From NCBI RefSeq assembly GCF_019880225.1, contig NZ_CP082284.1:1612001-1676000 (forward strand): 64,000 nucleotides of DNA. Direction: 5' to 3'. Source of the stretch: Halobaculum rubrum. Its GTDB lineage: Archaea; Halobacteriota; Halobacteria; Halobacteriales; Haloferacaceae. Made by a program: the position numbers and the translations under genes. A model generated the notes under the pieces. That model saw only the letters and a program-made list of their open reading frames with translations, made no database searches and had not been told where the DNA came from. Below, piece by piece: positions 1 through 64,000 of this stretch (positions are counted from its first letter, which is position 1; each line of letters starts with the position of its first letter).

Positions 1-1
1 C

Positions 2-2299
2 GAAGAATATCTCTCAGTATTCAACAGTGGGCCGTGGTGGGAAACGAGACTCGCACCGGTAATCGTCGACGAGGAGGTGACGCAAATCGTCGGATCGACG
101 CGAAACATCACTGACCGCAAGGAGCGCGAAAAAGAACTTCGTCGAAAGACGCGCGCGCTTGACAACGCGCCCATTGGGATCTCAATCACTGATCCGTCAC
201 AGGAGGATAACCCGATGAGCTATGTGAATGAAGCATTCACCGAAATTACCGGGTACGACGAAGACGAAGCAGTCGGGCGGAACTGTCGGTTTCTTCAGGG
301 CGAGGGAACCGACCCCAAACAGGTTGCAACCATCCGTAACGGGATTGAAAACATCGAGCCGGTCGAGACGATATTGCAAAACTATCGTAAGGACGGTACC
401 GCATTCTGGAACCAATTATCAATCGCCCCGGTCAGAGACAAAGACGGTGAACTGGAGAGCTTCGTCGGCTTCCAGAAGGACATCACCGACCGGAAAGAGC
501 GCGAACGACGCCTGCAAACGCACGAGCTCGTCGTGCAGGCGATGAACGAAGTCGCATTCCTGATCAACGAGGACAAGCGAATCCAGTTTGCCAACGATGC
601 GGCACTCTATTTTGCAGACGTGCCCCTGGAGGCGATCAAGGGGGTCCCGATTGAATCGGTCACCGAGGAGATGGCTGCACCTGACGAAGAGCCGCAACGG
701 TTTGTGGACGCGATCGACTCATTCTTAGAGGACGAGGAACCCGATGTCGGCGAGTGGGTTCGAGAACCTGACGGGTCGGAGACGTTAAGTCTCGAATTTG
801 ACCTCTCGTTAGAATCGGTCGGGGTGGTATGTGCCGAGCAACGGTTCGTTCCGGTGAAACTCTACGATGGCGAACGAGGTGTCGCGGTCATTTCGAGGGA
901 CGTTACCGCGCGCAGGGAGAAAGAGGAAGAAATCCAGACGCATCTGGAGCAAGCCCAAGAAGTCGGGAACGTGGGGAGTTGGCATCTGGATATTGACACC
1001 AGCGATCTGCAGTGGTCGGACGAATGTTATCGGCTCTTCGGCTTAGAACCGGGAACGCCGATGACGTATGAACGGTTCCTGGAGAGGGTTCATCCCGATG
1101 ACCGCGAGAAAATTGACGAAGCGTGGAGTGAAGCACTAGAAGAGGGCAGCTATGACATTAAGCATCGAATCGTGGTAGACGGCAAGACACGATGGGTGCA
1201 GGAAACAGCCAAGGTTGAATTCGGGTGTGACGGAGAGCCAGAGAGCGGTATGGGCGTTGTCCGAGACATTACAGAACAGGTCCAGCGGACCCGCGAGATA
1301 CACGCGCAGAAAGAGCGGTACAAGTCGTTATTTAATAGCGTCAGCGGCGCGGTCGTAGTCACGGATATCGATGGCACGATTACGACGTGCAACCCGGGCT
1401 TTGCCGACCTGTTCGGGTACGAGAGTGACGACATCAAGGGAAATCACCTCAGCACGATCACAGACGAGAGTACAGATGTGGAGCGACTGCTTGAGACGAC
1501 AGACACCTCCCAGGAAGCACTCATCCGTACTTTCGAAAAAAAGTCGGGACAGGTCTTCCCGAGTGAGACACGGAGTTCGCCGCTTCGAACGCATAATGGT
1601 GATATCGATGGATATGTGGTACACATAATTGATGTTTCTGAGGAACAAGCAAACCGCGAGCAACTGCAAGTTCTCAGCCGTGTCTTCCGGCACAATATAA
1701 AGAATGATATGAATGTCATCCTAGGGCATGCCGAACTCATCGAACAGCAAGGGCCAAATACAGTATTGTCCAACGCTGAGAAAATACGCAAAAAATCCCG
1801 AGACTTCATTGAGGTGGCGAAGAATCAACATCGAATCACGACACTGCTGACCAAGAACACTGACACCGTCGATGTGGACTTGGCACCGACAATTAGTGAA
1901 ACTGTCTCAGAGGTGCAGACGCAATACCCTGATGCGAGATTACAGACGGACCTGGATCGCGACTGTCAGGTGAGTACCACGCCTGAGATTACTGAAGCGA
2001 TTCGGGAATTGGTAGAGAATGCGATTATTCATTCGGAGCGGGAACACCCGAGAGTTGATATCCACCTCCGAGGCACAGGGACAATGACTGAACTGACGGT
2101 ACGAGACGATGGACCAGGAATTCCAGAACAAGAATGGAACGTGTTGACAGCAGACGGCGAGATCAATCCGTTAAACCATGGGACAGGACTCGGCCTGTGG
2201 TTCGTCAATCAGGTTGTTCGCCGTTCGAACGGAACGATGTCGTTTGACACGAACGACTCGGGAGGGACTACGGTGACTGTTCGTCTTCCCACGGGCTAG
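2..2299 (+). CDS. Multi-PAS sensor histidine kinase with an intact LOV domain, 5' end outside the window
   Basis: The reading frame is open from base 2 and that stretch already reads as the end of a PAS domain, so the gene starts upstream; the GTG at 77 is probably internal. Counting from that GTG, the first complete PAS domain (about residues 25-135) is LOV-type. It carries GRNCRFLQG with the adduct-forming cysteine at 70, Arg87, Asn102, Asn112 and Gln133, matching the flavin contacts of plant and bacterial LOV domains. Three more PAS-like domains follow (about 145-275, 285-400, 410-520). Next come an H-box RVFRHNIKND (His539) and an HATPase domain with an N-box (ENAIIHSE) and G-boxes (DDGPGIP, GTGLGLWF). 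It should autophosphorylate and signal to a response regulator; blue light is a possible input. No receiver is visible nearby. The base composition is clearly lower in GC than the genes after 4800, which suggests transfer. Confidence 0.9.
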   Translation, partial: EEYLSVFNSGPWWETRLAPVIVDEEVTQIVGSTRNITDRKEREKELRRKTRALDNAPIGISITDPSQEDNPMSYVNEAFTEITGYDEDEAVGRNCRFLQGEGTDPKQVATIRNGIENIEPVETILQNYRKDGTAFWNQLSIAPVRDKDGELESFVGFQKDITDRKERERRLQTHELVVQAMNEVAFLINEDKRIQFANDAALYFADVPLEAIKGVPIESVTEEMAAPDEEPQRFVDAIDSFLEDEEPDVGEWVREPDGSETLSLEFDLSLESVGVVCAEQRFVPVKLYDGERGVAVISRDVTARREKEEEIQTHLEQAQEVGNVGSWHLDIDTSDLQWSDECYRLFGLEPGTPMTYERFLERVHPDDREKIDEAWSEALEEGSYDIKHRIVVDGKTRWVQETAKVEFGCDGEPESGMGVVRDITEQVQRTREIHAQKERYKSLFNSVSGAVVVTDIDGTITTCNPGFADLFGYESDDIKGNHLSTITDESTDVERLLETTDTSQEALIRTFEKKSGQVFPSETRSSPLRTHNGDIDGYVVHIIDVSEEQANREQLQVLSRVFRHNIKNDMNVILGHAELIEQQGPNTVLSNAEKIRKKSRDFIEVAKNQHRITTLLTKNTDTVDVDLAPTISETVSEVQTQYPDARLQTDLDRDCQVSTTPEITEAIRELVENAIIHSEREHPRVDIHLRGTGTMTELTVRDDGPGIPEQEWNVLTADGEINPLNHGTGLGLWFVNQVVRRSNGTMSFDTNDSGGTTVTVRLPTG

Positions 2300-2376
2300 T
2301 TCTCTGCCCTGCTTAGTGAGCCCTCTGTACGAGCAGTTGGACGAATACTTGAGCGTGTCGTTGCCACTGTCCCTCC

Positions 2377-4053
2377 GTGGCCCTGACACGTGATTCTTGC
2401 CGTACTGTCTTCCGCCAGATCGCCCAAAGATCCTACGCCGACTGGCCCACGTACGAGTCGAGCCGGCTGTTCGATCGCTCGTCCCTCCCCGGAGTAGAAT
2501 CGGATGTTCGCCTCGTTGCGGAACCCTGGTTCCAGCATAACGATCACGAGGGCGTTGACCAATTCGTCCACGCAGTGCCGCTCGCATACGTCCAGTTCGA
2601 TGCCCACGACCGGTATGCAGGCTCAACGAGCTACGGGATGGAGACACTGTTCCGCCTGTTCTTGCTGAAAGAATGCCATGGCTGGGACCACGAGACTGCT
2701 CTCGTCGAATACCTCACCCAACACCCCGATCTATGCGAACAGATCGGGCTGGACTCGGTGCCGAACCAATCCACGCTGTGGCGCAGCTGGCACCATCGGT
2801 TCACTGCTGAACTCCAGGACACCGTCGAGACCACAGCGCGAACCATCCTTATCAAAGCCCAGAATGGGGGTGTAACGGTCCCGCGTGAGCCAGAACGGCA
2901 GAGCCACAGACACCGTAACGAGAGTAGAGAATCAGATCCTGATGATCAAACAGTGTTAGACGAGGCCGAGAGAGTCACTAAGCGGGTCAGTGATGTTGCG
3001 TTCCCTGCGTTCTCACTGGACCGTGGCGAGGGCTGTGAGATCCGCGAGAACGCTTACTGGGACCTCCAGACCTATCTCGGACTTCGAGAGAACCTTGCCG
3101 TCAACGAAGGGGCTCGGAGCTTCATTCACGAATCTAATCGAGAGCGGACACCGCTCGGTCACGCCCATCGGGAGCATATACGCGACCTCTCCATCGAACA
3201 GATTCGGGAGATGTACCGCCACGCCGTGAGTCGCCTCTTAGATCGAGTCGCAGAGACAGAGGAGTTCTTCCGAGCCGGTATTGTTGCGATCGACATTACC
3301 GAGTCCGACCCGTTCACCGGTGACCGCGCCGGACACAAAGATGAGATTATCGGGACGAAGGAGAAAACCGATGAGTACGCCTACCAGTGGGCCACGGTCC
3401 AGCTGGTCGGGAACGCTGTTCCAATAGTCCTCGATGCGCGCCCGGTACGCAAAGGCGATACACGCAAGGAAATCGTCGAGGATCTGTTGGACTCGGCTGA
3501 GGCAGCCGTTCACGTCGATAACGTGCTGATGGACCGTGAGTTCGACAGCCAGCACATCCTGGAGATGATCAGCCAGCGCGGCCTCTCCTATGTGGTTCCG
3601 AAACGGATGCAGACCAGCGAGAAAGCGCAGGCGAAGCGATTGCTCCAGCGCGACCAGGACCGATACGAGACCGACCGGAAGCTCCACCTCGGCAAGAATG
3701 AGTGGCACGAGACGACGCTAATCTACCGTCGGAAAGAGGATTCCGAGCACGACGATCATCGGCAGTACTCGGTGTTCATGACGAATTGCGGGAGTGGTCA
3801 CCTCACTGAATACGGGTATCGGTGGGAGATCGAGAGCGGCTACAGGTCGATCAAACGGTTCATGGCAGCGACGACGTCGAAGGATTTCGGGCTACGGTTC
3901 TTCTACTTCGCGTTCGCGTGCCTGCTGTACTCGATCTGGCGAGCCGTCGACTTGCTCGTCCAGGTCGCGTTGACCGGTGAGTACGAGCACTCGCCGATGG
4001 TGACGGCAGATAACACACTGACGCTGCTGAAGAAGGAGACTGGAGTCGGATAG
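2377..4053 (+). mobile_element. DDE transposase (IS4/ISH3-like clade), 558 aa, apparently intact
   Basis: This is the transposase gene of an insertion sequence. The N-terminal third holds a helical region (GMETLFRLFLLKE) like that of other DDE transposases. The catalytic core reads IVAIDITESD (about residue 307), NVLMDREFDS (about 387) and a C-terminal YRWEIESGYRSIKRF (about 484), the usual Asp, Asp, Glu order with the Y-(2)-R-(3)-E-(6)-K arrangement of the IS4 superfamily. The chain after the Glu resembles haloarchaeal ISH3-type transposases, but this protein is about 170 residues longer. The start is a GTG. I could not find terminal inverted repeats or a target duplication by eye, so the element's limits are unknown. 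It sits 77 bases after the histidine kinase stop. Confidence 0.85.
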
Positions 4054-4058
4054 AGAGA

Positions 4059-4090
4059 CACTCAGTCTGGGTTAGCGCGCAGTCTGAGTG
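4059..4090. repeat. 11-base inverted repeat just after the transposase gene
   Basis: CACTCAGTCTG at 4059-4069 faces CAGTCTGAGTG at 4080-4090 with one mismatch and a 10-base loop. It begins six bases after the transposase stop. It could be a terminator or a subterminal element of the insertion sequence; the sequence alone does not decide. Confidence 0.5.
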
Positions 4091-4353
4091 GCTACACTGT
4101 TGGATGTCTCGAAAATTCGCCCTTACCATTGGAAGTATGACAAGAATGGCCGCTTGGAGAGAGAATTGAGGTCGTTTCCGCTGACTAAATCGGCAAAATC
4201 CACGCATTACAGCCCTGCTATACCCGTTGTAGTCTCAACTTCCAGACACGCCGATTTCGTATTGCGTTATCCGATTTATGAAACGTCCCCGGACGGTTAT
4301 CATCGTACGGGTCGACCACGGGCTATGCGCCTCCAGCACCCGGTGATCGGCTG
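4091..4353. other. AT-richer spacer between the insertion sequence and the methyltransferase remnant
   Basis: No convincing gene is present. Base composition resembles the transposase and kinase to the left rather than the GC-rich chromosome to the right. The right end of the insertion sequence probably lies somewhere here. The short open frames in this stretch show no recognisable domain. Confidence 0.4.
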
Positions 4354-4644
4354 ATGCCGGTCGTTCCGGGGTTCCTCGACCGGCTTGCCTTCCGCGCGAA
4401 CCTCGCGCCGGCGGCGATCCTCGACCAGTTCGGACGGGGCGGGCGCGCGTCGGTGGCGGACGTCGGCGTCGCGCTGATCGACCTCACGTACCTGATCACC
4501 CTCGGCGGCGGCACGCTCGATCCCGATGCGGTGAACCGATGGCTCGGGGATGCGGGGCTGTCGACCGTCGGGACGGAGACGTTCCGACGGGCGCCGGGCG
4601 TCAAGCTGCTGCATGTCGAAGCGCCGTACCCCGAACGCGAGTGA
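4354..4644 (+). pseudogene. Probable internally deleted SAM-dependent methyltransferase, 96 residues left
   Basis: The first 20 residues (PGFLDRLAFRANLAPAAILD) look like the opening of haloarchaeal class I methyltransferases. The part from about residue 45 (LIDLTYLITLGGGTLDPDAV) through GDAGLSTVGTETF to KLLHVEAP looks like the final strands of the same fold, where a glycine-rich turn and a small helix precede the last strands. The SAM-binding core that should lie between them (usually over 150 residues) is missing. The simplest reading is an in-frame internal deletion next to the insertion sequence. It could instead be a genuine short protein; the frame is clean and GC-rich, with third-position GC typical of coding sequence. 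No promoter was identified. Confidence 0.45.
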
Positions 4645-4798
4645 ATCGCGGCGAGTATCGGCCGACTGTACGCGGAGCCCCGGTGTCGAGTTCGTCGCGC
4701 TCGGTCTCACTGCCGATACGGTCGGATCGGACGCTCGCGGGCGATTCTACCGGATCCGCTTGGCAAGACTTACCACCGCTCACGGGTGAGTTCGGGGT

Positions 4799-6601
4799 AT
4801 GAGTTCGGTTCCCGAGCGCACGGAGATCGACGAGGAGTACAAGTGGAGCATCGACTCCATCTACGCGGACGACGAGGCGTGGGAGGCCGCCCACGAGGAC
4901 GTCGAGGAGCGCCTCGACGACCTCCGGGCCTACGAGGGGCGCGCGACCGAGAGCGCGGCGACGCTTCGAGAACTGCTCGACACCTACGAGGGCGTGTTCC
5001 GCGAGGTGTCGAAGGTCACGTCGTACGCGCGGCTGCGCTCGAACGAGGACACCCGCGATCAGGAGTACCAGGCGATGTCCTCGAAGGCGCAGGCGCTGTC
5101 GGCGGAGGCGTCGAGCGCGTCGAGTTACCTCGAACCCGAACTGCAGGAGTTGGACTGGGGGGACGTCGAGGACATGATCGACGAGGAGCCCGCGCTCGCG
5201 GAGTACGAGCACTTCCTCGACGACGTGCTCCGGATGAAGCCGCACACGCGCTCGGCGGAGGTCGAGGAACTGCTCGCGGACCTGAGCGAGGTCACCGGCG
5301 CCGCGGGCGAGGCGTACTCGATGCTGTCGGACGCGGACATGACGTTCCCGACGGTCGAGGGCCCCGACGGCGACGAGATCGAGATCTCCCAGGGCAACTT
5401 CACGACGCTGCTCCAGAAGCCGGATCGGGAGTTCCGCCACCGCGTCCACGAGGAGTTCTACTCCGAGTGGGAGACCGTCCGCAACACGGTGGGGACGACG
5501 CTCGCGAAGAGTGTGAAAAAGGACGTGAAGATGGCGGAAGCCCGAAACTACGACTCCGCCCGTGAGGCCGCTCTGAACGGGCCGAACGTCCCCGTGGAGG
5601 TGTACGACACGCTCGTCGACACCGTCCGCGACAACCTCGATTCGCTGGGGCGCCACGCCGACCTGAAGCGGAAGGCGCTCGACGTCGACACCCTGGAGAT
5701 GTGGGACCTGTACATGTCGCTGACGGGCGACGAGGGCCCCGAGATCAGCTACGAGGAGGCCAAGGAGCACGTGGTCGAGGCGGTCGCGCCGCTGGGCGAG
5801 GCGTACCAGCGCCGGATGGCCGAGGGGCTGGAGTCGCGCTGGGTCGACGTGTACGAGAACCGCGGGAAGCGCTCGGGCGCCTACTCGGCGGGGACGTACG
5901 ACACCCAGCCGTTCATCATGATGAACTACCAGGACGACGTCTCCTCGATGTACACGCTGGCCCACGAGCTGGGGCACTCGATGCACTCGGAGCTGGCGAA
6001 GGAGGCCCAGCCGTGGCAGTACGCCGACTACGAGATCTTCGTCGCGGAGGTCGCCTCGACGGTCAACGAGACGCTCCTGACGAAGCACCTGCTGGAGAAC
6101 GCGGAGTCCGACGAGCTCCGGGTCCACGCGCTCGACCAGTACCTCGAACGTTTCCGTTCTACCCTCTTTCGCCAGACGATGTTCGCGGCGTTCGAGCAGG
6201 CGATCCACGAGCATGACGAGGCCGGCAAGCCGCTCACGCCCGACGCCTTCGACGAGCTGTACGGCGACCTGAAGGCGGAGTTCTACGGGCACGTCGACGC
6301 CAACGTCGACGAGCACATCCGCCGCGAGTGGATGCGTATTCCGCACTTCTACTACAACTTCTACGTCTACCAGTACTCGACGGGCATCTCGGCGGCCGCG
6401 GCCATCGTCGACCGCATCGAGGACGAGGGCGAGGTCGCCGCCGAGGAGTACCGCGCGGCACTGCGCGCCGGCGGCGCCGAGTACCCGATCGACGTGCTCG
6501 AGATCGCCGGGATCGACATGACCGACAGCGAGCCGATCGAGTCCGCAATCGGCGTCTACGACGACTATCTCGACGAGGCCGAGGCGCTGCTCGATCTGTA
6601 A
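4799..6601 (+). CDS. pepF: Oligoendopeptidase F (M3B metallopeptidase), 600 aa
   Basis: A cytoplasmic zinc metallopeptidase that cleaves oligopeptides of roughly 7-17 residues, downstream of the proteasome in peptide recycling. The zinc site is HELGHSMH at residues 389-396. The third ligand glutamate is in the following FVAEVASTVNE (about 415-425). The helical N-terminal PepF domain fills residues 1-190. Length matches the family (about 600). A TATA-like box (GACTTACC, 4766-4773) lies about 28 bases before the ATG, consistent with a leaderless message. The next gene on the same strand, 106 bases on, encodes the proteasomal ATPase, which fits a shared protein-turnover role. Confidence 0.95.
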   Translation: MSSVPERTEIDEEYKWSIDSIYADDEAWEAAHEDVEERLDDLRAYEGRATESAATLRELLDTYEGVFREVSKVTSYARLRSNEDTRDQEYQAMSSKAQALSAEASSASSYLEPELQELDWGDVEDMIDEEPALAEYEHFLDDVLRMKPHTRSAEVEELLADLSEVTGAAGEAYSMLSDADMTFPTVEGPDGDEIEISQGNFTTLLQKPDREFRHRVHEEFYSEWETVRNTVGTTLAKSVKKDVKMAEARNYDSAREAALNGPNVPVEVYDTLVDTVRDNLDSLGRHADLKRKALDVDTLEMWDLYMSLTGDEGPEISYEEAKEHVVEAVAPLGEAYQRRMAEGLESRWVDVYENRGKRSGAYSAGTYDTQPFIMMNYQDDVSSMYTLAHELGHSMHSELAKEAQPWQYADYEIFVAEVASTVNETLLTKHLLENAESDELRVHALDQYLERFRSTLFRQTMFAAFEQAIHEHDEAGKPLTPDAFDELYGDLKAEFYGHVDANVDEHIRREWMRIPHFYYNFYVYQYSTGISAAAAIVDRIEDEGEVAAEEYRAALRAGGAEYPIDVLEIAGIDMTDSEPIESAIGVYDDYLDEAEALLDL

Positions 6602-6707
6602 GACGACCGCGCAGTACTGCGGTCACAGTCGCGACGATCCCCGGCGGAGGCGAACGCTCCCGCCACCCAAAGCCCCTTTACCGGCGGTACCTAAGCACGG
6701 ACAAGAA

Positions 6708-7943
6708 ATGTCTCGGAGCCCGTCTCTCCCCGACCGGCCCCGCCTCGAGCTGGATCCCGACATGAACGAGGCCGAGCGGCTGGAGGCGCTTCGCAAGCAC
6801 TTCGAGCGGATCGTCCAGGTCAACGACGAGTTGGACGCCCGCCTCGATGAGGCCCAGAGTCGCCGCGCGGACCTCCGCGGGGAGGTCGACGAGCTCAAGC
6901 GCCGCAACGAGGCGCTGAAGACGGCGTCGCTGTACATCGCGACCGTCGAGGAACTCACCGAGGACGGCGCCGTGATCAAACAGCACGGCAACAACCAGGA
7001 GGTGCTCACCGACCTCTCGCCCCAGTTGGAGGACGAACTGGAGGCGGGCGACCGCGTCGCCATCAACGACTCCTTCAGCGTCCAGACGGTGCTCGACGAC
7101 GAGACCGACGCCCGCGCCCAGGCGATGGAGGTCGACGCGGACCCCGAGGTCACCTACGCCGACATCGGCGGCATCGACGACCAGGTGCGCGAGGTTCGCG
7201 AGGCCGTCGAGGACCCGCTCATCAACGCCGACGCGTTCCGCGAGGTCGGCATCACCCCGCCCAGCGGCGTCCTGCTGCACGGCCCGCCGGGAACCGGCAA
7301 GACGATGCTCGCGAAGGCGGTCGCCAACGAGACCGACGCGACGTTCATCAAGATGGCCGGCTCGGAACTGGTCCGGAAGTTCATCGGCGAGGGCGCGCGC
7401 CTCGTGCGCGACCTGTTCGACCTCGCCGAGGAGCGCGAGCCCGCCGTCATTTTCATCGACGAGATCGACGCCGTCGCCGCCAAGCGTACGGACTCGAAGA
7501 CCTCCGGCGACGCCGAGGTCCAGCGCACGATGATGCAGCTCCTCTCGGAGATGGACGGCTTCGACGACCGCGGGGAGGTGCGGATCATCGCGGCGACGAA
7601 CCGCTTCGACATGCTCGACGAGGCGATCCTCCGCCCGGGCCGCTTCGACCGCCTCATCGAGGTGCCCAAGCCCGGCCCCGAGGGGCGCGAGCGCATCCTC
7701 GAGATCCACACGGCGGATATGTCGGTCGACGACGACGTGAACTTCGCCGACCTCGCCGAGGAACTCGACGACTACTCCGGCGCCGACATCGCCGCGCTCA
7801 CGACCGAGGCCGGGATGTTCGCCATCCGCGACGAGCGGACGACCGTCCGCCGTGCGGACTTCGACGAGGCCCGCGAGAAGATCGAAACCGACACCGAGGG
7901 TCCGGTGTTCAACGACGGCGAGTTCGGTCGCTACCAGTACTGA
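6708..7943 (+). CDS. pan: Proteasome-activating nucleotidase (PAN), 411 aa
   Basis: AAA+ ATPase that forms a hexameric ring on the archaeal 20S proteasome, unfolding substrates and threading them into the core. Order of parts: N-terminal coiled coil (about residues 20-75), OB domain (75-135), then the AAA module with Walker A GPPGTGKT (192-199), Walker B FIDEID, sensor AATNRFD and arginine fingers in RPGRFDR, then the helical C-domain. The protein ends RYQY. Archaeal PANs use a C-terminal hydrophobic-Tyr-X (HbYX) tail to open the proteasome gate; here the last three residues are YQY, so the penultimate tyrosine is replaced by Gln. Haloarchaea usually carry two PAN paralogues, and no second one is visible here. 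Confidence 0.95.
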   Translation: MSRSPSLPDRPRLELDPDMNEAERLEALRKHFERIVQVNDELDARLDEAQSRRADLRGEVDELKRRNEALKTASLYIATVEELTEDGAVIKQHGNNQEVLTDLSPQLEDELEAGDRVAINDSFSVQTVLDDETDARAQAMEVDADPEVTYADIGGIDDQVREVREAVEDPLINADAFREVGITPPSGVLLHGPPGTGKTMLAKAVANETDATFIKMAGSELVRKFIGEGARLVRDLFDLAEEREPAVIFIDEIDAVAAKRTDSKTSGDAEVQRTMMQLLSEMDGFDDRGEVRIIAATNRFDMLDEAILRPGRFDRLIEVPKPGPEGRERILEIHTADMSVDDDVNFADLAEELDDYSGADIAALTTEAGMFAIRDERTTVRRADFDEAREKIETDTEGPVFNDGEFGRYQY

Positions 7944-8002
7944 CTCGGGTTCCGATTCGCGGTCGCGTCCGGCGGTTCTCGACTCGGTGCCACTCGTTCT
8001 CC

Positions 8003-8189
8003 CACGCCTCGCTGTTTTCTGGGCGGCTCGGCCCTTCGGACCTCACCGCCGTTGGTCGAGGCGCTCGGTCGTTCGCTTCGCTCACTCCCTCACGCCTCGC
8101 TATTTTCTGGGCGGCTCGGCCCTTCGGACCTCACCGCCGTTGGTCGAGGCGCTCGGTCGTTCGCTTCGCTCACTCCCTCACGCCTCGCT
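8003..8189. repeat. 88-base perfect-looking tandem duplication plus an 11-base third start
   Basis: The unit beginning CACGCCTCGCT runs 8003-8090 and again 8091-8178; the first 11 bases occur a third time at 8179-8189. The two long copies differ at one visible base (G or A after the opening 11-mer). Each copy contains the GC-rich alternating motif GTTCGCTTCGCTCAC that is common in haloarchaeal spacers. The array fills the gap between the PAN gene and the arginine decarboxylase gene. No open frame is kept across it, since 88 is not a multiple of three. Confidence 0.9.
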
Positions 8190-8227
8190 ATCGACACCCA
8201 CTTTCGCCCCGACGCCCCACCGCCGAT

Positions 8228-8710
8228 ATGGATATCCACGTCGCCGACGGCGTCGGCCGGGGGCCGACCGAGCTGGCCGCCTACGACGCCGCGCTCGCCG
8301 ACGCCGGCGTCGGCGACTTCAACCTCGTCACCGTCTCGTCGGTCGTTCCCGCCGACGCGACCGTCCGCGCCGTCGACACTGTCCCGGACCTCGGCCCCGC
8401 GGGCGACCGGCTTACAGTCGTGCAGGCGCACGCGGCCGCCTCGCCCGAGGACGCCCACGCGACCGACACGGTCACGGCCTGTCTCGGATGGACGACCGGT
8501 CCCGGTCCGGGGCTGTTCTACGAGGCCGACGGGAGCGACGCCGACGCGGTCCGCGAGACGGTGTCGACCGGCCTCGACGCCGGCCGCGATCTGCGCGACT
8601 GGACCTTCGAGCGCGAGGAGACGCGCTGCGCGACCGTCGAGACCGACGACTCGGCGTACGTCGCCGCGGTCGTCGTCGCCGCCTACGGCGAGAGCGAACC
8701 GATCGCGTGA
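8228..8710 (+). CDS. pdaD: Pyruvoyl-dependent arginine decarboxylase, 160 aa
   Basis: Converts arginine to agmatine. In archaea agmatine feeds polyamine synthesis and the agmatidine modification of tRNA-Ile. The proenzyme cleaves itself at a serine to make the pyruvoyl cofactor; the cleavage site is in NLVTVSSVVPADA (Ser-Ser at about residues 37-38). Other family marks are TACLGWTTGPGPGLF (about 83-97) and the C-terminal YVAAVVVAAYG. Length fits the family (150-165). The ATG at 8228 is the only start that gives the usual short N-terminus. Confidence 0.9.
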   Translation: MDIHVADGVGRGPTELAAYDAALADAGVGDFNLVTVSSVVPADATVRAVDTVPDLGPAGDRLTVVQAHAAASPEDAHATDTVTACLGWTTGPGPGLFYEADGSDADAVRETVSTGLDAGRDLRDWTFEREETRCATVETDDSAYVAAVVVAAYGESEPIA

Positions 8711-8805
8711 GCCGTCGGCCCCGGTTTCGGGGTCTCGATACTGTATTCAGCCGACAGGTCGCCGACGCCTTTTTACGCGGACCACCCATATCATCGCCGA
8801 CCCTA

Positions 8806-9186
8806 ATGAACGGCAACAACCCCTATGCGGGGGCGCCTGGCGTCGTCGAGGCGGGCCGTCCCGAGGAGGTCGACCTCACGGCCGACCAGAAGGACGCGCT
8901 CCGACAGGCGGTCGCCACCATCGTCACGCGCACCGAGTCGTATCTCCCCGACGGCTACGCCGTCGGCTCCGAACTCTCCTACGGCACGAACGGACCGCAG
9001 GCCACCGTCGCGGTCCAGCCGCCGATAGGCCACGCCGTCAGCGCGGGCTTCTCGCCGGACCTCGACGAGATCGAGGCCGGCCTCGACGACGAGGACCGCG
9101 AGGAGGTCGCCCGCGGCCTCGCCGCCAGCGCGGCCGCCCAGGTCATGTCCGCCGTCGGCGACGATCTCGAACCGACCGCGCGATAG
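8806..9186 (+). CDS. Conserved haloarchaeal protein, DUF5811-like, 126 aa
   Basis: Begins MNGNNPYAGAPGVV and contains TVAVQPPIGHAVSAGF (about residues 66-81) and EVARGLAASAAAQVM (about 100-114). From memory these match the haloarchaeal family DUF5811, which has no known function. No signal peptide, membrane segment or catalytic motif is visible; it should be a small acidic cytoplasmic protein. A TATA-like box (CTTTTTACG, about 8768-8777) precedes the ATG by about 30 bases, supporting this start over upstream in-frame codons. Confidence 0.75.
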   Translation: MNGNNPYAGAPGVVEAGRPEEVDLTADQKDALRQAVATIVTRTESYLPDGYAVGSELSYGTNGPQATVAVQPPIGHAVSAGFSPDLDEIEAGLDDEDREEVARGLAASAAAQVMSAVGDDLEPTAR

Positions 9187-9413
9187 CCGCGTCGCCTCGC
9201 CCGCTCGGACTCGTTCTCCGTCCCGCCGGTCGGAGCGCGCCCGCCGGTCCGCTCGCTCACCGCCCGACGACAGACCGATCGAGGATCTTCGCCGATCCGA
9301 ACCGCTGTCTATCGATTTTCCTGTAGAATTCATTCTTTCCAATCCCCGCCTGACGCGACGCGGAATCGGAGAACACCGGCCGCGTTGACCTGCTCGGCGC
9401 CTCGCCCGTGCGG

Positions 9414-9650
9414 TCAGGTGTCGCGGCCGCCGACGGGCGGTTCGACGAACAGACCGTAGCCGACGAGCAACGCCGCAAGCAGCGAGCCGAGTCCCGTCCC
9501 GACCGACGCGGGCAGCGCTAACCGCGCGGCCCCGACCGCGCCGGCGACGAGCAAGGTCGGTACGGCCGCGAGCAGCAGGTCGTACTTCGACGGCGACACG
9601 AGGCCGGCCCCAGGGACGATATCGTCGTTGGACGGGTCTCGAACACTCAT
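9414..9650 (-). CDS. Small two-helix membrane protein, 78 aa
   Basis: Function unknown. After a polar N-terminus of about 22 residues (MSVRDPSNDDIVPGAG...) it has two hydrophobic segments, about residues 25-45 and 50-68. It ends with a short polar tail, EPPVGGRDT. The sequence CGTATAGTATTTC, reading leftward from about 9678 to 9666, is a good TATA box about 20-25 bases ahead of the ATG. This supports a real gene with a leaderless message. It is convergent with the DUF5811-like gene to its left. Confidence 0.65.
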   Translation of the reverse strand: MSVRDPSNDDIVPGAGLVSPSKYDLLLAAVPTLLVAGAVGAARLALPASVGTGLGSLLAALLVGYGLFVEPPVGGRDT

Positions 9651-9664
9651 CGACTCTCACCACT

Positions 9665-9678
9665 GTAGAAATACTATA
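9665..9678 (-). promoter_or_regulatory. TATA box of the small membrane protein gene
   Basis: On the minus strand the stretch reads CCGTATAGTATT, AT-rich within a GC-rich background. It is centred about 22 bases before the ATG at 9650, the expected spacing for a leaderless haloarchaeal transcript. Confidence 0.5.
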
Positions 9679-9819
9679 CGGTTCGTAAAATCTGTTACGG
9701 CTGAAATACTACGTGGATAATTCGTGTACGTGACGAGTGTTCTCTCTCCGGGTGTCCGGCGACCACGAAATCACGTCGATCGAAGGGAATCTGCGCGTTC
9801 GGGACGCGATCTCGCCGCC

Positions 9820-11649
9820 CTACTTCCCCCAGAACGGGTCCGTCTTCCGCCGCTTCTCCAGGTACGCCTTCAGCGCCTCGATCTCGTCGGCGCGGATCTC
9901 CGAGGCGAGCTCCTGCTCGAGGATCTTCGCGTGTTTCTCGGGCAGTTCGATCCACAGCTCGTCGCCCTCCTCGATCTGGCGGCCGACGGTCGGCCCGTCG
10001 ATGGCGACGGAGACGCGCTCGCCCGCCCGTGCCGAGTCGACGTCGTCGCCCTGATGCTGGATGCCCGAGAGCGTGCCGACGCGGTTCGGCTCGCTGCCCT
10101 CGAACTTCGCGACCGAGCGGTTGTTCTGGACGGTTCCCGAGAGGATCTCGACGCCGACGACCGCGGGGTCGTTCTGGCGGAAGGTGTGGTCCTGCAGGAT
10201 GCGGAAGCGCGCGGGCTTGGTGATCTTGTCGAGCACCGTCTCCTGCTGGGTGCGCTCCAGTTCCTCGACGTACGCCTCGTACTCCTCGACGAGTTGGTAG
10301 ATCACGTCGTCGTCGAACAGGCGCACATCGGTGTGTTCGAGCGCCTCCTCGGCGTCGGCGAGCACGTCGACGTTGAACCCGAGGATCACCTTGTGGGTCT
10401 CCTCTTTGGCGGTCTGGGCGACGGTCACGTCGCGCGGGGCCACGTCCCCGACCTCCGCGCGGAGGATCGGGATCTCGGCCTCGTCGAGGGCGTTCGCCAT
10501 CGCCTCAAGGCTCCCGAGCGTGTCGGCCTTCACCACGACGCCGTCCTCGGCGGTGTCGACCTCGATCTTGGCGAGCTCCTCGCGCACCTCCCGCTTCACC
10601 GCCTCGAGCGCCGCCTCGTCGTCGCCGCGGACGACGCGGACCGGCGCGCCCGACATCGCGTCGTCCAGGTCGGGCGCGGCGATCTTGACACCCGCGGCCG
10701 CGCGGACCTCCTCGACGCGCTCGAAGCGCTGCTCCGTGCGGATCTCGGCGTTCGGGCGCGGCTGAAGCAGCGCGCGAACCTCCGTCACGATCGGCTCGTC
10801 GCGGCCGCCGACGACGACGGTGTCGCCCTCGCGGACGACGCCGTCGTACAGCACCACGTCCAGCGTCGCGCCGAACCCCTGCTCGTCTTTCACCTCCAGT
10901 ACCGTCCCGACGCCGGGGCCGGCCACGTCGACGGACATCTCCGCTTTCATGTAGCGCTGGGACAGCCCCATCAGGACGGTGAGGAGGTCGGGGATCCCCT
11001 CGCCGGTCATCGCCGAGAGCGGGACGACGCCGATGTTGGACTGGAAGTCCTGCACGCGCCAGTAGAAGTCCGCCGAGAACCCCTTGTCCGAGAGATCGCC
11101 GATGAGCTCGTAGAGGTTCTCGTCGAGCCGGGAACTCGCGCGGTCGGACTGCTGCTCCAGGGACTGCTGGATCGGCTCACCCTCCCGCGGGTTCCAGCCG
11201 GGCGTCGTGTCGACCTTGTTCGCGGCGACGACGAACGGCGTGCCGGTGCGCTTGAGGATGTTGATCGCCTCCTCGGTCTGCGGCTGGAAGCCGTCGTTCA
11301 CGTCGACGACCAGCACCGCGATGTCGGCGAGGGCGCCGCCGCGCGAGCGTAGCGTCGAAAAGGAGTGGTGACCGGGCGTGTCGATGAACAGCAGGCCGGG
11401 CAGGTCGAAGTCGGTCGGGTCGACGAGCGCGCCGGCCATCTCGGAGATCGTCGACAGCGGCACGGCGGTCGCGCCGATGTGCTGGGTGATGGCTCCCGCC
11501 TCGCCCTCCTGGACGGCGGAGCCGCGGATGCGGTCGAGCAGCGTCGTCTTCCCGTGGTCGACGTGGCCGAGCACCGCGACGATGGGCGTGCGGAGCGAGC
11601 CGGCGTCGAACGTCTCCTGTGTGTCGGCGTCTGAATTCGTGTCTGACAT
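9820..11649 (-). CDS. infB: Translation initiation factor IF-2 (aIF5B), 609 aa
   Basis: GTPase that promotes ribosomal subunit joining during initiation. The short acidic leader is followed directly by the G domain: G1 [12 protein letters not shown] (about residues 28-39), G3 DTPGHHSF (about 90-97), G4 NKVD (about 145-148). Domain II, the helical linker and the C-terminal beta-barrel follow, ending [11 protein letters not shown]. Length (609) is typical of archaeal aIF5B, which lacks the long bacterial N-terminal region. The ATG at 11649 gives the normal archaeal N-terminus. Confidence 0.95.
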
Positions 11650-11743
11650 GGCTGAGATCCTCTCTGCGGCGAAGAACGGCTCTTGTCGGTACTGGACGGC
11701 CGCATGAAGTAAGGGCTTCGACTCCGCCGAACGCGGGGCGCGA

Positions 11744-12862
11744 CTACCCGATATCGACGTCCGTGACTTCGAAGCGGGCCCCGCCCGCGGCGCCCTCGGT
11801 CACGCGGATCTCCCAGCCGTGGGCGCCGGCGATCTCCGCGACGATCGCGAGCCCGAACCCGGTGCCGTCGCTGTCGCTCGAGTAGCCGTGCTCGAACACC
11901 GAATCCCGGTCGGCTTCGGGAACTCCGGGACCGTCGTCGGCGACGTAGAAACCGTCGGAGCCGCCGTCATCGTTCTCGAGTGTGTCGACCGTCACGGTTA
12001 CGGCGTCGCCGCCGTGATCGACCGCGTTCCCGAACAGGTTCTCGAGAAGCTGTCGCAAGCGATCTGGGTCGGCCCGAACGGTTGCGGTTGTCTCGACCGA
12101 CAGCGTCGCGTCGGCGCTCGCCACGGTCCGCCAGCAGCGCTCGACCAGCGGCGCGAGCTCGACGGGCTCGGTCTCGTGTATCGACTCGCCCTGGCGCGCC
12201 AACGTCAGCACGTCCTCGATCAGCGCACCCATCCGTCCGTGGGCGTCCGCGACCGTCCGCAGGTGTTCGTCGTCACGCTCCTCGCGTGCCAGTTCGAGGC
12301 GGCCCTGTGCGACGTTCAACGGGTTGCGGAGGTCGTGAGAGACGACGCTTGCGAACCGTTCGAGCTGTTCGTTGTGTCGGGTGAGCTTCCGCTCGTTCGC
12401 CTCCAGATCGCGGGTTCTCACCTCGAGCTGCTCGGTCCGCCGGATCGCCTTCGACTCCTGGACCCCGATCAGCAGGCCGCCGATCGAGCCGATGGACAGG
12501 GCGATCGCCTGCGTTCCGATCGACCACTCGGCGGTCACGCCGGGGTGGACATCGCGAAGCAGGATGAAACCGTACATGACCGCGACGCCCCCGAACGACC
12601 ACCCGAGGATCCGCGGGTACTGTTCCCTGTCGATCGTGGAATTCGGCATCCACCGGCCGGTGTAGATGAAGGCCACGGCCGGAGCGGCAACGAACACGAG
12701 ATCCAGAACCGCCACCAGCGGCGCCTCGCCGCCCAGCAGCGCCCGGACACTTCGGACGATCGCGGCCAGAAGCACGACTCCGCCGACCGCCGAGATCAGC
12801 GCCGGCAACCGGGTCAGCCGTCGTTCCGATGTCCCACCGCCGGGCGGATCTGGCGCACCCAT
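11744..12862 (-). CDS. Membrane-bound sensor histidine kinase, 372 aa
   Basis: The N-terminal half has about four hydrophobic segments (roughly residues 18-40, 45-62, 78-100 and 110-130). A short coiled stretch leads to the H-box SVVSHDLRNPLN (His at about 175). The HATPase domain has an N-box (LFGNAVDHGG), a G1 box (DDGPGVPEAD) and a GTGFGLAI-type G2 box, ending near residue 368. No periplasmic sensor domain is obvious, so the signal may be sensed in the membrane. No receiver gene is adjacent. This is a common haloarchaeal orphan-kinase layout; the ligand cannot be inferred. Confidence 0.88.
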   Translation of the reverse strand: MGAPDPPGGGTSERRLTRLPALISAVGGVVLLAAIVRSVRALLGGEAPLVAVLDLVFVAAPAVAFIYTGRWMPNSTIDREQYPRILGWSFGGVAVMYGFILLRDVHPGVTAEWSIGTQAIALSIGSIGGLLIGVQESKAIRRTEQLEVRTRDLEANERKLTRHNEQLERFASVVSHDLRNPLNVAQGRLELAREERDDEHLRTVADAHGRMGALIEDVLTLARQGESIHETEPVELAPLVERCWRTVASADATLSVETTATVRADPDRLRQLLENLFGNAVDHGGDAVTVTVDTLENDDGGSDGFYVADDGPGVPEADRDSVFEHGYSSDSDGTGFGLAIVAEIAGAHGWEIRVTEGAAGGARFEVTDVDIG

Positions 12863-13020
12863 CGTGATGTCGGGTCATTCCCTGTCCGCTGGATATAGCT
12901 GTGGGATCGCTTCAGCGATTCCGGCGCGGTATTTTCGGTGTCCGACGCCGAACCTGGGGCGTCGGCCCCGCGTCGGACGCCAGCGTGGCGTTTATGCTCG
13001 TCGCGTCAGTGAGCGCAGGT

Positions 13021-13266
13021 ATGGCAGATATCCTCGCCGAGAACCTCTCGGGGAAGGCCGTCATGGGCTCGGACGGCACCGAGCTGGGCATGCTGTACAA
13101 CATCACGATGGACCTGAAGACGGGCTCGCTGTCGGATCTCCTCGTCACGCCGAACGAGGAGCTCTCGCCGGCGCAGGTGCCGTTCGACCGCGACGAGTCG
13201 GGCCGATTTCACGTCCCGGTCGCGGACGTACAGGCGGTGAAAGACTACATCGTCGTCCGCACGTAA
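13021..13266 (+). CDS. PRC-barrel domain protein, 81 aa
   Basis: A single PRC-barrel: MADILAENLSGKAVMGSDG leads into the beta-barrel pattern LGMLYNITMDLKTGSLSDLL and ends VADVQAVKDYIVVRT. PRC-barrels occur in RNA-processing (RimM) and photosynthetic proteins; stand-alone archaeal copies have no settled function. Its TAA stop overlaps the ATG of nob1 by one base (TAATG), so the two are co-transcribed and probably translationally coupled. That pairing suggests a link to rRNA maturation. A TATA-like CGTTTATGC lies about 25 bases before the ATG and argues against the longer in-frame start at 12901. Confidence 0.85.
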   Translation: MADILAENLSGKAVMGSDGTELGMLYNITMDLKTGSLSDLLVTPNEELSPAQVPFDRDESGRFHVPVADVQAVKDYIVVRT

Positions 13267-13724
13267 TGGAAGTCCTCGACTCGTCCGCGTTCATCCACGG
13301 GTACGACAGCGACGACCGGACCGCCTCGATCCCCGCCGTCCAGGCGGAACTCACCGGCGAGACCGCCCTCCGATTCGACGCCGAGGAGGGCGCCGGGATG
13401 CACATTCACGTCCCCGGCGAGGGCGCCGTCGGACGCGTCCGCAGCGCCGCCGAAGAAACCGGCGACCTCGGGGAGCTGTCCGACACCGACCTGCGCCTGC
13501 TCGCGGCGGCGTTCGAGCTCGACGCGACGCTCGTCACCGACGACTACGCCATGCAGAACGTCGCCGAGCGCATGGACGTCCGCATCCGCGTCATCGCCCG
13601 CGAGGGCATCGCCGAGGAGCGCGACTGGCAGTTCCAGTGTACGGGCTGTGGCCGCACGTTCGACGAGAACCGCGACCGCTGCCGGATCTGCGGGAGCGAC
13701 CTGACCCGGAAGAACCCGGCGTAG
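13266..13724 (+). CDS. nob1: rRNA maturation endonuclease Nob1, 152 aa
   Basis: PIN-domain nuclease that makes the final cut at the 3' end of 16S rRNA, at site D. The PIN acidic residues are seen in MEVLDSSAFI (Asp5), in TDLRLLAAA (about residues 76-84) and in LVTDDYAMQNV (Asp97 and Asp98). The zinc ribbon follows as CTGCG...CRICG (about 124-143). Length is normal for archaeal Nob1. The start overlaps the stop of the PRC-barrel gene by one base. Confidence 0.92.
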   Translation: MEVLDSSAFIHGYDSDDRTASIPAVQAELTGETALRFDAEEGAGMHIHVPGEGAVGRVRSAAEETGDLGELSDTDLRLLAAAFELDATLVTDDYAMQNVAERMDVRIRVIAREGIAEERDWQFQCTGCGRTFDENRDRCRICGSDLTRKNPA

Positions 13725-13726
13725 CC

Positions 13727-14467
13727 TCAGACGCCGGCCGTCTCCAGGTACTGGACGGCGAACTGGACGGCGTTGTACGCGCCGTGGACGAAGATCGGGA
13801 CGGTGAGGTTGTCCGTATATTCGTATACGCCGCCAAGAACGAGGCTGAGAACACCGGTTACGACGACGTACACCAACTGCTGTTCGGTGGTTCCCGCCCC
13901 CGCTGGGAAGTGGACTAGTCCGAATAGTAGCGACGCGCCCACGATGGCACCGACCGGACCGAGCGCTCGCCGAAGCTCTCCCTGGATGACTCCGCGGAAA
14001 ACGAACTCCTCACCGACGGCAGTCGTCAGAAACGATAGCGGGATCATCGCGAGAAAGTACAGCGGCGGATTCGTAAGGGCCCGGTTCGTGCTCGGTGTCA
14101 GGCCGACGGCCGCGAAGGCCGTGAGGATAGCATAGCCCGCAAGTAGTAGGAAGACTGCGCCGCCGACTGCGACGACAGCCTCACGACGGGTCGGAACGCG
14201 GATCTGTAAGAGGTCCCGGTCGCCGGCATAGACGGCGAACATCACGGCGGCGACGGCGAACCCGACGTACTGACCGACGGTCTCCGCGACGGACATCGCC
14301 GCTGAGCCGTCGGCGACTCCGAGTGCCGCAGCCCCGCCCGCGACCAGAGGAATCATCGTCCACGCGGCGACCAGCGCCGCCACCAACGCTAGCAACGCCT
14401 GCGTGACCCGGAGAACGACCTCTCGCCCATCGATCGTCCCCCCGGGCGGGCCGAGTTCGACGGTCAC
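13727..14467 (-). CDS. CPBP-family intramembrane metalloprotease, 246 aa
   Basis: Multi-pass membrane protein with the three CPBP (Abi/CAAX protease) motifs in the C-terminal half: EEFVFRGVIQGEL, FGLVHF and HGAYNAVQF. These supply the glutamates and histidines that bind the metal within the membrane. About seven hydrophobic segments are visible. The GTG start at 14467 is one base past the stop of pgi on the same strand, so the two are very likely one transcript. Substrate unknown; family members process prenylated or small membrane proteins. The gene converges on nob1 with a two-base gap. Confidence 0.88.
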   Translation of the reverse strand: MTVELGPPGGTIDGREVVLRVTQALLALVAALVAAWTMIPLVAGGAAALGVADGSAAMSVAETVGQYVGFAVAAVMFAVYAGDRDLLQIRVPTRREAVVAVGGAVFLLLAGYAILTAFAAVGLTPSTNRALTNPPLYFLAMIPLSFLTTAVGEEFVFRGVIQGELRRALGPVGAIVGASLLFGLVHFPAGAGTTEQQLVYVVVTGVLSLVLGGVYEYTDNLTVPIFVHGAYNAVQFAVQYLETAGV

Positions 14468-14468
14468 T

Positions 14469-15752
14469 TCACTCCACCTCGAGCCGCCGCTTCTCGGTGA
14501 CCGCCTCCGCCTCGGCGAACTCGCCGCCGCCGAGCAGGCCGCGCGCGGCCTTCTTCCCCCACTCGACGGCGGGCTGGGTGAACGTCGAGACGCCCGCGAG
14601 CTCGCCGTAGAGGATGCACGCGGCCTCCGTCCCGTACAGCAGCTCGCCGAGCCCGCGCTCGTCGACGCGGTCGATCTCGATCCGGACGTTCTCCCGGTCG
14701 GCGGCCGCGAGGCTCGCCTCGGTCGCGCGAAACTCCGCGTCCAGCAGCTCCCCGAGCGACGAGCCGCCGAGGTACGACAGCCCCTCCAGGTCCGTCTCGG
14801 GGATGCCCACGTCGGCCGCCTCGCGGGGGCGCACGAGCGTGACGAGCTTGTCGGCCGGGCCGGCGCGGTACAGCTGCAGTTGACTGTGTTGGTCGGTCGC
14901 GCCGAGCGCGCGGGCGGGCGTCTGCCCGCGTCCGTCCTTCCCGAGCGACTCGGCCCACAGCTGGGCGAACCACTCGGCGAACCGCTCCAGGGACTCGGCG
15001 TACGGCATCACGGCGTTCGTCGCCGCGCCGCGTTCCGCCAGCGCGTACGTCGTCGCGCCGTAGGCGTACGCGGGCGACTCGAACAGCGACCCCGCGAGCC
15101 GGTCGGCCTCGTCGGCGGCGCCCGCCAGCACCGCGTCCGGATCGACGCCGGCCACCGCGCCGGCGAACAGCCCGACCGTCGACAGCGCGGAGAAGCGGCC
15201 GGGGACGCCCTCGGGCACGTCGAGCGCGGGGAGGTCGTGGCGGTCGGCCATCGACCGGAGGTTGCCCGCCTCGCCGGTCGTGACGACGGTGCGCTCGGTC
15301 CAGTCGACGCCCGCCGACTCCATCGCTTCGCGGACGACGAGGAAGTTCGAGAGCGTCTCCGCGGTCGTCCCGGACCGGGAGACGACGTTGACGACGGTCG
15401 ACGAGAGGTCCACGTCGTCCACGATCGCGCGGATCCACGCGGGGTCGACGTTGTCGAGGTATCGGCAGTCGACGCCCGTCCCGAGCGCGTCAGTGAGGGT
15501 TGCGGCCCCCAGCGCGCTCCCCCCGATGCCGACCGTCAGGAGGTGGTCCGGGTCGAATCCGTCGGCCGCTCGCCGGATCGCGTCGGGGTCGCACGTGTCG
15601 GGGAGGTTCAACGCGGCGTACCCGTGTTCGGCCTCGGCGCGGCCGCGGTCGATGCGGTCGTGGGCGTCGGCGACGCGCTCGTCGAGCGCGTCGAGATCCC
15701 TCCGATCCAGCCCGAGATCGCCGTCGAGGGCGTTGCCGATGTCGACGTTCAT
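14469..15752 (-). CDS. pgi: Glucose-6-phosphate isomerase, 427 aa
   Basis: Interconverts glucose-6-phosphate and fructose-6-phosphate, needed for gluconeogenesis and storage in haloarchaea. Family marks: LLTVGIGGSALGA (phosphate-binding region, about residues 75-87), NVVSRSGTTAETLS (about 125-138), and GATDQHSQLQLY (about 278-289). It belongs to the bacterial-like PGI superfamily rather than the cupin-type archaeal PGI. I chose the ATG beginning MNVDIGNAL; a start nine codons earlier (15779) is possible but would add only a non-conserved MPAADGGSR. Followed at once by the CPBP protease gene. Confidence 0.93.
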   Translation of the reverse strand: MNVDIGNALDGDLGLDRRDLDALDERVADAHDRIDRGRAEAEHGYAALNLPDTCDPDAIRRAADGFDPDHLLTVGIGGSALGAATLTDALGTGVDCRYLDNVDPAWIRAIVDDVDLSSTVVNVVSRSGTTAETLSNFLVVREAMESAGVDWTERTVVTTGEAGNLRSMADRHDLPALDVPEGVPGRFSALSTVGLFAGAVAGVDPDAVLAGAADEADRLAGSLFESPAYAYGATTYALAERGAATNAVMPYAESLERFAEWFAQLWAESLGKDGRGQTPARALGATDQHSQLQLYRAGPADKLVTLVRPREAADVGIPETDLEGLSYLGGSSLGELLDAEFRATEASLAAADRENVRIEIDRVDERGLGELLYGTEAACILYGELAGVSTFTQPAVEWGKKAARGLLGGGEFAEAEAVTEKRRLEVE

Positions 15753-15952
15753 GCGAGAACCGCCGTCCGCCGCCGGCAAAACCCTGCCGTCCTCGCCACC
15801 CCCCTGACGCCACGCCGACCGGCTCGCGACGACCGGCCCACGACGGCAGTGCCGTGGCCGCCGCGCCGGCTTCCGTCACCCTCTCATCCGACGACCGCGG
15901 AACCGGAACCGCGGACGGGGCGCTTAACACCGCCGCGACCCAACCACGGGCG

Positions 15953-16555
15953 ATGACAGACGCCGAGGCAACGCCCGAGGCCGCGACGGCGTCCGGCGGG
16001 GACGACCCCGCCGGAGTCGAGTCCGGCGGGAGCGACGAGGGGTACCGCGGCGTGTTCGGCGCGTTCCCGTACGCCGCACGCGCCAGCGAGTCGCTGACGT
16101 TCAAATCGTACGTCCTCGTCGGCGGCCTCGCGGCGGCGCTGTTGACGCTGCTGTTCACGCTCGCGCTGATCACGCTGTTCGGTGCGACCGCGCAGGCGCG
16201 TTTCTCGATCGTCCGGGCGTTCTACGTCGTCGTCGCGCTCGGCGCCGTCGCTCCGACGGTCTCCCCCGTGTTGCTCGTCGCGCGCTCGCGCCGTCGCGGA
16301 ACGTCGGGGCGCCCCGGCTACGAACTCGGCCTCGCGCTGGCGGGGTACCTGTTCCTCGCGTCGTTGTACCTCGGCGTGGTCGCCGCCCTCCCAGAGACGT
16401 TCGTTCTCGACGGCGAGACGGTCGCGCGGCCGCCGCCCTCGGGCGCCTTCGCGCCGTTGATCGCGGTGCTGTACGACCTCCCGCGGCTGTTCGGGCTCGT
16501 GATCCCCGTCGTCGCCGCGCTGCTCGTCCCGCTGGTTCACTACCTCCGTCGCTGA
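15953..16555 (+). CDS. Haloarchaeal four-helix membrane protein of unknown function, 200 aa
   Basis: An acidic, Gly/Ser-rich N-terminus of about 35 residues precedes a conserved-looking GVFGAFPYA. Hydrophobic segments lie at about 55-75, 87-107, 125-145 and 170-195, separated by an Arg-rich loop (RSRRRG). No catalytic motif is visible. I have a vague memory of similar proteins in other haloarchaea but no function. A TATA-like GCGCTTAAC sits about 30 bases upstream of the ATG at 15953, arguing against the longer frame that opens at 15500. The first helices are rich in Leu, Ala and Val, typical of real membrane segments. Confidence 0.75.
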   Translation: MTDAEATPEAATASGGDDPAGVESGGSDEGYRGVFGAFPYAARASESLTFKSYVLVGGLAAALLTLLFTLALITLFGATAQARFSIVRAFYVVVALGAVAPTVSPVLLVARSRRRGTSGRPGYELGLALAGYLFLASLYLGVVAALPETFVLDGETVARPPPSGAFAPLIAVLYDLPRLFGLVIPVVAALLVPLVHYLRR

Positions 16556-16560
16556 CGGAC

Positions 16561-16679
16561 CCACCTCGCTCCGCCGTCGTTCGAGGGCTCACTGCGTTCG
16601 CCCTCGCTGGTTCCTTGGGCGGAGCGGACCACCTCGCTCCGCCGTCGTTCGAGGGCTCACTACGTTCGCCCTCGCTGGT
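16561..16679. repeat. Two direct copies of a 51-base element containing a hairpin
   Basis: The 51-base sequence beginning CCACCTCGCTCCGCCG occurs at 16561-16611 and 16629-16679 (period 68) with one difference (G or A in CTCACTxCG). Each copy contains CGAGGG...CCCTCG, able to form a stem. The 17 bases between copies read TCCTTGGGCGGAGCGGA. It lies between two genes on the same strand and may act as a processing or termination element. Confidence 0.85.
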
Positions 16680-16718
16680 CACGAAACGGGGAAAAGCCCT
16701 CCCCGCCTACCCACACCC

Positions 16719-17279
16719 ATGACCGACCGCGACTCCGATGGATCCGAACTGGACGCCGTCCGCGACGCGCTCGCGTCGGCCGCCGGCGACGCCGACGCCG
16801 GCGCCGCCGCCGACGGCGAGTACGACGGCACGTTTCTCGTCACCCACGCGGACGACGACTCGGCCGTGCTGCGGGACGTCGACTCCGGACAGGTGCACAC
16901 GCTCTCCTCGAACCCCGGCGTCGCCGAGGGCGAGGCCGTCGAGGGCGTCGTCGCGCCCGACCCGCCGATGAACGTCTCCTGGCAGCTCGTCGAGGCCCAT
17001 GAGCGCCGGCAGATCGCCGTCGAGGAGAGCGAGGAGCCGCCGACCCGGCACTCGCTGGATCTCGCCGACGACCAGGCGGTCGGCGAGCTCACGCGCACCG
17101 AGCGTGCCGGAACCGGGGAGATCCACGTCATCTCCGTCCCCGAGGACGACACCCGTCGGGCCGTCGCCGACGTACTCGACGATCCCGACACCAGTCGGAC
17201 CCACGCGGCTCGCCTCGGCGTGAACCGCGTGGAGATCCGGTCGGCTCCCGGGGTCGTCGCCGTGCGGTATATGCCGTAG
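16719..17279 (+). CDS. Conserved haloarchaeal protein, DUF5812-like, 186 aa
   Basis: After a variable acidic N-terminus (about 38 residues, rich in Asp and Ala) comes GTFLVTHADDDSAVLRDVDS (about 43-62), then VVAPDPPMNVSWQLVE and VGELTRTERAGTGEIHV. It ends VEIRSAPGVVAVRYMP. From memory this is DUF5812, restricted to haloarchaea, function unknown. The first half resembles an OB-like barrel, an inference from the strand pattern only. No membrane segment. ATG start at 16719. Confidence 0.78.
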   Translation: MTDRDSDGSELDAVRDALASAAGDADAGAAADGEYDGTFLVTHADDDSAVLRDVDSGQVHTLSSNPGVAEGEAVEGVVAPDPPMNVSWQLVEAHERRQIAVEESEEPPTRHSLDLADDQAVGELTRTERAGTGEIHVISVPEDDTRRAVADVLDDPDTSRTHAARLGVNRVEIRSAPGVVAVRYMP

Positions 17280-17526
17280 CCCGTCGCTACCGCTCCTCCG
17301 GTCCGATTCTCGACGCTTTCCCCGTGGAGCTACTGGGCCCGCCACTTCTCGAAGTAAACTCGATACCGCGATATCGATTCACCAACAACAGGTGGTCGGG
17401 CGTGTGCGCTCGACCCGTTCGAGTCGTCTCGTGAACGCAACTGCTCACGATCCGGCCGGGCGGAGCGCTGTCGCTCGCTTCAGTACCGGTCACTTCTCCG
17501 AGTACCGCCCGTTCCCCCACGATTAT

Positions 17527-18057
17527 GTGAACGAGCTGCGACTCGTTTCCATCGTCGCCATCGAGCCGTGGTACTGCCATCAGTGTGGGACCGAACTGGT
17601 GCGCCGGGAGATACACGGACGGGAGCGACGGTCGTGTCCAGACTGTGGCCACCGTCACTTTCGAAACGCGGTGCCGGCTGTGGATGTCATCGTTCGGGCC
17701 GAGGACGCCGTGCTCCTGATCGAGCCAGTTGGGCGGGACGAGTGGGAACTTCCGGGGGGACACCCCGAGTTCGACGAGGAACCCGCGAACGCGGCCGTTC
17801 GGGAACTCGAGGAGGAGACTGGGATCGCGGCCGACTCGTCCTCCCTCGATCTCCTCTCCGCGGTCCACAGCACGCATCGGGATCGGCATTACACGATGAT
17901 CACGTACGTCGTCGACTACTCGGAGACCGACGGGACCCCGGCACCCGGCGAGGAGGCGACGGACGTCGAGTTCTGGTCGGTCGCCCGGATCCTGTCCTCG
18001 CCGGAGGCCACGAGACGGATCGACCGGGAGGCGATAGAGACGATGCTCGACGAGTGA
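17527..18057 (+). CDS. NUDIX hydrolase with N-terminal zinc ribbon, 176 aa
   Basis: Hydrolyses a nucleoside diphosphate linked to another moiety; the exact substrate is not evident. The N-terminal zinc ribbon is CHQCG...CPDCG (about residues 15-38), as in NADH pyrophosphatase NudC and many haloarchaeal NUDIX proteins. The NUDIX box is complete: GHPEFDEEPANAAV followed by RELEEETG (about 76-98). I chose the GTG at 17527, which places the zinc ribbon close to the N-terminus. The frame is open back to 17392, but that stretch has no NUDIX-like features. Confidence 0.85.
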   Translation: MNELRLVSIVAIEPWYCHQCGTELVRREIHGRERRSCPDCGHRHFRNAVPAVDVIVRAEDAVLLIEPVGRDEWELPGGHPEFDEEPANAAVRELEEETGIAADSSSLDLLSAVHSTHRDRHYTMITYVVDYSETDGTPAPGEEATDVEFWSVARILSSPEATRRIDREAIETMLDE

Positions 18058-18232
18058 ACCTCACCCACCGGAGCGACGCGCCGGATCGGCGAACGTACTC
18101 GCAACCGTGAGCGGCGGCGTCGTTCCGCGGTGGCGATGTCGGTCGTCGAGGGAAGACAGCGTCGTCGACGCGCCGGCACGGGAACGGCGTCGACGCGACG
18201 CTCACGGGATCGATCGCGGCGCCGTACCCGAC

Positions 18233-18544
18233 TCACTCTCTCGGGCCGGCGACCGACTGCACGCGCCACCCGCCCTCGATCGCGCCCGCACGTTCGATCA
18301 ACTCGACGACGGTTCCGTCCCCGACGCAGGTGCCTCCCTCGACGGCCTCAACCCGGAACGTGAGATCCAGCGAATCGCCGCAACAGCCCACGTCGACGAA
18401 CTCCTCGCGCTCGTCGCCGACCCGTGGCTCGTCGAGCATCCGCCGGAGGTAGTTCCGGTAGCGGTCCGTCCGGATCTGGTCGCGGCCCCACTCGCTCAGT
18501 CCGTCGGGGAACGAGAGGACCACGCGCGCCGCGTTGTCGTCCAT
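18233..18544 (-). CDS. Conserved hypothetical, 103 aa
   Basis: Reads MDDNAARVVLSFPDGLSEWG, then RTDRYRNYLRRML and EEFVDVGCCGDSLDLTF, ending GGWRVQSVAG. The GCCG pair of cysteines and the strand-rich C-terminus suggest a small folded domain, possibly metal-binding; I do not recognise the family with certainty. Codon use and acidic composition are those of a real haloarchaeal gene, unlike the frame upstream of this ATG, which is arginine- and serine-rich and looks non-coding. An unusual inverted repeat lies 83-140 bases upstream (18627-18684). Confidence 0.65.
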   Translation of the reverse strand: MDDNAARVVLSFPDGLSEWGRDQIRTDRYRNYLRRMLDEPRVGDEREEFVDVGCCGDSLDLTFRVEAVEGGTCVGDGTVVELIERAGAIEGGWRVQSVAGPRE

Positions 18545-18626
18545 GGCCTCGGTTACGGGGCCTCGCCACATCGACCTGTCGTCGGTGTGTCCGCGAGGCG
18601 CCATACCGGCTTCCCGAAGACGGACC

Positions 18627-18684
18627 CCTCGAGAGCAGCGTGACCGTCCGAGTGACGACCGGGGTGGTGCCGCTGCTCTCGAGG
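18627..18684. repeat. Perfect 14-base inverted repeat with 30-base spacer
   Basis: CCTCGAGAGCAGCG at 18627-18640 is answered by CGCTGCTCTCGAGG at 18671-18684 with no mismatch. It lies upstream of the minus-strand gene at 18544. It may be a looped operator pair or the stem of a structured leader RNA. Confidence 0.8.
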
Positions 18685-18881
18685 TAAAATCGACCCTGTA
18701 CCGCACGATGTACTGTCTCGTCGCATCGAGCGGGCGACGTGTCCGGGACTCGGACGGGCCGACGCGGGGGAGGGCCGGCGGAACGAACGAGCGGAGATCG
18801 CCGCGTGTCCTGATCGGAATCGGTCGGAAGCGTGACCGTGGGCGGCGAATACGGCTGAAACGCCGGTGGCCGTGAAGAAGA

Positions 18882-18893
18882 AGGCTTATTCGG
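18882..18893 (+). promoter_or_regulatory. TATA box of the secF-secD operon
   Basis: GAAGGCTTATTC stands out in GC-rich surroundings and is centred about 27 bases before the secF ATG, so transcription should start at or within a few bases of the start codon. Confidence 0.6.
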
Positions 18894-18914
18894 TGCGCGG
18901 GGGGACCGGAACGC

Positions 18915-19811
18915 ATGGCTCGATTCGAGGTACCGGAAGTCGATTACACCCGGTACACGAACCGGCAACTCGCCGCGATTCCGCTCGCGGTGTTGGCCGT
19001 CGCGCTCCTCGTCATCGGCGGGGCGTACGCGACGACCGGGGCGCCGGTCGATCCGGGGCTCGATTTCACCGGCGGCACGGAGATGCGTGTCGCCGTCGAC
19101 GCCCCGAGCGACGCACAGGCACGCGAAGACATCCGCGGGGCGTTCACCGCGACGCCGGATAGCATCCAGCGGGTCGGGAACAGCGACGTGTACATCGCCA
19201 CCTTCCAGACGGAGGGGTCCGACACCGAACAGAGCGAGCTCACCCGACAGCTCGAATCGGAGGCCGGCGAGGCCGGGTTCGACGTCCGATCCATCGAGGG
19301 CGTCGGGGCGGCCTTCGGGTCGGAGACCCAACAGCGCGCGCTGATCGGCGTCGTCGCCGCCTTCGCCGGAATGGCCGCGCTCGTGTTCGCGCTGTTCCGG
19401 ACGTTCGTTCCAAGCATCGCCGTCGTGGTCTCGGCGTTCTCGGACATCGTCATTCCGGTCGCGCTGATGAACCTCCTCGGCATCGAACTCACGCTCGGGA
19501 CGGTCGCGGCGCTGTTGATGCTCATCGGCTACTCCGTCGACTCCGATATCCTCCTCAACAACAGCGTGCTCCGTCGCTCGGGCGACTTCTACGAGTCGAC
19601 CTACCGCGCGATGCGCACGGGGGTCACGATGACGCTCACCTCGCTGGCGGCGATGGCCGTGATGGCGGTCGTCGCGTCGTTCCTCGGCATCGGGCTGCTC
19701 GCGAGCATCGGCACCATCCTCGTGTTCGGGCTCGCGGCTGACCTGATGAACACGTACCTGCTGAACGTGTCGCTGCTTCGCTGGTACAAGTTCGAGGGGG
19801 TGGCACGATGA
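18915..19811 (+). CDS. secF: Protein-export membrane protein SecF, 298 aa
   Basis: Membrane partner of SecD that assists Sec-dependent protein export. The first membrane segment is about residues 19-40 and the external domain opens with the family motif DPGLDFTGGTEMRV (about 47-60). Five further membrane segments follow from residue 138 on, including DIVIPVALMNLLGIELTLGT and the conserved GYSVDSDILLNNSVLRRSG (RND-type, about 200-218). Length 298 matches archaeal SecF. The stop overlaps the secD start by four bases (ATGA). The secF-secD order is the usual one in haloarchaea. Confidence 0.94.
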   Translation: MARFEVPEVDYTRYTNRQLAAIPLAVLAVALLVIGGAYATTGAPVDPGLDFTGGTEMRVAVDAPSDAQAREDIRGAFTATPDSIQRVGNSDVYIATFQTEGSDTEQSELTRQLESEAGEAGFDVRSIEGVGAAFGSETQQRALIGVVAAFAGMAALVFALFRTFVPSIAVVVSAFSDIVIPVALMNLLGIELTLGTVAALLMLIGYSVDSDILLNNSVLRRSGDFYESTYRAMRTGVTMTLTSLAAMAVMAVVASFLGIGLLASIGTILVFGLAADLMNTYLLNVSLLRWYKFEGVAR

Positions 19812-21379
19812 GTGCCTGGGAGACGATCAAGGACAACTGGCGGGTCGTCATGCTGGTGTTCATGCTCGCCCTCTCGTCGTTGTTCCTGTTCGCGCCGGCG
19901 TTCGAGCCGTCCGGGAGCCAGGGACCGGCCGCCCAGGAGAGCGCGACGAACCTCCAGTACGGGCTGGAGCTGTCGGGCGGGTCGCGGATCCGCGCGCCAC
20001 TCGTCGGCGTCACCGCCGACGAGGTGCAGTTCGAGGGCCGCGACACTGCCGAGGTCGAACGCGACGTCGCCGCGGAACTGGAAGCCGGCGACAGCTCCGA
20101 CGTGATCGCGCGGTTCTCGACGAACTCCAGCGGGACGGTCGAACTCGTCACCGAGAACGCGACGCAGGCCGACCTCCGGGACGCGCTCGATGCCGCCGGC
20201 TACGAGTACGAGACCGTCCGCGACGGCGTCACCGACGAGACCCGCGAGCAGACGATCGAGGTCCTCGAGTCGAAGATCAACGCCGCCGGCCTCTCGGGCG
20301 GGAGCGTCCGGACGATCGGCAACGGCGACTTCGTCCTCATCGAGGTCCCCAACGACGACCTCAGCGAGGTCCGCGATCTGGTGAACTCCCGTGGGACCGT
20401 GCAGATCGCGGCGTACCATCAGGTCCAGCGGAACAACACGACGGAGTACGTGAACACGACCGTCATCCGGCAGGAGGACTTCCAGACGGTCGGCACCGCC
20501 CAGCAGGGCGAGCAGGGCCCCGGACCGCACGTCCCGGTGTCGGTGCAACAAAGCGAGGCCGAACGCGTCCAGCGGCTGTTCGTCGAGACGGGCGTCGCCG
20601 GACAGGGCGGCACCGACTGCACCTACAGCCAGGAGAACGGGGCGAACACCACGGAGCCGTGCATCCTGATCATCCGCGACGGGAGCGTCGTCTCCTCGTT
20701 CGGGATGAACCCCTCGCTCGCGCAGTCGATGCGAAACGGCGAGTGGGCGCAGGACCCGCAGTTCATCCTCGTCACCGGCTCGTTCGAGCGCGCGCAGGAC
20801 GTCTCGGTCGACCTCCGCGCCGGCGCGCTCCCGGCCGGACTGGCGCTCGATGAGGGGACCGCGACCTCCATCAGCGCCGCACAGGGCGACGACTTCAAAC
20901 GCGACTCGGTGATCATCGGACTGCTCGCGGTGCTCACGGTCGCTGGCGTGGTGTTCTTCCGCTACGGCGACCCCAAGGTCGCCGCGCCGATGGTGCTCAC
21001 CGCGTTCTCCGAGGTGGTCGTCCTCCTCGGATTCGCGGCGTTCATCCAGTATCCGCTCGACCTCTCGGTCATCGCGGGGTTCATCGCCGTCATCGGGACC
21101 GGCGTGGACGACCTCGTGATCATCGCCGACGAGGTGATGGCCGAGGGCGACGTGAACTCCCGGCGCGTCTTCCAGTCGCGCTTCCGGAAGGCGTTCTGGG
21201 TCGTCGGCGCCGCGGCCGCGACGACGATCGTCGCAATGGCTCCGCTGGCCTCGCCGTGGCTCTCGCTGGGCGACCTCCAGGGCTTCGCCATCTTCACGAT
21301 CCTCGGCGTGCTCGTCGGCGTGCTCATCACTCGGCCTGCGTACGGCGACATCCTCCGTGCGCTGCTGACCGACCGCTGA
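19808..21379 (+). CDS. secD: Protein-export membrane protein SecD, 523 aa
   Basis: Partner of SecF in the accessory translocase complex. One membrane segment at about 12-32, then a large external domain starting LQYGLELSGGSRIRAPL (about 49-65) and extending to about residue 360. Five C-terminal membrane segments follow, with the conserved RAGALPAGLA before the second helix and VIGTGVDDLVIIADEV (about 430-445), the RND-like segment. Its ATG overlaps the end of secF. Length is somewhat over 500, as in other halophiles, whose external domain carries acidic insertions. Confidence 0.94.
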   Translation: MSAWETIKDNWRVVMLVFMLALSSLFLFAPAFEPSGSQGPAAQESATNLQYGLELSGGSRIRAPLVGVTADEVQFEGRDTAEVERDVAAELEAGDSSDVIARFSTNSSGTVELVTENATQADLRDALDAAGYEYETVRDGVTDETREQTIEVLESKINAAGLSGGSVRTIGNGDFVLIEVPNDDLSEVRDLVNSRGTVQIAAYHQVQRNNTTEYVNTTVIRQEDFQTVGTAQQGEQGPGPHVPVSVQQSEAERVQRLFVETGVAGQGGTDCTYSQENGANTTEPCILIIRDGSVVSSFGMNPSLAQSMRNGEWAQDPQFILVTGSFERAQDVSVDLRAGALPAGLALDEGTATSISAAQGDDFKRDSVIIGLLAVLTVAGVVFFRYGDPKVAAPMVLTAFSEVVVLLGFAAFIQYPLDLSVIAGFIAVIGTGVDDLVIIADEVMAEGDVNSRRVFQSRFRKAFWVVGAAAATTIVAMAPLASPWLSLGDLQGFAIFTILGVLVGVLITRPAYGDILRALLTDR

Positions 21380-21459
21380 GCCCGACGCGGCGGGGCGCTT
21401 CCGGTTCCCCCCCCCGTCGCGCCGAACCGCTTTTCGCTCCGTCGTGCGAGTCGGCGACC

Positions 21460-21804
21460 GTGCCCTCCGAGTCATCCAGTCAGGCCGACGGCGATTCGGG
21501 TGCCGACGGCCCGACCGACGACCACCGCTCCGACCGCGGCGACCGACTGACCGACGACGACATCGAGCGGGTCACCCGCCGCGTCGTCCGCGAGGAGTTG
21601 GCCGCACGCGACGACCGCTCCGGCTCCGTCTGGACCGTCCTCGTCGGTGCCGCCGTCGGCCTGCTCGTACTGCTTCCGCTCGCGGGGATCGTCCTCTCGA
21701 CGCTGGCCGACGCGGGCGTTCCGATCCCGCTGCTCGCGGCCGCGGCGCTGCTCGTCGCCGGCGCGCTCGTCGCCTACGGCTGGCGGCTGCCGCCGTTCCG
21801 GTGA
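21460..21804 (+). CDS. Small membrane protein, 114 aa
   Basis: Function unknown. A polar, acidic 55-residue N-terminus (PSESSSQADGDSGADGPT...) includes a helix DDDIERVTRRVVREELAARD that may dimerise. Two hydrophobic segments follow at about 60-82 and 87-105, ending YGWRLPPFR. I chose the GTG at 21460 because it opens the Ser/Asp-rich stretch typical of haloarchaeal N-termini; the frame is open upstream into the secD region without features. It may be transcribed with secFD (80-base gap). Confidence 0.65.
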   Translation: MPSESSSQADGDSGADGPTDDHRSDRGDRLTDDDIERVTRRVVREELAARDDRSGSVWTVLVGAAVGLLVLLPLAGIVLSTLADAGVPIPLLAAAALLVAGALVAYGWRLPPFR

Positions 21805-21837
21805 TCTCTCTCCATGCTCCCCGACCCCCCGGCGAGA

Positions 21838-21869
21838 CTTTATAAATATACACAGTGCACTGTGTACAC
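21838..21869 (+). promoter_or_regulatory. TATA box and 18-base perfect palindrome in front of vapB
   Basis: CTTTATAAATATA (21838-21850) is a strong TATA box 20-32 bases before the vapB ATG at 21870. Immediately after it lies TACACAGTGCACTGTGTA (21849-21866), a perfect 18-base palindrome that fills the space between TATA box and start codon. This is where a VapB dimer would be expected to bind to repress its own operon. The palindrome is directly seen; its role is inferred. Confidence 0.8.
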
Positions 21870-22103
21870 ATGGGGACGAAAACGATCTCCCTCGACGACG
21901 AGGCGTACGAGCGGCTGAAAGCCCACAAGCGGGAAGGGGAGAGCTTCAGCACGGTCGTCAAACGACTCGCCGGCGAACGGTCGTGGCGGGAGGTCGCCGG
22001 GATCTGGGAGGGTGAGACGGACGAACTCGAAGCGGCGATCGAGGAGGGACGCGAACGGTCCCGCGAGCGACGTGATCGGGTCGCCGACGACCTGACGGAA
22101 TGA
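21870..22103 (+). CDS. vapB: VapB-type antitoxin, 77 aa
   Basis: Begins MGTKTISLDDEAYERLKAHK, a ribbon-helix-helix N-terminus of the kind found in haloarchaeal VapB antitoxins. GESFSTVVKRL follows, then a charged C-terminal region (EELEAAIEEGRERSRERR-like) that would wrap around the toxin. It should bind DNA as a dimer and neutralise the PIN nuclease encoded next. The stop overlaps the vapC ATG by four bases. The ATG at 21870 fits the TATA box; a GTG at 21855 lies inside the palindrome and is unlikely. Confidence 0.88.
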   Translation: MGTKTISLDDEAYERLKAHKREGESFSTVVKRLAGERSWREVAGIWEGETDELEAAIEEGRERSRERRDRVADDLTE

Positions 22104-22492
22104 TTCAGGACACGAGCTTTCTGATCGATGTGCTGAACGGGGACACCGACGCGCTGGACGTCCTCGACCTCCTCGAACGGGAGAGCCGCCCCGAGAAGGT
22201 CGCCTCTATCACGTCGCTGGAACTCTACGAGGGGGTCCACCGGTCCGACAGGCCCGAGGAGGAGAAACGAGAGGTGCTTCGCGTGCTTGATTCCAAGCAC
22301 GCGATCCCGGCCGACCACGGCGTGATGAAGCGGGCCGGGGAACTGAGCGGTACGCTCATCGCTAACGGCGACCGGATAGACCGGGAGGACTGCATCATCG
22401 CGGCGACCGCGATCCGAGAGAACGAACCGGTTCTGACCCGGAACGTCTCCCACTTCGAGCGGATCCCGAACCTCGACATCGAGACGTACTGA
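22100..22492 (+). CDS. vapC: VapC-type PIN-domain ribonuclease toxin, 130 aa
   Basis: PIN domain with acidic active-site residues in MIQDTSFLIDVL (Asp4), SLELYEG (Glu in the second helix, about 37) and DREDCIIAATA (about residues 93-103), ending VSHFERIPNLDIETY. PIN toxins cleave tRNA or rRNA when released from VapB. All expected acidic residues are present and the frame is intact, so the toxin appears functional. Coupled to vapB by an ATGA overlap. Confidence 0.9.
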   Translation: MIQDTSFLIDVLNGDTDALDVLDLLERESRPEKVASITSLELYEGVHRSDRPEEEKREVLRVLDSKHAIPADHGVMKRAGELSGTLIANGDRIDREDCIIAATAIRENEPVLTRNVSHFERIPNLDIETY

Positions 22493-22522
22493 GGCGACGG
22501 TTCCTCCCGTGTTCGGTCCGGG

Positions 22523-23269
22523 TCAGAACTCCCCGAGCGCCGACTGCTCGCTCGCCGCGAGCACGTCGTCGCAGGTGCTCCACGACGTGCGGGCGCACTC
22601 CGGCAGGTCGCCCTCGCGGTCCACGTACTTCCGGAGGAACTCGCGAGTGTTCGGGTCCGAGGGGTAGCCGCTGCCGATCCCGTCGTAGCCGCGGTCGCGG
22701 TAGGCGGCGTCCAACTCGGCGACGATCCGGTCGCGTTCCACCTTGGCGACGACGCTCGCGGCCGCGACGACCGGGTACGACTCGTCGGCGCCGTGCTCGG
22801 CCGTCACATCGACGCTCGGGCCCGAACGGTGTTCGCCGGCACCGTCGCCATCGCGGTCGCCGACGCGGTCGCGGTCACCACCGTCGGCGGTTGTGCCGTC
22901 GTCGGCGAAGGCGTCAGCGATCCCGTCCGCGACGCGCTCGGCGAACCGCGACTCGCTCACGTCGCCGGCGTCGACGACCGCGCGGTCGCCGTCGCGGGCG
23001 ACCGCCGCGAGCGCCTCGGCCTGTCCGGCGACGGTGAGGGTGTTCATGTCGGTCGCGGGGTCGTCGATCCGGTCGACGGAGACGACGGCGACCGAGACGC
23101 CGACGCGGTCGTCGCCCCGGAGGACGGCGTCGAGTTCCTCGCGTCTCGTCGCGGAGAGGCGCTTGGAGTCGTCCACGCCCTCGGGGATCGCCGCGGGATC
23201 GGCGCGGACCGCGGCGGCGACCATTGGGCCCAGCACCGGCCCCTTTCCTGCCTCGTCTGCGCCGAGCAC
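22523..23269 (-). CDS. rnhB: Ribonuclease HII, 248 aa
   Basis: Removes RNA from RNA-DNA hybrids and misincorporated ribonucleotides. The catalytic start is MLGADEAGKGPVLGPMV (Asp5, Glu6). VVDAGDVSE and the later Lys/Asp positions around DESYPVVAAASVVAKVERDR follow, ending YGSGYPSDPNT-like and CARTSWST. Between about residues 118 and 160 there is an inserted Asp/Gly/Arg-rich low-complexity loop (GDRDRVGDRDGDGAGEH), which makes it longer than the usual 210 residues. It lies four bases after pus10 on the same strand. Confidence 0.93.
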   Translation of the reverse strand: MLGADEAGKGPVLGPMVAAAVRADPAAIPEGVDDSKRLSATRREELDAVLRGDDRVGVSVAVVSVDRIDDPATDMNTLTVAGQAEALAAVARDGDRAVVDAGDVSESRFAERVADGIADAFADDGTTADGGDRDRVGDRDGDGAGEHRSGPSVDVTAEHGADESYPVVAAASVVAKVERDRIVAELDAAYRDRGYDGIGSGYPSDPNTREFLRKYVDREGDLPECARTSWSTCDDVLAASEQSALGEF

Positions 23270-23272
23270 GGC

Positions 23273-24658
23273 TCACTCCCCGTCGACGTCGGTGTCGCGA
23301 TCCTCGTCGTCGAGGAAGAACCCGGAGTGCTCGAACTGCTCGTCGCGCCCCTCGACGGCGAGCACGTCCAGCGTCGTCACCTCGGCGTCGACGCCGAGCA
23401 GGCCCGCGAGGCTCGGTTCCGTCCGCCCCTCGTCGCCGGAGATCAGCTCCTTGATGTAGAGGCCGCCGGCGCCGTGAACCTCGACGGCAACGTGGCGGGC
23501 GTCCTCCAGTTCGCCGGTCACGTCGTGGGCGACGCGGGTCCGCGTCTTCGCGGCGCGCCGGTGGTCGACGCGGTTCGGCGTGTACTGCTCGATGGTCGCG
23601 CCGTCGAGCTCGTCGACGGCGTCGGCCAGTTCCTCGGCGGTCACGTCGGCGCCGAACTCGACGGCCGCGTGGTACCGCTTCGTCGCGTCGAGCTCCTTCA
23701 CGCGCTCGACCATGTCGTGGGTGCAGCGGCGCAGGCCCTCGACCTCGACCTTCCCGTCGGCGAACGCGTTGATGTCGGACTCCAGTCGATCCGCATCGAT
23801 ATCGCGGCGCCGGGGCTCGTCCACCTCGATCACGAACGGGCGGCCGGTGCCGAGCATCAGCGCGTCCACGTCCTCGCGGCCGGCGCCGTGGAAGGTGGAG
23901 TCGACGCCCTCCATCACGTCCTCAACGACCGGTGCGGTGAGCTGTTCGACGCTCTCGGGGTACAGGTACCCCGAACCGTCGCAGGTGTCGCAGGGTTCCC
24001 GGCCCTGTCGACCGGATCCACGGCAGTCCGAGCAGGGCCACTCCGTCTGCGGGATGTCGCGCTCGAGCTTCCGGTAGCGGCCGTACACGTGCGCGGAGTT
24101 GACCGTCGCCTCGACGCGGTCGGCGTCCACGTCGAGGAGGAACTGGACGTGCGGGCGCTCGAAGTCGACCTCGGTGTCGGTGACCTGGCCGACGCGCTTG
24201 CCTACTTCCCTGTTGAGTTCCTTGCGCAGCGGCTCGCCGATCTCCGGGTCCAGCCCGGCGTCCTCCCGGAGCAGTCGGTCGTTCTCCTCCGCGAGCGGCG
24301 GGACGCGCGTCCCGACCTGGTAGGTGGCGTACTCGTAGTCCGCGACCGCGTCGGCTGCGCGCTCGGCGAACTCGTCGACGCGCTCGAACACGCCCTCACA
24401 CACCCAGCAGTCGCCGGCCGCACCGCCCTCGTAGTCGGAGTTGTCGTCGAGCGCGACGGCGATCCGGAGCCCGCGGCCGCGCTCGTGGTTGCCGAGGCCG
24501 AACGAGCGCTCGGCGAACGGGCGGCCGAGGCAGTGGTCACACAGCGGCCCTGTCGCGAGGAGCGCTCGGGCGGCGTCGAGAACGTCGGGGACGGCGCTCT
24601 CCCCGGAGGAGCCGGCGTCGTCGCCGCCAGCGTCCGCGGGAGCGTCGGAGTCGGTCAT
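23273..24658 (-). CDS. pus10: tRNA pseudouridine synthase Pus10, 461 aa
   Basis: Makes pseudouridine 54 (and 55 in some archaea) in the tRNA T-loop. The N-terminal THUMP-containing domain has cysteine pairs: CDHCLG (about residues 38-43), CWVCEG, then CSDCRGSG and CDTCDGSG (about 210-230), a zinc-binding set. The catalytic region has GAGREDVDALMLGTGRPF (about 256-273) with the catalytic Asp in EDVDAL, and YTPNRVDHRRA. It is followed by rnhB four bases on. TrmY, which methylates pseudouridine 54, is encoded at 41848-42438. Confidence 0.93.
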   Translation of the reverse strand: MTDSDAPADAGGDDAGSSGESAVPDVLDAARALLATGPLCDHCLGRPFAERSFGLGNHERGRGLRIAVALDDNSDYEGGAAGDCWVCEGVFERVDEFAERAADAVADYEYATYQVGTRVPPLAEENDRLLREDAGLDPEIGEPLRKELNREVGKRVGQVTDTEVDFERPHVQFLLDVDADRVEATVNSAHVYGRYRKLERDIPQTEWPCSDCRGSGRQGREPCDTCDGSGYLYPESVEQLTAPVVEDVMEGVDSTFHGAGREDVDALMLGTGRPFVIEVDEPRRRDIDADRLESDINAFADGKVEVEGLRRCTHDMVERVKELDATKRYHAAVEFGADVTAEELADAVDELDGATIEQYTPNRVDHRRAAKTRTRVAHDVTGELEDARHVAVEVHGAGGLYIKELISGDEGRTEPSLAGLLGVDAEVTTLDVLAVEGRDEQFEHSGFFLDDEDRDTDVDGE

Positions 24659-24791
24659 ACCCCGAATCGTCGCGGGGGGCGGTAGGCACTTTCGGTCCGG
24701 CCGGACCGCTTGCGGGGCTCAGCAGCGGCGCGGAGTGAACGGACCGTCGCCGGCGTGTGGGCGCTGCTCCTCGTCGGCGACGATGTCGCCG

Positions 24792-25130
24792 CTACTCGCC
24801 GGCGACGGCGGCGCCGTCGGCGCTGTCGGGCGGGACCGAGCGGACGGCCGTCACGGCCACGTCGGTCACGCCGAACGTCTCGGCGAGCGCGTCGGCGACG
24901 GTCTCGCGGTCCTCGCCGGCGTCGCCCGCGAGCGCGACTGTGGCGTCGGCCTCGACCGTGAGGTCGTTGAGGCCGGGCTGGAGGCCGCGGATGTCGAGCG
25001 ACTCGACGGCGCCGACCGCGTCGGCGCGTGCGAGTTTCGTTTCGGCGCCCTCGGCGAGGTCGCCGGGCGCGGATCTGGACACCGCGATGGTCATGCTGGC
25101 GTCGGCCAGTCGCTGTCGGTGGACCGACAT
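24792..25130 (-). CDS. Conserved hypothetical, 112 aa
   Basis: Starts MSVHRQRLADASMTIAVS, then RADAVGAVESLDIRGLQPGL (about residues 40-59) and ends in an acidic tail. The strand-helix alternation (TIAVSRSAP, ...SLDIRGL, LTVEADATVAL, VTDVAVTAVRSV) suggests a small alpha-beta fold of ferredoxin-like type. I do not recognise the family. A shorter start (MTIAVSRSAP, 25094) is also possible. It lies upstream of pus10 on the same strand with a 133-base gap. Confidence 0.6.
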   Translation of the reverse strand: MSVHRQRLADASMTIAVSRSAPGDLAEGAETKLARADAVGAVESLDIRGLQPGLNDLTVEADATVALAGDAGEDRETVADALAETFGVTDVAVTAVRSVPPDSADGAAVAGE

Positions 25131-25281
25131 AGACTCCCTGCGCGGCTCGAACGCGACTGCGGGCCTTCCCGGGGGAGCGGGTCTGCCGCGCGAGCCGGCT
25201 GACGGAGTCACGGGGACCTGAACGGGAGGTAGAAAACGGCGTCCGCCTCCGCTCGGGTCGAGCCCGAGACGCGTCGCCGGG

Positions 25282-25476
25282 TCACGCGGCGATGGAGACG
25301 GACGGTCCGTACACGGGGGCGATATTCCCCGCGGCCGCACCCACGCCGGTCCCGGTCGCGTTCGCCTTCGGCGCGGCGAACGCGACACGGACGGCGGCGG
25401 GGGCGCCGGCGACCGACCACCCATCCCCGTCGCTACCGAACGACGAGCGGGGTGTGAGGGTGGTGTGGTCGGTCAT
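25282..25476 (-). CDS. Small Ala/Gly/Val-rich protein, 64 aa, with a Shine-Dalgarno site
   Basis: Starts MTDHTTLTPRSSFGSDGDG and ends APVYGPSVSIAA; the second half is rich in small residues (GTGVGAAAGNIAP). No known domain. Two signals support it as a gene: GGAGG six bases before the ATG, unusual in a genome that mostly uses leaderless messages, and an AT-rich AAGTATTAAGAATT box about 55 bases upstream. It could be a secreted or self-assembling peptide, but nothing in the sequence proves that. Confidence 0.45.
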   Translation of the reverse strand: MTDHTTLTPRSSFGSDGDGWSVAGAPAAVRVAFAAPKANATGTGVGAAAGNIAPVYGPSVSIAA

Positions 25477-25482
25477 TGGGGG

Positions 25483-25487
25483 CCTCC
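25483..25487 (-). promoter_or_regulatory. Shine-Dalgarno site of the 64-residue gene
   Basis: On the minus strand GGAGG is followed by six bases and ATG, good spacing for ribosome binding. Most other genes here have no such site, so it decides the start of this small gene. Confidence 0.5.
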
Positions 25488-25716
25488 GTGGGTCGTCGTA
25501 CCTTCGCCGATGAGGGCGGAATTCTTAATACTTTCTCCGCAGTGACAGGAGTTGGCACGGAGGTCGCCGACGTGGCGGACGCGACAGTCGTCGCGGTTCT
25601 GAACCGACACGCTGCCCGGACGAACGCCGTCGGCCTCGCCACGCCGCCGCCCCAGTTCTCGTCGTTGATTGCAACGGAATCAGGCTTATCCGTCGGGTCG
25701 AACTCGACCGGCGTAC

Positions 25717-26499
25717 ATGAGGCTGGACGCGCAGTTCGAGAAGCTCGCGTCCGACGGGGCCACCGACAGGCGCCTCGCGGTGGTTCGTCGCGACGGCAGC
25801 ACGCCCCTCGACTCCATGCTCCGTCGGCTGTTCACCGATCAGCCGGTGACGGTCACGATCAACTCGTCGGCCGTCGAGGTCGTCGACGACGACGTCGCGG
25901 TCCTCGTCGAGAACGACGAGGTCGTCGCGACCTCGCCGTTGGCGTCGCTCGAGCGCGCGATCCTCATGGTCAACTCGGACATCTACACCACCGGGACGCT
26001 CGACCTCGACGACGCGGAGTTGCCTTCGGTGCTCACCGAACTTGCGGACGTGCCCTTCCGCCTGCGGGGGTATCCGCACGCACACAAGGAGAAGCTCCTG
26101 CTCATCGCGATGAGCAGGCAGATCGAGTTGCGCGCGCACCGGGCCGACCGGGGGGAACTCCACGCCTCCTTCCAGCGGCTCTCACGGATCGACGACGAGA
26201 CCGGCACCATGCGGGCGTACGAGCGGCTCTCCGACGGCGACGTGGACGTACACGTGTACGGCGAGCCGGACTGGGACCCCGAGTCTCGACTGGACGTGAC
26301 CGCCCACGCCGGCTACGGCCACGGCTACAGCGACTCGTGGTTCGTGGTGTTCGACCCGCCGTCCGACGCGGTCGGTCCCGACACCACGGCCGCGGGACTC
26401 CTCGTGCTGGAGGAGGAGCCGAACGTATGGCGCGGGGTCTGGACGTTCCGCCCCGGCCCGGTCGCGGACCTCGCCGAGACGGTGCGTCGACAGCTGTAG
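25717..26499 (+). CDS. DICT-domain sensory protein, 260 aa
   Basis: The central part (about residues 40-190) matches what I know of the haloarchaeal DICT sensory domain: EVVATSPLASLERAILMVNS, then TGTLDLDDAELPSVLTELAD and GYPHAHKEKLLLIAMSRQIE, then FQRLSRIDDETGT and DVDVHVYGEPDW. DICT domains accompany diguanylate cyclases and two-component proteins in bacteria. The haloarchaeal proteins are stand-alone and often have helix-turn-helix partners. No output domain is visible here. ATG start at 25717; an upstream in-frame start at 25669 would add only MQRNQAYPSG-like sequence. Confidence 0.82.
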   Translation: MRLDAQFEKLASDGATDRRLAVVRRDGSTPLDSMLRRLFTDQPVTVTINSSAVEVVDDDVAVLVENDEVVATSPLASLERAILMVNSDIYTTGTLDLDDAELPSVLTELADVPFRLRGYPHAHKEKLLLIAMSRQIELRAHRADRGELHASFQRLSRIDDETGTMRAYERLSDGDVDVHVYGEPDWDPESRLDVTAHAGYGHGYSDSWFVVFDPPSDAVGPDTTAAGLLVLEEEPNVWRGVWTFRPGPVADLAETVRRQL

Positions 26500-26676
26500 G
26501 CCGGTCCGGCGCCGTCGGACAGCATCGGTTTCCGCCCGTCGCCGCGGTCGACTCCCTTCCCTTCCCCTTCCAGTCTCGCAGTCCTCCGTTTCTCGCGGTC
26601 CGAGTCGGTCCCCGTTCCCGCGCCCCGCCCGTTTCGAACCGAAACACTTTCCGAGCGCTTCGCCAACCGCGAGCCA

Positions 26677-27888
26677 ATGAGTGACGCAGACGCGGACGCG
26701 CTCGTCGTCCGGGGCGGAACCGTGCACACCCAGACCGACAGGGGAACGATCGACGGGGACGTGCTCGTCGTCGACGGCGAGATCGCGGCCGTCGGCGACG
26801 TCGACGCGCCCGGCGACGCGACGGAGATCGACGCGACGGGGATGGAGGTCACTCCCGGGCTGATCGACGCCCACAGCCACGCCGGGATGGCCGAATGGGG
26901 CGAACCGGAAGACGGCGACGTCAACGAGGGAACGAGCGCGACGACGCCACACGTGAACGCGCTCGACGGCTTCCACCCGCGCGACGAGGAGTTGCAGGGG
27001 GCGTTCCAGAACGGCGTCACCACCGTCTCCGCGCGCATGGGCTCGGGCAACGTCATCGGCGGGATAATCTGCTCGATGAAGACGTACGGGACGGTTGCCG
27101 ACCGGATGTTCATCAGGGAGGACGGCATGAAGGCCGCGATGGGCGAGAACCCCAAGCGCTTCCACGGGGAGCAGGAGGGGCGCCAGCCGTCCACGCGGCC
27201 GGGGGTCGCCGCCACCCTCCGCGAGGAGCTCATGGCGACCGAGGACTACATCGAAGCGCGCGAGCACGCCCGCGAGAACGGCGAGCCGTTCGAACGCGAC
27301 CTGGGGCGGGAGAACCTCGCTCGCGTCCTCGAGGAGGACCTGCCGCTGCGGGTCCACGCGCACCGCTCGGACGACATCATGACCGTGTTCCGGATCGCCG
27401 AGGAGTTCGACATCGACGCGCTCTCGATCGAACACGCTACCGAGGGTCACGTCGTCGCCGAGGAGTTCGCCGAGCGCGACGTGCCCGCCATCGTCGGCCC
27501 GTCGTTCTCGTCGGCCTCGAAGTACGAGCTCCGCAACATCACCTTCGAGACGCCCGGGATCCTCCACGATGCGGGCGTCACCGTCGCCATCCAGACCGAC
27601 GCGCCGGTGCTCCCCCAACAGCACCTCGACGTGTGCGTCGGCCTCGCGGTCCGCGAGGGGTTCCCCGAGGAGGCGGCGCTGGACGCGGTGACCACGAACC
27701 CCGCCGACATCCTCGGGATCGGCGACCGCGTCGGCGACCTCGCCGAGGGGACGGACGCCGACCTGGTCGTGTGGGACGGTCCGTTCCACGAGATGGACAC
27801 CCGCAGCCGGCACGTCGTCGTCGACGGGGAGGTCGTGTTCGACCGCGAGCGCGACGACGTCGACCCGCGCGAGGAGTACGCGTGGTGA
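26677..27888 (+). CDS. Metal-dependent amidohydrolase, 403 aa
   Basis: Imidazolonepropionase/dihydroorotase-like amidohydrolase. The barrel metal ligands are DAHSHAG (about residues 65-71), RVHAHRSDD (about 224-232), IEHATEG (about 250-256) and the catalytic Asp in QTDAPVLP (about 307-314). The small N- and C-terminal beta domain (LVVRGGTVHT and VWDGPF...VVVDGEVVF) is typical. It resembles the hydrolases found beside peptidases and imidazolonepropionase; the natural substrate cannot be told from sequence. ATG at 26677. Confidence 0.88.
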   Translation: MSDADADALVVRGGTVHTQTDRGTIDGDVLVVDGEIAAVGDVDAPGDATEIDATGMEVTPGLIDAHSHAGMAEWGEPEDGDVNEGTSATTPHVNALDGFHPRDEELQGAFQNGVTTVSARMGSGNVIGGIICSMKTYGTVADRMFIREDGMKAAMGENPKRFHGEQEGRQPSTRPGVAATLREELMATEDYIEAREHARENGEPFERDLGRENLARVLEEDLPLRVHAHRSDDIMTVFRIAEEFDIDALSIEHATEGHVVAEEFAERDVPAIVGPSFSSASKYELRNITFETPGILHDAGVTVAIQTDAPVLPQQHLDVCVGLAVREGFPEEAALDAVTTNPADILGIGDRVGDLAEGTDADLVVWDGPFHEMDTRSRHVVVDGEVVFDRERDDVDPREEYAW

Positions 27889-28175
27889 TCGGGGCGGGTG
27901 ACGAACGGGACCAGTGGTACACGAGACGTGACGGCGCAACCGACGCGAGCGGGAGGCCGTCGACCTCCGGGCCGTCCGGTGCGTCGGGGCCGTCCGGTAC
28001 GTCTGAGCGGTCGGGCGCCTCCGCTCACTGATCGGATCGCTCCCGCGTATCGATCGTTCGGGTACCGGTTCGCCCTCCGCTTCGACTCGAACACGACCCC
28101 CGCGACACCGGCGACGGTGCCGCCGCTGTCCGCGACGCTGCCGACCGCTTCGACCTCCGAGACACGAGGACCGAC

Positions 28176-29459
28176 GTGACCGACACGACAGCCCCGACCG
28201 ACGACCCGGACGACGCGCCCGCCTACTCCGAGCAACAGGTGCGGACCGTCGTCCTCAGCCTCGTCGCCGGGGTGTTCTTCGGCGGGGTGGGCGGCGGCGT
28301 CGCGTTCCCGACCATCCCGGCGCTGGGGTCGGTGCTCGGCATCGCGCCGGTTCTCGTCGGACTGATCCTCTCGATCAACCGGTTCACGCGGCTGGTGATG
28401 TCGACGCCGGCGGGGAGCATCCTCGACCGCATGGGGACGCGCCGGCCGATGATCGCGGGGTTCCTGGTGCAGGGGCTCGTCCCCTTCGGCTACCTCGTCG
28501 GGCTGAACCCGCCGTTCGGGCTCCCGTCGTCGGCCGTCTTCCTCGTGTCGCGGGCGGCGTGGGGGATCGGCTCGGCGTTCGTGTTCGTCGGCGCCTTCTC
28601 CACGGTGACGCACGTGACCACGTCGGCGAACCGCGGACGCTGGGTGGGCTACATGCGCGGCGGACAGAGCCTCGGCTTCCCGACGGGGCTGATCCTCGGC
28701 GGCGTCGTCACGGAGCTGTACGGCTACGCGGAGGCGTTCGCCGTCGCGGGCGTCGCCGGGCTGGTCGCGGCGGCGGTCGCCTACCGCGTACTTCCGAACG
28801 TCTCGCCCGAAGTCGGCGAGAAGAGCCGCCTGCGGGACGTTCCCGCGCTCGTCCGGGCGGACACCCGGATCGGCGCCGTCGGCGCGGTCAACTTCACGAT
28901 CCGGTTCCTCTATGCGGGCGTCCTGCTGTCGACGGTCGTGCTGTACACCGAGGCCAACGACATCTCGCTGGGCGGGTTCGCCGGCGCCGGCACAAGCGGC
29001 CTCGTGATGGCTGTCTCCGTCGTCGCGCTGGCGGTGTCGAACCTCGCGGTCGGTCGCTTCTCCGACAGCATGGGCCGGCTCACGACGGTCGTCCCCGGCC
29101 TCGCCGTGTTCGGGTCGGGGTTCGCGCTCACGGCGCTGGTGCCGACCGCGCCGGGCGTGCTCGCGGGCGTCGGCCTCGTCGGCGCGGGCGCCGGGCTGAC
29201 GGGCCCGCCGCTGTTGGCGTACCTCGGCGACATCGCGCCCGGCGGGGACGTGGGCAAACTCGGCGGCGTCTACAACGTCTTCGGCGACCTGGGCTCGACG
29301 CTCGGCCCGCTGGTGGCGCTCCCGCTTGCGGCCGAGATCGGCCTCTCGGCGGAGTATCTCGCGTGCGTCGGGCTCGTCGTCGTCGCCGGGGTCATCGCCG
29401 CGACGACGTTGCGGGACGATTCGGCGGCCGACGCGCCGACCGTCGCCGGCGACGACTGA
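28176..29459 (+). CDS. Major facilitator superfamily transporter, 427 aa
   Basis: Twelve hydrophobic segments in two sets of six. The loop after helix 2 has the MFS motif A pattern (STPAGSILDRMGTRRP, about residues 75-90). Gly-rich helices 1 and 5 (FFGGVGGGVAFPTIP; GGQSLGFPTGLILGG) suggest a drug- or sugar-efflux type (DHA1-like). Substrate unknown. Start is GTG; the frame upstream reads as non-coding. The 287-base gap before it contains only an 18-base tandem pair (27970-28005, GGGCCGTCCGGT...) and no gene. Confidence 0.88.
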   Translation: MTDTTAPTDDPDDAPAYSEQQVRTVVLSLVAGVFFGGVGGGVAFPTIPALGSVLGIAPVLVGLILSINRFTRLVMSTPAGSILDRMGTRRPMIAGFLVQGLVPFGYLVGLNPPFGLPSSAVFLVSRAAWGIGSAFVFVGAFSTVTHVTTSANRGRWVGYMRGGQSLGFPTGLILGGVVTELYGYAEAFAVAGVAGLVAAAVAYRVLPNVSPEVGEKSRLRDVPALVRADTRIGAVGAVNFTIRFLYAGVLLSTVVLYTEANDISLGGFAGAGTSGLVMAVSVVALAVSNLAVGRFSDSMGRLTTVVPGLAVFGSGFALTALVPTAPGVLAGVGLVGAGAGLTGPPLLAYLGDIAPGGDVGKLGGVYNVFGDLGSTLGPLVALPLAAEIGLSAEYLACVGLVVVAGVIAATTLRDDSAADAPTVAGDD

Positions 29460-29505
29460 GGCGAGGTCGAGTGAGCGTGTAGCGCGAACGAAGCCTCGTA
29501 CGGAC

Positions 29506-29533
29506 GGCGGAGCGGTCCCCGTGCCGCTCCGCC
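29506..29533. terminator. 10-base perfect stem after the MFS gene
   Basis: GGCGGAGCGG (29506-29515) and CCGCTCCGCC (29524-29533) enclose an 8-base loop, 47 bases after the MFS stop. There is no T-run after it, so it may be a transcription roadblock or RNA-stabilising stem rather than a classical terminator. Confidence 0.45.
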
Positions 29534-29673
29534 CACGAACAGGGCGAGACGCGAACCGAGCGGAGCGCGAACGAGCCGCACCGCTCGGCGTCGCGTCGGC
29601 TCCAGCCGGATCCGAACCGGCGACCCCCGCGGGCGACGCGAACGCTTAGGAGTCGCCGGCGGCGATGGCGAGT

Positions 29674-30315
29674 ATGACCGTTCTCTGCACCGGCTACGAG
29701 CCGTTCGGCGACCACGACGTGAACCCCTCCGGCGAGGTCGCCGAGGCGCTCGACGGGCGGACCGTCGCGGGCCACGAGGTCGTCGGTCGGGTGCTCCCCG
29801 TCGCGTTCGGCGCCGCCGAAGACCGGATGGCCGACCTGATCGACGAGCACGACCCGGCGGCCGTCGTCGCCACCGGCCTCGCAGCCGGGCGGTCGGCGGT
29901 CTGCGTCGAGCGCGTCGCGATCAACGTGGCCGACACCGTCGGTGTTCCCGACAACGACGGCAACGACCCGGTCGACGAGCGGCTCGACCCGACGGGACCG
30001 GACGCGCGGCGCTCGACGCTCCCGGTTCGCGAGACGGTCGAGGCCTGTCTGGCGGAAGGCGTCCCCGCTCGCGTGTCGAACACCGCGGGCACGCACCTCT
30101 GTAACGGCATCCTCTACCGGACGCTCGCGCTGCTCGCGGGGACGAACACGCCGGCCGGCTTCCTCCATCTCCCTGCGACGCCCGAGCAGGCGGCGTCGGC
30201 CGCGGCGGACGGCGAGGCGGCCCGCGGCGGGAGCGTGCAGCCGAGCCTCCCGCGGGCGCTGGACGAGCGGGCGGTCGAACTCGCGTTCGAGGCGGCGCTC
30301 GACGGCGGCGAGTAA
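29674..30315 (+). CDS. pcp: Pyroglutamyl-peptidase I (C15), 213 aa
   Basis: Removes N-terminal pyroglutamate (5-oxoproline) from peptides in the cytoplasm. Family opening MTVLCTGYEPFGDHDVNPSG is clear. The catalytic triad can be read as Glu79 (VCVERVAINVAD), Cys143 (NTAGTHLCNGILY) and His165 (GFLHLPATPEQ). Length 213 is normal. An ATG three codons earlier (29665) is possible. The released 5-oxoproline would be a substrate for oxoprolinase-type enzymes, of which HyuA at the right end of the window is a distant relative. Confidence 0.92.
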   Translation: MTVLCTGYEPFGDHDVNPSGEVAEALDGRTVAGHEVVGRVLPVAFGAAEDRMADLIDEHDPAAVVATGLAAGRSAVCVERVAINVADTVGVPDNDGNDPVDERLDPTGPDARRSTLPVRETVEACLAEGVPARVSNTAGTHLCNGILYRTLALLAGTNTPAGFLHLPATPEQAASAAADGEAARGGSVQPSLPRALDERAVELAFEAALDGGE

Positions 30316-30331
30316 CGGGAACGGGGACGAT

Positions 30332-30640
30332 TCAGTCAGTATCGACCGGCGAACCGCCGTCAGGGGCGGCGGTCTCACGGGTCGGAGTCGCGTCGGCGGC
30401 CGTCGACGCGGCCGGTTTTTCCGACAGCGCTCGGCGGCCATGCTCGGTGATCCGGAAGATCTGCTCGTCGGTCACCGCCTCCACGAACCCACGCTCCGCG
30501 AGCGTCGCCAGCCGACGCTCCACCAGCGGGATGTGGAGCCCGGTGTTGGCGGCGACGAGCGCCGGGTAGTCCACGCTCGACCCGTCGAGGTGGCGCAGCA
30601 CTCGCTCGTCGACGTCGGAGAGATCGGTGGGTTCGGACAT
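30332..30640 (-). CDS. Winged-helix DNA-binding protein, PhiH1-repressor-like, 102 aa
   Basis: A single winged helix-turn-helix: DVDERVLRHLDGSSVDYPAL, then HIPLVERRLATLAERGFVEA and the wing EQIFRITEHGRRAL (about residues 8-75). The tail is unstructured and acidic. Small wHTH proteins of this kind in haloarchaea resemble the repressor of phage PhiH and may regulate neighbouring genes. I chose the ATG at 30640 over 30667, since nine extra residues (MSWYQLTRK) are not typical. Converges with pcp (16-base gap). Confidence 0.8.
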   Translation of the reverse strand: MSEPTDLSDVDERVLRHLDGSSVDYPALVAANTGLHIPLVERRLATLAERGFVEAVTDEQIFRITEHGRRALSEKPAASTAADATPTRETAAPDGGSPVDTD

Positions 30641-30785
30641 CTTTCGTGTTAATTGGTACCATGACACATGAATCTGTCGCCGGCGTCGGGCCGTCCGTGG
30701 ATCCGGCTCGACGAACGGCCGGCAATCCGGCGCGATGGCCGACCGGGATCCGGGAACTCAAGGCGGTCGCGTCGAACGCCGGGGT

Positions 30786-32135
30786 ATGCGACTACCGAAC
30801 GCGGCCGTGGGCGACGCACAGACGAGCGGCTTCGGCTGGGACGTGTTGACCGACCTGGTCGACGTAGGGAGTCGAATGGCCGGGCAGGCGGGCGAGCGCC
30901 GCGGCGCCGAAGTCGTGCGCGACGCCCTCGAGCGCGCCGGCGCCCGCGACGCCCGGATCGAGGAGTTCGAGATCCCCGGCTGGTGGCGCGGCGACTCCTC
31001 GCTGTCGATCCACGAGCCTCACGAGCGCGTTCACGACGGCCAGCAGGACGTGCTCGCGCTCCCCGGCTGTCCCGCGGGGGAAGCGACCGGGCGCGTCGTC
31101 GACGTGGGCGACGGCACCTACGAGGAGTTCGAGGAGAAAGCCGAGGAACTGGACGGCGCCATCGCGATGGCGTCGTCGGCGACGCCGGAGTCGGTCGACC
31201 GCTGGATCCACCGGATGGAGAAGTACGTCAACGCCGCCGACCACGGCGCCGTCGCGTTCGTCTTTCGCAACCACCTCGACGGGTCGCTGCCGCCGACCGG
31301 CGAGGTCGGCTACCACGAGCGCCCCGGGCCGATCCCCGCCGTCGGCGTCTCCTGTGAGGTCGGGAAGCGTCTCGCCCGGTACGCCGAGGAAGGCTGTGAG
31401 GCGACTGTCTCGGTGGACTGCCGCAACGAGGCGACGACCTCGGTGAACGTCGAGGCGGAGGTCGGCCCCGACACCGACGAGCACGTCCTCCTCACCGCGC
31501 ACGTCGACGCCCACGACATCGCCGACGGCGCCAACGACAACGGCGCCGGCTCCGCGCTCGTCGCGGCGGTCGGCCGGATCCTCGCCCGCGACGACGTGGA
31601 GCTGGACACCCGCGTCCGCCTCGTCACCTTCGGCTCCGAGGAGATCGGTCTGTGGGGGGCGTACCACTGCGCGGAGACGACCGATCTGGACGACACGAAC
31701 TGCGTCGTCAACCTCGACGGCGCCTGTTCATCGCGGAACCTCCGCGTGGGAACGAACGAGTTCGAGGAGATGGGATCGGTGTTCGAGGCGGTGACCGACG
31801 ATCTGGACGCCAGCCTCTCGACGGACGACACTATCTCCCCGCACGGCGACCAGTGGGCGTTCGTGCAGGAGGGCGTCCCGGCCGTGATGACCTCGACGAC
31901 CTCCGAGCAGTCCGGCCGCGGCTGGGGTCACACCCACGCCGACACGCTCGACAAGCTCGACTCGCGTGACCTGCGCGACGTGGCCGTCCAGGTCGCCGAG
32001 GCGGTCGCGCGTCTCGCCGCCGCGGACGTGGAGACGCCGGGACGGAGCCGCGCGGAGATGCGCGACGCCATCGACGAGGGGTACGAACAGGAACTGCGGA
32101 TGGGCGGGCGCTGGCCGTACGCGGATCTCGAGTAG
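30786..32135 (+). CDS. M28-family zinc aminopeptidase, 449 aa
   Basis: Co-catalytic zinc peptidase, probably releasing N-terminal amino acids from peptides. Ligands read in order: TAHVDAHD (His), GANDNGAGSALV (Asp), FGSEEIGLWGAYH (Glu-Glu), NLDGACSS (Asp) and GHTHADTLDK (His). A protease-associated insertion (about residues 90-200) precedes the catalytic domain. No signal peptide, so it is cytoplasmic. The ATG at 30786 follows the start pattern of relatives; an ATG at 30735 adds 17 Arg-rich residues and is less likely. Confidence 0.88.
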   Translation: MRLPNAAVGDAQTSGFGWDVLTDLVDVGSRMAGQAGERRGAEVVRDALERAGARDARIEEFEIPGWWRGDSSLSIHEPHERVHDGQQDVLALPGCPAGEATGRVVDVGDGTYEEFEEKAEELDGAIAMASSATPESVDRWIHRMEKYVNAADHGAVAFVFRNHLDGSLPPTGEVGYHERPGPIPAVGVSCEVGKRLARYAEEGCEATVSVDCRNEATTSVNVEAEVGPDTDEHVLLTAHVDAHDIADGANDNGAGSALVAAVGRILARDDVELDTRVRLVTFGSEEIGLWGAYHCAETTDLDDTNCVVNLDGACSSRNLRVGTNEFEEMGSVFEAVTDDLDASLSTDDTISPHGDQWAFVQEGVPAVMTSTTSEQSGRGWGHTHADTLDKLDSRDLRDVAVQVAEAVARLAAADVETPGRSRAEMRDAIDEGYEQELRMGGRWPYADLE

Positions 32136-32215
32136 GGACAGGCTGGAGCGGGCGGGGACGCGATCCGACGAACGAGGACGCGCCCGTTCGGGTCCGCCTG
32201 CGGTACACACTCCTC

Positions 32216-32908
32216 TCAGTCGCCGCGGCCGAGGAACTCCCCGAGGTCGTCCATCACCTTCCCCTCGGCGCGTGCGAGGTGCTCCCACGCCGTCGTCGTG
32301 CTGACGTCCAGCTCCGTTGCCACGTCCTCGACCCCGGCGTCCTTCTCGTGGCCGTAGTACCCCGCCCGGATCGCCGCCGCGAGCGCCTCGCGTTGGCGCG
32401 GGGTCAGATCGTGGAGGACGCCCGCAGTCTCGAAGCGCGGGCCGGCGTCGACCTCGTGCATCTCGAGCTGCCGGACCAGCTCGACCTCGTTGCCGCGGGC
32501 CTCGACCGCGTCGACGACCGTCGAGAGGTCGTCGGCGGCGTCGAGATACACGACCCATCGCTCGTAGCCGCCGGTGATCTCGGTTCCCGTCCGGTAGTGA
32601 AGCCCCAACTCCGCGAACAGCTCGGTGATGCTGTCCCACCGAGGCACTTCGATGGTGAGCGCAACGAAGACCGTCGACTCGCCGAGCGGGGTGATCGGCT
32701 CGGCCTCGATCACCGGGTCGCCGGCCGCGTACACGTCGATGAACCCGGCGATGTCGTCCGGGTCGCCGGTCAGCTCGACGATCCGCTTGCGCTCGTCCTC
32801 CCGTCCCGTCATCGACGACACCGACCGCATCGTCACCTCCGGGTAGCGCTCGGACGCCGCCGTCTCCGGCTGACCGACGTGTTTGATCTTGAGTGTCACC
32901 TCGCGCAT
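32216..32908 (-). CDS. HTH-10 (Bat-like) transcription regulator, 230 aa
   Basis: The C-terminal helix-turn-helix is of the Bat/HTH-10 type: LTPRQREALAAAIRAGYYGH (about residues 170-189), then VATELDVSTTTAWEHLARAE. The N-terminal domain (MREVTLKIKHVGQPE...) resembles the sensor part of such regulators. A TATA box AAATATATC at 32949-32957 (minus) lies only 11-19 bases from the first ATG (32938) but about 45 from MREV (32908), which favours 32908. Target unknown; the operon of ggt diverges from it with a 259-base gap. Confidence 0.82.
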   Translation of the reverse strand: MREVTLKIKHVGQPETAASERYPEVTMRSVSSMTGREDERKRIVELTGDPDDIAGFIDVYAAGDPVIEAEPITPLGESTVFVALTIEVPRWDSITELFAELGLHYRTGTEITGGYERWVVYLDAADDLSTVVDAVEARGNEVELVRQLEMHEVDAGPRFETAGVLHDLTPRQREALAAAIRAGYYGHEKDAGVEDVATELDVSTTTAWEHLARAEGKVMDDLGEFLGRGD

Positions 32909-33167
32909 CGAACGAACCTCATCCCCGTCGTCGCTCATATTGTCCCTGATATATTTGGGCCTCTATTGGGTTTTTCGCACCGTCTCCTCGCGAGGCATCC
33001 TGACGGCGAGGGGTCCGTCGGGACGTCGACTTCGAACGTCGATCCTTCCGGTGTCTCCGTGTGAACACAAAATAGGTCACGACATGCCGGTTCGACGATA
33101 ACTACAGGACGTGTGCGCCGGAAATATTCGGGACCACGTTTTCACCGCCCCGGTGACTCCCGTGAGT

Positions 33168-34805
33168 ATGGACAACCCGGACATCGATCGGTTCGCGTCC
33201 CGCCGATCGACGGTGTACGGTCAGCGCGGAGTCGTGGCCACCAGTCAGCCGCTCGCGTCGCAGGCGGGGATCTCCGTGCTCGAGGACGGTGGAAACGCCT
33301 TCGACGCGGCGGTCGCGACCGCCGCCGCGTTGAACGTCGTCGAGCCGACCTCGACCGGGCTCGGCGGCGACGTGTTCGCGCTGTATCGTACCGCCGACGG
33401 CGAGGTTGGCGCGATGCGCTCGTGTGGCCCCGCGCCCGCCGAGGCGACGATCGAGACCGTGCGCGAGGCCGTCGCCGACGAGGAGGGAGTCGACCCCGCC
33501 GACGCCGAGATGCCAGACACCGGCGCCCACGCGGTGACGGTCCCCGGCACCGCCCGCGGGTGGGAGGTCACCGCCGAGCGGTTCGGCGAGAAGTCGTTGG
33601 GCGACCTGCTCCAGCCGGCGATCCGGTATGCGATCGACGGGTACCCTGTCTCGGAGGTCGTCTCCGCACAGTGGCAACACGGCGAAGAGCTGTTCGAGAC
33701 TGACCACGCGCGGGAGGCGTACCTCTTCGACGGCGAGGCGCCCGACGTGGGTCAGCACGTGACGCTCCCGAAGCTGGGCGAGTCGATGCGACGGATCGCC
33801 GAGGAGGGCGCCGACGTGGTGTACGAGGGGGAGATCGGCGAGCAGATCGCCGCCGAAGTGCAAGCGCAGGGCGGCTTCCTCACGACCGACGACCTCGCCG
33901 ACTTCGAGCCGGAGTTCCCCGATCCCGTCTCGACTACGTACAACGGGACGGAGGTGTACGAGCTGCCGCCGAACAACCAGGGGCTCATCGCGCTGGAGGC
34001 GCTGAACATCGCCGAGGAACTGGGCGCGGGCGAGCACGACTACGACTCGCCCGAGCGCGTCCACTACTTCTCGGAGGCGCTGAAGCTGGCATTCCACGAC
34101 GGCCACCGCTACATCACCGACCCCGACTTCGAGGAGCACCCGCCGCTGGCGAGCAAGGAGTGGGCCGCAACGCGCGCGCAGGAGGTCGGCGAGGAGTGCA
34201 ACGACGACGTGACGTTCGGCGTGCCCGACGCGAACGCCGAGGACGCGGACACGGTGCTGCTGTGCGTCGCCGACGACGAGGGCAACGTCGTCTCGTTCAT
34301 CAACTCCCGGTTCGCCGGCTTCGGCTCCGGGCTGGTCGCCGGCGACACCGGCATCGCGCTGCAGAACCGCGGCTCGTCGTTCTCGCTGGACCCGGACCAC
34401 CCCAACTCGCTGGCGCCCGGCAAGCGACCCTTCCACACACTGATCCCGGCGCTGGCGGACTTCGCGCCCGACGACGACGGCACCGACGACTGGGCGGCCT
34501 TCGGCGTGATGGGCGGCTACATGCAGCCGCAGGGGCACGTGCAGGTGATCTCGAACGTCGTCGACTACGACCAGCCGCTGCAGACGGCGCTCGACAGCGC
34601 CCGCTGGCGCTACCGCGAGGAGGGGAGCCTGGCGCTGGAGCCGCAGTTCGACGGCAACACGGCCGCGAAGCTGGTCCGGAAGGGCCACGACGTGAGGACG
34701 CTCCCGCCGGCGCTGTTCGGCGGGGCGCAGATCGTCCGCAGCGCCGACGGCGTCCTCTCGGCCGCGACCGAGCCCCGCAAGGACGGCAACGCGCAGGGGT
34801 ACTGA
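33168..34805 (+). CDS. ggt: Gamma-glutamyltransferase-like enzyme (Ntn hydrolase), 545 aa
   Basis: Cleaves gamma-glutamyl bonds in thiol compounds or peptides. The large-subunit start ATSQPLASQAGISVLEDGGN and TSTGLGGDVFALY match the family. The autoprocessing threonine is Thr362 in DTVLLCVADDEGN, aligned with the nucleophile of E. coli GGT, followed by GSGLVAGDTG and the C-terminal PGKRPFHTLIPAL. There is no signal peptide, as in cytoplasmic YwrD-like members. Haloarchaea use gamma-glutamylcysteine as their main thiol, so degradation of that compound or of imported gamma-glutamyl peptides is plausible. A TATA-like GAAATATTCGG (33120-33130) supports the ATG at 33168 over the GTG at 33111. Confidence 0.88.
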   Translation: MDNPDIDRFASRRSTVYGQRGVVATSQPLASQAGISVLEDGGNAFDAAVATAAALNVVEPTSTGLGGDVFALYRTADGEVGAMRSCGPAPAEATIETVREAVADEEGVDPADAEMPDTGAHAVTVPGTARGWEVTAERFGEKSLGDLLQPAIRYAIDGYPVSEVVSAQWQHGEELFETDHAREAYLFDGEAPDVGQHVTLPKLGESMRRIAEEGADVVYEGEIGEQIAAEVQAQGGFLTTDDLADFEPEFPDPVSTTYNGTEVYELPPNNQGLIALEALNIAEELGAGEHDYDSPERVHYFSEALKLAFHDGHRYITDPDFEEHPPLASKEWAATRAQEVGEECNDDVTFGVPDANAEDADTVLLCVADDEGNVVSFINSRFAGFGSGLVAGDTGIALQNRGSSFSLDPDHPNSLAPGKRPFHTLIPALADFAPDDDGTDDWAAFGVMGGYMQPQGHVQVISNVVDYDQPLQTALDSARWRYREEGSLALEPQFDGNTAAKLVRKGHDVRTLPPALFGGAQIVRSADGVLSAATEPRKDGNAQGY

Positions 34806-34900
34806 CCGGCTCCCCGACGCTCACTGACTGGTGAGCGGTGACAGCCGTTTGCTCGCCCGGAACCGACACGCTCATTCGCTCCTCGGCCATTCTGGCGCCC

Positions 34901-35392
34901 GTGCCACAGTCCCCGCGAAGTCGCGAGGATCGCGACCGCCTCGGCTTCGACGAGACGCGTGACTACCTCGGCGCGGCGGTCGCCGCCCTCCTCCCGGCGT
35001 CGCTGGTCGCCCGGGGGCTCTCGATCGCCGTCGACACCGACCGCGAGGTGTACGCGCCGGGCGACCCGGTATCGGTGCGCGTCGTCATCCGCAACCGGTT
35101 CCCCGTGCCGGTCGCGGTGACGACCTCGTCGCGACGCCTGTGGGGGTGGGAGGTCGACGGCGCGCTGGAGGCCAGCGAGGAGCCCCGGCGCGACCCCGGG
35201 GGCTCGGGGACGCTCTCGTTTCGCGCCCGCGAGCGCAAGACCTACGAGTGGACGTGGGACGGCCGGGTGACCCGTCGCGACGACCGCGGCGTTCGCTCGT
35301 CGCCGCTCGACCGCGGCGACCACGAGATCCGCGCGTTCGTCGCGACCGGGAACGAGCGACCCGAAGCCCGGACGACGTTCCGGATCGAGTGA
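34901..35392 (+). CDS. Conserved hypothetical, Ig-like fold suspected, 163 aa
   Basis: After a charged N-terminus (RSREDRDRLGFDETRDYL) the rest alternates strands: GLSIAVDTDREVYAPGDPVS, then VRVVIRNRFPVPVAVTTSSR and GSGTLSFRARERKTYEW. The GDPVSVRVVIRNRF pattern with an EVYAPGD lead resembles BsuPI/Ig-like beta-sandwich domains. Function unknown. The start is a GTG at 34901. It lies 95 bases downstream of ggt on the same strand and may be co-transcribed. Confidence 0.6.
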   Translation: MPQSPRSREDRDRLGFDETRDYLGAAVAALLPASLVARGLSIAVDTDREVYAPGDPVSVRVVIRNRFPVPVAVTTSSRRLWGWEVDGALEASEEPRRDPGGSGTLSFRARERKTYEWTWDGRVTRRDDRGVRSSPLDRGDHEIRAFVATGNERPEARTTFRIE

Positions 35393-35452
35393 CTGGGCCG
35401 TCGCTGTCGAACCCGTCGGCAGATCGAGAAACCCGACTGACGACCGGTCGTC

Positions 35453-36757
35453 TCAGTCGTCGGCGGGAGCGGGCGCTTCCACGTCCTCGCGGTGGAGGTG
35501 ACAGGCGGCGAAATGCTCGCCGTCACCGATCGTCGGCTCGACGGCGTACGACGGCTCCTCGGTCGCACAGATACTCGCCTCCGCGAACGTCGAGACGAGT
35601 TGCTCGGCCGCGTCTTCCCACTCGTCGTCGGCGACCTGATCGAGCGCATCGTCGACGACGCTCCCCGCGCGTCCCGACGGCGTGCCGTCGGGGAAGAACT
35701 TCGCCCGGGCCGTGCTGCGGTCGTCGGCCTCGAAGGTGCGCCGATCCACCGCGCGGGTGAACTCGCGGACGGCCACCCACGTGTCGGGGTCCATCGAGAA
35801 CTCGTCTGGTTGGATGAGTCTCGGACACCGGGTCCGGAACCGACAGCCCGACGGCGGCTCGATCGGCGAGGGAACGTCGCCCTCGAGCACGCTCCGGGCG
35901 CCCGTCGAGCGCGGATCCGGGACCGGGATGGACTCGAGCAGCGCCTCCGTGTAGGGGTGTGCGGGGTGTTCGAACAGTTCCTCGGTCTCGGCGAGTTCGA
36001 CCAACTGGCCGAGGTACATCACGGCGACACGGTCGGAGATGTGCCGGATGACGCTGAGGTCGTGTGCGATGAACAGGTAGGTGAGGCCGAACTCGTCTTG
36101 CAGCTCCTGCATCGTGTTGAGCACCTGCGCCTGGATCGACACGTCGAGCGCCGACACCGGTTCGTCGCAGACGATGAAGTCCGGATTCACCGATAGCGCC
36201 CGCGCGAGGTTGATCCGCTGGCGTTGTCCGCCGGAGAACTGGTGCGGATAGCGGTTGTAGTGGTGCGGGTCGAGCCCGACCTTCTCCAGCAACTCGCGGG
36301 CGCGCTCCTCGCGCTCGCCCTTGTAGAGACCGTGGGCCTTCATCGGCTCCTCGACGATGGGGCCGACCTTCATCCGCGGGTCCAGGCTCGACTGGGGGTC
36401 CTGGAAGATCATCTGCAGGTCGCGACGGCGGTCGCGGAGGTCCGACCCCGACAGCTCCGCGAGGTTGTCGCCCTCGAAGTACACCGCCCCGTCCGTGGGA
36501 TCGACGAGTCGGAGGATGGTCCGCGCGAGCGTCGACTTCCCGCAGCCGGATTCGCCGACCAGCCCGAGCGTCTCGCCGCGCTTCACGTCGAAGCTCACGT
36601 CCTCGACGGCGCGCACGGGCGGCTTGTCGAACAGCGCCGACAACATCCCGTCGGACTGACTGAAGTGCTTCGTCAGGCCCTGCACGCTGAGGATGGTGTC
36701 GTCGTCGGTCCCGCCGTCGCCGGTGCCGAGCGGTCCCGTCCCGGTGGCCTCACTCAT
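35453..36757 (-). CDS. Oligopeptide-type ABC transporter, ATP-binding subunit (OppF/DppF class), 434 aa
   Basis: Last gene of a five-gene importer operon. One ABC domain: Walker [10 protein letters not shown] (about residues 73-81), signature [15 protein letters not shown] (about 175-190), Walker [13 protein letters not shown]. The C-terminal oligopeptide-type extension with CRFRTRCP (four-cysteine iron-sulphur-like motif) reaches to about residue 335. A further acidic C-terminal stretch of about 100 residues has a second Cys ([16 protein letters not shown]) and is longer than usual. Its ATG lies eight bases inside the end of the DppD-like gene. Confidence 0.92.
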
Positions 36758-37904
36758 CGACCTCACCTCCGGACACGCCGGCGGTCTCCTGGCTGTCGTC
36801 GCCGCGCATCTCGGCGAGCCCGCCCGCGAAGGCGCCGGTCGCCTCCGTCTCCAGCGGTTCGCTGTGTTCGTAGCCGACGCTCTCGAACTTGATGCACGAC
36901 ACCCGGTGTGGGGCTTCGGCGGCGTCGCTCACGTCGTGGTACTCCGGGTGGAACTCCCTGCACGCCTCCCGGGCCTCCGGGCAGCGCGTATGGAACCGGC
37001 AGCCGGAGGGCGGGTTGATCGCCTCCGGCATCACCCCCTTGATCGGGTCGAGCGACTCGATAGTCCGGTCGGGTCGGGGCATCGACCGCAGCAGCGCCTC
37101 GGTGTAGGGGTGTTTCGTGTCGTGAAACAGGTCGTCGACCTCGGCCTCCTCGACGACCTCGCCGAGATACATGACGTTCACCCGGTCGCAGATCTCCGCG
37201 ACGACGCCCATGTCGTGGGTGACCCACAGGAACGCGGTGTCGTACCGGTCCTGGAGGTCGCTGACCAGATCGAGGATCTGTCCCTCGACGGTCACGTCGA
37301 GCGCGGTCGTCGGCTCGTCGGCGATGATGAGCCGCGGCTCACACGCCAGCGCCATCGCGATCAGCACGCGCTGGCGCATCCCGCCGGAGAACTCGTGGGG
37401 GTAGTCGTCGTATCGGGTCTCGGGTTCGGGAATGCCGACCTCCCGGAGCATGTCGACGGCGATCGTCTTCGCCTCCGACTCGCCGACGCCCCGGTTCAAC
37501 TCGATGAACTCCCGGAGCTGGGCGCCCACCTTGAACACCGGATTGAGCGACTCCATGGGGTCCTGGAAGACGATCGCGATCTCGCGGCCGCGGATCTGCT
37601 CGCGCATCTCCCGGTTCGAGAGCATCTCGTCGGACTCCTCCATCCGGCCGTCGGGTGTCTCCACGATGTCGATCAGCTTCTTCCCGTCGAACGTGACGGT
37701 GCCGTCGACGATCCGCCCCGGCTCCTCGACGAGCCGCATGATCGACTGGGCGGCGACCGACTTGCCGGCGCCGGATTCGCCGACGAGGCCGACGAGTTCG
37801 CTCTCGTTGACCTCGAAGCTCACGCCGTCGACCGCGCGGACGGTGCCTTCCTCGGTGAAGAACTGGGTCTTCAGGTTCTCGACTGTGAGTAGTGGTTCGG
37901 ACAT
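36750..37904 (-). CDS. Oligopeptide-type ABC transporter, ATP-binding subunit (OppD/DppD class), 384 aa
   Basis: ABC domain with Walker [10 protein letters not shown] (about residues 44-52), signature [15 protein letters not shown] (about 172-186), Walker [13 protein letters not shown], and H-loop WVTHDMG. It ends with the OppD/DppD C-terminal domain holding [15 protein letters not shown] (about residues 305-319), a four-cysteine motif seen in this class. The ATG overlaps the permease stop by one base (TGATG). The open frame extends upstream to 38813 but that part is a shadow of the permease gene. Confidence 0.92.
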
Positions 37905-38908
37905 CAGTTGTTGATACGGGGGTCGAGCGCGTCGCGGAGCCCGTCGCCGAGCAGGTTGAAGCCGACCACGGTGATGAGGATCGCCAGCCCGGGCCAGATA
38001 CTGAACCACGGGTCGGGCAGCATGTAGTCGCGCGACTGCGAGAGCATCTGTCCCCACGAGGGCGTGGGGGGCTGTGCGCCGAAGCCGAGGAACGACAGCC
38101 CGGCGACGATGAGGATCGCCACGCCGATCTGCAGGGTCGCCTGCACCAGGACGGGCGCGAAGCTGTTCGGGATGACGTGTCTGGAGATGATGTTGCGGTC
38201 GCGTACGCCGGCCGCACGTGCGGCCTCGATGTAGTCCTCCTCGCGCACCGACAACACCCGCGAGCGGATGAGCCGGGCGAACGTCGGAATGTTGGCGATC
38301 CCGACGCCGATCATCGCGAACGTGAGGTTGCGACCGAACGCGACCATGAACACGATGACGAGCACGAGAAACGGGATGGCGTACAGCGTCTCGGCGGCAC
38401 GCATCAGCACGTCGTCGATCCGACCGCCGTAGTAGCCGGCGACCGACCCGACGACCGTCCCGGCCACCAGCGCGATGGTCGTCGCGATGACGCCGACGGA
38501 GATGGCGATGCGCGTGCCGTAGAACACCCGCGCGAGGATGTCGCGCCCGCGGTCGTCGGTGCCCAGCGGGTGGGTCCACGTCCCCTCGCCGAAGACGTTG
38601 GTCGTCCACGCCGGCGGCAGCAACTGGGGGGCGACCTCGGCGTTGGGACTCATCCACACCGCCTGCGCGATGGCGTACTGTTCGATCCCGAATATCGGGA
38701 GGACGGACTGATCGATGAACGCGACGACCGCGACGAGCGTCGCGACCCCGATGATCCCCAGCCCCGCCAGCGCCGTCGGGTCGCGACGGACCTGCGAGAC
38801 GGTGTAGCGCCACCCGACGTTCGCGGCGGGTTGGTCGGGGTCGGACTCGGCGGGCTGTGATTCGTTCTCGGTTCGCGAGTCGGGTTCGGATCCGGTTGTC
38901 GTCGCCAT
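37904..38908 (-). CDS. Oligopeptide-type ABC permease (DppC class), 334 aa
   Basis: Inner-membrane permease. A Ser/Glu/Asp-rich N-terminus precedes the first membrane segment (about 46-66). The external loop has HPLGTDDRGRDILARVFYG (about 120-138), the DppC landmark, and the permease EAA loop is EEDYIEAARAAGVRDRNII (about 222-240) with FLGFGAQPPTPSWG near the end. Six membrane segments in all. One-base overlaps on both sides tie it to DppB- and DppD-like genes. Confidence 0.92.
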   Translation of the reverse strand: MATTTGSEPDSRTENESQPAESDPDQPAANVGWRYTVSQVRRDPTALAGLGIIGVATLVAVVAFIDQSVLPIFGIEQYAIAQAVWMSPNAEVAPQLLPPAWTTNVFGEGTWTHPLGTDDRGRDILARVFYGTRIAISVGVIATTIALVAGTVVGSVAGYYGGRIDDVLMRAAETLYAIPFLVLVIVFMVAFGRNLTFAMIGVGIANIPTFARLIRSRVLSVREEDYIEAARAAGVRDRNIISRHVIPNSFAPVLVQATLQIGVAILIVAGLSFLGFGAQPPTPSWGQMLSQSRDYMLPDPWFSIWPGLAILITVVGFNLLGDGLRDALDPRINN

Positions 38909-39903
38909 CAGTCTGCGTCCTCGAAGGTGACTCGCGGGTCGATGTACGCGTACGAGAGGTCGGTGATGATGACCCCGACGACGAACACCAGGCCGAGCAC
39001 GAGCGTCGTGCCGACCACCAGCGCGAAGTCTTGGTTGTTGATCGCGGTGATGATGAGCGTCCCCATCCCGTTGATGGAAAAGACGGTCTCGGTCAACACC
39101 GCCCCGCCGATAGCGCTGGTGAGCTGGAGCCCCAACAGCGTGATCAGCGGGAGCTGTGCGTTACGGAACGCGTGCTTGCGGAGGATCGTCGTCTCCTTGA
39201 CGCCGTAGGCGCGCGCGAGCTTGACGTACTCCTCGCCGAGCACCTCCAGCATCGACGACCGCTCGATCCGGGTGAGCGCCGCCATCTGGAGCGTGCCGAG
39301 CGACACCGTCGGCAACACGAGGTGGTGCAACGACGTGACGAGCACGTCGAACTGGCTGTCGACGCCCACCTCCGCGGGCGACGCCCACGGAAGCACGAGG
39401 CTGGTCGCGGGGAACCAACTGACCTGATAGGCGAACAGAATGATGAGCACCAGGCCGATCCAGAAGGAGGGCGTCGAGACGCCCAGCAGCGCCACAACCC
39501 GCGCGACGTGGTCCGTGGGCTTGTTGCGCCGCTGGGCCGAGATGATCCCCAGCGGGATCGACGTGACGATCGCGAACGTGAAGCTCGACGCGAGCAACAG
39601 TATCGTCACCGGCATCCGTTCGAGGATCTTCTGGGTGACGGGAACCTCGTAGTACAGACTCGTTCCCAGATCGAGCTGTACCACGTCCCAGAGGTAGTTC
39701 AGGTAGCGAAGCCACACCGGCTGGTCGAGTCCGTACTTCGCTCGGATGGCGGCGGCCTGTTGGGCGCTGGGTGACGGCCCGAGCATGATGCTCACGGGGT
39801 CGCCCGGCATCGCCTCCATCAGGAAGTACGTGATCGTGACGACTCCCAGCAGGACCGGTATCGCCTGCAGGATCCGTCGGATCGTGTACTGTGCGCGTCC
39901 CAT
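38908..39903 (-). CDS. Oligopeptide-type ABC permease (DppB class), 331 aa
   Basis: Partner permease. Opens with IRRILQAIPVLLGVVTITYF (helix 1) and has the DppB signature PGDPVSIMLGPSPSAQQ (about residues 35-51). The EAA loop is EEYVKLARAYGVKETTILRK (about 200-220), followed by GGAVLTETVFSINGMG. Six membrane segments. It has its own TATA box (39941-39950), so the transporter may also be made independently of the binding-protein gene 105 bases upstream. Confidence 0.92.
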   Translation of the reverse strand: MGRAQYTIRRILQAIPVLLGVVTITYFLMEAMPGDPVSIMLGPSPSAQQAAAIRAKYGLDQPVWLRYLNYLWDVVQLDLGTSLYYEVPVTQKILERMPVTILLLASSFTFAIVTSIPLGIISAQRRNKPTDHVARVVALLGVSTPSFWIGLVLIILFAYQVSWFPATSLVLPWASPAEVGVDSQFDVLVTSLHHLVLPTVSLGTLQMAALTRIERSSMLEVLGEEYVKLARAYGVKETTILRKHAFRNAQLPLITLLGLQLTSAIGGAVLTETVFSINGMGTLIITAINNQDFALVVGTTLVLGLVFVVGVIITDLSYAYIDPRVTFEDAD

Positions 39904-39940
39904 CTGTCTCTAGTGTCGTGTGCCTTCGTTTCGCACGGGG

Positions 39941-39950
39941 GTATATAAAT
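39941..39950 (-). promoter_or_regulatory. TATA box ahead of the permease genes
   Basis: On the minus strand ATTTATATAC is a near-ideal archaeal TATA box, centred about 43 bases before the dppB-like start. It lies inside the spacer after the binding-protein gene and suggests an internal promoter. Confidence 0.6.
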
Positions 39951-40008
39951 TCGCGGAAGCGGGTATCGAGGCCGCTCCGGTCAGTTACCGCCCGATTCGC
40001 GGTTCGAT

Positions 40009-41703
40009 CTACTTGTCGACCGAGACGTTGTTGTTGTCGGTCACCAGGTGGAACGAGTCCACCGGGTGCGACGTGAAGTCGTTGACGTACTCTTTCACGC
40101 CGAAGCTGTTCTTGAGGTTGTACGCGGGCAGGTGGGCCCGGTCTTCGAGGATCGTGGTGATGGCCTCGGTGTACAGCTGCTTGCGCTCCTCGCGGTCGGC
40201 CGACTGCCGGGCGTCGACGATTTTCTGGGCGGCGTCCTTGCCCCGCTGGCTGTTGGCGCCGTAGTACGACCCGTTGGTGACGCCGAGCGTGTCGTCGGTG
40301 CGACCGAACATGTAGTAAGTGAACGCGTCGGGGTCGGGGGTGCCGGACCAGCCGAGCGTGTACATGTTGTAGTCGTCCTCGTTGCCGGTGACGTAGGCCT
40401 CGAGGAACGCGCCCCAGTCGAGCCGCTGGACCGAGACGTTGTTGAATCCGGCCTCCTTGAGGCCGTTCGACACCGAGATGCCGATCTGTTCGCGCTTGTC
40501 GTCCGGCGGGACGATGATCTTCCAGTTGTAGTCCATCGAGACGCCGGCCTCCTCGAAGAGGGCGGTCGCCTCGTCGATGTTCTTGTCGTGGGGGATCTGC
40601 TCCCACTCGTCGATCGGGAAGCCCCAATCCTCGGTGATCGAGGCGGGCGTGGGGGAGTACTGACGGACGCCGGTCGGCTCGACGTACTGCTCGACGGCGG
40701 TGTCCATCGAGAAGCAGTAGTCGATCGCCTCGCGGACGCGTGCGTCCGCCGTCGGGCCCTCGTTACAGTTGAACGCGAGGTAGAAGTAGCCGATACCCGG
40801 CACCTCGTCGATGCTCGCGTCGTCGATGTCGCGAACCGTCGAGTACAGCTTCGGTGGGATCTCCTCGACCACGTCGTTCTCGCCGTTGCGGAGCGTGGTG
40901 ACGCGAGTCGTCGCCTCCGTGATCGGCGTGAAGTGGATCTTCTCGAGGTTCGCCATCGGCTCGCCCCAGTAGTCTTCGTCGCGCACGAGGTCGACGTAGT
41001 CGCCCTCCTCCCAGCCGTCGAAGACGAACGGCCCCGACCCGACGGGGTTCTGGGTGTTGAACGCGTTCTTGTCGTCCTCTCGGACGGACATGGGGACGAT
41101 ACGGCCGGCGGCGAGCGTGTTCATGAACGGCCCGTACGGGTACTTCAGGGTGAACACGATCGTGTCGTCGCCTTCCGTCTCGATCGAGTCGATCATGTTG
41201 AACTCCGAGGCGTTCTCGGTCTCCTCGTCGACCGGGGCCTCGAAGCTGTACTTCACGTCCTCGGGGGTGACGGGGTCGCCGTTCGAGAACGTCGCCTCCG
41301 TCGTCATCGTCACCGTGTACACGGTGCCGTCGTCGTTGACCTCGGGCTCGCCCGTCGCGAGCTCGGGGACCACGCCGGTTCCCTCGTCGTACGTGTACAG
41401 CCCCTCGAAGATCTGGCTGGCCACCTGGTCGGACGGGACGTCGTTGAGCACGACCGGGTCGAACTCCAGCGGGCTCTTGACGAGCGCGAGGTTGAGCGTG
41501 CCGCCGCTCATGCTGCCCGAGTCGCTGTCGGAGCCGGAATCGGAGCCCGAATCGGAGCCGGAATCGGTAGTTTCGCCGTCGCTTTGGCCGCTGTCGCCGC
41601 CGAGGCAGCCGGAGACGGCTGCGACGCCGGCCGCACCGGTCCCGGTTAGGAACGTGCGCCGGTTCATCCGGTCGAATACGCGAGTTATGTCATCTTCTGT
41701 CAT
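40009..41703 (-). CDS. Oligopeptide-type ABC substrate-binding lipoprotein, 564 aa
   Basis: First gene of the importer operon. The N-terminus has a Tat lipoprotein signal: MNRRTFLTGTGAAGVAAVSGC, with twin arginines and lipobox V-S-G-C; the Cys would be lipid-anchored. A Ser/Asp/Gly linker (SGSDSGSDSGSDSDSGS-like) follows, then the SBP family 5 domain (DPVVLNDVPSDQVASQIFEG; YSFEAPVDEETENASEF). The start is the ATG at 41703 (MTEDDITRVFD), though 41718 is also in frame. A TATA box lies 45-57 bases upstream. Confidence 0.92.
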   Translation of the reverse strand: MTEDDITRVFDRMNRRTFLTGTGAAGVAAVSGCLGGDSGQSDGETTDSGSDSGSDSGSDSDSGSMSGGTLNLALVKSPLEFDPVVLNDVPSDQVASQIFEGLYTYDEGTGVVPELATGEPEVNDDGTVYTVTMTTEATFSNGDPVTPEDVKYSFEAPVDEETENASEFNMIDSIETEGDDTIVFTLKYPYGPFMNTLAAGRIVPMSVREDDKNAFNTQNPVGSGPFVFDGWEEGDYVDLVRDEDYWGEPMANLEKIHFTPITEATTRVTTLRNGENDVVEEIPPKLYSTVRDIDDASIDEVPGIGYFYLAFNCNEGPTADARVREAIDYCFSMDTAVEQYVEPTGVRQYSPTPASITEDWGFPIDEWEQIPHDKNIDEATALFEEAGVSMDYNWKIIVPPDDKREQIGISVSNGLKEAGFNNVSVQRLDWGAFLEAYVTGNEDDYNMYTLGWSGTPDPDAFTYYMFGRTDDTLGVTNGSYYGANSQRGKDAAQKIVDARQSADREERKQLYTEAITTILEDRAHLPAYNLKNSFGVKEYVNDFTSHPVDSFHLVTDNNNVSVDK

Positions 41704-41747
41704 GGTTGTGCTACCCAAACTGGGATGTCAAAGCTTGGGCTGTGATG

Positions 41748-41760
41748 ATATTTATACTTA
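41748..41760 (-). promoter_or_regulatory. TATA box of the first peptide-transporter operon
   Basis: On the minus strand the stretch reads AAGTATAAATATC, upstream of the binding-protein gene and diverging from trmY. It is one of the most AT-rich spots in this part of the window. Confidence 0.6.
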
Positions 41761-41847
41761 TTGTTTTTGGTGCCGGTAATCTATGTCTACTGAGATGCGC
41801 GCGCGTCGATCCGGAACGTCAATTGTCCCCGCGAACCGATATCTCAT

Positions 41848-42438
41848 ATGCGCCAGTTCGTCGTCTGCGGTCACGACGCGCCCACGACCCCCGAGTTCAG
41901 TCTCGACGACCTCGCCGGCGGGGCGGGACGACTGGATCTGCTGTGTCGGTGTGTGAACGCCGGGCTGTTTCTCTCGCACGGGATCCGCGAGGACAGCCGC
42001 GTCCACCTCGTGCTCGGCGACGAGTACACCGTCCGGTTCTCGGGCGCGACGGCTCGCGGACTTCACCCCGACGAGCGTACGACGGCCGCGCGCGTTCGCG
42101 ACGCGCTCGACGCGCGTGACGGGGCGATCGGCCACATGCCCGCGGAGGTGTCGCCCGGCGTCGAACTGTACCGGATGGGTGTCGAGACGACGCTCGACAC
42201 GATAGACGGCACCGTCGTCCAACTCCACGAGGACGGGGAGCCGCTCGCCGAGACTGACCCGCCCGATGACCCGGTGTTCGTCCTCTCGGACCACTCGGAC
42301 TTCACCGCCGAGGAGACCGATCTCCTTGCCGACCGCGCCGACCGTCGGATTCGCCTCGGTCCGAAGGCGATCCACGCGGACCACGCCATCAGCGTCGCCA
42401 ACAACTACCTAGACACCGAGGGCTACGAGCGGTACTGA
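41848..42438 (+). CDS. trmY: tRNA (pseudouridine-54-N1) methyltransferase TrmY, 196 aa
   Basis: SPOUT-class enzyme that methylates pseudouridine 54 to m1-pseudouridine in archaeal tRNA. Marks: [20 protein letters not shown] at the start, [20 protein letters not shown], and the SAM-binding knot region with [14 protein letters not shown] (about 150-163), ending [19 protein letters not shown]. Length 196 is typical. Its substrate modification is laid down by Pus10, encoded at 23273-24658. Divergent from the transporter operon. Confidence 0.93.
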
Positions 42439-42441
42439 GAA

Positions 42442-42500
42442 GCTTCCGAACGGCTGTCCGGCGTGGGAGGCGATCCGGTGACTGCCCCGCGTTCGGAAGC
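42442..42500. repeat. 11-base inverted repeat between trmY and tRNA-Pro
   Basis: GCTTCCGAACG (42442-42452) faces CGTTCGGAAGC (42490-42500), a perfect match with a 37-base spacer. It lies just after the trmY stop and its right arm borders the TATA-like box of the tRNA gene. It could end trmY transcription or influence the tRNA promoter. Confidence 0.7.
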
Positions 42501-42508
42501 CTTAACAG
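42499..42508 (+). promoter_or_regulatory. TATA-like box of the tRNA-Pro gene
   Basis: GCCTTAACAG is the only AT-rich spot ahead of the tRNA, centred about 30 bases before its first base. Confidence 0.5.
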
Positions 42509-42532
42509 AACGCCCGGCGTTCGTCCGGACGC

Positions 42533-42605
42533 GGGCCGGTGGGGTAGCTTGGTATCCTTCGGCCTTCGGGTGGCCGTAACCACGATTCAAATTCGTGCCG
42601 GCCCA
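42533..42605 (+). tRNA. tRNA-Pro, anticodon CGG
   Basis: The cloverleaf can be built by hand. Acceptor GGGCCGG pairs with CCGGCCC (7 of 7), discriminator base A. The anticodon stem CGGCC/GGCCG encloses the loop TTCGGGT, anticodon CGG (reads CCG). The variable stretch is TAAC; T stem CACGA/TCGTG encloses TTCAAAT. The D arm is GGGTAGCTTGGTATCC. No CCA is encoded, as usual for haloarchaea. The DNA after the discriminator (CTTCTCCCGC) begins a repeated region. Confidence 0.95.
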
Positions 42606-42788
42606 CTTCTCCCGCAATCCGACTCTGTCGCGACGGCCTTCGGGTGGCCGTAACCACGTTCCCGTGAGCGAAGCGAACGAGAGCCAGCGAGACGAGCGGA
42701 GCGAGTCTCGCGTGATTCAAATTCGTGCCGGCCCACTTCTCCCGCAATCCGACTCTGTCGCGACGGCCTTCGGGTGGCCGTACTCACG
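42584..42788. repeat. Partial duplications of the 3' half of tRNA-Pro
   Basis: A 69-base direct repeat lies at 42584-42652 and 42714-42782 (period 130). It begins in the T stem, includes the full T-loop, acceptor 3' strand and discriminator, 28 bases of trailer and then a copy of the anticodon arm. Anticodon-arm copies occur at 42560 (in the tRNA), 42634 and 42764; the last one differs after the arm (TACTCACG instead of TAACCACG). The spacer between units carries a GC-rich segment (GAGCGAAGCGAACGAGAG...). Neither extra copy can fold into a tRNA, since the 5' half is absent. Confidence 0.9.
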
Positions 42789-43103
42789 TCCGCGTGGGCG
42801 TCGACGCCGACGCCGAGTCGACCCCATATCTTATCGGGGTACGTATCACAACGATCGATCGTGGTACTACCGGGTCCCGATATCTCCGAGGGGACGTCGT
42901 ATTTCCGTCGGGACCGTGGAACCCCGACCGGTACTCCCGAACACGGAAACGGCCGCGAGATCGCTTTGAACGCCGACTCCGGGGAGACGAATGGGTAACG
43001 ACTTCGGGGACCGTCCGCGCGACAGCCGGACCGCCAGTACCTCTCAGTTCCTCCGCGCCGGCTTGCCGACGGATGTCACCCAGCATACCAGGAGTCGGTC
43101 GAC

Positions 43104-44267
43104 ATGATGGACGAGACGGAGTTCGACCGGTCGCGAGTAGTCTGGTTGGTCCTTGCTGCCGTTCTCGCCGGAACGCTCGGTCTGTTGGTGTACTCGTACA
43201 TCGGGACGTTCGTCCTCGGAATATTCATCTACTACGCGGCTCGGCCCGTCTACCGTCGGTTACGGCTCCTCGTCGAGAGTCCCGAGATCGCGGCGGCGGG
43301 CGCGCTGTTCGCGTTCGAGATCCCGTTTCTCGCGGTAACCGGGTATCTCCTGTTCCTCGCAGTCAGGGAACTCGAGCAGTACGCCGGAGCGGGCGCCGAA
43401 ATCGTCGCCTGGTTCCTGCCGATTCCTCCCGCGGAGCTGGCTCGAGGGATCGCCGACCCGCAGGCGTACGTTTCGTCGTTCGACGTGGCATCGATCGCCG
43501 ATGTTCTCAGGACTGGCGGGGACGTGTTGGGGCCGATCGCGACGTTCTTCCTGCACCTCTCTCTGGCCATCGCCCTCGCGTTCTATCTCCTCCGGGACGG
43601 CGGCCGCATCGCGGACTGGTTCCGTGACGAGGTGGGAGCGGACTCGGCCCTGTGGCTCTATGCGTCGCTCGTCGATCGCGACTTCCAGGTGGTGTATTTC
43701 GGGAACATCCGGACCGTGATCGTCGTCGCGCTTCTCGCCGTGGGCATCTACAACGGGCTCAACATCGTCGCCCCGCCGGGACTGAAGATTCCTATCCCCA
43801 ACGTCCTCGCGCTTCTCACGGGCGCGGCGACGCTCATTCCCATCGTCGTGGGGAAGGTCGTATATGTCCCGACGGCGGTATATCTGGTGCTGAGAGCGAT
43901 CGAGTCGGACCCGCAAACGCTGTGGTTTCCCGCTCTCGTGGCCATCGTGGCGCTGCTCGTCCTCGATCTGTTCCCCATCATGGTTATCAGGCCGGTCCTC
44001 GCCGGTCAGACTACCCACAGGGGAGCGATGATGTTCTCGTACATCTTCGGTGGGCTCCTGTTCAACTGGTACGGCATCTTCCTCGGCCCGCTGTTACTGA
44101 TAGCGGCCATCCATCTCGTCCGCGTGGGCCTCTCGGAACTCGCTCACGGCGACCGGGTCACGGCAGAGGTAACGACCGCTCACGGGCTCGGCTCGATGCC
44201 ACGGCCCGACAAGGAACCACCGGACGAGGCGGCGACCGCGGACGGCGACGCCGCTGTCAAGGAGTGA
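43104..44267 (+). CDS. AI-2E family transporter, 387 aa
   Basis: Multi-pass membrane protein of the AI-2 exporter family (formerly UPF0118). Eight or so hydrophobic segments. Family-typical parts include YYAARPVYRRL after the first pair, FFLHLSLAIALAFYLLRDGG in the middle, and GGLLFNWYGIFLGPLLLIAA near the end. The family also includes sodium/proton exporters, so the substrate is open. The start has a GGAG ribosome-binding site 11 bases upstream of ATGATG. The region between the tRNA repeats and this gene (42789-43103) has no recognisable gene. Confidence 0.88.
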   Translation: MMDETEFDRSRVVWLVLAAVLAGTLGLLVYSYIGTFVLGIFIYYAARPVYRRLRLLVESPEIAAAGALFAFEIPFLAVTGYLLFLAVRELEQYAGAGAEIVAWFLPIPPAELARGIADPQAYVSSFDVASIADVLRTGGDVLGPIATFFLHLSLAIALAFYLLRDGGRIADWFRDEVGADSALWLYASLVDRDFQVVYFGNIRTVIVVALLAVGIYNGLNIVAPPGLKIPIPNVLALLTGAATLIPIVVGKVVYVPTAVYLVLRAIESDPQTLWFPALVAIVALLVLDLFPIMVIRPVLAGQTTHRGAMMFSYIFGGLLFNWYGIFLGPLLLIAAIHLVRVGLSELAHGDRVTAEVTTAHGLGSMPRPDKEPPDEAATADGDAAVKE

Positions 44268-44341
44268 CCCCGCGGGCTCCGCCGAGAGATACACGAGGCC
44301 GTCGTCCTGTCGACCTCGATCCGGCCACGTAATCGTGCGAT

Positions 44342-45475
44342 TCAGTCGTCATCGTCGTCGTCGTCATCTTCCTCATCGTCGTCGTCTTCCTCTTCGTCGT
44401 CGTCGTCATCTTCCTCATCGTCGTCGTCATCATCATCCTCCTCACGTTCGCGGTTATCGTCATCATCGTCGTCGTTATCTTCCTCATCGTCGTCCGAATC
44501 CTGAGCGTCTTCGGCGTCGCTATCGGGCGGCCCGGCGTCATCCGGCGGTCCTGCATCCTCGGGCGGTCCGGCGTCCTCGGGCGCATTCGAATCCTCGGGC
44601 GGTCCGGCGTCGTCGGTGGGATCCGACTCCTCGCTCGTCCCCCCGTCGTCGCCGTCCTCGCTGTCGTTCGTCGCGTCCGATTCGTTGCTGTCGTCGCCGT
44701 TGCCGTCCCCACCGTCGTTCGTCCCGTCGGAGCCACACGACCCGGTTTTGATGCGGATCGGTTGATCGAGCGCAAGCGTCACACGTTCGACCCCTCTTTC
44801 GGTCGCCGAGAGGAGTTCCCAGTCGGTCACGCTGCCCTCGTAGTAGCTGTCGAACAGGTCGGCGGTCTCGTTGAACGCGGGGTCGATCGTCACGTCGGCC
44901 TCGGTGCCGAGGGGGCGAAAGACGCCCCCGTCCGTTCGTCCGGCGGCCCATGTCCAGTCGATACGCTGCGGCTCGCCGCCGACGTTCCACCGGTCGTAGT
45001 TCGACCCCCCGCCGTACAGGTCGTCCCTGACGACCCAGTCGCCGGTGATCGGGAGCCCGACGAAGGTGAACGTCGCCGACCCGCCGTCGGGACTGTTCGG
45101 GCCGCCGTGAACGACGACCAGACTCACGCCCTTTGGGCCGTCGTACAGGAAGATGATGCTGGTGTCGGCGCGCTGGAGGTCGCGCGTTCCGGCGGAGATG
45201 TACCGGTCGGTGTCGCCGACGACCGCGCCGTTCTCCTCGGAAACGTACCGCGACGGCAGCTGGTACTCGTAGAACTGCTCGGCCGTGAGCGTCCCCCGCA
45301 GGGGACGGACCGGAACGCACGTCGAGCCTTGCTCGACGACGTACGACGCCTCCGGCGTCGACTGCGCGGCCGCCGGCCCCCCGAGTACAGCCGCGCCGGC
45401 AAGCACCCCTGTCGCTCGCAGGACGTCCCGTCTGTGCCACCTTCCCGTCCCGCCGCCGTCGCCGTTGTCGCCCAT
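44342..45475 (-). CDS. Tat-exported protein with a C-terminal pure Asp/Glu tail, 377 aa
   Basis: N-terminus has a twin-arginine signal (RWHRRDVLRATGVLAGAAVL), cleaved after AAAQS-like residues. The body (about 40-260) is strand-rich (VPVRPLRGTLTAEQFYEYQL, FTFVGLPITGDW, TWAAGRTDGGVF) and unrecognised. From about 265 the protein becomes low-complexity: GDDSNESDATNDSEDGDDGG, then a DAGPPED-type repeat (about four copies, 300-330), then an acidic tail. The last 33 residues are all Asp or Glu, encoded by TCN-type triplet runs on the plus strand. I chose the ATG at 45475; 45553 would add residues ahead of the signal. The archaellin gene lies upstream on the same strand. Confidence 0.72.
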   Translation of the reverse strand: MGDNGDGGGTGRWHRRDVLRATGVLAGAAVLGGPAAAQSTPEASYVVEQGSTCVPVRPLRGTLTAEQFYEYQLPSRYVSEENGAVVGDTDRYISAGTRDLQRADTSIIFLYDGPKGVSLVVVHGGPNSPDGGSATFTFVGLPITGDWVVRDDLYGGGSNYDRWNVGGEPQRIDWTWAAGRTDGGVFRPLGTEADVTIDPAFNETADLFDSYYEGSVTDWELLSATERGVERVTLALDQPIRIKTGSCGSDGTNDGGDGNGDDSNESDATNDSEDGDDGGTSEESDPTDDAGPPEDSNAPEDAGPPEDAGPPDDAGPPDSDAEDAQDSDDDEEDNDDDDDDNREREEDDDDDDDEEDDDDDEEEDDDDEEDDDDDDDD

Positions 45476-45686
45476 CTCCCGTCCGGGGACGGGGGCGCAG
45501 TACTTCGTTATCCGGTGCTTGCGAGGGTTCACGTCGACTGCAGGGGCGAACACGCCGTTGCCCCGGGCGACCGGCCGATCGAACCGGCGATCCAGTCGAT
45601 CGGACCGTCGTATGCGCCAGGTATCGATCGATACTGGGTGCCGCTACCTACTGAAGCGAACCGAGAGAAGGGAGAGAGAACCCGAC

Positions 45687-46292
45687 TTACAGTTCGACGG
45701 CTTCCTTGTTCCCGAGCGACTCGGGCACGGTGAACCGGATCTCTGTGGTCGCGCCGGCCCTCGTGTTGATCTTGATCGTCACCTCGTCGCCCTCGGAGAG
45801 GTCTCCCTCGGCGAACTGGTCGACGTCGAAGATGTACTGCAGCCGGTCGTCGTTGTCGTTGAGGACGGGCGCGCTGCCGTCGCTGTCCTTGATCACGTCG
45901 TAGGTGAACGTGGCACCCGTAGCGTCTGAGGTGTTGTCGAAGTCGCTGTGGGCAATCAGTTGGTAAGTCCCGCTTGGACCGATCCACGTAACCGTCGTGT
46001 TCTCCAGGTCGATCTCTCCGGCGCCGGCCCCCTGTGTCACGGTCACGTTGACGAAGTTGACGGCGTCGCCGGCGCTGTTCACGTTGCCGACGGTGGCGAC
46101 CTCCTGCACGCGGTCGCTGACTTGCTTACTGCTCTGTTGTCCGGTTTCCTGCGACTTGCTCTGGAGGAAGCCGGCGGTGTTGATGAGGACGCCGGCGGCG
46201 ATCGCCGCCACCAGTACCATCGCGATGAACACGATGAGCGTCCCGATACCCACCTGCCCGCGCTCTTCTTCGTCCGTAATGAATTCGAACAT
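45687..46292 (-). CDS. Archaellin (flagellin-like type IV pilin), 201 aa
   Basis: Class III signal: [12 protein letters not shown] followed by the hydrophobic helix [20 protein letters not shown]; the prepilin peptidase would cut after Gly12. The next segment [20 protein letters not shown] is typical of haloarchaeal archaellins. The rest is a beta-rich surface domain with several Asn-X-Thr/Ser sites ([22 protein letters not shown]) suited to N-glycosylation. No arl (fla) operon genes are nearby, so this is a lone archaellin or a minor pilin. I chose ATG 46292; longer in-frame starts would put sequence before the signal. Confidence 0.88.
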
Positions 46293-46944
46293 TATAGATA
46301 GCAAGGAGAATACCTGCACCTTCAGGCGCAGGATGAATCCGACAATACCGGCCTGTTCCATTGCCGATAGCACTGCGTGAGTTTCCAATCCGCATATTCA
46401 AGTGTCAAGAACCGCTATACGGTGGCAAGGTCAGGTCGGAACGGAGCGGATTCCGAACGACCGTCGGAGGCGGTCTACCCGCCACCCAATGAGACAATAT
46501 CTGAAACGCCAACACGGTGAACGCGAATGCTAGAAGCGTTCGTCCGTGCCTGTTGGTCGAGCAAGCCCGACGATACCTCCGAATCCGGCGACGTACCAGC
46601 GACTCTCTGCTGGCAAAAACAACAGGTGAGAGTCAACGGGGCTGAGGATAGGAGTACCAGCCGTTTGGCACGGCTAGTCAGCCACCGACCACGACGACTG
46701 GGGTAAAACGGGTTCCCGTGAAGTGGCGGAGTCATGGTTGCAAACCTGAAACTCCCACCGCTCGGGATTCCTCCGCGTTCACGCGGAGGAGGATGTCAAT
46801 GGTTGTCCACTCCCGATATTGGAGTGTTCGTTCGTTCCGGAATCACCGTATAATGTCTATCCCCTCGGCTATCAATGCTGATTCCTCGACGAGCGCGAAC
46901 CGACGGATACTCGGTCCCGAGCGCCGACCGGGCGAACGGATCCG
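46293..46944. other. 652-base region without protein genes, holding an IS605/IS1341-type end
   Basis: Between the archaellin and a P-loop kinase gene. AT-richer than the surroundings in its left half. It contains an omega-RNA-like element (46705-46799) at the right. No TnpA or TnpB gene was found, and frames with stop codons interrupt any coding reading of 46500-46700. Open frames of about 85 residues on the minus strand look like shadows. Confidence 0.6.
46705..46819 (+). ncRNA. Orphan omega-RNA-like right end of an IS605/IS1341-type element
   Basis: Resembles the right ends of haloarchaeal IS200/IS605-family elements that carry tnpB. GTGGCGGAGT (46723-46732) can pair with ACTCCCAC (46751-46758). 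CTCGGGATT follows, then the hairpin CCTCCGCG (46770-46777) / CGCGGAGG (46782-46789) with TTCA loop and the terminal AGGATGTCAA ending at 46799. In TnpB systems the RNA scaffold ends here and the following 16-20 bases act as guide; here that would be TGGTTGTCCACTCCCG (46800-46815). Family recognition is from memory; the pairing is directly seen. No tnpB is present. Confidence 0.6.
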
Positions 46945-47442
46945 ATGTCGGACACCACGCGTCTCGTCGTCGTCTGCGGGCTCCCGGGTGCCGGGAAATC
47001 GACGGTCGCGGCGGCGGTCGCCGACCGCCTCGACGCCGCGATCGTTCGCACCGACGTGGTTCGAAAGGAGCTGTTCCCCGACCCGTCCTACACCGACGAG
47101 GAGTCGCGACGGACGTACGAGGCGGTGTTCGACCGCGCTGGCGACCGCCTCGCCGGCGGCGATTCGGTCGTCCTCGACGGAACGTTCCGACGGGCGGCCC
47201 GCCGACAGGAGGCGCGCGACCTCGCCGAGCGTCGCGGCGCCGAGCTTCAACTGGTTCGCGTCAGGTGCGACGAGCAGACCGCGAAGGCCCGCATCCGGTC
47301 GCGAGCGGACGACCCATCGGACGCGGACGTCGACGTGTACGACCTGCTCCGCGAGGAGTTCGAGCCGGTCGATGACTCGGTTGTCGTCGACAACTCCGGC
47401 GACCTCGACGCGACGCTCGCGCGGGTTCGAACCCTGTTCTGA
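46945..47442 (+). CDS. P-loop kinase (AAA/Zeta-like), 165 aa
   Basis: Walker A GLPGAGKST (about residues 12-20) follows RLVVVCG. RTDVVRKELF and SVVLDGTFRRAARRQEA are the parts that hold the acceptor and Walker B-type Asp. Such small kinases phosphorylate small molecules, tRNA ligase products or antibiotics; substrate unknown. Length 165 is short, one domain only. ATG at 46945. The next gene on the same strand starts 60 bases on. Confidence 0.78.
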   Translation: MSDTTRLVVVCGLPGAGKSTVAAAVADRLDAAIVRTDVVRKELFPDPSYTDEESRRTYEAVFDRAGDRLAGGDSVVLDGTFRRAARRQEARDLAERRGAELQLVRVRCDEQTAKARIRSRADDPSDADVDVYDLLREEFEPVDDSVVVDNSGDLDATLARVRTLF

Positions 47443-47502
47443 CGGTCCGGGAGACTCCGCGAGACCGAAGGCTTTTGCTCGGCGCATGGCTCGCGTTCAC
47501 CG

Positions 47503-48843
47503 ATGAGAACACGTGCGGTCGAGTTGGTCCTCGTGGGCGTCCTCCTGTTCGGATTGACCGTCGCCGGGAGCGCACTGGTCGCCCCGGACCGCTCGACGGC
47601 CGCCGTCGACGACGGCACGTCGCGCGCGACGCTCGTCGGATCGCAGGGCGGCGGACCGGGGTGGCACGAACACGGCAGCGCCTACCTGCTCGACGGCACC
47701 GGCGTCGAGTGGCGCGAGGACTCCGCGGACAGCTACTTCGACGTGCAGCGGCTCCCGGACGGCCGCGTGCTCGCGGGGTTCATGGACAGCGGCTACGAGG
47801 AGTGCGGCCCCTACGAGTCGCCGTGCGCTCACACGGGCATTCGACTGATCGATCCCGACGCCGACGGCGGGGCGACGGTCGTCGAGGAGTACAGCTTCCC
47901 CGTGCGCTCGCAGTCGAACAGCGAGATCCACGACGCCGAGCCGCTCCCGGGCGGCGGGTTCGCCATGACCGACATGGACAACGAGCGGATCATGATCGTG
48001 GAGGACGGCGAGGTGACGTGGACGTGGAACGCCTCCACTATCTACGACGAGCCCGAGGATCCCACCCGCACCGACTGGCTCCACATCAACGACATCGACC
48101 GCATCGGCGAGGACCGATTCCTGGTCTCCGTGCGCAACGCGAACCAGCTTGTGATCGTCGAACGCACCGACGACGGCGGCAGCGAAGTTGTCGAAATCAT
48201 CAACGAGGACGAACCGGGCTCCTCGGACGACTCCTGTACCGGGAACGGACAGCTGCGCGACACCGACGGCGACGGCGACGTGCGCTGTGGCGACCCGTCG
48301 ATCCTCGACCACCAGCACAACCCGCAGTGGCTCGGCGACGGCGCGGTCCTCGTCGCCGACTCCGACAACGATCGCGTCGTCGAACTGCACCGCAGCAACG
48401 ACGGCGACTGGGAGATCGCGTGGGTCGTCAGGAGCGTCGACGGCAGCTCGCTCCACTGGCCGCGCGACGCCGACCGACTGGAGAACGGTCACACGCTGAT
48501 CACGGACACGCTGAACAAGCGGATCGTCGAGATCGACGAGAACGGCACCGCCGTCTGGACGTACCCGACCGAGCGCATCCCGTACGAGGCCGACCGCGTC
48601 CCGCGGGAGTCCCAAGGAAGCGAGCGGGACCTCCCGCTGGCGACGAGCGACGGCGTGGACCTCGATGGCGGGTCGAGCGAAGCCGGGATCCCCGTCCTCT
48701 CCACGCTCGTCGTCGGCGTCCGCGCGGCCGCGCCGTGGGCGCCGGTGTGGTTCGGCGAGACACAGGTCGGGCTCACCCTCGTCTCGCTGGCGCTCGTGCT
48801 CGCGGGCGGCGCCACCGCGGTGCGAACGCGACTCGGTCGCTGA
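47503..48843 (+). CDS. Arylsulfotransferase-like membrane-anchored beta-propeller, 446 aa
   Basis: Hydrophobic segments at about 8-28 and at about 403-440 anchor it in the membrane; the N-terminal one could also be a signal peptide. The middle forms beta-propeller blades: YFDVQRLPDGRVLAGFM, EIHDAEPLPGGGFAMTDMDN, DWLHINDIDRIGEDRFLVS, HNPQWLGDGAVLVADSDNDR, LHWPRDADRLENGHTLITD. Repeated H-N/H-D signatures match arylsulfotransferase (ASST) family proteins. Haloarchaea keep several such proteins with unknown substrates. The active-site His seen in bacterial ASST cannot be assigned with confidence. Confidence 0.8.
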   Translation: MRTRAVELVLVGVLLFGLTVAGSALVAPDRSTAAVDDGTSRATLVGSQGGGPGWHEHGSAYLLDGTGVEWREDSADSYFDVQRLPDGRVLAGFMDSGYEECGPYESPCAHTGIRLIDPDADGGATVVEEYSFPVRSQSNSEIHDAEPLPGGGFAMTDMDNERIMIVEDGEVTWTWNASTIYDEPEDPTRTDWLHINDIDRIGEDRFLVSVRNANQLVIVERTDDGGSEVVEIINEDEPGSSDDSCTGNGQLRDTDGDGDVRCGDPSILDHQHNPQWLGDGAVLVADSDNDRVVELHRSNDGDWEIAWVVRSVDGSSLHWPRDADRLENGHTLITDTLNKRIVEIDENGTAVWTYPTERIPYEADRVPRESQGSERDLPLATSDGVDLDGGSSEAGIPVLSTLVVGVRAAAPWAPVWFGETQVGLTLVSLALVLAGGATAVRTRLGR

Positions 48844-48892
48844 CGGCGGGAGTTCTCCTACGCTTTTATTGGCGCATACGAACACGAACGCA

Positions 48893-49471
48893 ATGAGCGG
48901 CGACTCGGACGACGACCTCGCGTGGGAGACGCTCGACAGCGACATCGACTACTCGTGTCCCGGCTTCGACGTCCGGCGCGACGACGTCCGGCTCCCCGAC
49001 GGCACCGAGACGGACTTCCACTACGTCGACGAGCCGCCGGCGGTGGTGATCCTCCCGTTCACCCCCGACGGCGACGTGGTACTCGTCGAGGAGTGGCGCC
49101 AGGCCGTCGGGCGGGTGAATCGAGGGCTCCCCGCCGGCGGCGTCGAGGACGACGACGCCGACCTCGCCGCGGCCGCACGGCGCGAACTCCGCGAGGAGAC
49201 CGGCTACGAGGCCGAGTCGGTCGAGCGGTTCCACGCGGTCGAACCCGCGAACGGCTTCGCAAACTCCGTGCACCACTACTTCCTCGCGCGCGGGTGCACG
49301 CCCTCGGAGACGGCGGATCTCGACCTCGACTTCAACGAGAGCATTCGCCCCGTGACCGCCGACTACGCTCGCTTCCGCGACGCCGTGTTCGCCGGCAACG
49401 TCCGCGACGGCCGTGCCGTCCTCGGCGTGTCGATGTACGAACATGCCCACGGCGAGCGGGACGCGGACTGA
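48893..49471 (+). CDS. NUDIX hydrolase, ADP-ribose pyrophosphatase type, 192 aa
   Basis: The NUDIX box is complete: GGVEDDDADLAAAARRELRE followed by ETGYEA (about residues 82-107). VVILPFTPDGDVVLVEEWRQ precedes it, and a C-terminal domain holds the ribose-contacting region of ADP-ribose pyrophosphatases (ANGFANSVHHYFLARG). It probably hydrolyses ADP-ribose or related nucleotide sugars. A TATA-like CGCTTTTATT (48861-48870) lies 25 bases before the ATG at 48893. Confidence 0.85.
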   Translation: MSGDSDDDLAWETLDSDIDYSCPGFDVRRDDVRLPDGTETDFHYVDEPPAVVILPFTPDGDVVLVEEWRQAVGRVNRGLPAGGVEDDDADLAAAARRELREETGYEAESVERFHAVEPANGFANSVHHYFLARGCTPSETADLDLDFNESIRPVTADYARFRDAVFAGNVRDGRAVLGVSMYEHAHGERDAD

Positions 49472-49578
49472 CCGACGCGGGCGACCGATACGGGTGACCG
49501 ACGCCGGGTACCCGAGCCGCCCCCGACGGGACGACGTGGACGCAGTCGCTGGGTCAGGTCTTTCACGGTGGCACCCGG

Positions 49579-50421
49579 ATGCCCGGTATGGTCTCGCTCG
49601 GCCCGCTCCAGACGCTGACCGCGTGGTTCCGGTCGCTGGACCCGCGGATACAGGCCCTCGTCGTCGCGCCCGCGATCGGCTTCTCCGGCATCGTCGCCGC
49701 GGGGGTCATCGTCCTCGTCGTGTTCGTCGTGCTCGGCCTCGTCGGCTATCGGCCGTCGCCGCTGGTGCTCATCGGCCTGTCGCTCGTGCTCGTGCAGGGG
49801 ATCTCCTTCGGCGGCGTCGCCTCGATCTACCTGATACGGGCGGGACGCTCGCCGCTGTCGCTGTTTCGAGTTCCCACGCTTCGCGACGTTGCCGTCGCCG
49901 TCGGCGGCTTCGTCGGGTCGCTGGCGATCCTGATCGCGGCGAGCACGCTCGTCCAGCAGGCCGGCGCGCCGACCGCCGACAACGAGATCGCACAGTTCGG
50001 CGCCGAGAACCCCGAGGTGCTGCTGCTGCTCATCCCCGCGGCGTTCATCTTCATCGGCCCCGGCGAGGAGATCCTGTTCCGCGGCGTCGTCCAGAGCCGA
50101 CTCCGGGAGGCGTTCTCCCCGTGGGTCGCTATTCCGCTCGCGAGCGTCATCTTCGGCGCGGTCCACTACGTCGCGCTCACGGGCAACGCTCCCGGCCGGA
50201 TCGTCACGATCGGCATCCTTTCGACGCTGACGCTCGTGTTCGGCGCGACCTACGAGTACACCGACAACCTCGTCGTCCCGTCGTTCATCCACGGCGCCTA
50301 CGACGCCGTGCTGTTCGCGGGGCTGTACGTCGTCGTCGTGTACGGCCCCGAGACGGACACCCCCAGCGAGACGGCGGCACTCGTCATCGGGGACGTGCTG
50401 GCGTTGCTTCCGGCGGTCTGA
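49579..50421 (+). CDS. CPBP-family intramembrane metalloprotease, 280 aa
   Basis: Second CPBP protease of the window. Metal-binding motifs are EEILFRGVVQSRL (about residues 171-183), FGAVHYVAL and HGAYDAVLF. About eight membrane segments; the first starts after a short amphipathic N-terminus with LDPRIQALVVAPAIGFSG. It is about 34 residues longer than the copy at 13727-14467, mainly at its N-terminus. The ATG at 49588 (MVSLGPLQ) is an alternative start. Confidence 0.87.
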   Translation: MPGMVSLGPLQTLTAWFRSLDPRIQALVVAPAIGFSGIVAAGVIVLVVFVVLGLVGYRPSPLVLIGLSLVLVQGISFGGVASIYLIRAGRSPLSLFRVPTLRDVAVAVGGFVGSLAILIAASTLVQQAGAPTADNEIAQFGAENPEVLLLLIPAAFIFIGPGEEILFRGVVQSRLREAFSPWVAIPLASVIFGAVHYVALTGNAPGRIVTIGILSTLTLVFGATYEYTDNLVVPSFIHGAYDAVLFAGLYVVVVYGPETDTPSETAALVIGDVLALLPAV

Positions 50422-50741
50422 CCCTGGCGCTCGTTTCAGCACCCGGGCACGACTTCCCTGCTCCCCGGTTCACCGCCGACGTCCGAACGTTCTTCCGTGA
50501 TTCCGGGCCCACTCCGGGTCACCCGTGCACTGACCTGCCGCGGGGCGTGCCGCGACGCGACGACACGCCCGCCCCGTGGTCGCCGGTCTCCAGCGGTTGC
50601 CGTCGACCGCGTCCGACCGGATCGATCGCGTGTCGTCCGTTCGCCACAACTCGCACGCGGTGAGCACCGTAGCGCCGCCAGCGCCGTAGCGTCGCGACCG
50701 CCGAGCGGAACCCTTACTCGCGCGCCACGGGAACCCCGGCC
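50422..50741. other. 320-base gap with no gene seen
   Basis: GC-rich, with no sustained acidic-protein-like frame on either strand. The only regulatory hint is the AT-richer CCCTTACTC about 30 bases before the tgtA ATG. No repeat or hairpin stands out. Confidence 0.5.
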
Positions 50742-52301
50742 ATGCGCGACCACTTCGAGATCCGGGATCACGACGCGGCCGGCCGCATCGGGGAGTTGAC
50801 CGTCCCCCGTGCGGGCGTCACCGTCGAGACTCCCGCCCTTCTCCCGGTTATCAACCCCAACATCGAGACGATCGATCCGAGTCGCCTCCGCGCGGAGTTC
50901 GGCGCCGACATGCTGATCACCAACTCCTACATCATCCGCACGACCGACGACGTGCGCGAGCGGGCGCTGGAGGAGGGGCTCCACGACATGCTCGGCTTCG
51001 ACGGCGCGATCATGACCGACTCCGGGAGCTTCCAGCTCGCGGAGTACGGCGAGATCGACACCACGACGACCGAGATCCTGGAGTTCCAGCGCGACATCGG
51101 CAGCGACGTGGGAACCCCGGTCGACATCCCCACGCCGCCGGACGTGAGCCGCGAGCAGGCCGAGTCCGACCTGGAGATCACTCGGCAGGCCCTCGCCGAC
51201 GCCGAGGCGGTCGACGTGGGCGACATGCTCGTGAACGCGCCCGTGCAGGGGAGTACCTACCCGGATCTCCGCGAGCGCGCCGGCCGCGAGGCCGCCGCGA
51301 CGGACCTCGACGTGTTCCCGGTCGGCGCGGTCGTACCGATGATGAACGGCTACCGCTACGACGACATGGTCGACGCCGTCGCCGCCGCGAAACGCGGACT
51401 CGCGGAGGACTGCCCGGTCCACCTGTTCGGCGCGGGCCACCCGATGATGTTCGCGCTGGCGGTCGCCCTCGGCTGTGATCTGTTCGACTCGGCCGCCTAT
51501 GCGCTGATGGCACGCGACGGGCGGTACCTCACGGTCTCGGGAACGGAGCAGTTGGAGGACCTCGACTACCTCCCGTGTTCGTGTCCTATCTGCCACGAGC
51601 ACACGCCCGAGGAGCTTCGGGCAGCCCAGGGTGAAGAGCAGGAGTCGCTGCTCGCCGAGCACAATCTCCACGTCACCTTCGAGGAACTCCGCCGCGTGAA
51701 GCAGGCGATCCGCGACGGCGACCTGCTGGAACTCGTCGAGAAGCGCGCCCGCGGCCACCCCGCGATGGTCGACGGCTACCGCGCCCTCCTCGAACACGCC
51801 GATCAACTGGAGCGGATCGACAGCGCCTCCAAGGGGACGTTCTTCGGACTCTCCGACGAGTCCGCGCGGCGGCCCGAGGTGGGCCGCCACCACGACCGCC
51901 TCGCGCGCCTGTCAGTTCCCGACCCCCTGCTGTGTTCGGAGTACGGCGCGCCATCCGACCACGACTACGACGAGGTCTGGCGCGTCGTCCCGCCGTTCGG
52001 CCCGTTCCCCCGCGCGCTCTCGGAGACGTACCCGCTGACCGCCGAGGTACCCGATCGCACCGATCCGGCCGCCGAGCGCGCCGCCGCCGAGGGGGTCCGA
52101 GCGCTCGTCCGGGCGAACCCCGACACCGATGTCACGCTCGCGCACGAAGGCTGGAGCACGGACGCGCTCGAGGTCGTCCCCGAGTCGGTGACACTGGAGG
52201 ACCTGAACGCGGACGGGTATCGTGACCGCAACGACGGCAACGCCGCCGGTGACGACTCGGACGCGACTGTTCCTGCCGAATCCCGAAGCGAAAGCCAATA
52301 A
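50742..52301 (+). CDS. tgtA: Archaeal tRNA-guanine transglycosylase (position 15), 519 aa
   Basis: Exchanges G15 in the D-loop of archaeal tRNA for preQ0, the first step of archaeosine formation. Marks: [12 protein letters not shown] (about residues 95-106; the first Asp is catalytic), the second catalytic Asp in [18 protein letters not shown], and the zinc site [14 protein letters not shown] (about 283-296). A C-terminal extension with [15 protein letters not shown]-type sequence (about 400-415) follows. Length over 500 is normal for halophiles. The downstream arcS gene starts 24 bases after the stop, so both are probably co-expressed. Confidence 0.95.
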
Positions 52302-52325
52302 CGCTCGCGCCGCACACCTCGGGGC

Positions 52326-54104
52326 ATGACCGATTACTTCGAGATCCACGAGCGGGACGGGCCCGCTCGGCTCGGGGAACTCCGCCTCGACTCCCCGCTC
52401 ACGACCCCGGCGCTCGCGGACGACGTGACCCGCGACGCCGGGTCGCTGTGGAACGCCGAGCGCGACGTTCCGACGGGCGACGACGCGGTGCTCACGATCC
52501 TTCCACACCGCGCGTACCCTGCGGGCACCCGTGAGGAGGTCGTCGACGCGTTCGCCCCCGACTACGCCGAGTCGGCCGCCGCCGTCGACGCGGCGACCGC
52601 CGCTGTCATCACCAGCGACGCGCCCGAGGCGGGCGGCGCCGCCGACGCGTCCGTGGACGCGTACGTGCTCTCGAACGCGCAGGGCGTCGTCGGCCACGCC
52701 TCGGCGTTCGCCGACGCAGTGATCGACGTACGCGAGGCGGTCCCCGCCGACACCGCGCTGTACCTGTCGGGGGTCGCCACGCCGCTGAACGTCGCGACGC
52801 TCGTGTACGCCGGCGTCGACCTCGTCGACGCGAAGCGCGCACGAGTGAAGGGGTCGCAGGGCATGTACCTCACCGACGAGGGCGAGCGGTTCCTGGAGGA
52901 CCTTGACGAACTCCCCTGCTCGTGTCCCGCGTGTCAGGTACCGCGCGAGGAGTTCGACCGCGCCGCCTGCGAGAAGCACAACGTCAACGCCCTCGCGGCC
53001 GAACTCCGACGCGTCCGCCGGCGTATTCGCGAGGGCCGCCTCCGCGACTACGTCGAGGGACAGGCCCGCCACGAGCAGTGGCTCACCGCGGCGTTCCGCG
53101 AGTTGGACCAGCAGTACGCCTACGTGGAGGAGCGCGCACCCGTCGCTCGCAACAACGAACTTGCGGCGGCGACGAGCGACACGATCCGCCGGCCGGAGAT
53201 CCAGCGGTTCGCGCAGCGCGTGAGCGAGCGCTACGTCAACCGCTTCCGCAACCCGCTCGTGCTGGTTCCGTGTTCGGCGCGCAAGCCGTACTCCGAGAGC
53301 CAGAGCCACGGGCAGTTCCACGACGCCGTCCAGTTCCGCGCGCACCTCGCGTCGATGACCTCGCCCATCGGCGTCGTCCCGCAGGAACTGGAACTCACCT
53401 ACCCCGCCCAGCACTACGACACCGTGGTGACCGGGCGGTGGTCGGAGGACGAGAAGCAGTTCGTCGCCGAGGTGCTCCGGCGATATCTGGAGCGCAACGA
53501 GTATCCCAGAGTGATCGCCCACGTCCCCGAGGACGGCTACCGAGCGATCTGCGAGCGCGTCGAGGAGCAGGTCGACGTGCCCTTCGAGTACACGGTCGAG
53601 GGCCACCCGACGACGACCGAGTCCATCGGGAACCTCATGTCCACCCTCGACGGGGAGTTGAAGTACACGAAGCGGGAGCGCCAGCACAACACCGTTCGCG
53701 CTATCGCGGACTACATGCTCGGCGACGGCGCCGGCGACGACCTGTTCGACGAGCTGAACACGCGCTCGCGGTACCCCAAGCTCCAGGTCCGCGACGACGA
53801 GGAGGAACTGCTCGCGACGATGGTGCCCACCTACGGCGCGCTGGCGTTCACCCTCGCGGGCGCCCGCCGGTGGGTCGACAGCGACGCGCCGACGAAGACC
53901 GTCGAGATCGACTCGTTCGTCCCACAAGGGAGCGTGCTCGCCCCCGGCGTCGTCGACGCGGACGACGACATCCGCGTCGGCGACGAGGTCGTCGTCGAGG
54001 GGCCGCGGGCGTTCGCGGTCGGCCGCGCGGAGATGCACGGCGCGGAGATGTGCTCGTCGACCCGGGGGATCGCGGTCGACGTGCGCCACAGCGAGGAGTT
54101 GTAA
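52326..54104 (+). CDS. arcS: Archaeosine synthase ArcS, 592 aa
   Basis: Acts on preQ0-15 tRNA to form archaeosine, in some archaea together with a radical SAM partner. The N-terminal third resembles TgtA (MTDYFEIHERDGPARLGELR; YLSGVATPLNVATLVYAGVD) but has lost the TGT catalytic Asp pair. The landmark PCSARKPYSESQSHGQFHDA (about residues 317-336) carries the ArcS-specific Cys. A PUA domain closes the protein (PTYGALAFTLAGARRWV; VDADDDIRVGDEVVVEGPRA). A short TGT-like zinc motif CSCPACQ (about 199-205) is retained. Confidence 0.95.
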   Translation: MTDYFEIHERDGPARLGELRLDSPLTTPALADDVTRDAGSLWNAERDVPTGDDAVLTILPHRAYPAGTREEVVDAFAPDYAESAAAVDAATAAVITSDAPEAGGAADASVDAYVLSNAQGVVGHASAFADAVIDVREAVPADTALYLSGVATPLNVATLVYAGVDLVDAKRARVKGSQGMYLTDEGERFLEDLDELPCSCPACQVPREEFDRAACEKHNVNALAAELRRVRRRIREGRLRDYVEGQARHEQWLTAAFRELDQQYAYVEERAPVARNNELAAATSDTIRRPEIQRFAQRVSERYVNRFRNPLVLVPCSARKPYSESQSHGQFHDAVQFRAHLASMTSPIGVVPQELELTYPAQHYDTVVTGRWSEDEKQFVAEVLRRYLERNEYPRVIAHVPEDGYRAICERVEEQVDVPFEYTVEGHPTTTESIGNLMSTLDGELKYTKRERQHNTVRAIADYMLGDGAGDDLFDELNTRSRYPKLQVRDDEEELLATMVPTYGALAFTLAGARRWVDSDAPTKTVEIDSFVPQGSVLAPGVVDADDDIRVGDEVVVEGPRAFAVGRAEMHGAEMCSSTRGIAVDVRHSEEL

Positions 54105-54155
54105 GGTCGGCGGCGAGGAGCTGTACGCGGGCGCTTTGAGACCGCGCCCGCCGGC

Positions 54156-56339
54156 TCAGATCTCTTCCCAGTCGACGCGGTCGCGGTACTCCTCGCGCAG
54201 CAGGTGGCATTTGATCCCGTGGCCGTCGCTCGCCTCGTGGACCGCCGGCTCCTCCTGTTCGCACACGTCGCCGATCTTGTGCGGGCACCGTGGATGGAAC
54301 CGACAGCCCGACGGGACGTTCGACGGGTCGGGCACGTCGCCCTCGAGAACGATCCGGTCGTCGGCGTCGACGCGACCCGGGATCGCCGACAGGAGCGCCT
54401 CCGTGTACGGGTTGTACGGCGGCGCGAACACCTCCTCGGTCGTCCCCGTCTCGACTAGTTCACCGAGGTACATCACGGCGACGCGGTCGCAGATGTGCTC
54501 GATAACCGAGAGGTTGTGGCTGATGAACAGGTACGACAGTCCCAGATCCTCCTGCAGGTCCGACAGGAGGTTGAGGATCTGCGCCTGGATCGAGACGTCG
54601 AGCCCCGACACCGGCTCGTCGAGGACGATCAGCTCGGGGTTGACAGCCAGCGCCCGCGCGATCGCGACGCGCTGTTGTTGCCCGCCCGAGAGGTCGCCCG
54701 GCTTTCGCTCCAGGTGACGTTCGTCGAGGCCGACCTCGGTGACCAGCTCGCGCGCGCGCTCGCGCCGCTCGTCGCCGTCCGCGAGGCCGTGGAGCTTCAT
54801 CGGGCGTCGGAGGATCTGCCCGACCGTTCGTCGGGGGTTGAGGCTCGACTGCGGGTTCTGGAACACCACTTGCAGGTCGCGGCGAACGTCGCGGAGCTCG
54901 GCCTTCGAGGCGGCCGTGATGTCGCGCCCCTGGTAGACGACGGTCCCCTCGGTCGGCTCGAGCAGCCGGAGGATGGCCCGTGCGGCCGTGGACTTGCCGC
55001 AGCCGGACTCGCCGACGAGGCCGAGCGTCTCCCCGGCGCCGATTTCGAGGTCGATCCCGTCGACGGCTCGCACGGTCTCGCCGCGCCCGAGGAGGTCGTC
55101 GATAACGTTCCCCGTCTCGAAGTGCTTCTTCAGCCCGGTCGCCGAGAGGACAGGTCCGTCATCGCGTCCCTCGACGCCGTCCGCGTCGGGGACGCCCGGG
55201 GTCGCGCCGTCGGTCGCCGTGGCGCGCCAGGAGAGCGTCCGCGGTTCGTGGTCGTAGGTGTACTCCATGTCGTCGATCTTCTCGTGGCGGTAGCACGCGA
55301 CCTCCCGCGTCTCCCCGTCGACGGCGATCGTCTCGAGGTCCGGGTGGGCGGTCCGGCAGTCCTCGGTCGCGCCGGGACACCGGTCGGCGTACTTACAGCC
55401 GCGGAAGCCGCCGCCCGTGAGGTCCGGCATCGATCCCTCGATGACCCGGAGCCGGTCCGGCTCCGCGGTGTCTCCGCCGACCGCATCGGCGTCGAGGCCG
55501 GGGTTGCTCGCCAGCAGCCCCTTCGTGTACGGATGGTGCGGTTCGGCGAACATCGATTCGACCCGCCCCGACTCGACGACGCTCCCGCCGTACATCACGA
55601 GCACGCGATCACACACCTCGCGGACGACGCCGAGGTCGTGGGTGATGAACAGCACGCTCATGCCGAACTCGTCGCGGAGTTCGACCAGCAGGTCCAGGAT
55701 CTGTGCCTGGATCGTCACGTCGAGCGCGGTCGTCGGCTCGTCCGCGACGAGCAGGTCCGGCTCGCTCGCGATCGCGATCCCGAAGACGATCCGCTGTTTC
55801 TGCCCGCCGGAGAACTGGTGGGGGTACTCGTCGTACCGGGCGGTCGCGTTCGGGATCCCGACGCGCTCCATGATCTCGACCGACCGCTGCTTGACCGCAT
55901 CGCCGGCCATCGAGGGGTCGTTGCTTCGGACCGCCTCGGCGACCTGCTTGCCGACGGTCATCGTGGGATTCAGCGTGCCCGTCGGGTCCTGGAACACCAT
56001 GCTGGCGTCCGTACCGCGGAACTCGCGGAGTTCGGCCTCGCTCATCGAGAGCACGTCCCGGCCGTCGAAGTCGGCGGTTCCGCCGACGATCTCTCCCGGG
56101 GAGTCGATGAGCCGGAGGATCGATTCGGCGGTCGCGCTCTTGCCCGCGCCGGACTCGCCCACGAGGCCGACGATCTCGCCCTGGTCGAGGTGGAGATCGA
56201 CCTCGTCGACGGCGCGGACGACGCCCTCTTCCGTCCGAAACACCGTCTCCAGGTCCCGGACGGTGAGCAGGCGGTCGTCGGCGGTCGTCGCGGTCGTGTT
56301 CGGTTCTGCGTCCGTCGGCGGTGTAGAGTGACTACTCAT
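54156..56339 (-). CDS. Fused double ATPase of a peptide-type ABC transporter, 727 aa
   Basis: Two complete ABC ATPase domains in one chain, equivalent to DppD plus DppF. First: Walker [10 protein letters not shown] (about 57-65), signature [15 protein letters not shown], Walker [13 protein letters not shown], with a [15 protein letters not shown] cysteine motif after it. Second: Walker [10 protein letters not shown] (about 440-448), signature [15 protein letters not shown], Walker [13 protein letters not shown], and a final CRFHPRCP...C motif. Both halves keep all catalytic residues, so both should bind ATP. The start overlaps the DppC-like permease stop. Last gene of the operon that begins with the DUF1028 gene. 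Confidence 0.92.
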
Positions 56340-57240
56340 CGGTGACTCCGAATTCGGTGCTCGCGTCCGGATCCAGGATGTCGCGGATGCCGTCCCCGAA
56401 GAGGTTGAACCCGAGGACGGTCAGGCCGATGCCGAGGCCCGGGAAGATCGCCATCCACGGCGCCTGCGTGAGGTACTGCTTCGCCTGCTGGAGCATCAGC
56501 CCCCACGACGGCGTCGGGGGCTGGGCGCCCAGACCGAGGAACGACAGCCCCGCGGCGGCCAGAATGGCGAAGGAGATACTGATGCTCGCCTGGACGATGA
56601 TCGGCGCGGCCGCGTTCGGCAACACCTCCCTGAAGAGGACGTACGAGTCCCGCTCGCCCAGCGCACGGGCGGCCTCGACGAACTCCTCTTGGGAGACGGA
56701 GATCGCCTCCGATCTGGTCACCCGCGCGAAGTACGGGATGTACACGAGCCCGAGCGCGAGGATCGCGTTGTTGAGCGTCGGCCCGATCACCGCCGTGATC
56801 GTCATCGCGACGAGGATCGGCGGGAAACTCATCAACACGTCCATCGTCCGCATGACCGCGTCGTCGACCGCGCCGCCGGCGTAGCCGGCCAACCCGCCCA
56901 GCGGGACGCCGAACGCCGAGGCGATCACGACGCTCGACAGCCCCACGTAGAGGCTGATGCGTACGCCCAAGAGGGTGCGCGAGAACATGTCGCGACCGAA
57001 GTTGTCGGTCCCGAACGGATGCTCCGCGCTCGGGGCGGCGAAGCGGTTCTGGATGTCGACCTGATTGGCCGCCTCCTGAGAGATCAACATCGGGGAGACA
57101 ATCGCCAGCACGACCAGCCCGAGGATGAGACCGAGGCCGACGACGGCCTTCGTGTTGTGCCGGATGCTCCGAGCGAGCCTGTACAGCCGCTCGCGCTGAT
57201 ATTCGTCGACGAACCGGGCGGTTCCGGTCTCGGCAGCCAT
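56332..57240 (-). CDS. Peptide-type ABC permease (DppC class), 302 aa
   Basis: Six membrane segments. The DppC landmark HPFGTDNFGRDMFSRTLLG (about residues 74-92) and the EAA loop EEFVEAARALGERDSYVLF (about 184-202) are clear, with FLGLGAQPPTPSWG near the end. Its ATG overlaps the DppB-like gene by one base, and its stop overlaps the ATPase gene by eight bases. Confidence 0.92.
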   Translation of the reverse strand: MAAETGTARFVDEYQRERLYRLARSIRHNTKAVVGLGLILGLVVLAIVSPMLISQEAANQVDIQNRFAAPSAEHPFGTDNFGRDMFSRTLLGVRISLYVGLSSVVIASAFGVPLGGLAGYAGGAVDDAVMRTMDVLMSFPPILVAMTITAVIGPTLNNAILALGLVYIPYFARVTRSEAISVSQEEFVEAARALGERDSYVLFREVLPNAAAPIIVQASISISFAILAAAGLSFLGLGAQPPTPSWGLMLQQAKQYLTQAPWMAIFPGLGIGLTVLGFNLFGDGIRDILDPDASTEFGVTDE

Positions 57241-58199
57241 CAGCCCTCACCTCCGGCGATGACACGCGGGTCGATGACCGCGTACAGGAGATCGACCACG
57301 AGGTTGCTGGTCATGAAAACGACCGCGATGGTGAGCACAGACCCCTGGATCAGCGGCGCGTCGCGGTTGAGCAGCGCGTTGAACGCGAGCCGGCCGAGCC
57401 CGGGGTACGCGAACAGCTGCTCGATGATGATGATCCCGCCGAACAGGAAGCCCAGCTGGAAGCCGATCACGGTCAACACCGGGAGGAACGCGTTCCGGAG
57501 CGCGTGCCGGAGGACGATCCGGCGGCTCGTCAGCCCCTTCATGCGCGCGAGGTCGATGTACCCCGAGCGGAGTTCCTCGATGAGCGACGAGCGGGTCATC
57601 CGTGTGATGTGGGCCATCAGGCTGAATCCGAGCGCGCCCGCCGGCAGGAGAACGTGTGCGAACGCCCCCGTGAGGTCCTCCGTCGGACTCACGTACCCGG
57701 AGGGTGGCAACAGCGAGGCGTACTGCGCGATCAGGAGGATGAGCAGCATCCCCCAGAAGAAGTTCGGAAGGCTGATGCCGGTGAACGCGGCGACGCTCGT
57801 CAGGAAGTCCTTCCACGTGTTCTGCTCGACGGCGGCGACGATCCCCATCGGGATGGCGACGATGACCGCGATGGTCAACGCCGTGAACGCGAGGAACGCG
57901 CTCGCGGGGAACCGCTGGGCGATGAGCGTCGCCACCGGGTCGCCGAACCGAAGTGACCGACCCAGATCGCCTTGGAGAACTCCGGCGATCCAGTCGATGT
58001 ACCTGATGTACACGGGCTGGTTGAGTCCGAGTTGCTGTCGGAGCACCTCCACTTGCTCCTGGCTGCCGCTGGTCCCCAGGATCATCACCGCTACGTCGCC
58101 CGGGAGCACGTTCACGAGGGCGAACGTGATGACCGAGGCGCCGAACAGCGTCCCGACGAGGAAGACGAGCCGACGGGCCGCATAGCGTGTCAGGCTCAT
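57240..58199 (-). CDS. Peptide-type ABC permease (DppB class), 319 aa
   Basis: DppB-like: RRLVFLVGTLFGASVITFAL forms helix 1, PGDVAVMILGTSGSQEQ (about residues 32-48) is the DppB landmark, and the EAA loop is RSGYIDLARMKGLTSRRIVL (about 215-234). Six membrane segments. It starts 14 bases after the binding-protein gene, without a visible own promoter, unlike its counterpart at 38908-39903. Confidence 0.92.
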   Translation of the reverse strand: MSLTRYAARRLVFLVGTLFGASVITFALVNVLPGDVAVMILGTSGSQEQVEVLRQQLGLNQPVYIRYIDWIAGVLQGDLGRSLRFGDPVATLIAQRFPASAFLAFTALTIAVIVAIPMGIVAAVEQNTWKDFLTSVAAFTGISLPNFFWGMLLILLIAQYASLLPPSGYVSPTEDLTGAFAHVLLPAGALGFSLMAHITRMTRSSLIEELRSGYIDLARMKGLTSRRIVLRHALRNAFLPVLTVIGFQLGFLFGGIIIIEQLFAYPGLGRLAFNALLNRDAPLIQGSVLTIAVVFMTSNLVVDLLYAVIDPRVIAGGEG

Positions 58200-58212
58200 G
58201 TGGCGGTTCAGC

Positions 58213-59889
58213 TCACCCCTGATCCATCCACACCCGACCGAAGCCGAGTTCGCTGTTGTTCGGCGAGAGCACGGTGTCCAGCCCGTGGACGTGATCCTTC
58301 GCGGCGAGCGTCCCGTCGCGGAACCACAGCATCACGTCCGGGACGTCCTCGTGGATGATGGACTGCGCCTCCTGGTACAGCGGGATCGCCTCCTCGCGAC
58401 TCGGGGCCTGCGCGGCGTCGGCGACGGCCTGGTCGTACTCGTCGTTGGCGTAGCCGCGGAAGTTGAACGAGCCGTCGCTGGTCCACAGGGAGGTGTACAG
58501 GTACGCCGGCTCCCAGAAGGTGAAGAAGTTCACCATCGAGAGCGTGAAGTCCCCGTTCGCAAACACCTGCGTGAGCCAGTCGCTCCACTGGAGCTGCTGG
58601 ATCTCCACGTTCAGTCCCGCCTGCTGGAAGAACTGCTGCATGAGCGTCGCGGCGTCGACGTGCCACGGGTAGTTCGTGGTCACCTTGAACGTGAGGTCGA
58701 ACTCGCCGACGTCGTACTGCGACTGCTCGAACAGCTCGGCCGCCCGGTCGAAGTCCTGCTCGCGCGGCGAGAGATCGTTGTTACGGAAGGCGCTGTTCGG
58801 GAAACTCGGGCTCGCGGTCGGCTCGCCGTTGCCGAACAGGGCACCCTCGACGAGCGCCTGCTTGTCGATACAGAAGTCGACGGCCTTCCGGAAGTCCGGG
58901 TCGTCGAACGGCGGCTCCGTGTTGTTCATGTTGAGGAACGCCCACGACAGCGGCGACCACGTCCGCGTCTTGAGGTCGTCGCCGTCGTTCCCGACGACGC
59001 TGTTGATGTCGTCCAGCGGGATGTCGTTGATGACGTCGTAGCTTCCCTCCTGAATCCCCACAAGCCGGCTGTCGGGGTCGGTGACGGTCCGCTCCTCGAC
59101 GGCGTCGAGGTACGGTCCCTCGCCCCAGTAGTCGGCGAACGCCTCCAGCTCGGCCCGGTTCCCCTGCTGGCGCATGACGAACTGGAACGGCCCCGTGCCG
59201 ATCGGCTCGTCGCCGATCGTGTCGCCCGAGTCCGCCGGGACGATGGACGTCCCCGAGAACGCGAGCTGCCGGAGGAGGGGCTGGTACCGCTCGGACTGGT
59301 TGATCACGACGGTGTAGTCGTCCTCGACCTCGACCGAGTCGGTCGACCCGAAGACGAACTGCATGATGGCGCCCGTCTCGGGGTCGGCGATGCGGTCGAA
59401 GCTGTACTTCACGTCCTCGGCGGTGAGCTCCGTCCCGTCGTGGAACGTCACGCCCTCCCGGAGCGAGAACGTGTACGTCATGAGGTCGTCGCTGACCTCC
59501 CAGTCGGTGGCGAGCCCGGGACTGGCGACGTCCGGATCGGTCGACAGCTCCAGGTCCCTCGTCAGTCCGACGAGCGCATCGTACACGCTGTTGAGGAAGC
59601 GGCCGGTGCTGGCGGTCGCGGTCTGATGGATGTCGAGGTTCTGCGTCACCTCGCTGTGGCCCCAGACGAGCGTGCCGCCCTCCTGGATCTCGCCGGGGTC
59701 CGCGGTGGTCGTCTCCTCGCCGCCCCCGTCGCCACCGCCGTCGGTGGCGTCGGTCGGTTCCTCGGTCTCATCGCCGCCGCCGGCGCAGCCGGCCATCGCG
59801 GTCATGCCGCCGGCGCCCGCGAGGCCAGTTGCCTTCAGGAAGCGGCGGCGATCGACGTCTGTCGGGTCGAAGTCGGTGTTGTCGGTCAT
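58213..59889 (-). CDS. Peptide-type ABC substrate-binding lipoprotein, 558 aa
   Basis: Tat lipoprotein signal: DRRRFLKATGLAGAGGMTAM then AGC (lipobox M-A-G-C). A Thr/Asp/Gly linker follows (EEPTDATDGGGDGGGEETTT). Then the SBP family 5 fold: SEVTQNLDIHQTATASTG, VTFHDGTELTAEDVKYSFDR and the C-terminal DVMLWFRDGTLAAKDHVHGL. It differs clearly from the first binding protein, so the two importers should have different ligands. Follows the DUF1028 gene by 14 bases. Confidence 0.92.
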   Translation of the reverse strand: MTDNTDFDPTDVDRRRFLKATGLAGAGGMTAMAGCAGGGDETEEPTDATDGGGDGGGEETTTADPGEIQEGGTLVWGHSEVTQNLDIHQTATASTGRFLNSVYDALVGLTRDLELSTDPDVASPGLATDWEVSDDLMTYTFSLREGVTFHDGTELTAEDVKYSFDRIADPETGAIMQFVFGSTDSVEVEDDYTVVINQSERYQPLLRQLAFSGTSIVPADSGDTIGDEPIGTGPFQFVMRQQGNRAELEAFADYWGEGPYLDAVEERTVTDPDSRLVGIQEGSYDVINDIPLDDINSVVGNDGDDLKTRTWSPLSWAFLNMNNTEPPFDDPDFRKAVDFCIDKQALVEGALFGNGEPTASPSFPNSAFRNNDLSPREQDFDRAAELFEQSQYDVGEFDLTFKVTTNYPWHVDAATLMQQFFQQAGLNVEIQQLQWSDWLTQVFANGDFTLSMVNFFTFWEPAYLYTSLWTSDGSFNFRGYANDEYDQAVADAAQAPSREEAIPLYQEAQSIIHEDVPDVMLWFRDGTLAAKDHVHGLDTVLSPNNSELGFGRVWMDQG

Positions 59890-59903
59890 GTGTTTGGGTT
59901 TCG

Positions 59904-60629
59904 TTAGTACTTCAGTCCGAAGTCGAGTATCTCGTCGGGGTACTCCCCGAGCATCTCGTCGGTCGACGCGGGCAGATCCGTCTCCGTCTGCTTGCCCAAC
60001 TCGAACGCCTCGCGAAGGTCGCCGACCGGGTCCTCCGAGTTGTCGATACGGAGGTTGTGGTACAGTTTGGGGTCGGGCGAGTGGACGAGCAGCGCCGCGC
60101 TGATCTTCCCACGTTTGTCGCCGCCGGCCCCCTGGCCGGCTTCGAGGGCGGTCATGAGGCGCTCGGCGAGTTCCCCCTCAGTCTCTTGGAACGTCTCGCT
60201 GATGTCCTCGATCACGTCGCCGTTCGCGAGCATGTTACCCGCGACGGTGTGGTCGTCTCGTTCGAGGTGGCCGTTCCAGTCCACGCAGTCGTCGCCGCTA
60301 AAGGCGAACGTCCGGCCGTCGCCGTCGATGCCGTGGAGTTGCCGGTAGCTGGCGTGCTCATCGTCCTCCAGCAACGCGTCACACGCCGTCGGCACGCTCA
60401 CGCCGCGGTCGGCGAGGTCCACGGCGTTGGCGCCGTGAGACACCTTGACGAACGACTGCGTCGCCACGGCGGCGTTCTCGCTCACGAACGGACACAGCGC
60501 CCCGACGCCCACGAGCGCGGTGCTGACGGCGACGCCGAACTCGTCGGCGTCGGGGTCGTGTGCGGCGATCGAGAACGTTCCGGGAACGAACCCCCCGGTT
60601 CGACCCACCTGTTTGCTATTCCCTTTCAT
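59904..60629 (-). CDS. DUF1028 Ntn-hydrolase-like protein, 241 aa
   Basis: First gene after the operator-like region of the second peptide-importer operon. Family marks: GTFSIAAHDPDADEFGVAVS (about 17-36), AVATQSFVKVSHGANAVDLA (about 54-73), HTVAGNMLANGDVIEDISET (about 126-145). DUF1028 proteins have a fold of the Ntn-hydrolase type and are often encoded with peptide transporters and amidases. Here the Thr18 of GTFSI would be exposed if 17 residues were trimmed; whether it is autocatalytic is not known. Enzyme substrate unknown, probably an amide of a small molecule. Confidence 0.85.
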   Translation of the reverse strand: MKGNSKQVGRTGGFVPGTFSIAAHDPDADEFGVAVSTALVGVGALCPFVSENAAVATQSFVKVSHGANAVDLADRGVSVPTACDALLEDDEHASYRQLHGIDGDGRTFAFSGDDCVDWNGHLERDDHTVAGNMLANGDVIEDISETFQETEGELAERLMTALEAGQGAGGDKRGKISAALLVHSPDPKLYHNLRIDNSEDPVGDLREAFELGKQTETDLPASTDEMLGEYPDEILDFGLKY

Positions 60630-60661
60630 GGATCGTCACAACATGCCAAGGATATCCAAAG

Positions 60662-60711
60662 AGTATAAGCTATGGGGTCCGGAACTATATTTCCGGATCT
60701 ATTCCAGATCC
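60662..60711 (-). promoter_or_regulatory. Promoter and inverted repeats ahead of the DUF1028-transporter operon
   Basis: A TATA-like AGCTTATACT (minus strand, about 60662-60671) lies about 36 bases before the DUF1028 start. Just upstream are two inverted repeats: TCCGGAA/TTCCGGA (60678-60684 and 60691-60697, spacer CTATAT) and GGATCT/AGATCC (60695-60700 and 60706-60711). They overlap by three bases and look like operator half-sites for a dimeric regulator. No regulator gene is adjacent. Confidence 0.55.
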
Positions 60712-60825
60712 TCGAATTAGTATGCGTATCACCTCTCGATCGTACGGTTACTTTCTAGTGGTTACCAAATATATTCGGCTCTTCGTTCAAATACCCTCCC
60801 GTTCAGTTCGGGGATCGCTCCGTCG

Positions 60826-62262
60826 CTATTCGGCGGCGGAACCGAGTCGCGCGAGCGTCGGCTCGTCGAACCAGTCGGCGACGAGTTGGAGCCCGACCGG
60901 TCTCCCGTCGGCCGTCCCCGCCGGAACCGACAGTGCCGGGTTGCCGGTCTGGTTGAACGGGCTCGTGTTCGTGATCGTCCCCATCACGTCGTCGGTCGTC
61001 GTCACGTCGCCGAAGTCCGGCGCGGTCGTCGGGGTGGTCGGGAGCACCAGCGCGTCGACGTCGTCGAAGTGCCGGTCGACCGCCGCGGTGAACCGCTCGC
61101 GGACGTTCTGGGCGCCGACGTACGCGCGTCCCTCGGTCGCCTCGTACAGCGCCTCGAAGGTGACGGCGCTGTCGACGACGCCGTCCCCCAGCCCGTCCCA
61201 GTCGATGTCGGCCGCCGCGGCGCGCCACGGGTCGGCGTAGCCGGTTCCGCTGGCGCGAACGAGTCCCCGGTTCGCGAGCAGCGATGCGAACTCGGTGTTC
61301 GCGATCACGACGACGGCGGCGGCCATCTCGTCAAACCGCGGGAGCGACACCCCGGTCGCGTCGACGCCCGCGGCCTCCAGATCCGCGATAGCCGCGTTCA
61401 CCGCGTCGCGGACCTCCGGGTCGGCCCCTTCCATCGCCTCCCGCACGACGCCGACAGTCGTCCCGTCGGCGGGCTCGCCGACCGCCGTGTGTGTGTTTTC
61501 GGTCGGACGAGCGGAGTGGGATGAGAGGTCTCGAGGATCCGGCCCCGCGATGGCGTCGTACACGCGAAACACCGTCGACACCGACGACGCCAGCGGGCCG
61601 ACGTGGTCCAGCGAGGGCGCGAGGTCGCCGAACCCGAACCGGGGGACGGTCCGGTGGGTCGGCTTGAGCCCGACGACGCCGCAGTAGGACGCGGGGATCC
61701 GGACGCTGCCGCCCGTGTCGCTCCCCAGCGCCGCGTCGACAAGGTCGGCGGCGACGGCCGCCCCGCTCCCGCTCGAGGACCCGCCGGGGACCCCGTCCTC
61801 GGTCGCCGGGTTGCGGGTCGGTCCGTGCGCACAGGTCTCCCCGGTCGTCGTTAGCGCGAACTCGTCCATGTTGGTGGTGCCGAGGAGCCGCGCGCCCGCC
61901 GTCTCGAGTCGCTCGACGACGGTCGCGTCGTACTGCGGGACGAAGTCGACGCCGGCCGACCCGCACGTCATCGGCACCCCCGCAACGGCCATGTTGTCTT
62001 TCACGGCCACACGAAGCCCCGACAGCGGTCCGTCCGCGCCGCGCTCGTGCCCGCCGTGGTCCTCCACCCGGTAGCGGAAGGCGTTGTATTCGTCGTCGCC
62101 CGGTACGTACTCGCGGGGATCGCGTTCGTCCGTCGACGGCTCGAACGCGGCCGCCATCGCGGCGGCGTCGGTCGCGTCGGCGGCGTACCGTTCGACATCG
62201 CTCGGATCGAGCGCGACGCCGAGTCGGTCGGCTGCGGTTTCGACGTGGTGTTCGTCAGCCAT
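60826..62262 (-). CDS. Amidase (amidase-signature family), 478 aa
   Basis: Hydrolyses amides; includes glutamyl-tRNA amidotransferase A relatives, but no GatB/C is near, so a catabolic role is more likely. The Ser-cisSer-Lys triad is visible: Lys88 ([13 protein letters not shown]), Ser162 (GGSSSGSG) and Ser186 ([11 protein letters not shown]). Length is normal. I chose the ATG that begins MADEHHVET; longer starts at 62277 and 62286 are in frame. Divergent from hyuA with a 101-base gap, and upstream of the DUF1028 operon on the same strand. Confidence 0.88.
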
Positions 62263-62350
62263 GCGGTGTGTGGACATGCGGGTCATCAGATATGACTGTT
62301 CCCTCGACGGCGGGCGATGTCCGCGAGGCGAACGCATACAACCCAGCCCC

Positions 62351-62366
62351 CATACCCACGGGTATG
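62351..62366 (+). promoter_or_regulatory. 7-base inverted repeat covering the hyuA start codon
   Basis: CATACCC (62351-62357) and GGGTATG (62360-62366) flank two bases; the last ATG is the start codon. Such a site could be an operator or an RNA stem controlling translation. Confidence 0.45.
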
Positions 62367-64000
62367 ACCGACGACAACGCGCCGGCGGGCACGCGCGTCG
62401 GCGTCGACGTGGGCGGCACGTTCACGGACCTCGTGACGGTCCGCGACGGCCGGATCCGCGTCGACAAGACGCCGTCGACCCCCGACGCACCCGACGAGGG
62501 CGTCGTGACGGGCCTGCGCGGGCTCGACGCGCCCCTCGCCGAGGTCGACTTCCTCGGCCACGGAACGACCGTCGCGACCAACGCCGTGCTGGAGGGCGAG
62601 TGGGCCGACACTGCGCTCCTCACGACCGAGGGGTTCCGCGACGCCGTCGAGATCGGCCGTCAGACCCGTCCCGACATCTACGATTTCGAGGCGACCAAGC
62701 CCGATCCGGTGGTCCTCCGCGACCGCCGGTTCGAGGTCCCCGAACGGGTGGACGAGCGCGGCGAGGTGCTCCGTGAACTGGATGAGGACGCGGTTCGGGA
62801 CCTCGCCGCCGACCTCCGCGAGTCCGGGATCGACAGCGTCGCCGTCTCGCTTTTGTTCTCCTTCGAGCATCCCGCCCACGAGCGTCGTGTCCGGGAGATC
62901 CTCCGCGAGGAGGGCGTCGACGCCACCGTCTCCCTCTCGTCGGACGTGCTCCCGGAGATCCGCGAGTACGAGCGCACCCTGACGACCGCGATGAACGCCG
63001 CGCTCAAGCCCGTGATGGACGCGTATCTCGGCGCGCTCGCCGACGCCGTCGGCGACCTCGGGATCGACGCCCCCCTGCGCGTGATGGGGTCGAACGGCGG
63101 GCTGATGGCCGCCGAGGCGTCCCGCGAGCGTCCCGTCAACACCCTGCTGTCGGGGCCGGCGGCGGGCGTCCGCGGCGCAACCCACGTCGCCGGCCGGCGC
63201 GGCGTCGACGACCTGATCACGATGGACATGGGCGGCACCTCCTGTGACGTGAGCCTCGTGCGCGACGGCGACCCGCTCGTGACGACCGACACCGAGGTGG
63301 GCGAGTACCCCGTCTCGGTCCCGACCGTCGACATCCACACCGTCGGCGCCGGCGGCGGCTCCGTCGGCTACATCGACACGGGCGGCGCCCTCCGCGTCGG
63401 CCCGCGGTCGGCGGGCGCCCAGCCCGGCCCGGTCTGCTACAACCGCGGGGGGACCGAGCCGACCGTCACCGACGCCCACCTCGTGCTCGGCCGGATCGAC
63501 CCATCGGGCTTTCTCCCGGACGCGGTCTCTCGCGACGACGACCGCGTCCGCGACGCCTTCGCCCGGCTGGCGGAGACCGTCGCCGGCGACCCCGACGCGA
63601 CCGAGGCCGCCGCCCGCGGCCTGCTCGACGTGGCGAACGCGAACATGCGCCGCGCGCTCCGCGTCGTCAGCGTCGAGCGCGGCTACGACCCCCGCGAGTT
63701 CGCCCTCGTCGCGTTCGGCGGGGCCGGCCCCCTCCACGCGACCGCGCTGGCCGACGCCCTCGACGTTCCCGAGGTGATCGTCCCGCGGGCCGCCGGCGTC
63801 CTCTCCGCGCTTGGGCTGCTCATCAGCGACGTGGTGTACGACTACTCCACCTCGATGGTGCGCCGCTGGGACGACGTCGACCCGGCAACCCTCCGCGACG
63901 CCTACGAGTCGTTCGAGGCCGAGGGACGGACGGAACTCCGGGAGGCCGGCCGCGCGGACGACGCGATGGCCTTCGAGCGCACGCTCGACCTGCGGTACGC
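62364..64000 (+). CDS. hyuA: Hydantoinase/oxoprolinase HyuA-type ATPase, 3' end outside the window
   Basis: ATP-dependent ring-opening hydrolase acting on hydantoins, 5-oxoproline or related cyclic amides (also acetone carboxylase-like). The N-terminal nucleotide site is [12 protein letters not shown] (about residues 13-24). The central domain has [16 protein letters not shown] (about 209-224), [20 protein letters not shown] and [16 protein letters not shown] (about 289-304). About 545 residues are inside the window; relatives are around 680 in length and usually followed by HyuB. Divergent from the amidase. The frame is open to the last base. Confidence 0.88.

Follow-up and report, generated by a model that had tools for sequence, protein, structure and literature searches.

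A haloarchaeal tRNA-Pro gene is followed by probable stacked scars of elements with an IntSNJ2-related tyrosine integrase

Results

The locus behind tRNA-Pro(CGG)

The window, that is, the whole stretch of 64,000 nucleotides analysed here, is part of a haloarchaeal chromosome (genome G000, 3.06 Mb). Its only tRNA gene found by ARAGORN is an intact tRNA-Pro(CGG) gene on the plus strand (42533-42605), which has the same sequence in most relatives and is followed, on the same strand, by one 130-bp unit and a truncated second unit. Read 5' to 3', the gene is succeeded by a 28-nt trailer that forms the left end of unit 1 (42606-42633, CTTCTCCCGCAATCCGACTCTGTCGCGA), a copy of the anticodon arm with the start of the T-stem (42634-42658, a 100% copy of 42560-42584), a 56-nt insert between T-stem and T-loop that holds two hairpins (42659-42714; hairpins at 42660-42682 and 42687-42711), and a copy of the T-half, meaning the T-loop and the 3' strand of the acceptor (42716-42735; the original lies at 42586-42605). 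An exact repeat of the trailer then opens unit 2 (42736-42763), and it is followed by another anticodon-arm copy (42764-42788) and the decayed start of a hairpin arm (42789-42804), about where the repeat ends; the T-half of unit 2 is lost. A tRNA-Pro with two broken copies of its 3' half had been described here by the first-pass annotation, and both ARAGORN and repeat analysis bear this out. The 69-base block that it placed at a period of 130 is the perfect core of an 87-nt repeat (42584-42670 and 42714-42800, 94% identity, start to start exactly 130), and the third anticodon arm that it reported standing alone is likewise real: the 25-nt arm starts at 42560, 42634 and 42764, the last copy is 92% identical to the first, and only the decayed arm start comes after it.

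Rfam scans of the units gave no family at or above the gathering score, and the tRNA-Pro(CGG) gene at 42533-42605 had no match to RF00005 at all, though ARAGORN detects it clearly and it is conserved among haloarchaea. The T-arm of this tRNA carries A53-U61 in place of the near-universal G53-C61, which is present as G-C in some relatives (L030, L104 and L273).

The same arrangement in relatives

A 126-nt query composed of the tRNA and the first repeat recovered the same layout in several genera and families, in matches of 82-90% identity that spanned the query wholly or for the most part. When named genomes were scanned by pattern, 16 loci showed the junction between anticodon side and insert; one is unrelated, and the genera represented include Halorussus, Natrinema, Halolamina, Halorhabdus, Halobellus, Natronorubrum, Halovenus, Halorientalis, Natrialba and Natronococcus. 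In most loci with an adjacent tRNA-Pro, the distance from the tRNA start to the GTAACC of the copy is 115-118 nt, across families. The number of units is not fixed among relatives, being 0, 1 or 2, and even within the window's own genus it ranges from none up to the window's two. In one genome (G223) two complete 131-bp units stand in tandem and are identical at 130 of 131 positions.

The 56-nt arm of the window is identical at 49 of 56 positions to an arm adjacent to an integrase gene in Halorussus marinus, which belongs to another family. Likeness between arms crosses families: the Halolamina arm is 93% identical to that of Halovenus and 57% identical to that of the window. The hairpin stems covary, with 17 double-change cells against 4.8 after shuffling (0/500), and 97% of the cells of the first hairpin are paired; the arm is retained as a fold.

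Integrase-bearing elements that end in the repeated block

The first-pass annotation had suggested a search for an integrase and for elements ending in the repeated block, and this search succeeded in relatives, where an integrase gene abuts the block. In genome G040 a copy of the tRNA-Pro 3' end lies 19.6 kb downstream of the gene, and the gene abutting it (L094:18611-19912) encodes a tyrosine integrase with PF02899 and PF00589 domains (SAM-like N-terminal and Phage_integrase), in which the R, HxxR and Y residues are present within the motifs GMRMGAAR, HSIRHG and EERYDH. This integrase, which occurs in related elements and not in the window, shows 42% identity to the SNJ2 integrase over 84% of the query and 36-42% to members of the IntSNJ2 family. 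The right end of the G040 element, arm included, recurs at 88% identity over about 1.35 kb in Halorussus marinus, Halorussus halobius and Halorhabdus salina. The same 20-kb element (L094) encodes SIR2-like and PLD-like proteins, which are possibly defence cargo.

Among 146 genomes of the order, 115 have relatives of this integrase. A T-half located 5' of the integrase gene, pointing away from it, was found in 14 of 30 integrase loci, most of which have hairpins between gene and core, and in six tRNA-Pro elements (L209-L214) the integrase adjoins GTAACCGCG, the hairpins and the T-half. We delimited 12 elements of this family that carry an integrase gene; they span 2.6 to about 45 kb, and each runs from a tRNA gene to a duplicate of that gene's 3' end: six at tRNA-Pro (G040, 19.6 kb; G099, 27.5 kb; G080, 32.3 kb; G093, 24.2 kb; G051, about 37 kb; G165, about 45 kb), two at tRNA-Tyr (G056, 4.75 kb; G129, 2.6 kb), one at tRNA-Ile (G086, 2.8 kb) and three at tRNA-Arg (G063, 19.0 kb; G156, 5.1 kb; G146, 9.2 kb). 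That every attR carries a hairpin was considered and rejected, since a 4.8-kb tRNA-Pro element in G006 shows a 26-bp repeat without an arm.

The closest counterpart of the window module is that of G227, where the integrase gene starts about 45 bp from an anticodon arm, hairpin arm and T-half that are about 94% identical to those of the window. Here the tRNA-Pro gene and the attR module are 354 kb apart on opposite strands (G227:C1:109250 and 463076), so the element has been rearranged, probably by an inversion that broke within it after integration; a contiguous element to the left of the module was not found within 118 kb. There is no integrase near the unit in the window. The window's own genome has three integrases of the family, and a T-half was not found in the flanking sequence examined around these three with a limited core library. 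A search of IMG/VR with the arm patterns gave no match, so these exact patterns are absent from the collected viral contigs; nothing was found in phage DNA, and plasmids gave only arm-hairpin fragments.

Since the hairpin arm adjoins the integrase in relatives, the GC-rich insertion first noted within the T-stem belongs to the element itself, as its att arm. The proposed likeness of this insertion to spacer repeats elsewhere in the window holds for the motif GAGCGNAGCGA, which has four sites in the window against 0.73 expected, two of them outside the locus (8073 and 8161), and does not extend beyond that motif. A tandem repeat of about 85 bp on the minus strand at about 8000-8210 (AGCGAGGCGTGAGGGAGTGAGCGAAGCGAACGACCGAGCGCCTCG...CCGCCCAGAAAA) contains the window's two other GAGCGAAGCGA sites.

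Copies behind other tRNA genes

A copy of a tRNA gene's own 3' end was present, beyond chance expectation, within 600 bp downstream in 62 of 162 tRNA contexts, a set in which the Pro part is enriched, some of its loci having been retrieved with a module pattern, and upstream in 0 of 162; as a control, the 3' ends of other tRNAs lay downstream in 3 of 764. For the Val, Gly and Leu loci of relatives, which were retrieved through the tRNA sequence only, the figures were 37 of 86 downstream and 0 of 86 upstream. In the window's own genome the 3' 22 nt recur at most 600 bp downstream in 9 of the 30 tRNA genes inspected (Gly-CCC, Val-TAC, Lys-TTT, Lys-CTT, Ser-GGA, Ser-CGA, Phe, Arg-CCT and Arg-CCG), and Leu-CAA and Pro-CGG are further tRNAs with downstream copies. 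The gene-less units measure 49-264 bp. A hairpin arm stands in front of most copies, and at other tRNAs it often opens with the reverse complement of the T-loop; the best complementarity to the T-loop within arms averages 8.9 of 12, compared with 7.1 for shuffled sequence and 7.5 for the ends of other tRNAs. Nearly all remnants are tiny and gene-less, and none of about 0.4-2.6 kb was seen in the stretches examined. Compact gene-less units are the usual remnant.

The largest array seen, behind tRNA-Ser(CGA) of G129 (L241, about 8400-9092, minus strand), has four copies at +132, +268, +404 and +520. The tRNA-Val arrays (L070, L122, L124 and L125) consist of two unit types whose order differs between congeners, being alpha-beta in G000 and G007 and beta-alpha in G006.

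Stacking and decay

In G099 and G056 a gene-less unit lies directly behind the attR of a full element, which is the layout of a window-type stack whose newest member is still complete. At the tRNA-Tyr locus of G056 the integrase-adjacent arm and the gene-less arm are identical at 63 of 66 positions, and the unit has a 14-nt left-end stretch in common with the neighbouring full element, as would an internal deletion derivative of that element. The left ends of the Pro units match no left end of the known full elements. Decay has a direction: in 20 arrays with at least two copies the proximal copy was the better preserved in 11, the two were equal in 9 and the distal was better in 0, or 7 to 0 once four arrays that rest on weak distal matches (14/19) are left out.

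Discussion

The first-pass annotation had raised the idea that the copies might be stacked attachment scars, and our results support it, since elements ending in this sequence exist and copy number varies. We consider it very probable that the window units are stacked scars of elements that carry an IntSNJ2-related tyrosine integrase and integrate at the 3' end of the tRNA. The 3' part of the tRNA is repeated downstream in direct orientation, and the sequence that precedes the repeat comes from the end of an element, the arm being that found beside integrase genes. Under this reading the source elements would encode a tyrosine integrase related to IntSNJ2 and carry, just 5' of its gene, an attP made up of the anticodon side with the T-stem start, the hairpin arm and the T-loop/acceptor core. 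Recombination in the core would rebuild the tRNA with the element's core and displace the old 3' end as attR, with the element's arm still before it, so that the T-half copy at 42716-42735 would be an older attR and the T-half within the gene the att core. The next integration would target the intact tRNA again, and newer units would therefore adjoin the tRNA while older ones would lie further out and be more decayed.

We infer that the two units of the window came from such elements, whose gene-bearing interior has since gone, either because the interior was lost by collapse or because a gene-less unit was moved or amplified as such. More generally, a gene-less unit may be a scar left by collapse on the spot, a product of amplification by recombination, or a miniature element mobilised in trans; the near-constant spacing of 115-118 nt across families argues against random collapse, which would not give such spacing. 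A tentative extension, which we regard as possible but rather doubtful, is that the gene-less units of about 80-260 bp are miniature integrative elements, minimal attP circles of left end, hairpin arm and tRNA core on which resident integrases act in trans. They would then form a MITE-like class specialised for tRNA genes, building arrays behind many haloarchaeal tRNAs and possibly recombining as folded hairpins.

Local tandem duplication with gene conversion of the tRNA 3' end and its downstream hairpins would need no integrase, and it would fit the near-identity of units within a genome (94% in the window, 130/131 in G223) and the way in which copies track the local tRNA sequence. The second window unit may well have been added by tandem amplification. 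As an account of the units as a whole, however, duplication is unlikely: the same arm and core adjoin integrase genes in other families, full elements are found between tRNA and copy, and arms are sometimes more alike across than within families, as the Halolamina comparisons reveal. It is less probable still that the hairpins and T-half copies form a functional RNA, transcribed with the tRNA and processed to tRNA-derived fragments or affecting 3' processing. The covarying stems and the near-constant position of the units relative to the tRNA would suit such a role, but the units occur in a minority of species, even within one genus, they have no Rfam match, and the structured arm belongs to the ends of mobile elements, where recognition by a recombinase can explain the constraint. 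An intron in the T-arm of the tRNA was dropped as an explanation, the copies having no 5' half and being located at integrase ends.

The integrase places the presumed source elements close to a known group. Archaeal integrases have been reviewed (PMC8371274), and the elements of the IntSNJ2 family (SNJ2, HHPV4, HRPV-9, Halfgib1, Harhisp1 and Humcor2) have a related tyrosine integrase and an attB at the tRNA 3' end, as here; Humcor2 and Halfvol1 are also integrated at tRNA-Pro (PMC7911831). In SNJ2-like viruses the attP is short, 13-15 bp, and lies immediately downstream of the integrase gene (PMC7911831), whereas in our integrase loci with a core the attR lies 5' of the gene and consists of a 20-26-bp core with a hairpin arm. 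Because of this 5'-side att, longer core and arm, we call the source elements a related branch and not SNJ2-type proper. SNJ2 also has the annotated accessory recombination proteins Orf2 and Orf3.

Fragments of tRNA genes left by integration are known (PMC9897764), as are partial tRNA-Thr and tRNA-His copies in Haloquadratum (PMC3119063). Like the units described here, these are partial 3' copies downstream of an intact gene, but they singly bound kb-sized islands, whereas our units are gene-less, 49-264 bp long, possess a conserved arm and stand in tandem stacks behind many tRNAs. No description of compact arm-bearing units or of their arrays was found in the open-access literature, a scope outside which most subscription papers lie.

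Two further systems invite comparison. CIMEs and accretion arrays are attL/attR-bounded stretches of DNA without their own integrase, stacked at one tRNA, gene-carrying and kb-sized; our units are stacked in the same way, also without an integrase of their own, but carry no genes. Integron attC arrays are tandem units with imperfect palindromes of variable length, in which cassettes carry ORFs and an integrase is associated with attI. The units resemble them in their imperfect palindromes, their tandem order and the differing order between relatives in the tRNA-Val arrays, and differ in that they have no cassette ORFs and that their core is host tRNA sequence; an attC array was rejected as an identity for them, units of 49-264 bp being too short for cassette genes.

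Integration scars at tRNA genes are well known, but the remnant found here is compact, structured and gene-less, and it recurs behind many tRNAs in different haloarchaeal families. The units offer a record of earlier integrations that can be read in order, account for many of the odd fragments of tRNA and hairpins found behind haloarchaeal tRNA genes, and yield a prediction of the att site used by a widespread integrase family. Movement in trans, if it occurs, would make them analogues of MITEs that depend on an integrase.

Two-hairpin repeats resembling the Pro arm (GAAGTTCTCGTGAGCG..CGAACGAGAGCACG plus a second hairpin) also occur away from tRNAs, in intergenic regions of the window's own genome (L034-L037), where some of them sit inside an outer stem.
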